Part shown: positions 1 through 34,276 of the stretch, one piece after another
How the letters are laid out: every line of letters starts with the position of its first letter
Position numbering within the stretch: position 1 is the stretch's first letter
Assembly (NCBI GenBank): GCA_009785335.1
Contig: WQWM01000025.1
Coordinates: forward strand, 1-34,276
Direction: 5' to 3'
DNA from: Oscillospiraceae bacterium
Lineage (GTDB): Bacteria; Bacillota; Clostridia; Oscillospirales; Acutalibacteraceae
Length of the DNA: 34,276 nt
Notes under the pieces: generated by a model
Databases searched by the model: none
What the model was told of the DNA's origin: nothing
What the model saw: the letters and a program-made list of their open reading frames with translations, nothing else
Position numbers and translations under genes: made by a program

Positions 1-1674
1 GATAGCACCATCGCATTTTACCTGCGCATCAGTCGCGATGACGGCAAGGACGAAAGCTACTCGGTCACCAATCAACGCAAATTGCTCACCAGTACCGCAA
101 AAACCCTGGGCTTCACCAAATTTCTGTACTTCGTGGATGACGGCATCAGCGGCACACAGCGCGACCGCAAAGAGTTCGTGCGCATGCTCGCAGAACTCGA
201 AAAAGGGCACATCGGTGCGGTCATGGTCAAAGATTTATCCCGCCTCGCCCGCGACCATATCCAAGCCGACACGCTGTTGGAAGAAACTTTCCCGCTGCTC
301 GACATTCGCTTCATCGCCATCGCCGAGGGCATCGACACCGCACACGGCGAAGATGAGTTCACGCCCTTTCGCAACCTGATGAACGAGTGGTACAGCCGTG
401 ATATCAGCAAAAAACGCAAGCTCACCAATGTCGTCAAGGGCAACGCAGGTGAACCGCTGTCACTGCCGCCATATGGCTACAAAAAAGACCCCGACAACCC
501 CAAGTGCTGGCTGGTGGATGACGAGGCTGCCGAAGTGGTCAAACGCATTTTCCGCATGACATTGGACGGCAAAGGCACAGAGCAAATCGCCAAGGCGTTG
601 ACGGACGACAAAATCCTATCGCCTATCTTCTACTGGCGCAGCAAAGGCATCAATCGACCGAGCAAAAACTATGACGCTGAACCTCACTTTTGGAACACGT
701 CAACGATTGTTTCGATGTTATCCCGGCAAGAATATTGCGGCGACATCATCAACTTCAAGACCTACTCGAAGTCGTTCAAGCTCAAAAAACGCATCCCCAA
801 CGCCGAAGAAAACATGGCAGTATTCCGGGATGTGAATGAGCCAATCATTGACCGCGAAGTGTGGGAACGCATTGCCGAAAACCGCAAGCGCAAAACCCGT
901 AAACGCCCGACCAAAACCGGCGAGAAGAACATGTTCAGCGGCCTGCTCATTTGCGCCGATTGCGGCCACAATTTGTGGTTTCACTTCAACCAAAAGAACC
1001 CCGAAATTCGCTATTTCAACTGCTCCGGCTACAACACACGGCGCGGAACTTGCCCGACCACGCACTACATTCGCGTGGATTTTCTTGAAAAAGTGGTGCT
1101 GGGCGAAATCCGCAGGTTGATGCAATTCGCACGAAAGCATGAGAGCAATTTTGCCAAAATTGCGATGGGATTATCCAAGCAAAATGACACGTCACAACGC
1201 GAACGCAAGCAAAAAGAACTTGCCGCTGCCCGGCAACGCGACCGTGACTTGGACAAGCTCTTTGCAAAAATTTACGAAGACAATGTGGCCGGAAAGATTG
1301 ACGATGACCGCTTTGCGCGCATGTCCAGGCAATACTCATTGGAACAAAAAGAGCTGGCGGACAAAATCGCAACTCTTTCCGTCGAAATTGAAAAATCCGC
1401 TGAAAAAGCCATGACTGCGGACTTGTTCATCGCTACCGTGCGCAAGTACACCAGGGCGAAAAAGCTATCCGAGGGCATGCTCAACGAGCTAATTGAGCGC
1501 ATCGAAGTCCATCAATCCGAGAAAATTGATGGCAAGCACCGCCAGCAGCTCACCATCCACTACAACTGCATCGGTGCAATCGAAATTCCTGAAGTCTTTG
1601 CTTTCCCCGAGGTATCTATGCAAACTCGCAAGGGGGTTACTGTGTGCTATGAACCCTTGCTCAAGGCAAGCTAA
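1..1674 (+). CDS. Large serine recombinase, 5'-truncated by the window edge
   Basis: The open frame runs from base 1, so the true start lies outside the window; a TTG at 82 is an internal codon. The first residues contain FYLRISRDD, where the Ser matches the nucleophile of the resolvase catalytic domain, and later GISGTQRDR and KDLSRLARD match its conserved arginine region. A recombinase domain follows (about residues 150-270), then a zinc ribbon (CADCGHN...FNCSGYNTRRGTC), a charged coiled-coil-like segment (about 400-460) and a C-terminal tail resembling DUF4368. This architecture is known for recombinases that excise and integrate clostridial transposons and conjugative elements (TnpX type). 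The gene therefore marks the edge of an integrated element whose body lies upstream of the window. Family call firm; element type is inference. Confidence 0.93.
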   Translation, partial: DSTIAFYLRISRDDGKDESYSVTNQRKLLTSTAKTLGFTKFLYFVDDGISGTQRDRKEFVRMLAELEKGHIGAVMVKDLSRLARDHIQADTLLEETFPLLDIRFIAIAEGIDTAHGEDEFTPFRNLMNEWYSRDISKKRKLTNVVKGNAGEPLSLPPYGYKKDPDNPKCWLVDDEAAEVVKRIFRMTLDGKGTEQIAKALTDDKILSPIFYWRSKGINRPSKNYDAEPHFWNTSTIVSMLSRQEYCGDIINFKTYSKSFKLKKRIPNAEENMAVFRDVNEPIIDREVWERIAENRKRKTRKRPTKTGEKNMFSGLLICADCGHNLWFHFNQKNPEIRYFNCSGYNTRRGTCPTTHYIRVDFLEKVVLGEIRRLMQFARKHESNFAKIAMGLSKQNDTSQRERKQKELAAARQRDRDLDKLFAKIYEDNVAGKIDDDRFARMSRQYSLEQKELADKIATLSVEIEKSAEKAMTADLFIATVRKYTRAKKLSEGMLNELIERIEVHQSEKIDGKHRQQLTIHYNCIGAIEIPEVFAFPEVSMQTRKGVTVCYEPLLKAS

Positions 1675-1734
1675 TAGGCATAAAAAAACGAGTTGCTCTT
1701 AACAGCACTTGAAATGCTGTAAAAACAACCCGAC

Positions 1735-1811
1735 TGGCACGCCAGAAGGGATTCGAACCCCTGACCTTTTGGTTCGTAGCCAAACACTCTATCCGACTGA
1801 GCTACTGGCGC
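1735..1811 (-). tRNA. tRNA-Arg (anticodon ACG)
   Basis: The reverse complement folds as a full cloverleaf: acceptor GCGCCAG pairing with CTGGCGT (first pair G-U), D arm with AGCTCAGTCGGATAGAGT, anticodon arm TTTGG-CTACGAA-CCAAA with ACG at positions 34-36, T arm with GGTTCGAATCC, discriminator G and an encoded CCA. ACG reads CGN arginine codons after wobble A-to-I editing. Its promoter is at 1821-1849. Its 3' end is only 60 bp from the end of the serine recombinase gene. Confidence 0.97.
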
Positions 1812-1820
1812 ACTTTTATT

Positions 1821-1849
1821 ATTATAACACACCCTGCGGAAAAAAGCAA
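1821..1849 (-). promoter_or_regulatory. Promoter of tRNA-Arg
   Basis: On the minus strand TTGCTT (1844-1849) and TATAAT (1821-1826) are separated by 17 bp. Predicted start is about 1814, a few bases before the mature tRNA 5' end. The -35 overlaps an A/T-rich inverted repeat (AAAAAAGC-AA-GCTTTTTT, about 1839-1858) that could end transcription of the upstream minus-strand gene. Confidence 0.75.
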
Positions 1850-1885
1850 GCTTTTTTTTGCAGTTTTTATGTCTTGCACAGTTTT

Positions 1886-2395
1886 TTATGACTTCACATA
1901 GTTGTCAATGTCGTTTTTCATTGCCGTTACAAATTGTTTTAAGCATTCCCAGCTTTCAGTGCTTGGTAAACTAAACCCCAAAGCAGAGATGCAAACATGA
2001 TCAAAATCCCGTCCTAATACTCTTTTTCGCTTTCCGGGAGCTTGCCCGCATGCACCACAGCTTTTGCATGTCCTTACCCGTTTCCAAGCGATTTTCTTAA
2101 TTTTATCATCTACATCGGGTTCCTCATATTTAACTTCATGTTCTCCATCAGACCAATAAATCCAAGAACACGGTACCTGCGAAGAATCAATACGAATGCT
2201 TGCATGTGAAATGAGTATAAAACAGAGCATAATCCCGCGATATTCGATATCAAATTGATATTTTCTTTGTTCTTGCTTAAATTCGGGCAGCGATAAATCG
2301 AGACTTCTTAAATGAGCTGAAAAATCCAATGCGTTCTCTTTCATTCCAGACGCAAGCCTTTCATTGATTACATCTTCAATTGTTATGCTTGACAT
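1886..2395 (-). CDS. Uncharacterised cysteine-motif protein (169 aa)
   Basis: Begins at ATG 2395 with GAAGG upstream. No signal peptide or membrane helix is seen. The middle part is beta-rich and hydrophobic (YRGIMLCFILIS), followed by KSCGACG, a Cys-x-x-Cys-Gly pattern that could bind metal, and a C-terminal segment around DHVCISALGFSLPSTESWECL. Not recognised as a named family. It is transcribed from its own promoter (2432-2460), divergently from ctsR. Function unknown. Confidence 0.75.
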   Translation of the reverse strand: MSSITIEDVINERLASGMKENALDFSAHLRSLDLSLPEFKQEQRKYQFDIEYRGIMLCFILISHASIRIDSSQVPCSWIYWSDGEHEVKYEEPDVDDKIKKIAWKRVRTCKSCGACGQAPGKRKRVLGRDFDHVCISALGFSLPSTESWECLKQFVTAMKNDIDNYVKS

Positions 2396-2431
2396 TTGGG
2401 CACCTTCTTCACTTCATATAATTTTCGCTTC

Positions 2432-2460
2432 ATTATATCATACCCCGCACAAAAACGCAA
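2432..2460 (-). promoter_or_regulatory. Promoter of the 169-aa gene
   Basis: Minus strand TTGCGT (2455-2460), 17-bp spacer, TATAAT (2432-2437). It is back to back with the ctsR promoter, about 30 bp away. Confidence 0.7.
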
Positions 2461-2489
2461 GCACATTTGTAAACTTTCTGTAACAGCGC

Positions 2490-2518
2490 TTGACATCTCA
2501 CCCAGCGCGTGCTATAAT
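2490..2518 (+). promoter_or_regulatory. SigA-type promoter of the ctsR operon
   Basis: TTGACA (2490-2495), exactly 17 bp, TATAAT (2513-2518): consensus vegetative promoter. The CtsR operator begins 9 bp after the -10, over the predicted start site. Confidence 0.92.
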
Positions 2519-2527
2519 AGCACCAAA

Positions 2528-2544
2528 GGTCAAAGATAGTCAAA
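2528..2544 (+). promoter_or_regulatory. CtsR operator
   Basis: GGTCAAA-GAT-AGTCAAA is a perfect match to the known CtsR heptad direct repeat (A/GGTCAAA-NAN-A/GGTCAAA). Its position over the start site implies repression of the operon by its own first gene product. No second CtsR box was seen before mcsA, mcsB or clpC, so the operon appears controlled from this one site. Confidence 0.95.
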
Positions 2545-2586
2545 GTCTATATGTCGCTTCGCTGTGCTCTATGAAAGGTTGATAAA

Positions 2587-3039
2587 ATGGCAAACATGAG
2601 TTCCGAAATAGCCAGAGCTATCCTCGATATGCTCGATCAGGGCGAGTATGCCGAAATTCAGCGCAACGGCTTTGCGCAGCAACTTGGCTGCGCGCCCAGC
2701 CAGATCAACTATGTACTTGCATCGCGTTTTGCGCCCGAAATGGGCTTCATCGTGGAAAGCAGGCGCGGCGGCGGGGGTTACATCCGCATTCGCCGTGTGA
2801 GCTGCGAGCGCGGCGCGGTGTTGCCTGCGCTGGTCAACGCCATCGGCCCGCGATTAGATGAATCCACCATGCGTGCGCATATTGCTAACCTGCACAGCCA
2901 AGACTTAATCAGTGCGCAGGCGGCGCAACTCATGCTTGCTGCGGCCAGCGACGCTGCGCTGCGGGCAATCGAGCGCGGCGTGGACAGAGACACCGTGCGG
3001 GCGAGCGTGTTTAAGCAATGTTTGCTTTCCCAAGCGTAG
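2587..3039 (+). CDS. ctsR: Transcriptional repressor CtsR
   Basis: Class III heat-shock repressor, a dimeric winged-helix protein that senses heat. At 150 aa it has normal family length. The N-terminal HTH is clear (IQRNGFAQQLGCAPSQINYVLASRF, residues about 24-48), followed by the glycine-rich wing with Arg60 and Gly61-64 before YIRIRR. In Bacillus-type CtsR this wing is the thermosensing tip and its arginine is a McsB target. The C-terminal half (about 75-150) is the dimerisation and regulatory domain. Start ATG 2587 follows GAAAGG (2573-2578). It is the first gene of ctsR-mcsA-GNAT-mcsB-clpC and lies just behind its own operator. Confidence 0.96.
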   Translation: MANMSSEIARAILDMLDQGEYAEIQRNGFAQQLGCAPSQINYVLASRFAPEMGFIVESRRGGGGYIRIRRVSCERGAVLPALVNAIGPRLDESTMRAHIANLHSQDLISAQAAQLMLAAASDAALRAIERGVDRDTVRASVFKQCLLSQA

Positions 3040-3043
3040 GGAC

Positions 3044-3126
3044 TGTAGGGGCGGCGATTACGCCGCCCGAAGTTGAAAATAATGGTGTTCTTAAGGTTTC
3101 GGGCGGCATGATTGCCGCCCCTACAG
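3044..3126. repeat. Inverted doublet of the TGTAGGGG palindrome
   Basis: Two units face each other: TGTAGGGGCGGC...GCCGCCCG (about 3044-3070) and its reverse complement (about 3099-3126), separated by about 28 bp of A/T-rich DNA. Each unit is itself a palindrome. The doublet starts 5 bp after the ctsR stop codon, so it lies within the operon transcript. The rest of 3127-3290 holds a further degenerate repeat (GGGGGAGCTGGCGCC at about 3183) and no convincing gene. Confidence 0.85.
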
Positions 3127-3290
3127 GTTGCGGCTTTATTAAGCTATCAGTAGCCCACTACCCCGAGCGGCTCCACCGCGCGCGGGGGAGCTGGCGCCGC
3201 GAACGTGACTATCCTCTTTCGCAAAATGTGGCGCGGCGACTTTTGGACGCCTTAGCGTTCATAAAGTAGAGGGGGCGAATTTCGCTGGCG

Positions 3291-3494
3291 CACAAAACAA
3301 CATAACAAAGGAGAAACAATATGATGGATCATCTGTGGGCGTATTTTATCACTGGCGGCGCAGCAAAGCTACGCCCTACAGGGAAAACGGCCCGAGGCCG
3401 TAGTTTTTCTGGCGACCATGCGAGGGCCTTTGGCCCAGTTCCTGTAGGGCGTGCCTTTGGCGCGCCGTGATATAAAAACACAAAACAACATAAC
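3291..3494. repeat. Repeat insertion flanked by 16-bp direct repeats, before mcsA
   Basis: CACAAAACAACATAAC occurs at 3291-3306 and again at 3479-3494. The DNA between contains an imperfect inverted repeat (about 3342-3382 against 3441-3477) whose inner ends are CGCCCTACAGG and CCTGTAGGGCG, plus GGCCCGAGGCC and AGGGCCTTTGGCCC dyads. The arrangement suggests an inserted or duplicated segment in the mcsA leader. Confidence 0.7.
3321..3470 (+). CDS. Doubtful 49-residue ORF overlapping a repeat
   Basis: A start codon at 3321 stands behind a very good ribosome binding site (AAAGGAGAAACAAT). The frame opens with MMDHLWAYFITGG and continues through the inverted repeat to TGA 3468-3470. Only the first 13 codons lie outside repeat DNA; the rest is basic and glycine-rich, as expected of translated repeat. 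It may be the remnant of a small gene, or a decoy created by duplication of the mcsA leader. Expression is uncertain. Confidence 0.3.
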   Translation: MMDHLWAYFITGGAAKLRPTGKTARGRSFSGDHARAFGPVPVGRAFGAP

Positions 3495-3534
3495 CACTAC
3501 CCACACCCACATACCCTACATAGGAGGAACAAAT

Positions 3535-4056
3535 ATGAACTGCGAAAAATGCAACCAACACCCCGCCACCACGCACATCAAACGCATGGCAGGCGGCATG
3601 GTGGAAGAATTCCACCTGTGCGCAGCCTGCGCAAAAGCCAGCGGCTTGCTCCCCGGCTCGAGCGGCGGATTTAACCTCGCCGACCTCTTCGGCGGGCTGC
3701 TGGGCAACAGCGTGAGCCAACAACCAGCTGCCGTGCAGTCACCACGCTGCGGAGCCTGTGGGCTTTCGCTGCAAGAGATCGCGCAAAGTGGCCGCATGGG
3801 CTGCGCCGCGTGCTACGACACCTTTGCCGTGCAAATTGCGCCTACACTACAGCGCGTGCATAGCTCCGTGCAACACACCGGCAAAACACCCGAAGACGGC
3901 AACCCCGCCCTGCGCGAACGCCGCGAGCGTGAGAGCACACTCACCCAGCTGCGCGAGCAAATTGCGCAAGCCGTGCAAGAAGAAAACTACGAGCAAGCAG
4001 CTGCCCTGCGTGACGAAATCCGTGCACTGGAGCAAGGAGGTAACGACGATGCTTAA
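3535..4056 (+). CDS. mcsA: Protein-arginine kinase activator McsA
   Basis: McsA activates the arginine kinase McsB, which marks CtsR and damaged proteins for ClpC-ClpP. The 173-aa protein has two pairs of zinc-binding CxxC motifs (C3/C6 with C29/C32, C72/C75 with C90/C93) and a C-terminal UVR motif (LREQIAQAVQEENYEQAAALRDEI, about 138-162), as in the family. Start ATG 3535 follows AGGAGG (3522-3527) at 7 bp; an upstream in-frame start lies in repeat DNA and is rejected. Its last 8 bases overlap the next gene, so the two are probably translationally coupled. Confidence 0.94.
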   Translation: MNCEKCNQHPATTHIKRMAGGMVEEFHLCAACAKASGLLPGSSGGFNLADLFGGLLGNSVSQQPAAVQSPRCGACGLSLQEIAQSGRMGCAACYDTFAVQIAPTLQRVHSSVQHTGKTPEDGNPALRERRERESTLTQLREQIAQAVQEENYEQAAALRDEIRALEQGGNDDA

Positions 4057-4603
4057 TGGCAAGAAGATTACTCTCGTTCCCGCGCAGCTCAGCCAACGTG
4101 AGGATGTGTATAACTGGTGTTTTCACAGCGAAACCAGCCATGCACACGTGTTTGAGAACACCGAAGTGCCCACTTACGCGGAGTTCTGCGAAGACTATTG
4201 CGACTACTACTTTGACGGCACCCGCCCGCTCGATGGTCGCGGGTTCATCATCATGCTTGGTGACGAAGCCATTGGCTTTTTGAGTTATGCGGCTTTTCAC
4301 TTGCAACCCGGCTGGGTAGAGCTGGACAATTGGCTTGCCTGCGAAGCGCACTGCGGCAAGGGCTACGGCTCTGATGCACTGAAAACACTGGGCCGCTACT
4401 TAGCTGATGAACTGGGTTTTGCGCGCGCCATCATGCGGCCATCGCACGAAAATCCGCGTGCCATTGCGGCCTATGAAAAAGCTGGCTTTGCGCAGTCAGA
4501 TCTATCACCCGAGGCATACCTGTTGCCAGAACACATGGAAGATTACGCTGACGGCGACTATGGCGAGGGCGGCGACGTGCTGCTGGTTTGGCAGCTGGGG
4601 TAG
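4049..4603 (+). CDS. GNAT-family N-acetyltransferase inside the stress operon
   Basis: A 184-aa GNAT protein expected to use acetyl-CoA; substrate unknown. The core is visible as WVELDNWLACEAHCGKGYGSDALKTL (about residues 87-112), in which GKGYGS is the acetyl-CoA pyrophosphate loop, followed by MRPSHENPRAIAAYEKAGF, typical of the RimJ/AAC(6')-like branch. The start overlaps the mcsA stop by 8 bp and has AAGGAGG (4034-4040), so it is cotranscribed and coupled. The usual operon is mcsA-mcsB; an acetyltransferase between them is not part of the standard arrangement. The acidic C-terminus (EHMEDYADGDYGEGGD) is unusual. Family call firm, role unknown. Confidence 0.88.
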   Translation: MLNGKKITLVPAQLSQREDVYNWCFHSETSHAHVFENTEVPTYAEFCEDYCDYYFDGTRPLDGRGFIIMLGDEAIGFLSYAAFHLQPGWVELDNWLACEAHCGKGYGSDALKTLGRYLADELGFARAIMRPSHENPRAIAAYEKAGFAQSDLSPEAYLLPEHMEDYADGDYGEGGDVLLVWQLG

Positions 4604-4608
4604 GCAAT

Positions 4609-5135
4609 GGGGCTTGCCGCCGAAAGTTTCGATGTCGTTATCCGCTTAAGCCTTGGCTTCTTCCTCGGGAAGGAGCTGGCCGATCTCAGATCGGTCTGAG
4701 GAGGGTTCGCGGAGCGATTGCAACATCTTGGCGAGCACTTTCGCCCGCATCAGCAACCCGACTTCGAGTCGCTCTCGTGTAGGGGCGGCTATTAGCCGCC
4801 CGCAAATTTCAAGGCAAGATAAAGAGTCTAGTCGCTCCGCATCCCTCCCTCACCCACTGCGGTGGGAGCTCCCTCCAAAGGAGAGGAGCTGGGGCTTGCC
4901 GCCGAAAGTTTCGATGTCGTTATCCGCTTAAGCCTTGGCTCCTTCTTCGGGAAGGAGCTGGCCGATCTCGGATCGGTCTGAGGAGGGTTCGCGGAGCGAT
5001 TGCAACATCTTGGCGAGCACTTTCGCCCGCATCAGCAACCCGACTTCGAGTCGCTCTCATGTAGGGGCGGCTATTAGCCGCCCGCAAGTTTCAAGCAAGC
5101 TAAAGAGTCACGGGCGGCAGGTTGCCGCCCCTACA
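4609..5135. repeat. 282-bp-period tandem repeat between the GNAT gene and mcsB
   Basis: Two long direct copies, 4609-4828 and 4891-5109, match at an offset of 282 bp (281 near the end). Each runs from GGGGCTTGCCGCCGAAAG through TATCCGCTTAAGCC, a GGAAGGAGCTGGC hairpin block and TTCGCGGAGCGA to a TGTAGGGG palindrome (4778-4802 and 5060-5084). Between them, 4831-4890 carries a similar hairpin block in reverse orientation. A further palindrome unit in minus orientation (5111-5135) forms a doublet with 5060-5084. The repeat is open in several frames and gives spurious ORFs, one running into mcsB. No gene is seen here. Confidence 0.9.
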
Positions 5136-5183
5136 CGAGAGCCTGAACAAACATTTCGTGAAATAAAACAAGGAGAAACCTTT

Positions 5184-6176
5184 ATGCATAACCAACACGA
5201 CGTGGTGCTCAGCACCCGCGTGCGCCTGGCACGCAACCTGGCCGACATGCCCTTTGTCGGCAGACTGAACGAACAAGGCAAACGCCGCGTATCTACCACC
5301 GTGCGCGACGCACTTGCCGTGATAGAAGACAATCCTTCGCCGAATAGTTTTCTCTATGTATCCATGGACGAAATTCCGCGCCTGCAAGCGGCAAGCCTAG
5401 CCGAACGGCGGCTCATCAGCGCGCAATTTGCCGCACAAGAACCCGGTGCCGCGTTGCTCATGCAGGCCGACGAAAGCATGGCCATCATGCTGTGCGAAGA
5501 AGACCACCTGCGCATGCAAGCACTTGCGCCCGGCCTTGCCCTGCATGATTGCCACACCCGCGCCGATGAACTCGACAACCGGCTGAGCAGCAAGCTCAAC
5601 TTTGCCTTCAGCCCGCAATTGGGTTATCTCACCCAATGCCCCACTAACCTCGGCACTGCCATGCGCGCAGGTGTGCTGCTGCATTTGCCCGCGCTTGCGG
5701 CGCTCAACCGCGTGGGCGGCTATGCCGAAAGCATCAGCAAGCTTGGGCTCACGCTACGCGGTGCATTTGGCGAAGGCAGCAAAGGCACAGCTGCGCTATT
5801 TCAGCTGAGCAACCAAGTTACCCTCGGCATCAGCGAAACCCAAGCCCTCGAGAACCTGCAAGCCTATGCCCTGCAATTCGCCGCAAACGAGCGCAATGCC
5901 CGCGCCGAACTCCTCGCCCAACCCGAGTGGGAGGATAAACTCTGGCGGGCCTATGGCCTGTGTAAATATGCGCGTAAAATGGAAAGCGGCGAGGCTCTGG
6001 AATTGCTAAGTCTGCTGCGCATGGCCGCGTGCGAAAACGCGCTGCCCGTTGACCCACAAACCATCACCGACTTGATGACCAACACCCTGCCTGCCACCCT
6101 CAGTGTGACGCAAGGCATCACCAACGCAGACGAACGTGACCGTGTGAGGGCGGAGATGCTACGCGGGGCGTTGTGA
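5184..6176 (+). CDS. mcsB: Protein-arginine kinase McsB
   Basis: Phosphorylates arginine residues on CtsR and misfolded proteins, tagging them for ClpC. The 330-aa sequence shows the phosphagen-kinase signatures: LSTRVRLARNL near the N-terminus, CEEDHLRMQALAPG, LGYLTQCPTNLGTAMRAGVLLHLPAL and LTLRGAFGEGS. The C-terminus has RDRVRA, matching the RDxxRA arginine-phosphate receptor motif of McsB. Start ATG 5184 is preceded by AAGGAGAAACC. An in-frame extension back to 4935 exists only because the tandem repeat is open, and is rejected. It is separated from mcsA by the GNAT gene and about 580 bp of repeats, which may affect its expression relative to mcsA. Confidence 0.94.
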   Translation: MHNQHDVVLSTRVRLARNLADMPFVGRLNEQGKRRVSTTVRDALAVIEDNPSPNSFLYVSMDEIPRLQAASLAERRLISAQFAAQEPGAALLMQADESMAIMLCEEDHLRMQALAPGLALHDCHTRADELDNRLSSKLNFAFSPQLGYLTQCPTNLGTAMRAGVLLHLPALAALNRVGGYAESISKLGLTLRGAFGEGSKGTAALFQLSNQVTLGISETQALENLQAYALQFAANERNARAELLAQPEWEDKLWRAYGLCKYARKMESGEALELLSLLRMAACENALPVDPQTITDLMTNTLPATLSVTQGITNADERDRVRAEMLRGAL

Positions 6177-6248
6177 CCCCACCGGCGCCTGCGGGCGCAA
6201 ACCACCTGCGGTGGGGCTCGATCGCTTCGCTGTGTTCTATTCCAGCCC

Positions 6249-6319
6249 CATAAAAATACCCACGCGAAGCGCATAGGTTTTTTTGGTTCTTTTTTTGCAA
6301 AAAAAGAACAAGAAAGGAG
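6249..6319 (+). repeat. Leader cassette (A/U hairpin plus Shine-Dalgarno) before clpC
   Basis: The segment runs CATAAAAATACCCACGCGAAG, a T-rich tract, then GTTCTTTTTTT (6286-6296) and AAAAAAAGAAC (6299-6309), a perfect 11-bp inverted repeat, followed at once by AAAGGAG (6313-6319) and the clpC ATG. Closely similar cassettes stand before ribF and the 32070-32999 hydrolase. Just upstream (6204-6243) is another repeat found elsewhere in the window (CCTGCGGTGGGGCTCGATCG, then CTTCGCTGTGTTCTAT). Confidence 0.8.
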
Positions 6320-6324
6320 CAACC

Positions 6325-8763
6325 ATGTCCACCTATCGTTTTAATGGCTACACCGAAAAAGCCAACCAAGCCATGAATTTAAGCATCGAAGCCGCCGAAA
6401 AACTCGGCCACACCTTCATCGGCAGCGAGCACATTTTGTTGGGTCTGCTGCGTCAAAGCGACGGCGTTGCGCACTCGGTGCTGGCTGCACGCAAAGTGAG
6501 CGAACAACAAGTGGAAGACACCCTGCGCGGCTCAACCAGTGCGGGCACACCCACCGTGCTTTCGCCCGCCGACTTCACCCCGCGCACCAAGCATATTCAA
6601 CAGGAGGCCTTAGCCCTCGCCCGCTCAGCAGGCAGCCAAGTGGGCACCGAGCACCTGCTGCTTGCCCTGCTGCAACTGCGCGACGGCGCGGCGGTGAGCC
6701 TCTTAGCCCGGCAAAACGTGCTCGCACAAGACCTCGTCAGCGACATTCACCGCGCCATCAAAAATCCCAAGAGCGAAACCAGCACAGGCAAAGCCAACAG
6801 CGAAAGTGCCACCCCCACGCTCGACCAATTCGGCCGCGACCTCACCCACATGGCACAGCAGCACAACATTGATCCCGTGATTGGCCGCGACCCCGAAATC
6901 GCCCGTGTCATGCAAATCCTGTGCCGCCGCAGCAAGAATAATCCCGTGCTCATCGGCGAGCCGGGTGTGGGCAAAACTGCCGTGGCAGAAGGCCTTGCGT
7001 TGCGTATCGCTTCCGGTGAAGTTCCAGAGTTATTGCGCGATAAACGTGTGTTCAACGTCGACCTCACTGGCATGGTCGCCGGCACAAAATATCGCGGTGA
7101 CTTTGAAGAACGCATTAAAACCGCCTTAGATGAAGTGCGTCGTGCGAAGAATGTGATTTTGTTCATCGACGAACTACACACCATCATCGGTGCAGGCGCA
7201 GCCGAAGGTGCAACTGACGCTGCAAACATCCTCAAGCCATCCTTAGCGCGCGGCGAGCTGCAAGTCATCGGCGCCACCACGCTTGATGAATACCGCAAGC
7301 ACATTGAAAAAGACGCAGCCCTCGCCCGCCGCTTTCAACCGGTAACCGTGGACGAACCCACCGAGGCCGAAACCATCGAAATCCTGCACGGCCTGCGCGA
7401 TAAATACGAAGCACACCACAAACTACGCATTACGGATGAAGCCATCGTCGCCAGCGTCAAACTCAGTGCGCGCTACATCGGCGACCGCTTTTTGCCCGAC
7501 AAAGCCATTGATCTAGTGGACGAAGCCGCCTCACGCGTGCGCTTGCGCGCCTTCACCCCGCCGGATGAAGTGAAAGCCTTGGAGGATCAACTGCGCGAAC
7601 TCGAGCAGAAAAAGAACGAAGCCGCGCTGTCGCAGGAGTTTGAACAAGCCGCGCAATTGCGTGACGAAGAGCGCAAGCTGCTGCAAGAGCTTGAGCAGCA
7701 TAAACAGGCATGGCAAGAGCAAAGCAGCCAAGCCAAAGGTGAAGTCACTGCCGAGGAGATCGCCTGCATTGTGGCACAGTGGACGGGTATTCCCGCCATG
7801 CAGCTCACGCAAGCAGAAAGCTGCCGCCTGCTTGCCTTGGAGGATGAACTGCATCGCAGAGTAGTCGGCCAAGATGAAGCCGTCACCGCTATCAGTCGCG
7901 CAATTCGCCGTGGACGCGCTGGACTAAAAGATCCCAAACGACCCACAGGCTCGTTTCTCTTCTTAGGCCCCACCGGCGTGGGCAAAACCGAATTGTGCAA
8001 AGCCTTGGCCGCCGCCATGTTTGGCGACGAGCAAGCCATGGTTCGCCTAGACATGAGCGAGTATATGGAAAAACACACGGTGTCGCGCCTTGTGGGTTCA
8101 CCGCCGGGTTATGTGGGCTACGATGAAGGCGGGCAGCTCAGCGAGCAAGTGCGCCGCAAGCCTTACTGCGTTGTTTTGTTTGACGAAATCGAGAAAGCAC
8201 ACCCCGAGGTCTTCCACATCCTGCTGCAAATTCTTGAAGATGGCCGCCTGACCGACGCGCAGGGCCACGTGGTGGACTTCCGCAACACGGTGGTGATTAT
8301 GACCAGCAACCTGGGGGCCTCAAAGATCACCAAACAAGGCGGCGGCATTGGCTTTGGCGATGACGGCAACGCAGCCGCCACGCAGCAAAAAATCAAAGAT
8401 GCTGTCATGAGCGAACTCAAGCGCAGCCTGCGCCCGGAATTCCTCAACCGTGTGGATGACATCATCGTGTTTCATCAGTTGGATAAACCGCAGATTCGCG
8501 AAATCGCCGGGCGCATGTTGGCACAGGTGCAGCAACGCTTGGCCGAGCAAGACATTCACGTCACTTTTGATGAAAGCGTCACAGACTTGATGGCCGATGC
8601 AGGCTTCGACCCGGTATATGGCGCGCGGCCACTGCGCCGTGCCATTGTGCACCAAGTGGAAGATACCCTGAGCGAACGCCTGCTGGAGGGCGCGATTGCG
8701 CCGGGCGGCAGCTATGTTTGCCGTGCAGAAAACGGTGTGGTAGTAGTGAATCCTCCAGAATGA
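6325..8763 (+). CDS. clpC: ATP-dependent Clp protease ATP-binding subunit ClpC
   Basis: Hsp100 unfoldase that feeds McsB-marked substrates to ClpP. It is 812 aa, a full-length family member. The N domain occupies about 1-145 with two Clp repeats ([14 protein letters not shown] and [11 protein letters not shown]). AAA1 has Walker A GEPGVGKT near residue 212 and Walker [14 protein letters not shown]-like middle domain lies around 425-455 ([14 protein letters not shown]). AAA2 has Walker A GPTGVGKT near 549, Walker [12 protein letters not shown] and a C-terminal sensor-2 GARPLRRAI. Start ATG 6325 follows AAAGGAG. It closes the operon; the following palindrome may act as terminator. Confidence 0.97.
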
Positions 8764-8769
8764 CTCGCG

Positions 8770-8800
8770 TGTAGGGGCGGCTATTAGCCGCCCGTTTTTA
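8770..8800 (+). terminator. TGTAGGGG palindrome acting as likely terminator after clpC
   Basis: Seven bases after the clpC stop, GGGCGGC-TATTA-GCCGCCC is followed by GTTTTTA, the form of a rho-independent terminator. It is a copy of the window-wide palindrome, so a mobile repeat seems to serve as an operon end here. Confidence 0.6.
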
Positions 8801-8840
8801 TGGTATGCCTAAAAAATAAATCTGAAAAATTTTAAAAAAA

Positions 8841-8884
8841 GACTTGACAAATGATAATAATTACTATATAATAATTGTCAAGTC
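8841..8884 (+). promoter_or_regulatory. Promoter of the QueD-like gene within an inverted repeat
   Basis: TTGACA (8844-8849), 17 bp, TATAAT (8867-8872). The promoter is enclosed by a perfect 10-bp inverted repeat, GACTTGACAA (8841-8850) and TTGTCAAGTC (8875-8884), spanning the -35 and the predicted start near 8879. The spacer holds TGATAATAATTACTA, which resembles 7-1-7 Fur/Zur boxes. Control by a repressor, possibly metal-responsive, is inferred. Confidence 0.7.
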
Positions 8885-8946
8885 TAGAGGGCGATGCGCA
8901 GGCTCCTTGCAAGGCTTGGCGACAAAAAATCAAAAGGAGTTTTCTC

Positions 8947-9435
8947 ATGAACAACAAATATCGCTCAATCGCCAAAATCGACTTCCAATACGCCCACCGC
9001 TTCATGGACTGGCCGCGCGAAGCCAAGCATCTGCACGGGCACTCAGGCTATCTCACCCTTGAGCTGGAAGACACCGTAGATCCCGTTACCGGCTTTGCGT
9101 TCCCCTGCAAAGAAGCTACAAAAATCGCTTGGGAAGTATGCGATCATTTCCATCACGCCACGCTGTTTCAAGAAGGCGACCCCTTGTTGGACGCTGTGCT
9201 GAACGTCTATGAAGCCAACAACATTGTTAACGATCCCAGCAACTGCGTGCCGCTGAAAAAAATCGACCACCCCTTGGCATGGAGCTATCCCGAATATCGC
9301 ATTGTGGTCACCAAAAAAGTGTCTACCTGTGAAAACCTGTGCGAATTGTTCTATGAACTGCTGAAAGACAAGCTGCCCATTAAAAAAATCGAATTTCGTT
9401 CGTCAGCCATAAATTGCGCCAGTAAAGAATTTTAG
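8947..9435 (+). CDS. 6-pyruvoyl-tetrahydropterin synthase / QueD-family protein lacking the catalytic Cys
   Basis: The 162-aa protein has the T-fold QueD/PTPS pattern: His17 in FQYAHRF and His30/His32 in HLHGHSGY are the expected zinc ligands, and STCENLCELFYELL contains the substrate-binding Glu. Canonical QueD has a catalytic Cys four residues before the first His of HGH (KCGRLHGH); here that place is Ala26 (REAKHLHGH). It may therefore not catalyse the normal carboxytetrahydropterin reaction. No queC, queE or folE is adjacent. Start ATG 8947 follows AAAAGGAG. It is monocistronic, with its own promoter and terminator. Family call firm; specific function open. Confidence 0.82.
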   Translation: MNNKYRSIAKIDFQYAHRFMDWPREAKHLHGHSGYLTLELEDTVDPVTGFAFPCKEATKIAWEVCDHFHHATLFQEGDPLLDAVLNVYEANNIVNDPSNCVPLKKIDHPLAWSYPEYRIVVTKKVSTCENLCELFYELLKDKLPIKKIEFRSSAINCASKEF

Positions 9436-9443
9436 CCCCTAAT

Positions 9444-9487
9444 CCCCCATCGTTTCTACTGAGACGGTGGGGGTTTTGTATTTTTTC
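9444..9487 (+). terminator. Rho-independent terminator after the QueD-like gene
   Basis: CCCCCATCGT pairs with ACGGTGGGGG (10 bp, one G-T) and is followed by TTTTGTATTTTTT. Confidence 0.88.
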
Positions 9488-9498
9488 TCAAAAACCCC

Positions 9499-9527
9499 TT
9501 GCTTTTTTCGTCAAGATATGTTAAAAT
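9499..9527 (+). promoter_or_regulatory. Promoter of the YjiH-type gene
   Basis: TTGCTT (9499-9504), 17-bp spacer, TAAAAT (9522-9527). Predicted start is about 9534, giving a short leader to the ATG at 9560. Confidence 0.68.
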
Positions 9528-9559
9528 TTTCTTATATCTTGATGAAAGTGGGTATCTTC

Positions 9560-10954
9560 ATGAGTCAACCAAGCGATTCCAAGCTAAGCAAACGCGGTTT
9601 AATCAAGTTCATTTTGTTTTCTTTGCTGGGCATGTTCCTGTTCTTGGCACCCATTCCCGATGGCAGCGGCGCGTTCAACATTCCGCTGGGCTTTGGCATT
9701 GACTGGCTGCGCGGCGTGCTCGGCACCGTCAGCCTCACCACCTATGGCAGCAATGTCAACTTTGGCATCCATCATCTGCTGGCGCTCATCGCCATCAGCC
9801 TGTCGTTCTTGGGCACGCTAGTCACCTACATCTTCAAGCCCAAGTTCATCATGAACAACGACAAACTGCGCGAAATCTTCCGCTCTTCACCCGTATATTT
9901 CATCAGCAAGGCCATTGGCTTTGTGGTGGTTTGGATGCTCTTTTTGGGCTGGGGGCCGGATTTCATCATCAACGCCCACACCGGCGACGAAATGATGGGG
10001 CTCACCGCAAGCCTGATGGTCGTGTTCATCTTCTTGGTGCCGGCCATTCCCATTCTCACCAAGTTTGGGTTGATGGAATTCTTCGGCGTGCTCATTCGCA
10101 AGGCTGTGCGCTTTTTGTTCCGTCTGCCCGGCCGTGCTTCCATCGACCTGATGGCATCGTGGTTCGGCTCATCGGCTGCGTCAGTCATCATCACGCGTGA
10201 CCAACACGAAAAAGGCTTCTACACCGGCCGTGAAGCCGCAGTCATCGCCACGAACTTCTCGTTTGTGTCACTGCCCTTCACCCTCGTGGTTGCTGATGCC
10301 ATTGGCCTGCTCGACCGCTTTTGGCTGTTCTATCTGGTGGTGTGCATCGTGTGCATTGTTTTGGCCATGATTATGCCGCGCATTTGGCCGCTGCGCAAAC
10401 TCAACGACGACTATCTGCCCGACGTCGGCAAGCAAATCCACGAAGAAGTGCCTGCAAACATGGGCATCTTCAAATGGGCACTGCGCTCGGCCACCAAAAG
10501 CGCAGATTCCACCACCGCCGGGCAAGTCGCCCGCTCGGGTGCCTACAGCTACCTGAACATTTTCATGGATCTCATTCCCATCATCTTGGCTTGGGGCACG
10601 CTTGCGCTAATCATCTTCGAGTTCACGCCGCTGTTCAACTGGATTTCGTGGCCCATGGGTCAGTTGCTGCGCCTGCTGCAAGTGCCCGAGGCCATGACCT
10701 ACGCGCCTGCCACGCTTGTTGGTTTCTTTGACATGTTCATCCCCGCCTTGCTGCTGGGCAGAACCGCACCAGAGGCCACGCGCTTCATCCTCGGCACGCT
10801 GTCCATCGTGCAGATTATCTACCTGGCCGAAACGGGTGTGCTCATCCTCAAGTCCAAAATGCCGCTGAACATCGGCAAGCTGTTCGCCATTTTCATGATT
10901 CGCACGCTCATCGCGCTACCGATCATCGTGGGCCTGACCTGGCTGCTGTTCTAA
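9560..10954 (+). CDS. YjiH-family membrane protein with nucleoside-recognition (Gate) domain
   Basis: A 464-aa polytopic membrane protein with about nine to eleven hydrophobic segments beginning at LIKFILFSLLGMFLFL. The region WFGSSAASVIITRDQHEKGFYTGREAAVIATNFSFVSLPFTLVVADAIG shows the Gate/nucleoside-recognition pattern of YjiH-like proteins; the transported compound is unknown. Start 9560 (MSQPSDSK) follows GAAAGTGGG, a weak but placeable ribosome binding site; in-frame ATGs at 9518 and 9542 lack one. It is monocistronic between its own promoter and a strong terminator. Family assignment is by resemblance. Confidence 0.75.
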   Translation: MSQPSDSKLSKRGLIKFILFSLLGMFLFLAPIPDGSGAFNIPLGFGIDWLRGVLGTVSLTTYGSNVNFGIHHLLALIAISLSFLGTLVTYIFKPKFIMNNDKLREIFRSSPVYFISKAIGFVVVWMLFLGWGPDFIINAHTGDEMMGLTASLMVVFIFLVPAIPILTKFGLMEFFGVLIRKAVRFLFRLPGRASIDLMASWFGSSAASVIITRDQHEKGFYTGREAAVIATNFSFVSLPFTLVVADAIGLLDRFWLFYLVVCIVCIVLAMIMPRIWPLRKLNDDYLPDVGKQIHEEVPANMGIFKWALRSATKSADSTTAGQVARSGAYSYLNIFMDLIPIILAWGTLALIIFEFTPLFNWISWPMGQLLRLLQVPEAMTYAPATLVGFFDMFIPALLLGRTAPEATRFILGTLSIVQIIYLAETGVLILKSKMPLNIGKLFAIFMIRTLIALPIIVGLTWLLF

Positions 10955-10970
10955 CACGCAAAAAACACAA

Positions 10971-10999
10971 GGGACGGATGAAAATCCGTCCCGTTTTTT
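10971..10999. terminator. Bidirectional terminator
   Basis: GGGACGGAT-GAAA-ATCCGTCCC is a perfect 9-bp stem followed on the plus strand by GTTTTTT. On the minus strand it is followed by TTGTGTTTTTTG, so it can also end the ribF operon arriving from the other side. Confidence 0.92.
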
Positions 11000-11027
11000 A
11001 TGTTTTCATTAAAAGTTACAGGCTCTG

Positions 11028-11183
11028 TTAACGTCCCATCAACCAAAGCCCAAAGAAAAATATAGGAATCAGTATAGGTGCAAAAAGAACTGCCAAAACC
11101 GTCATGACAATTGGGCCGAAAATCGGTATGTCCACAAGCCAAATCGTAAACGCTGAAATTGTGCTCATCATTGTATCCAACAT
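11028..11183 (-). CDS. Micro membrane protein (51 aa)
   Basis: Starts at ATG 11183 with GGAGGG at about 8 bp. The sequence begins MLDTMMSTISAFTIWLVDIP and continues as nearly uninterrupted hydrophobic residues to GLWLMGR, giving one long or two short membrane helices around FGPIVMTVLAVLFAPILIPIFFF. It is the last gene of the ribF operon, and the bidirectional terminator lies just behind. No known family recognised; function unknown. Confidence 0.72.
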   Translation of the reverse strand: MLDTMMSTISAFTIWLVDIPIFGPIVMTVLAVLFAPILIPIFFFGLWLMGR

Positions 11184-11194
11184 ATACCCTCCTT

Positions 11195-11305
11195 CTATCC
11201 ATGCATCAGCACAAGCACAATAAGCCCTATCGGCAGCAAAACGGGAAGAAGCGGAATAACAAGAATCCCCATTAAAACTGTAATCAACATTTCGAAAATA
11301 TTCAT
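11195..11305 (-). CDS. Micro membrane protein (36 aa)
   Basis: Starts at ATG 11305 behind GAGGAGAG. It encodes MNIFEMLITVLMGILVIPLL followed by PVLLPIGLIVLVLMHG, a single hydrophobic helix interrupted by prolines. It lies 11 bp upstream of the 51-aa gene and 38 bp downstream of the 31-aa gene, each with its own ribosome binding site. Not recognised. Confidence 0.68.
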   Translation of the reverse strand: MNIFEMLITVLMGILVIPLLPVLLPIGLIVLVLMHG

Positions 11306-11343
11306 GAAAAGCTCTCCTCTTGTATTGTTTATCTCATCACTGC

Positions 11344-11439
11344 CTAAAGCAAAGACGCCACATAGCCTAGCAGCAAAAACCCGATAATCGTCATGGGAAC
11401 CAAAACGAAAATAATGCTTAAAATGCCAGAGACATTCAT
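11344..11439 (-). CDS. Micro membrane protein (31 aa)
   Basis: Starts at ATG 11439 behind AAGGAGGG. The peptide MNVSGILSIIFVLVPMTIIG then FLLLGYVASLL is one membrane helix. Its start is 13 bp after the stop of the 181-aa membrane gene, so the order ribF, 181 aa, 31 aa, 36 aa, 51 aa looks like one transcript. Not recognised. Confidence 0.66.
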   Translation of the reverse strand: MNVSGILSIIFVLVPMTIIGFLLLGYVASLL

Positions 11440-11452
11440 GCGAAAGCCCTCC

Positions 11453-11998
11453 TTATCTCATTTCAGCGCCATCCAACGCCCGGTGTGCACGAAACAAAAA
11501 CAACAGAAACACCGCCCGCACCACAAGTCCAAACGCAATGGTGGGGATAACCAAAACCCACACAAACGGCACAAACAATCCCATCATCATTTGCCCAAAC
11601 CCAAGCACACGCACCGCAACCATGCAACCAAACAGCGGTTTGCACCATGATTCAAGCTGCGGCCGTTGCGCGCGGCGCAATAGCTGCCCAATGCCGAAGA
11701 TCATGCAATATTCAACAGCAATGCCCAGCACCAACGCAAACGGGCTCAACAGCAAATTAAACTGCTGCGGCATGTGAATGGCATGAAAAACCCATTCCAC
11801 ACTGCTGACAAAAATGAACGCCGCCGCAAGCATGCGTCCCATGCCAAACAACCGGCTGTGCTGCACCATACGATGCAATCCATAGGCAATCAGTGCCCAA
11901 CCCAATGGATCAGGGATGATATGCACATAGTTGATGTGAAAGTTAAACGTGAGCACAAGCGTGCCCGCAAACAGCAAAATGATACTTGATTTGAACAT
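11453..11998 (-). CDS. Conserved hypothetical membrane protein (181 aa)
   Basis: Five hydrophobic segments, starting SSIILLFAGTLVLTF and including the pattern IIPDPLGWALIAYGL, which recurs in small clostridial membrane proteins of unknown role. The C-terminus ends in a basic stretch (FRAHRALDGAEMR). Start ATG 11998 uses AGGAGGC, which overlaps the ribF stop codon, so translation is probably coupled to ribF. Function unknown. Confidence 0.78.
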   Translation of the reverse strand: MFKSSIILLFAGTLVLTFNFHINYVHIIPDPLGWALIAYGLHRMVQHSRLFGMGRMLAAAFIFVSSVEWVFHAIHMPQQFNLLLSPFALVLGIAVEYCMIFGIGQLLRRAQRPQLESWCKPLFGCMVAVRVLGFGQMMMGLFVPFVWVLVIPTIAFGLVVRAVFLLFLFRAHRALDGAEMR

Positions 11999-12007
11999 AA
12001 CAGCCTC

Positions 12008-12829
12008 CTAAATGCTTTGCATGTCTTGCATAATCTGCGCCTTCAGTTCATCCATGCCAGCAAACTTACGCTCCTCACGGATAAACCGCAGCAACCGCAC
12101 CGGCACCCGTCGGCCATATAAATCCCCCACAAAGCCAGGAATGTGCGTTTCGCTCCTCGGTGCCATTGCTTCGCCAACAGTCGGACGTAGACCGATGTTC
12201 GTCACCGCAGGCCACCATGCGCCATCCACAAAGGCGCGCGATACATAAACCCCGGCCTTGGGCACGCAATATCCCGGCGCAAAGTGCTGGTTAAGCGTTG
12301 GCGTGCCCAGCACACGCCCCAAGCGAGCACCATGCTTCACAGGAAAATCATAACCGAACGCACGCCCAAGCATGGCATTCACTTGGTCAATTTCTCCCTG
12401 TTGCAACGCCGCACGAATGCGCGAAGACGACACTGTTTCGCCGCGATACACAATTTGCGGCACAACAGTAAGGCTCATGCTATAGCTCTCGCACAGTTCG
12501 CGTAATATTGTCGTGTCTCCCGCTGCCTTTGCGCCAAATCTAAAGTTGTGCCCGCAGCGCAGCCCCGTCGCGCCATAGCGTTCACGCAGCAAAGCGATGA
12601 ACTCGGCAGGTGGCAGTGCAGCCAATTCAGCAAAATCAACATGCAGCAACGCAAGCCCTGCGGCCTGCAAACGCACAGCGCGTTCGTCGTTGGTCAGCAG
12701 TTGTGGCGGCGCTTGTCCGCGCAGCGTTACCTGCGGGTGCTCGCTAAACAACAGCACGGCAGTTGCCCCCCGCAACACCGCGCGGTGCGCAGCGTGCAGG
12801 CCGTCAAAACTGCCTAGTGCGATGGTCAT
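12008..12829 (-). CDS. ribF: Bifunctional riboflavin kinase / FAD synthetase
   Basis: Makes FMN from riboflavin and FAD from FMN. The N-terminal FAD synthetase part has LGSFDGLHAAH (nucleotidyl-transferase HxGH-like site), GHNFRFGAKAAGD and SSSRIRAAL. The C-terminal flavokinase part has RLGRVLGTPTLN, KAGVYVSR and VTNIGLRPTVGE. At 273 aa it is slightly short for the family (commonly just over 300) but all signatures are present. Start ATG 12829 follows AAAAGGAG, which belongs to a leader cassette like that of clpC. A run of small membrane genes follows in the same operon. Confidence 0.92.
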   Translation of the reverse strand: MTIALGSFDGLHAAHRAVLRGATAVLLFSEHPQVTLRGQAPPQLLTNDERAVRLQAAGLALLHVDFAELAALPPAEFIALLRERYGATGLRCGHNFRFGAKAAGDTTILRELCESYSMSLTVVPQIVYRGETVSSSRIRAALQQGEIDQVNAMLGRAFGYDFPVKHGARLGRVLGTPTLNQHFAPGYCVPKAGVYVSRAFVDGAWWPAVTNIGLRPTVGEAMAPRSETHIPGFVGDLYGRRVPVRLLRFIREERKFAGMDELKAQIMQDMQSI

Positions 12830-12837
12830 GGTGGCTC

Positions 12838-12970
12838 CTTTTCTGTTCTTTTTTGAAAAAAAGAACCAAAAAAACTTTAGTCGCGCTTCGCGGTGGGATT
12901 TTTAATGAACATGTTAAGGTGTTGCCAAGGCCTCCCCCGCCCGGGGTCCCCGGAAATGCTTGCATTTTTG
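12838..12970 (-). repeat. Leader cassette before ribF, with attached longer repeat
   Basis: Read on the minus strand: the CCGCGAAGCGCGACTAAAG block, a T-rich tract, then the inverted repeat GTTCTTTTTT (complement of 12857-12866) and AAAAAAGAAC (complement of 12845-12854), then GAAAAGGAG and the ribF ATG. On the plus strand the repeat continues outward as GGTGTTGCCAAGGCCTCCCC (about 12917) and a CCCGGGGTCCCCGG dyad, as it does at 26480 and 33088. Positions 12970-13074 hold more repeat DNA, including a truncated cassette copy (about 13027-13070), and no gene. Confidence 0.8.
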
Positions 12971-13074
12971 GGGTGGGTCATTGGGGGAGGAAAGCGCGTC
13001 GTAGACGTGCAGGTGGGGGTTACGCGAAGAACCAAAAAACTTTAGTCGCGCTCCGCGCGGGGTATTTTTATGAC

Positions 13075-13212
13075 TTAAAACATCCCGCCCGTTATGATTT
13101 GCCATAGCACATGAAATGGCGCGATCATTGAGTGTTCCACCCCTGCTACCACAATAAACCAAAGCGGAAACGTCAACACTAGACCCACCGTCATCATCAA
13201 AGACTGTAGCAT
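13075..13212 (-). CDS. Micro membrane protein (45 aa) behind the serine hydrolase
   Basis: Start ATG 13212 has TTGGAGG about 7 bp upstream. It begins MLQSLMMTVGLVLTFPLWFI and continues VVAGVEHSMIAPFHVLWQII: one certain membrane helix and an amphipathic tail ending TGGMF. It lies 21 bp after the stop codon of the serine hydrolase gene, in the same direction, so the two are probably cotranscribed. Not recognised as a known family. Confidence 0.65.
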   Translation of the reverse strand: MLQSLMMTVGLVLTFPLWFIVVAGVEHSMIAPFHVLWQIITGGMF

Positions 13213-13233
13213 AACTAAACCTCCAAAATCATT

Positions 13234-14793
13234 TTATCGCCGCACCCCAACATGCAACGGCTCGGCCAACTGCACCACCTGCCCCATCGCGCGCGACACC
13301 ACATTGGCCAGCAGCGGGTTTGCGATGTTATCTTTTGCACCGCGTGCGGCATCATCAATCAGCGCACTCAGCGGCGGATTACTACGCGGCAGCATGCGCA
13401 CCACACCACGCTGCCCAAACGTAAACACCAGCGAGCGCTCTGCCACGGCATTCACACAGCGTAAGCGCAGATGCAATTCATCGCCGCGCCAGCATGCCGA
13501 GCAGCTCAGCACAAAGCGCACACCGCCCAAAATTACCGCGCATTTTCGCGCTTGTCCATCCATGCCGCACAGGATTGTATTGCGCTCGCGACCTTCGTTC
13601 CAGCTAAAGCGCAGGGTGTTTTCACCAAAACGCAAGTGCACTTTATCAATGCCGCCAGCTTTGTCGTGCGCCATAAAAAACACCATGGTGGGCATCACGC
13701 TCGGCGAAAACCGCAGCACGCGCGAGATTTTCTGCACCGTGTCCGGAAAGCGGATGCATTGGCGGTTCAGCTCTTGTTCAAATGCGGGGTTGCGCGGCGT
13801 TTTCGGCAGCGGCGGGTACGCAGGCAAGCGAGGGATTGTGCAATCAATTGTCTCCTTCGCATCAAACAACGAGGGAATGTGCCGCATTAACGCCTGATTA
13901 ATCTCACCCATGTTCAGTTCGCCGCCGGTGGCCGCCACCACGGCATTGTATTCAGGGAAAATCCATGCAAACTGCCCAAACATGCCATCCATGCGACAGC
14001 TGCCGGGGTGCGTGTTTTGCCAAAAGCAATAGCCATAGTCTTGGCTGTCGTTGTCAGTGTTATCCACTTGCACGCCACAGGCAGCCTTCACCCAAGCGGC
14101 AGGCAACACTTGTTTGCCCAAATATTTACCCTCATCTGCGCAGCACATCGCGATTTTCGCGAGATCTTCTGTGCGCAAGCTCAATCCCCAACCGCCGGTT
14201 TCCACACCGCGGCGGTCGGTTTCCCAATAGGGCCGCGCAATACCCAGCGGCGCAAACAGCCGCGGCATCAGATAATCCGTCACGCTCATGCCCGCAAGCC
14301 GTGTGATGATCAAACACAGCAAGTATGTATTCTCATTGCAGTAGTGAAACCCCTCGCCGGGCGCGTAAATCCACTCCGCCTGTGCGTAGTCAATCACCCA
14401 TTCCTGGCGGCCGCGGTCCAGCACCGCGCTGAGCTTTTTGCCCGCCGAGCAGGTGAGTAAATGCCGCACACGCAGTTGTTCCACGTATTCATGTTTGTCG
14501 TGCACGCGCAGTTCGGGCAGCAGGTCAGCCACGCGGCTGTGCACCGAAAGCAATCCTTCATCCACCGCAAAGCCTGTGGCAAGGGCGGTGATCGACTTGC
14601 TCACCGAGTACAGAATATGCGGGTCGCTGGCCTTGTAGGGCGCGCGAAAATCTTCATAGGCAACCCTGCCGTTGCGCACCACCATGACGGAGTGCATGTT
14701 TAGGTTGCGTGTGATGATATCACGCAAAAAGCTTGCCAAAGCCGTTGGGTTTACGCCAGCTTCTTGTAAATTTTTTGCACGTGGAATGGACAT
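13234..14793 (-). CDS. Beta-lactamase-family serine hydrolase (penicillin-binding-protein-like)
   Basis: A 519-aa protein. The N-terminal 330 residues match the class C beta-lactamase/AmpH-like fold: SxxK nucleophile in LYSVSKSITALATGFAVDEGLL, Tyr-Cys-Asn in FHYCNENTYLL as the YxN motif, and a late DGMFGQFAWIFPEYNAVVAATGG block. A further domain of about 190 residues, rich in beta structure, follows and is not recognised. No signal peptide is visible, so a cytoplasmic esterase or peptidase role is possible. Start ATG 14793 follows AAAGGAGA; an extension to 14850 lacks a ribosome binding site. The leader of about 180 nt contains a doublet of palindromic repeats. Confidence 0.85.
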   Translation of the reverse strand: MSIPRAKNLQEAGVNPTALASFLRDIITRNLNMHSVMVVRNGRVAYEDFRAPYKASDPHILYSVSKSITALATGFAVDEGLLSVHSRVADLLPELRVHDKHEYVEQLRVRHLLTCSAGKKLSAVLDRGRQEWVIDYAQAEWIYAPGEGFHYCNENTYLLCLIITRLAGMSVTDYLMPRLFAPLGIARPYWETDRRGVETGGWGLSLRTEDLAKIAMCCADEGKYLGKQVLPAAWVKAACGVQVDNTDNDSQDYGYCFWQNTHPGSCRMDGMFGQFAWIFPEYNAVVAATGGELNMGEINQALMRHIPSLFDAKETIDCTIPRLPAYPPLPKTPRNPAFEQELNRQCIRFPDTVQKISRVLRFSPSVMPTMVFFMAHDKAGGIDKVHLRFGENTLRFSWNEGRERNTILCGMDGQARKCAVILGGVRFVLSCSACWRGDELHLRLRCVNAVAERSLVFTFGQRGVVRMLPRSNPPLSALIDDAARGAKDNIANPLLANVVSRAMGQVVQLAEPLHVGVRR

Positions 14794-14835
14794 AGTGATC
14801 TCCTTTGTGGTTGGTTTGGAAGGTAATTTAAAGCC

Positions 14836-14925
14836 CGGGCGGATTTGCATCCGCCCCTACATGTTGCGGCATACTGCAATGTTGCGGGTATCATCCACCT
14901 GTAGGGGCGGATGCAAATCCGCCCG
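14836..14925. repeat. Tail-to-tail doublet of TGTAGGGG palindromes in a 5' leader
   Basis: Units at 14836-14861 (minus) and 14900-14925 (plus) are reverse complements of each other, the stem being GGGCGGAT-GCAA-ATCCGCCC. Their orientation is opposite to that of most doublets (TGTAGGGG ends inside, CCCG ends outside). They lie between the promoter and start codon of the serine hydrolase, so its mRNA leader should form strong hairpins. Confidence 0.85.
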
Positions 14926-14975
14926 GGCCATGATAAACACCAACGCCAAAACAAAACTCCCCCGCTCATGGTTCA

Positions 14976-15004
14976 AGTATACCACAAACAGGGGGAGTTT
15001 GCAA
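14976..15004 (-). promoter_or_regulatory. Promoter of the serine hydrolase gene
   Basis: Minus strand TTGCAA (14999-15004), 17-bp spacer, TATACT (14976-14981). Confidence 0.7.
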
Positions 15005-15036
15005 GTGTGAGTTATTTGGCCTTTGGCCGCATTCCC

Positions 15037-15060
15037 GTAGGGGCGAGCTTCGCTCGTCCG
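15037..15060 (+). repeat. Variant palindrome unit
   Basis: GTAGGGGCGAGCTTCGCTCG then TCCG keeps the outer GTAGGGG but has a different, still self-complementary stem (GCGAGC-TTC-GCTCGT). It lies 4 bp from the stop codon of the adjacent lipoprotein gene. Confidence 0.65.
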
Positions 15061-15064
15061 CACA

Positions 15065-16594
15065 TCAACGGAACCTAAAGCCATCAAAGGTAATCGTCGT
15101 CGTGTAGTTCACACGGTTGTTGCGATAGAGGTTCGTAGGGAACTGAATATCAAAATCTAAGTGCTGGGTAAAGATGCAAATCAGGCTAATCGGGTTGCCG
15201 TAACGATCCAATGTCAATACATAGCGAGCAGCTGAGGTGTTTTCTTGCACACGGCTAGCCGCAACTGTTGCGCCAAAAATGCTAAGACCTTCTGTTAGCG
15301 AGCTGCGCAGTTGGGCAGCATTGTTGTGGTCATAGCCAATGGGCAACGGTATCGCACCACCGGGATCAGTTTGGCGGTGAATCGGCCCACGTGCCACATG
15401 TGCTGTGCCCGCGTTGCCTGGCGAAGATGACGAACTATTGCGCACATTCACGGTAATTGTCCAGTTTCCGTTGCCAGCCTGCGTTGCCGTGGCCGAATTA
15501 ATGTCGCCGGCCGTCAGCTGGCTTTGGCGAATCATCTGTGTAGAATGACCGCGTTCGCGCACCGACCCCGTGGGCATGTTGCCCAGCACATGCACCACCG
15601 CGGGTGATACCATGTTGGCCATGCCCAACAATCCCGCATAGGTGAAGTCATCACTCGCCGTAAAGTGAGGATGCGTCACCTGGTGGCGCTTGTTGAAGCC
15701 AGCATTTTGGCTCACAATGCGGTTGACCGATGTGTTAAACTGCGCCAGCGCAGCAGCTTGGTTGTTTGCCACACTGATGGGCGTGGTCAGCACGCGGTCG
15801 GCGTTGCCATGTTGAGGCGGCGCAGTTGTGCCCTGCGGCGAAGTGATGACTTGGTTGCCGCCGCCGCCTGCCGTTGTTGTGGGCGGACGCGTTGTTGTGG
15901 TTGTAGTTTGGCCAGCCACAGTTGTGCCGGGCCGCGTGGTCGTGGTGGTCGTCGTGCCGCCAGCTTGCGTCACCGTGGTTTGCCCGGCCTGCGTGGTCAC
16001 CGGCATGCCGTCAGCATTGGTGGCTGTTGTGGTCGTTGTCGTCTCAGCAATCGTGGTTGCGTTCGGGTCAATGTAACCACCATCTACCAAACGTTGCGTC
16101 ACCCTAGCACTCATGCTTTGCCGCAGCGCAGTCATTGCATCAATGCGGGTCAGCTGTGCAGTGTCCACGTCACTTGCGGACGCAAGGGTCATGCCATCAC
16201 TGCCAAACGCAATGTGTTCAAACTGGGCACCATTGCGACGAATCGGCTGCCCGTCGTTGTCGCGATAAAACGCAAGCGGCCGCGCAATTTCGCCCACCGG
16301 CACAAAGCTGCCAGCCTGATAGCGAAACACGTCGTAATCAAAGCCACCGCGCTCTTGGCGCACCAGCAACACAGGGGTGTTATTCCCATCCAAGTCGTAT
16401 AACAAAAACTCGGTGTTGGCCCAGTCTTCGCCAAACTCTTCAACCAAAAAGTCCTCCAGTGCTTGTTGCACGTTGGCAGCAACTTCGGCTGGTTGAGTGG
16501 TTTCCTCGGGTTCGTCAATCACTGCGCTGACGCAGCCAAAGGCCACCACGGCCAGCATGGCCACGGCCAGCAAAATCGCAAAAATTCGTTTCAT
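15065..16594 (-). CDS. Putative lipoprotein with Thr-rich linker
   Basis: A 509-aa exported protein. The N-terminus MKRIFAILLAVAMLAVVAFG then Cys21 is a type II signal peptide; the -3 residue is Ala, slightly unusual for a lipobox. A first globular region (about 30-165) includes FLLYDLDGNNTPVLLVRQER, which resembles modules that sense or report values. A linker of Thr, Pro and Gly runs from about 180 to 260 (TTTTTTRPGTTVAGQ type). The C-terminal 240 residues are beta-rich with no recognised domain. Start ATG 16594 follows AGGAGAG. Transcription probably starts from the distal promoter of a tandem repeat (16776-16804). Function unknown. Confidence 0.82.
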   Translation of the reverse strand: MKRIFAILLAVAMLAVVAFGCVSAVIDEPEETTQPAEVAANVQQALEDFLVEEFGEDWANTEFLLYDLDGNNTPVLLVRQERGGFDYDVFRYQAGSFVPVGEIARPLAFYRDNDGQPIRRNGAQFEHIAFGSDGMTLASASDVDTAQLTRIDAMTALRQSMSARVTQRLVDGGYIDPNATTIAETTTTTTATNADGMPVTTQAGQTTVTQAGGTTTTTTTRPGTTVAGQTTTTTTRPPTTTAGGGGNQVITSPQGTTAPPQHGNADRVLTTPISVANNQAAALAQFNTSVNRIVSQNAGFNKRHQVTHPHFTASDDFTYAGLLGMANMVSPAVVHVLGNMPTGSVRERGHSTQMIRQSQLTAGDINSATATQAGNGNWTITVNVRNSSSSSPGNAGTAHVARGPIHRQTDPGGAIPLPIGYDHNNAAQLRSSLTEGLSIFGATVAASRVQENTSAARYVLTLDRYGNPISLICIFTQHLDFDIQFPTNLYRNNRVNYTTTITFDGFRFR

Positions 16595-16617
16595 CGTCTC
16601 TCCTCCTGTTTGTATCT

Positions 16618-16791
16618 ATTATACCACACCTGCGGTGAGCTCTGTCGCTTCGCTGTGCGTTAATCACGTCACATCAAGCCGCAATGTTCTGTGTCTATTA
16701 TACCATGCCTGCGGTGAGCTCTGTCGCTTCGCTGTGCGTTAATCACGTCACATCAAGCCGCAGTGTTCTGTGTCTATTATACCATGCCTGC
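16618..16791. repeat. 79-bp tandem repeat carrying promoter -10 boxes
   Basis: About 2.2 copies with exact 79-bp period: ATTATACCA begins at 16618, 16697 and 16776. Each copy contains CTGTCGCTTCGCTGTGCG and AATCACGTCACATCAAGCCG. On the minus strand every copy presents GGTATAAT. Confidence 0.92.
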
Positions 16792-16804
16792 GCAAAAAAT
16801 GCAA
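16776..16804 (-). promoter_or_regulatory. Promoter of the 509-aa lipoprotein gene
   Basis: Minus strand TTGCAT (16799-16804), 17 bp, TATAAT (16776-16781). The two further TATAAT copies at 16697-16702 and 16618-16623 lack a matching -35, so this outermost one is the likely start, giving a leader of about 175 nt that contains the repeats. Confidence 0.7.
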
Positions 16805-16915
16805 GGGGGGATACACACCTCTTACGCACTTTCTCCTTTTCTGTCGTATTTACGCAAACAAAATCCTCACCCAACGCCCAATTATGAATTATACATTAAT
16901 AATCATGCAATTGCC

Positions 16916-16945
16916 TTGACAAGCCCCGCCAATTTGTGGTACACT
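16916..16945 (+). promoter_or_regulatory. Promoter of the 603-aa membrane protein gene
   Basis: TTGACA (16916-16921), 18-bp spacer, TACACT (16940-16945). The ribosome binding site AGGAGG follows at about 16969. Confidence 0.68.
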
Positions 16946-16982
16946 ATTATATGGAAAATAATAATACAGGAGGATATAATTT

Positions 16983-18794
16983 ATGGCAGAAGTTCATGTT
17001 GGCAAAGGCGGCGGCAAGCGTCGACGCGCGGTGGTGATTCCGCCCATGAAAGCAGGGCTGCGCATTGCGCTTTCGCTGGTCGGCACATTGCTCACAGCCA
17101 TTATCGCATTTTTCTTTATGATGCCCGCCATCAATTTCCGTGCACCGGAGTTCTACGGCTATCTGTTGATTGTCGTGGTCTCGTTTGTGGTGCTGCTTTA
17201 TCTGCTCAGCAATGCTGCCAAGCAAGCAGAGTTCATGCCCTGGGTCAAGCGCACCGCCATGCCTGCCATCGCCATTGCGCTGGTGATTGCACTATTCTTT
17301 GGTGCGGCATGGGTGTTTTCGTCGCCGTTTTTCCTGTCGCGGCGTTATCACAACATCATGGGTGAATATCTGCAAACGCTCACCTTTGTGGAAGGCGTTG
17401 ACGAAGTGGATTTTGAGCGTTTGCCCAAGATTGACGAAGCCGCTGCACGCATGCTGGCCGAGGCCACATTGGGTGAACTCATTGAGGTGGTGTCGCAGTT
17501 TGAGCTGAGCCGCAACAGTACCCAAATTGTGTATAACGGTCGCCCGGTGCGTGTTTTCCCGCTTGCCTATGTAGACGCTGTTCGCTGGATTAGAAACACC
17601 AGCACTGGTCTGCCCGGCTTCGTGATGGTGTATATGGACACACAAGAGTCTGAATTTCACTTTCTTGAGCAAAACATGCGCTATACAGACGAAGAGCACT
17701 TCTTCCGTCTGTTGCAGCGTCATCTGCGTCTGCACTTTCCGACCTATCTGCTGGGCACTGCAAGCTTCCAAATCGACGGTCAGCGCAATCCCTACTGGGT
17801 GGTGCCGCGCATGAACCGTACTGTTGGTTTGGTGGGCGGCGAAGATGTCATCGGCGTGTTGCTGGTGAATGCCGTGACAGGCGATATCGTCGAATATACC
17901 CTAGAAGACGTGCCCGAATGGGTTGACCGTGTATTCAGTGCCACGCTGCTGCGCCAACAGTTCAGCTGGTTCGGTCTATATGGCAGCGGTTTTTGGAACA
18001 GCATTTTGGGTCAGCAAGGCGTATGGCAAGCCACTCCCGATTATAACTATCTGATTCAACGTAACGATGTCTATATGTACTCAGGTGTATCGGCAGCTGG
18101 CGGCGGCGAAAACTCGATCATCGGCTTCATTCTCGTCAACCAACGCACGCGTGAAACCCATTTTTATCAAATTGCAGGCGCAGCAGAAACCTTTGCTCGT
18201 CAAGCGGCACAAGGTGCCGTGCAAGCGCAACGTTGGCGCGCCACGCATCCGTTGCTTATCAACGTTAGCGACCACGCCACCTACTTCATGGCACTCAAAG
18301 ACGACAACAACATCGTGCAGGGCTTTGCCATGGCGAATGTGGCACAATTCAACCTCATCAATGTTTGGGCCGAAACCCTAGATGAAACCATCGAACGCTA
18401 TGTGGCTGCATTGGCCGCCCATGGTCTTGACGTTAACCCCGGCTCTAACTATGCCATCACCCCCAACATGACCTCCGGTGCCATTTCCAGCATCCGTCAG
18501 GTAATGATTGGCGGCACCACAAACCTGCTCATTCGTCTGCAGGGCGACAGTGCTTATTACCGCATGGCCGTCAGCGACAGCAACGTATATCTGGCGCTGC
18601 TCAATGTGGGCGATGTCATCACCATCACCTCGGCGATGGATGCAGAAATCACCGGCAATGTCATCCCCGCCACCAGCATTGCGCTGGGTGCCGTGGTGCT
18701 CGAGCCGCCCGTAGACGTAGAAGATTACGACTACACTGCGCAGCTTAACAACGGCAATGATGCTATTGATGCCGACACGCAGCCCGAAGAATAA
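16983..18794 (+). CDS. Membrane-anchored conserved hypothetical protein (603 aa)
   Basis: A basic N-terminus (KGGGKRRR) precedes three membrane helices (about residues 22-48, 57-79 and 91-117), followed by a soluble region of about 480 residues, probably outside the cell. This part has repeated short blocks (FVMVYMDTQESEFHFLEQNM, NPYWVVPRMNRTVG, VIGVLLVNAVTGDIVEYTLEDVPEWVDRV) and Tyr/Trp-rich strands. The C-terminus is acidic (DYDYTAQLNNGNDAIDADTQPEE). The overall plan recalls large clostridial membrane proteins of unknown function; no named family is claimed. Start ATG 16983 follows AGGAGGATATAATTT. It is followed by a strong terminator, so it is monocistronic. Confidence 0.82.
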   Translation: MAEVHVGKGGGKRRRAVVIPPMKAGLRIALSLVGTLLTAIIAFFFMMPAINFRAPEFYGYLLIVVVSFVVLLYLLSNAAKQAEFMPWVKRTAMPAIAIALVIALFFGAAWVFSSPFFLSRRYHNIMGEYLQTLTFVEGVDEVDFERLPKIDEAAARMLAEATLGELIEVVSQFELSRNSTQIVYNGRPVRVFPLAYVDAVRWIRNTSTGLPGFVMVYMDTQESEFHFLEQNMRYTDEEHFFRLLQRHLRLHFPTYLLGTASFQIDGQRNPYWVVPRMNRTVGLVGGEDVIGVLLVNAVTGDIVEYTLEDVPEWVDRVFSATLLRQQFSWFGLYGSGFWNSILGQQGVWQATPDYNYLIQRNDVYMYSGVSAAGGGENSIIGFILVNQRTRETHFYQIAGAAETFARQAAQGAVQAQRWRATHPLLINVSDHATYFMALKDDNNIVQGFAMANVAQFNLINVWAETLDETIERYVAALAAHGLDVNPGSNYAITPNMTSGAISSIRQVMIGGTTNLLIRLQGDSAYYRMAVSDSNVYLALLNVGDVITITSAMDAEITGNVIPATSIALGAVVLEPPVDVEDYDYTAQLNNGNDAIDADTQPEE

Positions 18795-18809
18795 CCCAAC
18801 CAAGCAAAC

Positions 18810-18841
18810 AACCGGCTGCTAATCTGGCAGCCGGTTTTGGT
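18810..18841. terminator. Bidirectional terminator
   Basis: AACCGGCTGC-TAATCTG-GCAGCCGGTT is a 10-bp stem followed by TTGGTTTTATTT. On the minus strand GTTTGCTTGG follows, so it is weaker there; it separates convergent genes. Confidence 0.88.
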
Positions 18842-18842
18842 T

Positions 18843-19274
18843 TTATTTATCTTTGAGGGTTTTAATCAACTCAAGAATGGTTTTGTCCTCTTCCAGCGGG
18901 AATAAGTACTTAGCAATGATTTCGGGAATCTTGAATAACGCAATAATCGTGGTGGCAGCACCGCCGCCCATCACAGCCAAAACTACTTGCGTGTCCACTT
19001 CCAAAAATAGCGAAAAAAATAATGCCACGATAAAACTACAAGTCATGGCAAGCAAAATAAACTTAGCCATACGGATAAAACTTTTTTTATACTTGGGATT
19101 TTCTTCGTTTTTCTTTTTGTAGTAGTTGGTGGCGTGCTCCAGCGCTTCAGTCATTAGCTTGCCTTGCTTGTCCTCTTCGGTTTGCAAAGGCTGCAAGGGC
19201 AGGTCGGCGCATCCAGTTTGATCCGGAGGATTGTCGATGAGTTGTTCTTTATCCAAATAAAATCCTCCCATCAT
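18843..19274 (-). CDS. Two-helix membrane protein, candidate partner (toxin) of the Panacea gene
   Basis: Up to 143 aa: a polar N-terminal half (about 1-70) with a Lys-rich stretch (YYKKKNEENPKYKKS), then two membrane helices (AKFILLAMTCSFIVALFFSLFL and VVLAVMGGGAATTIIALFKI) and a short charged tail. The frame overlaps the end of the Panacea gene by 26 bp. A TTG at 19256 preceded by GGGAGG is a better-placed start than ATG 19274, and would give 137 aa. No database family recognised. Its position directly behind a Panacea gene suggests the toxin of a PanAT-type pair; this is inference from context only. Confidence 0.68.
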   Translation of the reverse strand: MMGGFYLDKEQLIDNPPDQTGCADLPLQPLQTEEDKQGKLMTEALEHATNYYKKKNEENPKYKKSFIRMAKFILLAMTCSFIVALFFSLFLEVDTQVVLAVMGGGAATTIIALFKIPEIIAKYLFPLEEDKTILELIKTLKDK

Positions 19275-19701
19275 TTTGAATGTCCACGGTGCTCAATTGT
19301 CTACCGTCCTCATGTGCTCTTGCCCAAGCAGTGTTTTCGCCATGCAGAATGTCCACAAGTTCAAAGGCCGTTTTTTTACCAAATTGGTTCACCACCTCCG
19401 CAAATACCGTGTTGAATGGTTCACTTTTGGGTGAAATTTTAATTATTTTTCCTTCGATGTCATATAGTGGTTTGAGTGCAGAAGAACCATAGTGCTTTAA
19501 TGCATGATACATGCTTGGCGCAACCGGCCCATGTCTCCAACGTTCAAAACAATCTTCAAACGGGCGAGCCTGCTGCGTATAACAGTACCGCGCATAGAAA
19601 AGATACAGCAGCTTTTGCAACTTCAGCGGCGTAATTTCCACGCCCTCACGCTGCCCCCACTCAATGAAATTATTGGAAAGGTATAAAGGAATTTGGCTCA
19701 T
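19249..19701 (-). CDS. Panacea-domain protein (DUF4065/SocA-like), candidate antitoxin
   Basis: A 150-aa protein with the Panacea hallmark: PLKLQKLLYLFYARYCYTQQ, then FERWRHGPVAPSMYHALKHYG, then a C-terminal HGENTAWARAH. Panacea domains are known antitoxin modules (PanA) that neutralise many unrelated toxins, and also occur as proteolytic adaptors (SocA). Start ATG 19701 follows AGGAGG at 9 bp. Promoter at 19723-19751. The membrane-protein gene downstream overlaps its 3' end, the tight coupling expected of toxin-antitoxin genes. Confidence 0.85.
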   Translation of the reverse strand: MSQIPLYLSNNFIEWGQREGVEITPLKLQKLLYLFYARYCYTQQARPFEDCFERWRHGPVAPSMYHALKHYGSSALKPLYDIEGKIIKISPKSEPFNTVFAEVVNQFGKKTAFELVDILHGENTAWARAHEDGRQLSTVDIQNDGRILFG

Positions 19702-19722
19702 ATTTTTCCACCTCCTACCTTC

Positions 19723-19751
19723 AGTATAGCACGAAAATGTGTGCGTGTCAA
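19723..19751 (-). promoter_or_regulatory. Promoter of the Panacea operon
   Basis: Minus strand TTGACA (19746-19751), 17-bp spacer, TATACT (19723-19728). Confidence 0.78.
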
Positions 19752-19761
19752 TGCTTTATGC

Positions 19762-19786
19762 AAAAAAGCACAGCCTTAGCTGTGCT
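19762..19786 (-). terminator. Terminator of the 58-aa gene
   Basis: Minus strand AGCACAGC-TAAG-GCTGTGCT followed by TTTTTTG. It insulates the Panacea operon from the gene upstream. Confidence 0.88.
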
Positions 19787-19806
19787 CTTATGCGTATCTT
19801 GTGCCG

Positions 19807-19983
19807 CTAGCCAATGGTTTCCAGCACATTGCCCACAGTTTTCATGGCTTTGTTAAAGCCTTTTTTCAGGTTGCGCTGATAGTGCGGCTGCCGTGCCACT
19901 GCACTGCCCACCAAGCCAACCGCGCCGCCAACAGCCATGCCGATGCCAACGCCTTTGATAATTTTTGCGGTGTGTTTTGCCAT
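19807..19983 (-). CDS. Small glycine-rich membrane-associated protein (58 aa)
   Basis: Start ATG 19983 follows AAAGGGGAGC. The protein begins MAKHTAKIIKGVGIGMAVGG and continues AVGLVGSAVARQPHYQRNLK with a basic tail ending GNVLETIG. The Gly-x-x-x-Gly spacing in the single hydrophobic stretch resembles short YtxH-like or glycine-zipper proteins. It is monocistronic with a clear terminator behind. The upstream stretch contains TATAAT on the minus strand near 20091 without a clear -35. Function unknown. Confidence 0.72.
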   Translation of the reverse strand: MAKHTAKIIKGVGIGMAVGGAVGLVGSAVARQPHYQRNLKKGFNKAMKTVGNVLETIG

Positions 19984-20163
19984 TTTGATGCTCCCCTTTC
20001 GTTAATGTGCAAGCTTATCTTGCCCGTCACATCAGGTCAGCATACAGTGAAAAATTTGCCACCTCCTGCGGCGGAACCGCTCAATTTTATTATTATAACC
20101 AGACATACTGTTGTCAGCTTTGGTGTGGTAAAATAGATGCAAAAACACGGAGGATCAAATTTA

Positions 20164-20814
20164 ATGAGCAACGTTACTATTCGCCAGATGGAAGAAAAGG
20201 ATTTGCCCGCGCTCAAGCTGCTGATTTTAGAGGCATTTGGTGAAGGCTGGAATCTTGCACGTTTTGACCACAGCAAGGCGCATTTTCAGGCATTGTTAGA
20301 ACTTTATCAAAGTATGTTTCTCAATGCCAGCACGTTCGGAAAAGTCGCAGTGCTCGGCGGAGAAATCGTTGGGGCAGTGTTAATCGCAGCAAAAGGCGAA
20401 ACCGAAAAATTCAGGCAGTGGCAAGCGGATATCGTCCCAAACACACTTGCCTTGCTCGCCGCACCAGAAGCTGAGCGTAACGATATCCTAGAGCACTTGT
20501 CCGTTTCTTTCCAAACCATTAGCCAGCTTCTTGAAGACAGGGTTGATCGTTATGATGGAAGCCTGGAATTCATCGCAGTGTCGAAACAAGCGCAGGGCTT
20601 GGGCATTGGCAAAGCGCTATGGAATCAAGCTCTCTCCTATCTTCATGCTGCACACGTGCAATCCATTTATCTCATCACAGATTCAGCATGCAACACTGGT
20701 TTTTATGACAACAATGGCTTCTCCCAAGTGTCCGCGAAAGACGCCGTATACAGCTACAGCTCAGGGCAAAAACGTTCTACTGTATTTGTGTACGAATATC
20801 AACTTGAGCAATAA
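20164..20814 (+). CDS. GNAT-family N-acetyltransferase
   Basis: A 216-aa GNAT protein: VTIRQMEEKDLPALKLLIL at the start, KVAVLGGEIVGAVLI as the central strands, and SLEFIAVSKQAQGLGIGKALWNQAL (about 130-154) with the acetyl-CoA loop QGLGIG, then NTGFYDNNGF. An insertion of about 45 residues (about 80-125) before the acetyl-CoA site is longer than usual. Start ATG 20164 follows GGAGG; the ATG at 20137 lies before that site and is rejected. An extended -10 (TGGTAAAAT near 20126-20134) probably drives it. Substrate unknown. Confidence 0.85.
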   Translation: MSNVTIRQMEEKDLPALKLLILEAFGEGWNLARFDHSKAHFQALLELYQSMFLNASTFGKVAVLGGEIVGAVLIAAKGETEKFRQWQADIVPNTLALLAAPEAERNDILEHLSVSFQTISQLLEDRVDRYDGSLEFIAVSKQAQGLGIGKALWNQALSYLHAAHVQSIYLITDSACNTGFYDNNGFSQVSAKDAVYSYSSGQKRSTVFVYEYQLEQ

Positions 20815-20882
20815 TGCAGCCCAATCTTTTCATAGAAGAACATCATACAAAATTACCAACTCAACCTCGAAAGGAACCACTC

Positions 20883-21455
20883 ATGAAAAAACTACTCGCC
20901 CTAATCGTCGCACTTGCCCTGTTGGGGGCATGTGCCGCACCCGCGTTGATGGAGGAAACAACCACCGCGCAAGAAATGACCACAACCGAAGCAATGCCAA
21001 TCACCACCACGCCGCACAACGAGCTCATCGAACTCACCCTCACCATGCAAAACACACGCGATGACGTGAGCGCTGATTTTACGTTTAACTTTGGCGAGAA
21101 CGAGCATTCTCACAACATTGACGGCTGGATTGTGCGCAGCACCGCGCCAATTTATCAGGTTAGACTGGTTGGGCTATCGCAAAACTGGGGCGCGGTTGAA
21201 GAACACTTTTCTTATTGGCCGATTGAAGAATTCCCAACCATTCCTGCGTTTTTGCCCGGTCAAACTTTGCTGCTGCAGAATTACCTCACCGTCGGGCTGG
21301 GCACTTCCATGGCCTTTGCCTTTGAAGATGCCGCAGGCAATTCGCGTTTGTTTGAATTCCATTTGTATTTGTGGGGCATCGCCGGCGAACCCGTTGCGCC
21401 TTACTATACACTGCGCGAAGTGACGCACTACACCAGAGTGCGCTGGGCAGGATAG
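20883..21455 (+). CDS. Putative lipoprotein with Thr-rich linker (190 aa)
   Basis: MKKLLALIVALALLGAC is a textbook type II signal peptide with lipobox LGAC (lipidated Cys17). A short Thr/Glu linker follows (ETTTAQEMTTTEAMPITTTP), then a beta-rich globular domain (about 45-190) resembling an Ig-like or FxLYD-type extracellular module. Start ATG 20883 follows AAAGGAACC. The trmL gene begins 9 bp after its stop codon, so the two are probably cotranscribed although unrelated in function. Confidence 0.82.
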   Translation: MKKLLALIVALALLGACAAPALMEETTTAQEMTTTEAMPITTTPHNELIELTLTMQNTRDDVSADFTFNFGENEHSHNIDGWIVRSTAPIYQVRLVGLSQNWGAVEEHFSYWPIEEFPTIPAFLPGQTLLLQNYLTVGLGTSMAFAFEDAAGNSRLFEFHLYLWGIAGEPVAPYYTLREVTHYTRVRWAG

Positions 21456-21464
21456 GAGAAAATT

Positions 21465-21959
21465 TTGCAAGATTATCAGTTGAATCTCGTGCTCGTGGAG
21501 CCTGAAATCCCCCAAAACACCGGCAACGTTGCCCGCACCTGCGCGGCCACTGGCGCACGCCTGCATCTGGTGGAGCCCATGGGTTTTCGTGTGGACAACG
21601 CCAAGCTCAAACGCGCAGGTCTGGACTACTGGCACATGCTGGACATCACCTATCACAACAGCCTGGCCGATTTTTTCGCAAACACACCCGGGCCGTATTA
21701 TTATTTCAGCTCGCGGGCACAGCAGGCGCACAGTGCGGTGAACTACCCACCGCAAGTTTATCTGCTGTTTGGCAAAGAGACCCTCGGCTTGCCCGACGAC
21801 TTGGTGCAGGCAAATTTGCAACACGCCCTGCGTCTGCCCATGCTGCACGATGCCCGCTGTCTGAACCTATCTAACGCCGTCGCCGTGGCAGCCTATGAAG
21901 TGCTGCGCCAGTGGAACTACCCCAACCTAACGCTGGCATCAGATTATTTTGGAGGATAA
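21465..21959 (+). CDS. trmL: tRNA (cytidine(34)-2'-O)-methyltransferase
   Basis: SPOUT-class methyltransferase that 2'-O-methylates the wobble base of tRNA-Leu. The 164-aa length is normal. Motifs: LVLVEPEIPQNTGNVARTC, LHLVEPMGF, KLKRAGLDYW, then the knotted SAM-binding site YLLFGKETLGLP and LRLPMLHDARCLNLSNAVAVAAYEVLRQW. Start is TTG 21465 with AGGAGA upstream. The last 20 codons and stop are unusual in that degenerate copies of this stretch recur three times downstream, between accessory genes. Confidence 0.94.
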   Translation: MQDYQLNLVLVEPEIPQNTGNVARTCAATGARLHLVEPMGFRVDNAKLKRAGLDYWHMLDITYHNSLADFFANTPGPYYYFSSRAQQAHSAVNYPPQVYLLFGKETLGLPDDLVQANLQHALRLPMLHDARCLNLSNAVAVAAYEVLRQWNYPNLTLASDYFGG

Positions 21960-21960
21960 C
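21900..21960 (+). repeat. trmL-tail repeat, copy 1 (within trmL)
   Basis: The 3' end of trmL, from GTGCTGCGCCAGTGGAAC to GATTATTTTGGAGGATAAC. It contains the stop codon and a GGAGG that can serve as ribosome binding site for whatever follows. Degenerate copies are at 22504-22545, 23081-23136 and 24402-24454. Confidence 0.88.
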
Positions 21961-22106
21961 AACACCAAAACGTTCGGCTGCAAGCCCTAGCTCCTTCCCC
22001 TGGAAGGAGCTGGCGCGCGCCGCGCGTGACTGAGGAAGGCTCGCGGAGCGACGTATCCCACATCCCATTCGCGTCAACGTGTAGGGGCACGGCGCATGCC
22101 GTCACC
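21961..22106 (+). repeat. Module repeat plus variant palindrome after trmL
   Basis: CGGCTGCAAGCCCTAGCTCC, a GGAAGGAGC hairpin and CTCGCGGAGCGACG (to 22053), then a variant palindrome GTAGGGGCACGGCGCATGCC-GTCACC (22081-22106) with a stem of different sequence. The first part (21957-22053) recurs at 24450-24547. Confidence 0.82.
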
Positions 22107-22123
22107 TCAGGAGGAAAACCATC

Positions 22124-22501
22124 TTGATATATGCCACAATCATCGACACAGTGTTAGCCCGCTTCCCCGAAATCCAAGAGCACGAGACCTGTCGGTCTCG
22201 CATTGATGAACCGAATGACTTGCCTTATCTTTTCTTCCCCGCATTTTGGCAACTGCTTGAGCTATGTTTAGTTGGCACAATCAACGACAATCGCTTGATG
22301 AACGACATTTTCGACTTCATGGAAGAAGTGGCAACAAGCGACGATGGTGGCTTGGTGGATTTGGTAACCGTTGAGATGCTGGAGCCGCTTTTCGGCTTGC
22401 CATACGGCATTTATAAAAAAGTGGTAAAGCACCATTTGCGCCCTAAAACGCTTGAACTTCATCACGCTCTACTTCCCTTTTTTCATATCCCAAATCCGTA
22501 A
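22124..22501 (+). CDS. Uncharacterised acidic protein (125 aa), immunity-protein-like
   Basis: Start TTG 22124 with CAGGAGG upstream; no in-frame ATG is near. The sequence is acidic and helical, with LPYLFFPAFWQLLELCLVG and MNDIFDFMEEVATSDDGGLVDLVTVEMLEPLFGLP. The plan resembles DUF7674-like and other small cytoplasmic proteins often found among polymorphic-toxin immunity genes, but the match is by impression only. It lies between two trmL-tail copies as the first member of an accessory gene chain. Confidence 0.7.
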   Translation: MIYATIIDTVLARFPEIQEHETCRSRIDEPNDLPYLFFPAFWQLLELCLVGTINDNRLMNDIFDFMEEVATSDDGGLVDLVTVEMLEPLFGLPYGIYKKVVKHHLRPKTLELHHALLPFFHIPNP

Positions 22502-22503
22502 TG

Positions 22504-22545
22504 CTCCCAACCTAACGCTTGTATCAGACTATTTTGGAGGATAAC
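22504..22545 (+). repeat. trmL-tail repeat, copy 2
   Basis: CTCCCAACCTAACGCTTG then TATCAGACTATTTTGGAGG and ATAAC. It matches the last 13 codons of trmL and ends exactly at the next gene's ATG, supplying its GGAGG. Confidence 0.85.
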
Positions 22546-23067
22546 ATGACCGTTCAAATTCGACCAATGACCCTGCGCGAATGCCGCCGTGGGCTGTTTC
22601 GACGTTTCGTGCGGCATTCGACCGACACCCACATCTGGAAAAATGGCGTGCTAGTGGAACAAAGCTTTATGCGGGAATGGGATCGCGCCAAGTGCCGGCG
22701 CATGGAAGACGGTCTGCGGCAAAAGCTGAAGGAAGGCTGTGCCGTACACGCAGTGTGGAAAAGACGGCAACTGATCGGGTTTTGCGCAGTTGAACCAATG
22801 CCCTATGGCAGCGATGGGCAGTATCTCAATCTGTTGTTTTTGCATGTTTCAAAGCCTTATCGCGGGCAAGGCTTGGGCGCAAAACTGTTTGCGTTGGCCT
22901 GCAACGAAGCGCGCGCTCGCGGTGCACAAAAACTTTATCTCGGCGCAGCACCAAACAAAGATACCGTCGCGTTTTATCGTCGCATGGGTTGCACTGAAGC
23001 AGTTGAGCACATACAAGAGCTGATTGATGCCGAACCTGATGATTATCCCATGGAGATTGCACTGTGA
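22546..23067 (+). CDS. GNAT-family N-acetyltransferase
   Basis: A 173-aa GNAT protein. The acetyl-CoA loop is clear in YLNLLFLHVSKPYRGQGLGAKLFALACNEARARGAQKLYLGAAP (about 93-136, with RGQGLG), followed by NKDTVAFYRRMGCTEAVEHI. Substrate unknown. Start ATG 22546 uses the GGAGG supplied by the trmL-tail copy. Its last 29 codons, with the DNA behind them, are duplicated at 24300-24454. Confidence 0.88.
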   Translation: MTVQIRPMTLRECRRGLFRRFVRHSTDTHIWKNGVLVEQSFMREWDRAKCRRMEDGLRQKLKEGCAVHAVWKRRQLIGFCAVEPMPYGSDGQYLNLLFLHVSKPYRGQGLGAKLFALACNEARARGAQKLYLGAAPNKDTVAFYRRMGCTEAVEHIQELIDAEPDDYPMEIAL

Positions 23068-23080
23068 GCACTTTGATGAC

Positions 23081-23136
23081 GTGCTGCGCCGGTGGAACTA
23101 CCCAACCTAACGCTTATATCCGATTATTTTGGAGGC
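23081..23136 (+). repeat. trmL-tail repeat, copy 3
   Basis: GTGCTGCGCCGGTGGAACTA to GATTATTTTGGAGG. One base is missing relative to trmL (ACCCAACC instead of ACCCCAACC), so the old frame is broken. Its GGAGG is the ribosome binding site of the 23146 gene. Confidence 0.85.
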
Positions 23137-23145
23137 TGATTTTTT

Positions 23146-24348
23146 ATGAGCATGTCTTTTACCTGCACATGGGCAAAGCCAAACGATGCTGCTGCGTTGC
23201 CCAAACAGCTAGCAACAAAATTGCAGCGCGAGGGCTACATCTCCTGCGAAACGCTCGCCGACCGCTGTTTAACCTTGCTTGCCACGGAAAACTCGCCATG
23301 GGTGTTTTTGTTAGATTCCCACACCGTTGATTGCCCGCCGGACGGTCCACAACTGCGCAAAACAACACGCAAGCTAGCCAAAGCATTGGCTTGTGATGTT
23401 CTAGCTGCCGAGGTCATTACCAGTGATGCGCTTGGGATGGTGCTATGCACCGACGCGAGCGAAGATGTGCTGATGCGCAATGCCGAAGGTTATGGCAACT
23501 TAGGTTTTGGCGCGCGCACCGGGCGTGGCAAAGCAGAAATTTGGCAAACAGCGTTCTGCCTAGCAGACGAGCAAACACAGCAGTTGCGTTTGCTTTGGCA
23601 GCGCGATGATGTGTTTGCCGAACACAAACTAGCAGATCTGCTGGCGTTGCTGGGCATTGACCCTAAGACACTGGATTATCTTGATGCCGAGCAAGCACCA
23701 CCGGATTACAGCATTACGCAACTCCATTTTCAAGCCAAGCAAAAGCCGTTTGAACTCATCGACCACGGCGACACGGTGGTCGATTTTAACAGCTGGACAA
23801 ACGAAATTGTGCTAGGCGGCAATACGGTGCATACCTACTTTAACACAGGCGGAAGCTCAACTGGTGCTGCGTTTGTATTGGTCAGCGATTTTTTTGCTAA
23901 CTTTCAAGGCACGTTTTCGCCTGTCACGCTTGAAAAAAGCAAAGACCGCTGCATTAGGCATTGGCTGAACTACAATTGTGAAGTGCACACCGCGCAGTTC
24001 GAGAAAACCGCCACACCGGATGGCCGCATAGCCATGATCGCCCACTTCCCCGAATTTGTTTTTCCGCAAGGCATTCAAATCAATCGCGATGCCGTGCAAA
24101 ACTGGAAAGCAGCAGATGATGCACGCTCTGCTCGCAGCATGATCGTGCGCTACGCTATCAATAGCCAAAGCAACGTGCCGCCAAACACCATTGTGGAAGT
24201 TGCGCTGATTCCGTTAACAGAAAATCCGCAAGCCAAGAGCTGCAAGGCGCAGTTGCAAACGCAGCAACAATATGCTGACGTCATGCGAGAGCGGCATGCG
24301 CGCATGGGTTGCACAGAAGCAGTTGAGTGCATACAAGAGCTGGATTGA
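23146..24348 (+). CDS. Uncharacterised 400-aa protein with a foreign C-terminal tail
   Basis: Not recognised. The first part (about 1-185) is alpha/beta with SPWVFLLDSHTVDCPPDGPQ and a region ending KLADLLALLGIDPKTLDYL; the second (about 190-385) is beta-rich around DTVVDFNSWTNEIVLGGNTVHTYFNTGG and ends KAQLQTQQQYADVMRE. No signal peptide is seen. The last residues RMGCTEAVECIQELD come from a duplicated piece of the preceding acetyltransferase (compare its RMGCTEAVEHIQEL), and an extra G then shifts the frame to a stop. The native C-terminus has thus been replaced near residue 386. Start ATG 23146 follows GGAGG of trmL-tail copy 3. Confidence 0.72.
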   Translation: MSMSFTCTWAKPNDAAALPKQLATKLQREGYISCETLADRCLTLLATENSPWVFLLDSHTVDCPPDGPQLRKTTRKLAKALACDVLAAEVITSDALGMVLCTDASEDVLMRNAEGYGNLGFGARTGRGKAEIWQTAFCLADEQTQQLRLLWQRDDVFAEHKLADLLALLGIDPKTLDYLDAEQAPPDYSITQLHFQAKQKPFELIDHGDTVVDFNSWTNEIVLGGNTVHTYFNTGGSSTGAAFVLVSDFFANFQGTFSPVTLEKSKDRCIRHWLNYNCEVHTAQFEKTATPDGRIAMIAHFPEFVFPQGIQINRDAVQNWKAADDARSARSMIVRYAINSQSNVPPNTIVEVALIPLTENPQAKSCKAQLQTQQQYADVMRERHARMGCTEAVECIQELD

Positions 24349-24401
24349 TGCCGAACCTGATGATTATCCCATGGAGATTGCACTGTGAGCACTTTGATGA
24401 C
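24300..24401 (+). pseudogene. Duplicated 3' fragment of the 22546 acetyltransferase
   Basis: Matches 22980-23080 nearly base for base (CGCATGGGTTGCAC, then CATACAAGAGCTG, ATTATCCCATGGAGATTGCA, CTGTGAGCACTTTGATGAC). One inserted G in GAGCTGGATTG disrupts the frame. It has no start or catalytic region of its own. Confidence 0.88.
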
Positions 24402-24454
24402 GTGCTGCGCCGGTGGAACTACCCCAACCTACACTTATAATTTTAGAGGATAAC
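24402..24454 (+). repeat. trmL-tail repeat, copy 4
   Basis: GTGCTGCGCCGGTGGAACTA then CCCCAACCTACACTTATAAT and TTTAGAGGATAAC. More degraded than copies 2 and 3, and not followed by a gene but by the same module that follows trmL itself. Confidence 0.82.
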
Positions 24455-24650
24455 AACAGCAAAATTTTCGGCTGCAAGCCCTAGCTCCTTCCCCTGGAAG
24501 GAGCTGGCACGCGCCGCGCGTGACTGAGGAAGGCTCACGGAGCGACGATTCCGCAGTCGCTTTTGTCAACATGTAGGGGCGGATGTGAATCCGCCCGAAA
24601 CCTTAATATTGCTATAATTGGATAGCCCGGGCGGATGCTATCCGCCCAGG
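24455..24650 (+). repeat. Module repeat plus palindrome doublet
   Basis: CGGCTGCAAGCCCTAGCTCC through CTCACGGAGCGACG (to 24547) copies the DNA after trmL. A TGTAGGGG unit (24572-24597) and a degenerate facing unit (24628-24648, GGGCGGATGCTATCCGCCC, without the CTACA end) follow. No gene is seen between 24402 and 24694. Confidence 0.82.
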
Positions 24651-24693
24651 CAGGCTGTAAATGCGCTTTTGCGGTTGGCTAGGGATTGGGAAT

Positions 24694-25207
24694 CTAGTTT
24701 TTGCGAAATTTCAAAGGCAAAAATATTTGCTGCTGCGCAATGCCGAGTGCTTTGTCAATCGCACCGTCAACGTTTGGCATATTGCACATTCCGCTCTCTG
24801 GGAAGTCACCGTATTCAAAAACACCGCTATCATGTATCCATCTATGCATACAATCGACTGTTTCGTTAAGGTCGCCATCGTCCAATTCATCAGCCGTGGC
24901 AACCAAAAACATCCCGCCCGGAAACTCAACGATCTCATATGGAGCAACATCCTCTGCGGTCACATCGTCCTTTATCGCTAATATGAGTGTGTTCGTTACA
25001 TCAGGCGTAGTCCAATCCTTGTGATACATAAGCACTGTGGGTTCGTACATTTGTCGTACAAACAAATGCTCGTTCTGATTGATCCATGAGTCAAAGCCGT
25101 CAACTTCAGCATTTGTAATCCATCCCCGATGAAACTGCACGGAATTTTTTGATTTCTATTGCCCTCATGTTTTGCAGTTTGGTTGTTTTCTTTTTCTTGT
25201 TTTTCAT
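24694..25207 (-). pseudogene. GyrI-like/AraC effector-binding-domain protein, apparently frameshifted
   Basis: The long frame (from about 25140 to 24694, 148 codons) has the GyrI-like C-terminal pattern: VAPYEIVEFPGGMFLVATADELDDGDLNETVDCMHRWIHDSGVFEYGDFPESG. There is no DNA-binding domain. The best start is ATG 25207, behind AGAGGG and a promoter at 25238-25266, but that frame (MKNKKKKTTKLQNMRAIEIK) stops near 25112. Removing one base from the six-T run at 25145-25150 would join the two frames. Either the gene is broken, or the long frame starts from GTG 25140 without a good ribosome binding site. These domains bind small hydrophobic or cationic compounds. Confidence 0.72.
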
Positions 25208-25237
25208 GCGTAGAACCCTCTTTCTCTTGTTTTCTAT

Positions 25238-25266
25238 ATTATACCACACCCACGCCCAAAACGCAA
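25238..25266 (-). promoter_or_regulatory. Promoter of the GyrI-like gene
   Basis: Minus strand TTGCGT (25261-25266), 17-bp spacer, TATAAT (25238-25243). Confidence 0.72.
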
Positions 25267-25291
25267 GGAATTTTTCCGCCGAATCTCACCC

Positions 25292-25320
25292 TTGCACTCC
25301 CTCACAAAACATGATATAAT
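25292..25320 (+). promoter_or_regulatory. recF promoter placing the start site on the ATG
   Basis: TTGCAC (25292-25297), 17 bp, TATAAT (25315-25320). The recF ATG is at 25327, the seventh base after the -10, which is where transcription would normally begin. There is no Shine-Dalgarno in between. Confidence 0.75.
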
Positions 25321-25326
25321 ATACCC

Positions 25327-26385
25327 ATGCATATCACCCACTTCACCGCCCAGGCCTTCCGCAACATCACGCGGGGGGAGCTTTCACCATGCCCAGGCGT
25401 CAACGTCATCTTTGGCGAAAACGGGCAGGGCAAAACCAACCTGCTCGAATCCATGTGGCTATTCACTGGCTGCCGCAGCTTCAGATCTACCGACAACCGC
25501 GAATTGATACAACATGTAGGGGCGGATGCAAATCCGCCCGCAACGCAGTTGTCCACTCAATTCATCTCCAACGCACGCGAGCAAACTGCATCCATCGATA
25601 TCAGCCGCCGCCGCACGTTAACCCTCAATGGCTTCGCGCAAGAAACCCCGCGCCGCATGCTCGGCGTGTTTCCCGCAGTCGCCTTCACGCCCGCTACGCT
25701 TGCACTGGCACAGGGCAGCCCCGCCGAACGCCGCCGCTTTCTCGATGTCGCGCTCAGCATGCTCACCCCGGCCTACGCCGTGCGGCTTTCTAAGTATCTC
25801 AAAGCCCTCGCGCAGCGCAATGCCCTGCTGCGCCAGTCCAATCCCGACCTCGACCTCCTCACCACCTGGGACGAAACCCTTGCTCACCATGCCGCACAGC
25901 TCACCGCCGCTCGCCTGAATTACCTGCAGCAGCTCATCCCCGCCGCGCAGGAGTTCTACACCGGCATTTCCGCCGGCCGCGAACAACTGGGCATCGAAAT
26001 CCACTGCACCGGGCATGATTTCGCCAAATCCCGCCAGTCAGACCTGCGCCGCCAAATGACCACCGTCGGTCCACACCGCGACGATTTAATCCTCACGCTC
26101 AACGGCCGCGCATTACGCGACTTCGGCTCACAGGGGCAACAGCGCAGTGCCGCCCTTGCGCTCAAACTGGCCGAGGCCGCCGTGCTGCGCGATACCACAG
26201 GTGAAATCCCCGTTGCCCTGCTCGACGACGTGCTCAGCGAACTCGACGCCCGCCGCCAGCATGACCTGCTGCGTTATCTTGATGGCTGGCAGGTTTTTCT
26301 CACCTGCTGCGAGCCCAGCCACACCCTGCACGGCAGCGCAGGGCGCGTGTTTTGTGTGCGCGATGGTGAAATCGCGCTGCAATAA
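25327..26385 (+). CDS. recF: DNA replication and repair protein RecF
   Basis: SMC-like ATPase that loads recombinase at gaps with RecO and RecR. The 352-aa sequence has Walker A GENGQGKT (residues 30-37), LAQGSPAERRRFLDV, GPHRDDL, the ABC-type signature SQGQQRSAALALKLAE and Walker B VALLDDVLSELDARR. Residues about 63-72 (HVGADANPPA) are encoded by a complete copy of the TGTAGGGG palindrome (25515-25540), with the frame intact. The gene is not beside dnaA, dnaN or gyrB, its usual neighbours. It appears to be translated from a leaderless mRNA. Confidence 0.94.
   Translation: MHITHFTAQAFRNITRGELSPCPGVNVIFGENGQGKTNLLESMWLFTGCRSFRSTDNRELIQHVGADANPPATQLSTQFISNAREQTASIDISRRRTLTLNGFAQETPRRMLGVFPAVAFTPATLALAQGSPAERRRFLDVALSMLTPAYAVRLSKYLKALAQRNALLRQSNPDLDLLTTWDETLAHHAAQLTAARLNYLQQLIPAAQEFYTGISAGREQLGIEIHCTGHDFAKSRQSDLRRQMTTVGPHRDDLILTLNGRALRDFGSQGQQRSAALALKLAEAAVLRDTTGEIPVALLDDVLSELDARRQHDLLRYLDGWQVFLTCCEPSHTLHGSAGRVFCVRDGEIALQ
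25515..25540 (+). repeat. TGTAGGGG palindrome inside recF
   Basis: The unit begins TGTAGGGGCGGATGCAAATC and ends CGCCCG; it is identical to the intergenic copy at 14900-14925. It codes for HVGADANPPA in a region of RecF (after RELIQ) where homologues vary in length and sequence. Confidence 0.93.
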
Positions 26386-26394
26386 TACGCAGAC

Positions 26395-26545
26395 CCTCCT
26401 TGCTACTTTTTTGAAAAAAAGTAGCGCAAAAAACTTCAGCCGCTTCGCGGTGGGATATTTATGAACTGTGTAGGTGTTGCCAAGGGCTCCCCTGTAGGGG
26501 AGCTGGCACGCCGTAAGGCGTGACTGAGGGGTTTCGACATCAATA
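26395..26545 (-). repeat. Leader cassette without a gene, with attached repeat
   Basis: On the minus strand GCTACTTTTTTT and AAAAAAGTAGC form the hairpin, with compensating changes relative to the GTTC/GAAC copies, followed by AAGGAGGG. No start codon follows; the DNA beyond is the end of recF. On the plus side the repeat extends through GCCGCTTCGCGGTGGGATAT to GGTGTTGCCAAGGGCTCC and GGCACGCCGTAAGGCGTGAC. Confidence 0.75.
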
Positions 26546-27030
26546 CTCAGCCAAAGCTTAAGACACAAACTCCAATTTCCCTCACCAGGATGTCGCAACG
26601 GCGGGGTGGTCTTCGCGGAGCGACAAAAAACCTAGCCGCTTCGCAGTAACCTCTTTATGAGAATCGAAGAAACAAGCCTTAGCTCCTTCCTCGGGAAGGA
26701 GCTGGCCGCGCCGCGCGGACTGAGGAAGGCTCGCGGAGCGACGTGACTTGCGGTTCGCGCCTTCGTCGCGTCAACCACAACCGTAGGGAGCGTTACAGAC
26801 GCAGGGTGGTCAAGGCCCTCGTGTAGGGGCGGCAACCTGCCGCCCGCAAATTTTTATGGCGACATATAAGAGGAACGGGCGGCAATCTGCCTCCCGAAAA
26901 TTTTCATGAGACGATAAAAGAACACAGCGAAGCGACGAAAACACCCCGCCACAATCATGACGGGGTGCTTTTTGATGTTTACTGTGGCTCGGATAGAACA
27001 CAGCGAAGCGACCGTGCCGCACCGCAGGTG
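26546..27030. repeat. Repeat-filled stretch between recF and ppdK
   Basis: No convincing gene. It contains a module copy (26681-26743), a TGTAGGGG unit (26822-26846) facing a degenerate unit (26876-26896), short blocks shared with other intergenic regions (GAACACAGCGAAGCGAC at about 26921 and 26997) and the ppdK terminator. Confidence 0.78.
26942..26971 (-). terminator. Terminator at the ppdK end
   Basis: CACCCCG (26942-26948) pairs with CGGGGTG (26961-26967). It is flanked by TGTTTTCG on the minus strand and by CTTTTTGATG on the plus strand, so it may work both ways. Confidence 0.72.
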
Positions 27031-29682
27031 CTAACCATGCACCACTTTTTCGCCACCGGCAGCTTCAATGGCAGCTTGTGCAGCAGCCAAACGAGCAATC
27101 GGCACGCGGAAGGGCGAGCAGCTCACGTAGTCAAGACCCAAGCTGTGGCAGAATTTCACGCTGGAGGGGTCGCCGCCATGTTCGCCGCAGATGCCCAGTT
27201 TGATGCCCGGACGACCAGCACGACCTTTTTCGCAAGCCATTTGCACCAGTTGGCCAACGCCACTTTGGTCCAAACGCACGAATGGATCATTTTCGAAGAT
27301 TTTGGTGTTGTAGTAATCTTCCAAAAACACGCCAGCGTCATCGCGGCTGAAGCCATAGGTCATTTGGGTCAGGTCGTTGGTGCCAAAGCTGAAGAACTCG
27401 GCTTCGGTGGCAACTTCGTTGGCCAGCAGCGCAGCGCGCGGAATTTCAATCATCGTGCCAACCATGTATTTCAGGTTTTGGCCGCTTGCAGCGATGATGG
27501 CGTCGGCGGTTTTCACCACAACGTCTTTCACGTATTTCAGCTCTTTGGTTTCGCAGGTCAGCGGAATCATGATTTCCGGCACCACTTCAAAGCTGGCTGT
27601 TTTGCTCACGGCAAGGGCAGCGTTGATGACTGCGGTGGTTTGCATTTCAGCAATTTCGGGGTAGCTCACTGCCAAACGCAGGCCGCGGTGACCCATCATG
27701 GGGTTGAACTCGTGCAAGCTGGCGATTTTCTCTTTCAGCTTTTCAACGCTCACGCCCATTGCGCCTGCGATGTCCACGATGTCTTTTTCTTCTTGCGGCA
27801 AGAACTCATGCAGCGGGGGATCAAGGAAGCGGATGGTCATCGGCTTGCCTTCAAGTGCTTCAAACATTTCGGTGAAGTCTTGTTGTTGATAAGGCAGCAG
27901 CTCAGCCAAAGCAGCTTTGCGTGCTTCCAGATCGGTTGCCATGATCATTTTGCGCACAGATTTAATGCGGTCGCCTTCAAAGAACATGTGCTCGGTGCGG
28001 CACAGGCCAATGCCTTCGGCACCAAATTGAATTGCGGTTTTGGTGTCTTTGGGGCTGTCGGCGTTGGTGCGCACTTTCATGGTGCGGGCAGCGTCGGCCC
28101 ATTTCATGAAGGTGTCGAAATCGCCGGTGATTTCAGCTTCGGTGGTGGCCAGTTCGCCAGCATAGATTTTGCCGGTGCTGCCATCCAAGCTGATGTAATC
28201 GCCTTCGTTGTATACTTTGCCGCCCAGCTCGAAGCTGGTGCCTTTGATTTTCACATCGCCGCAGCCGGACACACAGCAGGTGCCCATGCCGCGCGCAACA
28301 ACAGCTGCGTGGCTGGTCATGCCGCCGCGTGCAGTCAAGATACCTTTAGCCACGTTCATGCCTTCAATGTCATCGGGGCTGGTTTCCAGGCGCACCAGAA
28401 TAACTGTTTTGCCTGCGTCAAACCATTCTTTTGCGGTGCGGGCTTCAAACACCACTTGGCCGCAAGCTGCGCCGGGGCTGGCAGCCAGGCCTTGGCCGAT
28501 TGGCGTTGCAGCTTTCAGTGCAGCAGGATCAAATTGCGGGTGCAGCAGCGCATCCAGTTGGCTGGCATCAAAACGCAGCAGCGCTTCGTCGGTGGTGATT
28601 ACGCCTTCAGCCACTTGGTCCACAGCGATTTTCAGCGCGGCAGCCGCAGTGCGTTTGCCGTTGCGGGTTTGCAGCATATACAGCTTGCCATTTTCAATGG
28701 TCAGCTCCATGTCTTGCATGTCTTTGTAGTGTTTTTCCAAAATGGCCACGGTGTCAACAAATTGTTGATACACGGCGGGCATTTCTTGTTGCAGTTGGCT
28801 GATTGGGTTGGGCGTGCGGATGCCAGCCACCACGTCTTCGCCTTGGGCGTTGATTAAGTATTCGCCATACAGCACATTTTCGCCAGTGGCAGGGTCACGG
28901 CTGAATGCCACGCCGGTGCCGCTGTTGTCGTTGAGGTTGCCATATACCATCGTTTGCACGTTCACGGCGGTGCCCCAGCTGTAGGGGATTTCGTGCATGC
29001 GGCGATAGATGTGGGCGCGTTCGTTGTTCCAGCTCAGGAACACAGCACGCACGGAAGCATACAGTTGTTGCATTGGCTCACTGGGGAAATCCTTACCTGT
29101 GGATTTTTTCACCGCAGCTTTAAAGCGCACCACCAGCTCTTTGAGGTCAGCAGCGGTCAGCTCAAGGTCATCAGTTTTGCCCAGTTCGGCTTTCAGCTCA
29201 TCAATGATGGTTTCAAAGTCGTGTTTGCTCACTTCCATCACCACGCCGCCAAACATTTGGATAAACCGGCGATAGCTGTCATACACAAAGCGCTCAAACG
29301 CGGGGTCGCTGTTGCCTGCGATCATGCCGGCCACAACTTCGTCGTTCAAGCCAAGGTTCAGGATCGTGTCCATCATGCCGGGCATGGAAGCACGTGCGCC
29401 CGAACGAACTGCCACCAGCAGCGGGTTTTTGGGGTCGCCGAATTTTTTGCCTTCGGTTGCTTCGGTTGCGGCCAGGCTTGCATCGATTTGCGCCAAAATG
29501 TCGTCGTTGATTTTTTCGCCGTCTTCATAGAACTTGGTGCAAGCTTCGGTGCTCACGGTGAAGCCTTGGGGCACGGGCAAACCCATGCGAACCATTTCGG
29601 CCAGGTTTGCGCCTTTGCCGCCCAGCAGTTCGCGCATGGTGCCATTGCCTTCTTTGAATAGGTATACATACTTGTGTGCCAT
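27031..29682 (-). CDS. ppdK: Pyruvate, phosphate dikinase
   Basis: Interconverts pyruvate, ATP and phosphate with PEP, AMP and pyrophosphate, a glycolysis/gluconeogenesis step typical of anaerobic clostridia. The 883-aa protein is full length. The N-terminal ATP-grasp part starts KYVYLFKEGNGTMRELLGGKGANLAEM; the phospho-histidine site is GGMTSHAAVVARGMGTCC; the C-terminal PEP-binding TIM barrel has QFGAEGIGLCRTEHMFF, MGHRGLRLAVSYPEI and GICGEHGGDPSSVKFCH. Start ATG 29682 follows AGGAGGA; the ATG at 29718 precedes that site. It is monocistronic, promoter 29728-29756. Confidence 0.97.
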   Translation of the reverse strand: MAHKYVYLFKEGNGTMRELLGGKGANLAEMVRMGLPVPQGFTVSTEACTKFYEDGEKINDDILAQIDASLAATEATEGKKFGDPKNPLLVAVRSGARASMPGMMDTILNLGLNDEVVAGMIAGNSDPAFERFVYDSYRRFIQMFGGVVMEVSKHDFETIIDELKAELGKTDDLELTAADLKELVVRFKAAVKKSTGKDFPSEPMQQLYASVRAVFLSWNNERAHIYRRMHEIPYSWGTAVNVQTMVYGNLNDNSGTGVAFSRDPATGENVLYGEYLINAQGEDVVAGIRTPNPISQLQQEMPAVYQQFVDTVAILEKHYKDMQDMELTIENGKLYMLQTRNGKRTAAAALKIAVDQVAEGVITTDEALLRFDASQLDALLHPQFDPAALKAATPIGQGLAASPGAACGQVVFEARTAKEWFDAGKTVILVRLETSPDDIEGMNVAKGILTARGGMTSHAAVVARGMGTCCVSGCGDVKIKGTSFELGGKVYNEGDYISLDGSTGKIYAGELATTEAEITGDFDTFMKWADAARTMKVRTNADSPKDTKTAIQFGAEGIGLCRTEHMFFEGDRIKSVRKMIMATDLEARKAALAELLPYQQQDFTEMFEALEGKPMTIRFLDPPLHEFLPQEEKDIVDIAGAMGVSVEKLKEKIASLHEFNPMMGHRGLRLAVSYPEIAEMQTTAVINAALAVSKTASFEVVPEIMIPLTCETKELKYVKDVVVKTADAIIAASGQNLKYMVGTMIEIPRAALLANEVATEAEFFSFGTNDLTQMTYGFSRDDAGVFLEDYYNTKIFENDPFVRLDQSGVGQLVQMACEKGRAGRPGIKLGICGEHGGDPSSVKFCHSLGLDYVSCSPFRVPIARLAAAQAAIEAAGGEKVVHG

Positions 29683-29727
29683 TGAGTTTTGTCCTCCTAA
29701 AGAATTTTGGTTGAGCATACAAGTTCT

Positions 29728-29756
29728 ATTGTATCACATTGCCGCAAGCAAAGCAA
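29728..29756 (-). promoter_or_regulatory. ppdK promoter
   Basis: Minus strand TTGCTT (29751-29756), 17 bp, TACAAT (29728-29733). Confidence 0.72.
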
Positions 29757-29814
29757 GAGCTTTCACAATTATTTTACAAGTTTTTTCGATTACGCTCTCT
29801 TCCGAATAAGCTTG

Positions 29815-30370
29815 CAGCCAAAAGCTTCGCTGTCGTCATCCGTTTAAGCCCCCAAGCTCCTTCCCCTGGAAGGAGCTCCCGACCTCGGGGAGGGTGAGGA
29901 AGGCTCGCGGAGCGACGCAACTTGCACCTACACCTCGCCCTCGTCTGCATGTAGGGGTGGCTTGCAAGCCACCCGGGATTCACATGGCACTCAAAAGAGA
30001 TCGGGCGGATTTGCATCCGCCCCTACATCTCGCCAAAAGCTTCGCTGTCGTCATCCGCTTAAGCCCCCAAGCTCCTTCCCCTGGAAGGAGCTCCCGACCC
30101 CGGGGAGGGTGAGGAAGGCTCGCGGAGCGACGCAACTTGCACCTACACCTCGCCCTCGTCTGCATGTAGGGGCGGCAATCTTGCCGCCCGGGAGTTTTCT
30201 GGCAGGTTAAAGAGGAACGGACGAATGTAAATCTGCCCAGGATAACTCTTAAGCCAGTATTTTTGCCCGGGCGGCTTGCAAGCCGCCCCTACATGTTGAC
30301 GATAACGTCTTTTTTGTACAACTCGCGCATTTGAAGACACGCCCTAGGGACAAGCTGTGCTCGTCCGAAA
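29815..30370. repeat. Array of module repeats and palindrome doublets
   Basis: A gene-free stretch. AAAAGCTTCGCTGTCGTC starts at 29820 and again at 30035 (215-bp period). Each unit contains AAGCTCCTTCC...GGAAGGAGCT, GGGGAGGGTGAGGAAGGC, CGCGGAGCGACGCAACTTGC and a TGTAGGGG doublet (29950-29975 with 30002-30027; 30165-30190 with a degraded partner near 30218-30240). A further minus unit is at 30268-30293 and a variant at about 30345-30367. One unit (29950) has stem GGGTGGC/GCCACCC instead of GGGCGGC/GCCGCCC. Confidence 0.88.
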
Positions 30371-30415
30371 ATATTAATACCATTGTATAAAAGCACCCAA
30401 AGTAAACAGCGCAAT

Positions 30416-30448
30416 GCTCCCAACACACGCCGTGTTGGGGGCGTTTTT
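30416..30448 (+). terminator. Orphan terminator-like hairpin
   Basis: GCTCCCAACAC-ACGCC-GTGTTGGGGGC (11 bp, one G-T) followed by GTTTTTC. No gene lies upstream on this strand in the repeat array, so it either guards the promoter at 30483 or ends an unrecognised short RNA. Confidence 0.7.
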
Positions 30449-30482
30449 CACGTTAAATCGCGACAAATTTTCCCACCTTCTA

Positions 30483-30511
30483 TTGACAATGCAGGAAAAA
30501 TATGCTACAAT
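30483..30511 (+). promoter_or_regulatory. Promoter of the exported Thr/Pro-linker protein
   Basis: TTGACA (30483-30488), 17-bp spacer, TACAAT (30506-30511). Confidence 0.8.
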
Positions 30512-30546
30512 ACCCAAACAAATTTGGAAAATGAAAGGAATTTACA

Positions 30547-31152
30547 ATGAAAAAGCGAATGTTTGCAAGCATTACCATCATCTTGGCCACGGTCATGGCC
30601 ATCGCCCTGTTTGTTCCCGCCATGGTGGCGCCAGCGGCCGCCAACGCCGGTATCAGTGCTGCACAGGCCCGCACCTGCGTCAATTACACAACCTTCCCGC
30701 AAGGCACAGGCTCCAACATCACCACCATCAACATTTCCTCGCCGCATGGCTTCAGACTAATTTACTGCTGCATTGATGCAGTGTTCAACACAAAGCAAAT
30801 CACCTTGTTGCCTGGCCAAGGCTTCACCATCATCGCCCAGCCCGCACCAGCAGGTCAAGAGTTCTATCATTGGCGGGCAGACCTCACCGGTCAGCCAGGC
30901 GGCAATTTCATGAGCGCGCAACAACGCCATTACCCCATGGGATGGGACTTTACATATTTCGGGGGAGCTTCGTCTATTGCGTTTAACGCAATTTACGTAC
31001 CAGCTGCAACCACCACAGCGCCTACTACGACCACTCGCCCACCCACAACCACCACTAGACCACCCGTAACCACGCAGCCATCCAGTCCGATTCTGCTGCT
31101 AGTGATCGCGATATTGGCGCTTTTGGGTGCTATTTTCTTAATGCTTCGTTAG
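30547..31152 (+). CDS. Exported, C-terminally membrane-anchored protein (201 aa)
   Basis: A Sec signal peptide (MKKRMFASITIILATVMAIA then LFVPAMVAPAAANA, cleavage probably after ANA) precedes a compact domain of about 110 residues with paired cysteines (ARTCVNY, IYCCIDA) and aromatic motifs (FYHWRADLTG, GWDFTYFGG). A linker of Thr and Pro follows (TTTTRPPTTTTRPP), then a C-terminal helix ILLLVIAILALLGAIFLML and a final Arg. No LPxTG motif is seen, so it is held by the helix. Start ATG 30547 follows GAAAGGAATT. Function unknown; a surface protein is inferred. Confidence 0.82.
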   Translation: MKKRMFASITIILATVMAIALFVPAMVAPAAANAGISAAQARTCVNYTTFPQGTGSNITTINISSPHGFRLIYCCIDAVFNTKQITLLPGQGFTIIAQPAPAGQEFYHWRADLTGQPGGNFMSAQQRHYPMGWDFTYFGGASSIAFNAIYVPAATTTAPTTTTRPPTTTTRPPVTTQPSSPILLLVIAILALLGAIFLMLR

Positions 31153-31168
31153 TCAATGCATCAATTAA

Positions 31169-31196
31169 CCCCCAACACACTGTGTCGGGGGTTTTT
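31169..31196 (+). terminator. Terminator after the exported protein gene
   Basis: CCCCC (31169-31173) and GGGGG (31187-31191) with an inner ACA/TGT and one mismatch, followed by TTTTTCTTAT. Confidence 0.8.
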
Positions 31197-31197
31197 C

Positions 31198-31350
31198 TTA
31201 TGGCAAATTCTTTTGATAAGCGGCAATTTGCTGCAGAAGAATTTTCTTTTTGATATCTGCGATGCACTCATCCCAGCCATCGGGTTCGGTTGTCATGCGC
31301 TCCTCAAACGCTTTGATATGTTCATACAGTTCTTCATACACATTGTTCAT
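31198..31350 (-). CDS. Small acidic protein (50 aa), divergent from the HTH gene
   Basis: Start ATG 31350 follows AAAGGAATC. The peptide begins MNNVYEELYEHIKAFEERMT and continues TEPDGWDECIADIKKKILLQ, a helical, charged cytoplasmic protein. An upstream in-frame start at 31410 would lie inside the promoter and is rejected. Its promoter contains a palindromic operator; the regulator is probably the divergent HTH protein. Function unknown. Confidence 0.65.
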   Translation of the reverse strand: MNNVYEELYEHIKAFEERMTTEPDGWDECIADIKKKILLQQIAAYQKNLP

Positions 31351-31381
31351 GATGATTCCTTTCTCGTTTGGTTGTAATAGT

Positions 31382-31410
31382 ATTATGGACCATCTTGGTC
31401 CAAATGTCAA
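31382..31410 (-). promoter_or_regulatory. Promoter with palindromic operator in its spacer
   Basis: Minus strand TTGACA (31405-31410), 17 bp, CATAAT (31382-31387). The spacer is almost filled by the palindrome TGGACC-ATCTT-GGTCCA (31386-31402). It is a likely binding site for the HTH protein encoded 40 bp away. Confidence 0.75.
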
Positions 31411-31442
31411 TACTTCACCCCAAAATAGTTTAAAATATTTTC

Positions 31443-31673
31443 ATGAGCAAAAAATATCAACGAATTCGCGACTTGCGCGAAGACTCGGATCTCTCGCAAG
31501 AAGCAATCGCAAAACATCTTTCCTGCGACCGAAGGGCGTATTGTTATTATGAATTGGGTCAGCGCGATATCCCAATCGATGTTTTGGAGCGTTTGGCTGA
31601 TTTTTACAATACCTCAATAGATTACTTGCTTGAGCGAACCGACGAAACAACGCCATACGCAAAAAAGAAATAG
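31443..31673 (+). CDS. XRE-family HTH transcriptional regulator (76 aa)
   Basis: A stand-alone Cro/CI helix-turn-helix: IRDLREDSDLSQEAIAKHLSCDRRAYCYYELGQRDIPIDVLERLADFYNTSIDYLL, in which SQEAIAKHLSC is helix 2 and RRAYCYYELG the recognition helix. It has no effector domain. TAAAAT at 31431-31436 lies 6 bp before the ATG and no Shine-Dalgarno is present, so the mRNA may be leaderless; the -35 is poor. It probably controls itself and the divergent 50-aa gene through the palindrome at 31386-31402. Confidence 0.88.
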   Translation: MSKKYQRIRDLREDSDLSQEAIAKHLSCDRRAYCYYELGQRDIPIDVLERLADFYNTSIDYLLERTDETTPYAKKK

Positions 31674-31680
31674 TCAAAAT

Positions 31681-31708
31681 GGCAGAGCCCGCAAAGCTCT
31701 GCCGTTGG
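31681..31708 (+). terminator. Terminator of the HTH gene
   Basis: GGCAGAGC (31681-31688) and GCTCTGCC (31696-31703), a perfect 8-bp stem, followed by GTTGGTTTT. Confidence 0.85.
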
Positions 31709-31781
31709 TTTTATGCATTCTCTTTATATGATTAATATCATAGGAAAACTTGAAAGGATTTCGCTAACATTCGCGTCTGCA

Positions 31782-32022
31782 TGTAGGGGCGGCAATCTTG
31801 CCGCCCGGGATTCACATGGCACTCAAAAGAAGTCGGGCGGATTCACATCCGCCCCTACATCCCGCCAAAAATTCCGCTGTCATTTTCCTCTTAAGCCCCC
31901 AAGCTCCTTCCTCAGGAAGGAGCTCCCGACCCCGGGGAGGGTGAGGAAGGCTCGCGGAGCGACGCAACTTGCACCTACACCTCGCCCTCGTCTGCATGTA
32001 GGGGCGGCAATCTTGCCGCCCG
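31782..32022. repeat. Palindrome doublet, module repeat and single palindrome
   Basis: Doublet 31782-31807 and 31834-31859, spacer GGATTCACATGGCACTCAAA then AGAAGT, then a module copy (31862-31964) and a plus-orientation unit (31997-32022). The arrangement repeats that of 29815-30190. No gene is seen between 31674 and 32070. Confidence 0.87.
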
Positions 32023-32069
32023 AAATTTTAATGTTGCTATAATATTATAAACATCACCGTGGACATCCC

Positions 32070-32999
32070 CTACCGTTGCATCACCCACTGTGCAATGTCT
32101 TCAATCACATCTTCCACCACCTGCTGTGGCTTGCTATACTCCGCCTTGGCCTTGGTGATTTTCCCGTGCACCATCGGCATGAACACATGGTTGAGCCCGG
32201 CATAAAGCTTGAATGTCGCGTCAGGATGATTGGCCAAAATACGCCGATAGTCGTTAAAGTCTTCCTCCACCGACACATGAAAATCGCCGTCACCCTGCAT
32301 CACAAACACAGGCGTTGTGCTGCCTTGCAGATAGTCTTCCGGTGTTTTCTTGCCCAAATCTTTCAGATAGTATAGCTTGTTATATTTGCCCAAGAAGTTC
32401 GTGCGCTTGGCTTCTTCGTCCGGCATGTCATACAGCCCCTCCAGCTTGGCATGAAACGCGGCAGTTTGCTTTTTGGCAATGCCTTTGAGTATCCGCGGCA
32501 ACTGTGCCACTTGATCAGCCGCTTGAGCCTTCATCACATCTTCCAAACGGCGCGGCGTACCCGCCATGATAATCAGCCCCGCAAAGTTGCCGCCCTGCGC
32601 ATGAATGCGCGGCGCAATGTGCCCGCCTAAACTCAGCCCAGCGAGGAAAACCTTGTTAGGGTCAACGCGCGGGTCGTTGCGCAGCATGTTGGCAGCTTGC
32701 AGGGCATCTTCAATGCTTTCGTGCCAAATGGTAAAGTCGCCGCCAATGGTCTTCATCTGCTCTTTGCTGATGACAAACGTGCGTTTATCGTGCCTAATGC
32801 TGGCGATGCCGCGCGCCGCGAGACCTTCAGCCAGGTCTTTAAATGGCCGCACGGCATAGACCTTGCTGTCCATGTCGCTGCCGCCGCTGCCGTGCACAAA
32901 TACTACGGCGGGACATGGCTTGTCGGTTTCAGGCAACGTGAGCATCCCATTCAGCGGTGTATCTCCATTCGGGTTCACGATGATTTTTTCTTGGGTCAT
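32070..32999 (-). CDS. Alpha/beta hydrolase (dienelactone-hydrolase/acyl-peptidase-like)
   Basis: A 309-aa cytoplasmic hydrolase. FVHGSGGSDMDS is the oxyanion strand, FLAGLSLGGHIAPRI holds the nucleophile elbow GLSLGG (catalytic Ser), FVMQGDGDFHVSVEED the acid region and YAGLNHVFMPM the catalytic His. Between Ser and acid lies a helical insert (DQVAQLPRILKGIAKKQTAAFHAKLEGLYDMPDEE) that may form a lid. The start is ATG 32999 (MTQEKIIV) behind AAAAGGAGAG, part of a leader cassette; the extension to 33041 runs through the cassette hairpin. Substrate unknown. Confidence 0.87.
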   Translation of the reverse strand: MTQEKIIVNPNGDTPLNGMLTLPETDKPCPAVVFVHGSGGSDMDSKVYAVRPFKDLAEGLAARGIASIRHDKRTFVISKEQMKTIGGDFTIWHESIEDALQAANMLRNDPRVDPNKVFLAGLSLGGHIAPRIHAQGGNFAGLIIMAGTPRRLEDVMKAQAADQVAQLPRILKGIAKKQTAAFHAKLEGLYDMPDEEAKRTNFLGKYNKLYYLKDLGKKTPEDYLQGSTTPVFVMQGDGDFHVSVEEDFNDYRRILANHPDATFKLYAGLNHVFMPMVHGKITKAKAEYSKPQQVVEDVIEDIAQWVMQR

Positions 33000-33002
33000 G
33001 AT

Positions 33003-33166
33003 ATCTCTCCTTTTCTTGTTCTGTTTTGAAAAAAGAACCAAAAAACTTTAGTCGCTTCGCGGAGGATTCTTATAGACATGTGGCAGGTGTTGCCAAAGGC
33101 TCCACCGCTTGCGGGGGAGCTGGCACGCCTCGGGCGTGACTGAGGGGGCGTGGAGAGATGCCGCCG
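33003..33166 (-). repeat. Leader cassette before the hydrolase, with attached repeat
   Basis: On the minus strand: the CCGCGAAGCGACTAAAG block, a T-rich tract, hairpin GTTCTTTTTT (33029-33038) with AAAACAGAAC (33018-33027), then AAAAGGAG and the ATG. On the plus side the repeat goes on through GGTGTTGCCAAAGGCTCCAC (about 33087) to GGCACGCCTCGGGCGTGAC, as at 26395-26535. Confidence 0.8.
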
Positions 33167-33898
33167 TTAGGTTTGTGCATATACCTCAACGCAATACCCC
33201 TTGTGTCCACAAGCCGTGCAAGTGAGCTTAACGGTTTTTGCCGCGTATGAACCAGTGTGCGGCGCAAACAAAAACTGCTTGAACGTTGACCTAAACGTTT
33301 CGCCGCATGCAGCGCAGCGATACGCCGTGTGCTGATAATACATGCGAATCAACAGCATCCCAATCAGCTGACCCATCACAAAAACCACAACAAAAGGAAT
33401 CCACATGCCGCTCATTATCCACAGCACAATCAGCCCCAGCTGAATGAGTCCCTGTGTTAAGCCAAAGCCCCAAATCACGCCATGCACTTTGCGCAAGCCC
33501 TGTTTGTTTGCCATCATCTGTTCAATGTCGGTGATGGAATTGGCCGGGATGGTGGTCATATTCTGCACGCTGTCTTTGATGATTTTGATGGCCTGCAGTT
33601 GTCGTTGGCGCTCTTCAATTTCATCGCTCAACTGCTTGGTTTGTTCGTCCAGCAGCAGGGGCAGCACTTCGCCCGGTGTTTCACTGGCCAGTGTGTCTTT
33701 GATGGCGTCAAGCGAAAGTCCAATTGCCTTCAGTGTGCAAATCAGGCGCAGCTTAGCCAAGTCTTCATCGTTATATAACCGCCTGCCGCCCTCACTCAAT
33801 TCTGACGGATGTAGCAGTCCCTTGGTATCATAAAATTGAACTGTTCGCACCGACACATTGCAAAACGTTGCCATTTCCCCGGTGGTGAATTTTGACAC
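33167..33898 (-). CDS. MerR-family regulator with two membrane helices and a zinc-ribbon tail
   Basis: The N-terminal MerR domain is clear: FTTGEMATFCNVSVRTVQFYDTKGLLHPSELSEGGRRLYNDEDLAKLRLICTLKAIGLSLDAI. A coiled-coil follows (about 85-130, LLLDEQTKQLSDEIEERQRQLQAI), then two membrane helices (VIWGFGLTQGLIQLGLIVLWIM and IPFVVVFVMGQLIGMLLI) and a tail with two Cys pairs (YRCAACGETF and KLTCTACGHKG) forming a probable zinc ribbon. This is a one-component regulator tethered to the membrane. GTG 33898 is preferred because AAGGAG is 9 bp before it but touches the ATG at 33907. Promoter and dyad at 33920-33961. Confidence 0.85.
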   Translation of the reverse strand: MSKFTTGEMATFCNVSVRTVQFYDTKGLLHPSELSEGGRRLYNDEDLAKLRLICTLKAIGLSLDAIKDTLASETPGEVLPLLLDEQTKQLSDEIEERQRQLQAIKIIKDSVQNMTTIPANSITDIEQMMANKQGLRKVHGVIWGFGLTQGLIQLGLIVLWIMSGMWIPFVVVFVMGQLIGMLLIRMYYQHTAYRCAACGETFRSTFKQFLFAPHTGSYAAKTVKLTCTACGHKGYCVEVYAQT

Positions 33899-33919
33899 TG
33901 TATTCATCTCCTTGCTCGT

Positions 33920-33961
33920 ATTATATCCCATTACGTAACGTCATGAGCAATAGGTTACGTA
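33920..33961 (-). promoter_or_regulatory. MerR-type promoter with TACGTAAC dyad
   Basis: Minus strand TTGCTC (33945-33950), a 19-bp spacer and TATAAT (33920-33925); the long spacer is typical of MerR-controlled promoters. A perfect dyad TACGTAAC (33932-33939) and GTTACGTA (33954-33961) straddles the -35. A second promoter-like pair (TTGTTT, 17 bp, TATACT) lies further upstream at about 34004-34032. Autoregulation is inferred. Confidence 0.68.
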
Positions 33962-34044
33962 GGGGGATTTTTAAAAAAACAAAATATTTTTTCCTCTTCA
34001 ACCAGTATACCACGCCCACCAGCGCGAAACAAGGGCTTTTGTGA

Positions 34045-34276
34045 AAATTTCCGCCTGCGGTGGGGCTCGGTCATTTGCTGTGCTTGGTTCCGGTTTCGCA
34101 GTCGTTATCCTCTTAATCCTCGGCTCCTTCCTCAGGAAGGAGCTCCCGACCCTGGGGAGGGTGAGGAAGGCTCGCGGAGCGACGTGACTTGCGCCTACAC
34201 CTCGCCCGCGTCAACATGTAGGGGTGGCTTGCAAGCCACCCGGGATTCATATGGCGCTCAAAAGAGATTGGGCGGC
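34045..34276. repeat. Module repeat and palindrome doublet at the window end
   Basis: CGCCTGCGGTGGGGCTCGG (about 34051), TCGCAGTCGTTATCCTCTTA, a module copy (34121-34184), a TGTAGGGGTGGC unit (34217-34242, stem GGGTGGC/GCCACCC) and the beginning of its facing partner (GGGCGGC, cut by the window end). No gene is seen. Confidence 0.82.

Follow-up and report, generated by a model that had tools for sequence, protein, structure and literature searches.

The hairpin in front of clpC in a 34,276-nucleotide stretch of an Oscillospiraceae genome (the window; source genome of 2,245,365 bases in 58 contigs, 90% complete) is probably the GTTC end of a short, non-autonomous, MITE/REP-like intergenic repeat that is lodged at gene joints, moves as a unit and acts as an RNA spacer. 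In its compact form, the proposed element would span about 110-160 bp, with a T-run/A-run-stem hairpin at each end, A and T tracts inside and a self-pairing middle. One end would usually be GTTC/GAAC and the other CTAC, TTAC, CAAC, CCAC or TCAC (CTTC in Acetobacteraceae). The hairpins lie either a few bases upstream of a Shine-Dalgarno (SD) sequence or around or just after a stop codon. We propose that the element has spread into gene joints, including operon joints, in a few lineages, and that many of these regions have also accumulated other repeats, such as GTAG-type REPs. Once transcribed, it would probably serve as an RNA spacer or attenuator, so that one message would end in a stem-loop and the next gene would be preceded by another that partly masks its SD, with perhaps weak bidirectional attenuation. 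If this is true, scattered lineages have had their gene joints, also those within operons, reshaped by a simple short repeat, and an end-asymmetry rule is seen in three genomes from two phyla; the spread and tolerance of operon-splitting repeats would become directly testable, and caution would be due before such hairpins are taken for gene-specific riboregulators.

The initial annotation described the clpC hairpin as part of a mobile leader cassette common to clpC, ribF and a hydrolase gene. Inspection of the sequence confirmed all five hairpin copies that it had listed in the window (Table 1). The ATG of clpC lies at 6325, downstream of its hairpin, and those of ribF and the hydrolase gene lie at 12829 and 32999, both on the minus strand. 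The truncated copy belongs to the ribF array. For the copy with the GCTAC/GTAGC stem, the description of the stem was correct but the absence of a gene was not, as the stop codon of a RecF/SMC-type ORF (26383-26385) is 16 nt away. The clpC cluster has the order ctsR, UVR-motif protein, acetyltransferase, mcsB and clpC, and a 206-base direct duplication (98% alike; window 4608-4813 and 4890-5095) lies between the acetyltransferase gene and mcsB. At the gathering score, Rfam reported only a tRNA in the window and no family in six element-bearing loci.

Table 1. Repeat-related features of the window, in order of position.
Feature	Position	Strand	Basis
CGCGAAGCG mini-palindrome, with an A-rich tract on one side and a T-rich tract on the other	6263..6271	+	sequence; upstream consensus of 49 start-facing and 46 stop-facing GTTC-type copies
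Outer T tract (U1) of the clpC-facing end	6278..6284	+	sequence; conserved in start- and stop-facing copies
Terminal hairpin (GTTC type) that faces clpC; each arm has 11 complementary bases; lies in the mcsB-clpC joint	6286..6309	+	sequence, fold; mcsB and clpC by Pfam
AAGAAAGGAG purine tract, including the clpC Shine-Dalgarno	6310..6319	+	sequence; enriched in hairpin genes
GC-rich, REP-like palindrome with a GTAG tag, downstream of clpC; belongs to another repeat family found in these arrays	8763..8801	+	
Repeat array 5' of ribF, two nested units; upstream unit (about 13027-13070) cut off within its hairpin	12826..13075	-	
GTTC-type terminal hairpin facing ribF	12845..12866	-	sequence, similarity search; ribF by Pfam
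Terminal hairpin (GCTAC type); faces the stop of the RecF/SMC-type ORF 25327-26385	26402..26425	-	
GTTC-type terminal hairpin, one stem mismatch, facing the alpha/beta-hydrolase gene	33018..33038	-	sequence, Pfam

The hairpin formed by GGTTCTTTTT and AAAAAGAAC is abundant in the source genome, well in excess of chance. The pattern GGTTCTTTTTN{0,12}AAAAAGAAC has 144 exact matches in 2.25 Mb, 77 on one strand and 67 on the other, compared to none for a reversed-pattern control, and the palindrome TTCTTTTN{0,14}AAAAGAA occurs at 154 places genome-wide compared to 2 in the control. In addition, a genome search with a 150-base query from the ribF copy returned 76 matches at E <= 0.1. The T-run and A-run of the hairpin are constant, and the stem occurs as GTTC, TTAC, CTAC, CAAC, CCAC, TCAC or CACC, with the changes compensated. 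Among 129 T-run/A-run units collected without demanding stem pairing, 119 have all four stem-flanking bases complementary, while re-dealing the 3' arms gave a mean of 42 and a maximum of 58. The stem bases covary and hairpin formation is therefore maintained; the compensated stem change initially seen in one copy is thus borne out and much extended. A related-looking motif, CTTGA-T6-GGTTCTTTTT-..TCAAG-..AAAAAGAAC, was seen at eight loci (L083, L086, L089, L092, L095, L103, L156 and L162); its outer arm is also complementary to the loop, so that a pseudoknot could form.

To relate the hairpins to genes, 179 distinct copies were placed, drawn from stretches chosen for holding hairpins (the window and the first 100 of the 144 pattern places included), with genes called by our own script trained on the long ORFs of the same stretches. 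Of these copies, 75 face a start codon, 102 face the stop codon of another gene and 2 could not be placed. Distances are narrowly distributed: 56 of the 75 start-facing hairpins lie 12-21 nt from the start codon, and 87 of the 102 stop-facing ones lie between -39 and +35 nt of the stop codon. Where stop-facing copies have neighbours on both sides (97), 66 are within 16 nt of the stop, and in 17 the stop codon is inside or behind the hairpin, i.e., the ORF runs into the element. Overall, the facing distance is at most 25 nt in 133 of the 170 copies with neighbours on both sides, compared to 23.6 expected for uniform placement with random orientation and a maximum of 40 in 2000 simulations. Intergenic regions of at least 60 nt are co-directional, convergent and divergent in 104, 24 and 1 cases with a hairpin, and in 47, 5 and 12 cases without (Fisher p 6e-6 for convergent versus divergent), the regions without a hairpin being neighbours of hairpin regions in the chosen stretches. 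The sister genome G010, sampled over about 390 kb, has 13 hairpins that face starts and 13 that face stops, and the corresponding counts are 16, 5 and 1 with a hairpin and 100, 21 and 34 without.

The proposed tie to start codons is accordingly one part of the placement, stop-facing copies being in the majority. Moreover, the outer side of the GTTC copies has the same consensus (an A-rich tract, a CGCGAAGCG-like block, CTAAAG and TTTTTTG) in 49 start-facing and 46 stop-facing copies. Given this likeness, the element is not a dedicated leader; a leader common to three genes is too narrow a description, and a leader-only reading was rejected. A promoter at the -10-like tract CATAAAAAT was set aside, as an A-rich tract occupies this position in both start- and stop-facing copies. 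At four loci (L183, L205, L207 and L213), stop-facing copies are at -38, and the ORFs cross the hairpin and seem to end inside the element. The in-element stop CTTTAG was read directly in L205, and CTTTAA is possible in L183. An ORF end within the element would mean that the element supplies a C-terminal tail and a stop at these apparent cases.

Another possibility is that the hairpin is a cis-regulatory leader, such as a thermosensor or a translational switch, before clpC, ribF and other genes. The built-in SD that the initial annotation had described is upheld in so far as AGAAA(A)GG accompanies hairpin genes: it precedes the start in 39 of 60 hairpin genes and 12 of 215 others, and in 9 of 10 and 14 of 357, respectively, in G010. 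A first test of whether the remainder of the SD is native or came with the cassette (18/22 pairs) gave 5.83 versus 4.33 (sd 0.26) on a set that included pairs with misplaced starts. In a cleaned set of 14 pairs, the observed identity was reached in 181-352 of 5000 shuffles for the last 6-14 nt before the ATG, and in 620-1861 of 5000 for the last 3-5 nt. Before start codons, the element comes with a purine tract, AAGAAAGG, to which its outer T tract can pair, and this pairing is predicted in the fold of the clpC region. Consistent with the masking that had been suggested, the predicted unpaired fraction of the SD has a median of 0.33 in hairpin genes, below both shuffled upstream sequences (0.49) and other genes (0.47), which amounts to modest in silico support.

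Control by temperature, as also suggested for clpC, was not supported. Between 20 and 60 C, predicted SD exposure is nearly flat for clpC (0.22 to 0.28) and ribF (0.00 to 0.04), so that the SD of these two genes is not predicted to open on warming in the physiological range, as that of an RNA thermometer would; for the hydrolase leader, it rises from 0.16 to 0.44. The clpC gene of G010 (protein 96% identical) is preceded by a palindromic GC-rich repeat and lacks the A/T hairpin. No hairpin was found in the 130 upstream bases examined in G002 (ClpC 95% identical), nor upstream of clpC in nine further genus members (ClpC 71-78% identical), where the gap to the next upstream gene, not checked to be mcsB, is 1, 149, 79, 70, 206, 27, 26, 80 and 50 nt. 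A clpC thermosensor was rejected on the basis of the sister comparison and the predicted melting. For a cis-regulatory leader of any kind, the purine tract linked to hairpin genes and the lowered SD access are set against the stop-facing majority with the same upstream sequence, the absence of the hairpin from the sister clpC, the 37 of 46 orthologous edges at which no hairpin was detected in G010 (see below) and the lack of predicted melting for clpC and ribF, and we consider it highly improbable.

The distribution of the hairpin across genomes is patchy. Within the genus (14 genomes), many copies are present only in the source genome (144), G002 (45) and G010 (43), with one each in two others. 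In the class, 2 of 291 genomes match, the source genome included, and the other has 4 copies. A further 19 of 60 genomes match in the family of Gluconacetobacter aggeris, itself included, with up to 236 copies. A contig scan demanding GGAG after the hairpin yielded, among the matches listed, Oscillospiraceae MAGs, Acetobacteraceae/Rhodospirillales and scattered others, and a MAG labelled Williamsia in which the motif looks different. Since near-identical sequence is patchily present in two phyla, its distribution suggests that the element spread horizontally, with convergence as the alternative.

In Acetobacteraceae, the pattern TTTTTTGN{0,2}TTCTTTTTN{0,12}AAAAAGAA has 42 matches in G. aggeris and 63 in Pseudoroseomonas cervicalis, and none in the control. 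Of 22 hairpins in G. aggeris, 15 face stops (10 at 1-16 nt and 5 at 61-128 nt), 5 face starts at 17, 25, 65, 169 and 380 nt, and 2 could not be assigned; regions with a hairpin are convergent in 8 and co-directional in 5 cases, and those without are divergent in 5, convergent in 2 and co-directional in 2. P. cervicalis has 13 start-facing and 10 stop-facing hairpins (8 of the latter at 1-18 nt) and 5 unassigned ones among 28, and its hairpin regions are co-directional in 8 and divergent in 5 cases, against the orientation bias of the source genome. These gene-edge counts are a weak test, with 15 loci per genome and poor gene models in high-GC DNA, and several of the P. cervicalis gene calls look wrong by eye.

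The two ends of an element are as a rule unlike. Of 23 intergenic regions of the source genome with an outward-facing hairpin at each edge, 22 have two different stems. When the same stems were dealt out again, 6.0 pairs were alike on average, and at most one pair in 17 of 5000 trials; with pairs drawn from all copies, the mean was 10.6 and the count did not fall below 3 in any of 5000 draws. A single GTTC end is present in 19 of the 23 pairs, and among the 15 co-directional pairs, the GTTC end is the start-facing one in 11 and the stop-facing one in 1. Inner distances are 63-95 bp (10 pairs), 105-111 bp (5) and 179-538 bp (8), and the longer two-ended regions hold other repeats. This spread of inner lengths counts against the proposed element, as does the fact that 133 of the 179 hairpins are outside the 23 pairs, so that many copies are either one-ended or have another end too decayed for the detector. 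All outward pairs in Acetobacteraceae are CTTC plus GTTC (7 of 7 in G. aggeris and 12 of 12 in P. cervicalis, 15 loci each), with inner distances of 73-76 and 68-71 bp; 8 and 4 hairpins, respectively, are unpaired. At L203 (1541-5445), hairpins lie between consecutive genes beside a phage-capsid-like gene (PF25209); one joint holds six hairpin detections, some of which are one palindrome detected on both strands. These include like-stem CTAC/CTAC pairs, which are exceptions to the rule of unlike ends.

We hypothesise that the two ends stay unlike since matching ends would either collapse into a single long rod or, being direct repeats, be lost by deletion. In 18 elements of the source genome, picked for 50-120 bp between the hairpins, the predicted local hairpin fraction is 0.37 and 0.63 on the two strands, and placing the same stem on both ends in silico reduces it to 0.00, giving one rod. 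In 19 Acetobacteraceae elements picked in the same way, the natural fraction is 0.16/0.24, i.e., mostly one rod despite the unlike ends. Rod avoidance may thus account well for unlike ends in the source genome and poorly for those in Acetobacteraceae.

Bidirectional intrinsic terminators also carry an A tract, a stem and a T tract in both directions, and few of them lie in divergent regions. The present element resembles them in both respects, and could be such a terminator if its A tract, GC stem and T tract act both ways, with the outer hairpins adding a second U tract, and end the transcripts of genes whose stops border it. The 24 convergent hairpin regions compared to 1 divergent region point in this direction, and gene-edge placement with a self-pairing middle would suit it too. 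Terminator-like sites are present at the leuC-leuD joint (2806-2824 and 2917-2929, plus strand), and the Acetobacteraceae copies L328 and L332 have a strong middle stem and fold better than shuffles (on one strand, z is -4.8 for L328 and -4.4 for L332; on the other, it is -2.0 for L328). However, copies are located within apparent operons (mcsB-clpC and leuA-leuC-leuD), right before the next SD and with no room for a promoter, and the GC stem in the source genome, itself short, is separated from the T tract by about 5-6 nt, where an intrinsic terminator would have its T run within about 2 nt. Intrinsic-terminator-like sites in L185 number 11, barely above the 7.1 (sd 2.9) in shuffles. In addition, a terminator would leave the unlike ends unexplained, and the two extra terminal hairpins, the occurrence in operon-like clusters and the high copy number and patchiness set the element apart from such terminators. 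We consider a terminator an unlikely explanation.

Comparison with sister genomes indicates turnover. At 46 orthologous edges in G010 stretches, a hairpin was detected at 9 and none at 37, the latter being an upper bound because the detector misses imperfect copies; the G010 orthologue of L070, for example, was scored as absent and has an imperfect hairpin by eye. Upstream of ribF, an edge outside this set, G010 has a hairpin with one changed stem base, and G002 has none, its ribF directly following a gene that matches the end of the RecF-type gene of the window. Of 55 joints present in both the source genome and G010, the 31 with a hairpin in the source genome have a median gap of 244 nt there versus 118 nt in G010. 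The 24 joints without a hairpin have medians of 63.5 and 17.5 nt, showing that joints without hairpins grew as well. Thirteen hairpin joints of less than 60 nt in G010 measure 99-560 nt in the source genome. In a leuA-leuC-leuD-leuB-like cluster (HMGL/LeuA_dimer, Aconitase, Aconitase_C and Iso_dh by Pfam), leuC and leuD overlap by 4 nt in G010 and are 171 nt apart in the source genome, with TTAC and GTTC hairpins at the edges, and the leuA-leuC joint carries another two-ended copy. Most orthologous edges differ by 10-20% between the compared species, and G010 and G002 are too distant to read target duplication from filled and empty sites.

These comparisons also bear on an explanation in which the element does not move as a unit: palindromes would arise at gene edges and be copied by gene conversion or template switching, and arrays would grow by recombination. 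Stem type and filler do differ at some edges with a hairpin in both species (L065, L183 and L190 versus G010), and truncated nested units are present. Tight joints, moreover, have kept the stop of the first gene and the SD of the second, for which plain insertion needs a long target duplication. Conversely, leuC-leuD, repeat-free in G010, carries a complete two-ended element in the source genome, and the inner length is uniform (68-76 bp) in the two Acetobacteraceae genomes. We regard copying in place as somewhat unlikely and prefer movement as a unit. The mobility claimed initially is borne out as regards copy number and patchiness (144 copies; many copies in 3 of 14 genomes in the genus, matches in 2 of 291 in the class; none detected at 37 of 46 edges), with movement itself presumed. 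L186 and its counterpart in G010, L301, share a 57-base leader that has a TATAAT-like box. This leader is bordered by an A/T hairpin in the source genome and by a GC-rich repeat of another kind in G010, and the two positions agree to within 1-2 bases; the edge is thus conserved and the edge repeat is not.

More tentatively, the element could represent an undescribed class of mobile element common to Clostridia and Alphaproteobacteria, with two unlike hairpin ends, that installs itself exactly between coding sequences; tight operon joints would be split in this way, with the upstream stop retained and the ribosome binding site still functional, and the unlike ends would prevent collapse into one rod and mark left and right. 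Searches with five element sequences as text strings found no paper, within a limited literature coverage that includes few subscription journals.

Among known repeats, MITEs are short, repeated, without an ORF and bounded by inverted ends, all of which applies to two-ended copies and not to one-ended ones. The anatomy is MITE-like as well: A and T tracts lie inside the outward-facing hairpins, whose spacing is 63-111 bp in 15 of the 23 source-genome pairs and 68-76 bp in 19 Acetobacteraceae pairs. Correia elements (neisserial mosaic elements) are also counted among MITEs and small interspersed repeats. BOX, RUP, SPRITE and ERIC-type small repeats are short, structured, clustered and nested, and some are located in operons, according to PMC3049150. 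The present element differs from all of these in that it is bounded by hairpins whose stems are unlike, and in that these ends are tight against the starts or stops of genes.

REPs, REPINs and BIMEs are described in PMC3733652 as high-copy short palindromes, mostly between co-directional or convergent ORFs, that are near or overlap coding ends and supply stops. The present hairpins are likewise high-copy short palindromes at coding ends with a REP-like location, rarely divergent in either the source genome (104/24/1 versus 47/5/12) or G010 (16/5/1 versus 100/21/34). A stem-loop behind a stop could slow the last ribosomes or protect the message end; according to PMC12306157, E. coli REPs reduce translation when a stop codon is less than 16 nt away. 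By contrast with REPs, the hairpins are A/T-stemmed, are also present before starts and are paired with unlike stems. Neither end of the palindrome has a GTAG/CGTC tag: the consensus of the outer flank is TTTTTTG, and that of the gene-side flank is mostly AA, AG, AC or GC. Membership of the REP family was rejected for lack of the tag.

The source genome does contain GTAG palindromes and Y1 genes like those of REPs and their RAYT transposases (Y1, IS200/IS605-type). Palindromes with a GTAG tag, a REP feature, are among the GC-rich repeats filling the arrays, and there are four matches above cut-off to the Y1 transposase (PF01797), the only transposase family searched. No A/T hairpin is present at three of the four Y1 loci (L351-L353, 3.3 kb each). 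The Y1 genes at these three loci (around 1300-2100; contigs C5 and C11) lie between inverted GTAG palindromes, an arrangement that resembles RAYT genes with their REPs. At the fourth, L350, GTAG palindromes were seen on the left side only of the examined flanks. This locus has two A/T hairpins (952-977 and 2411-2436). Each directly follows a neighbouring gene's stop and neither is at the Y1 gene, and the first of them shares an intergenic region with the Y1 gene.
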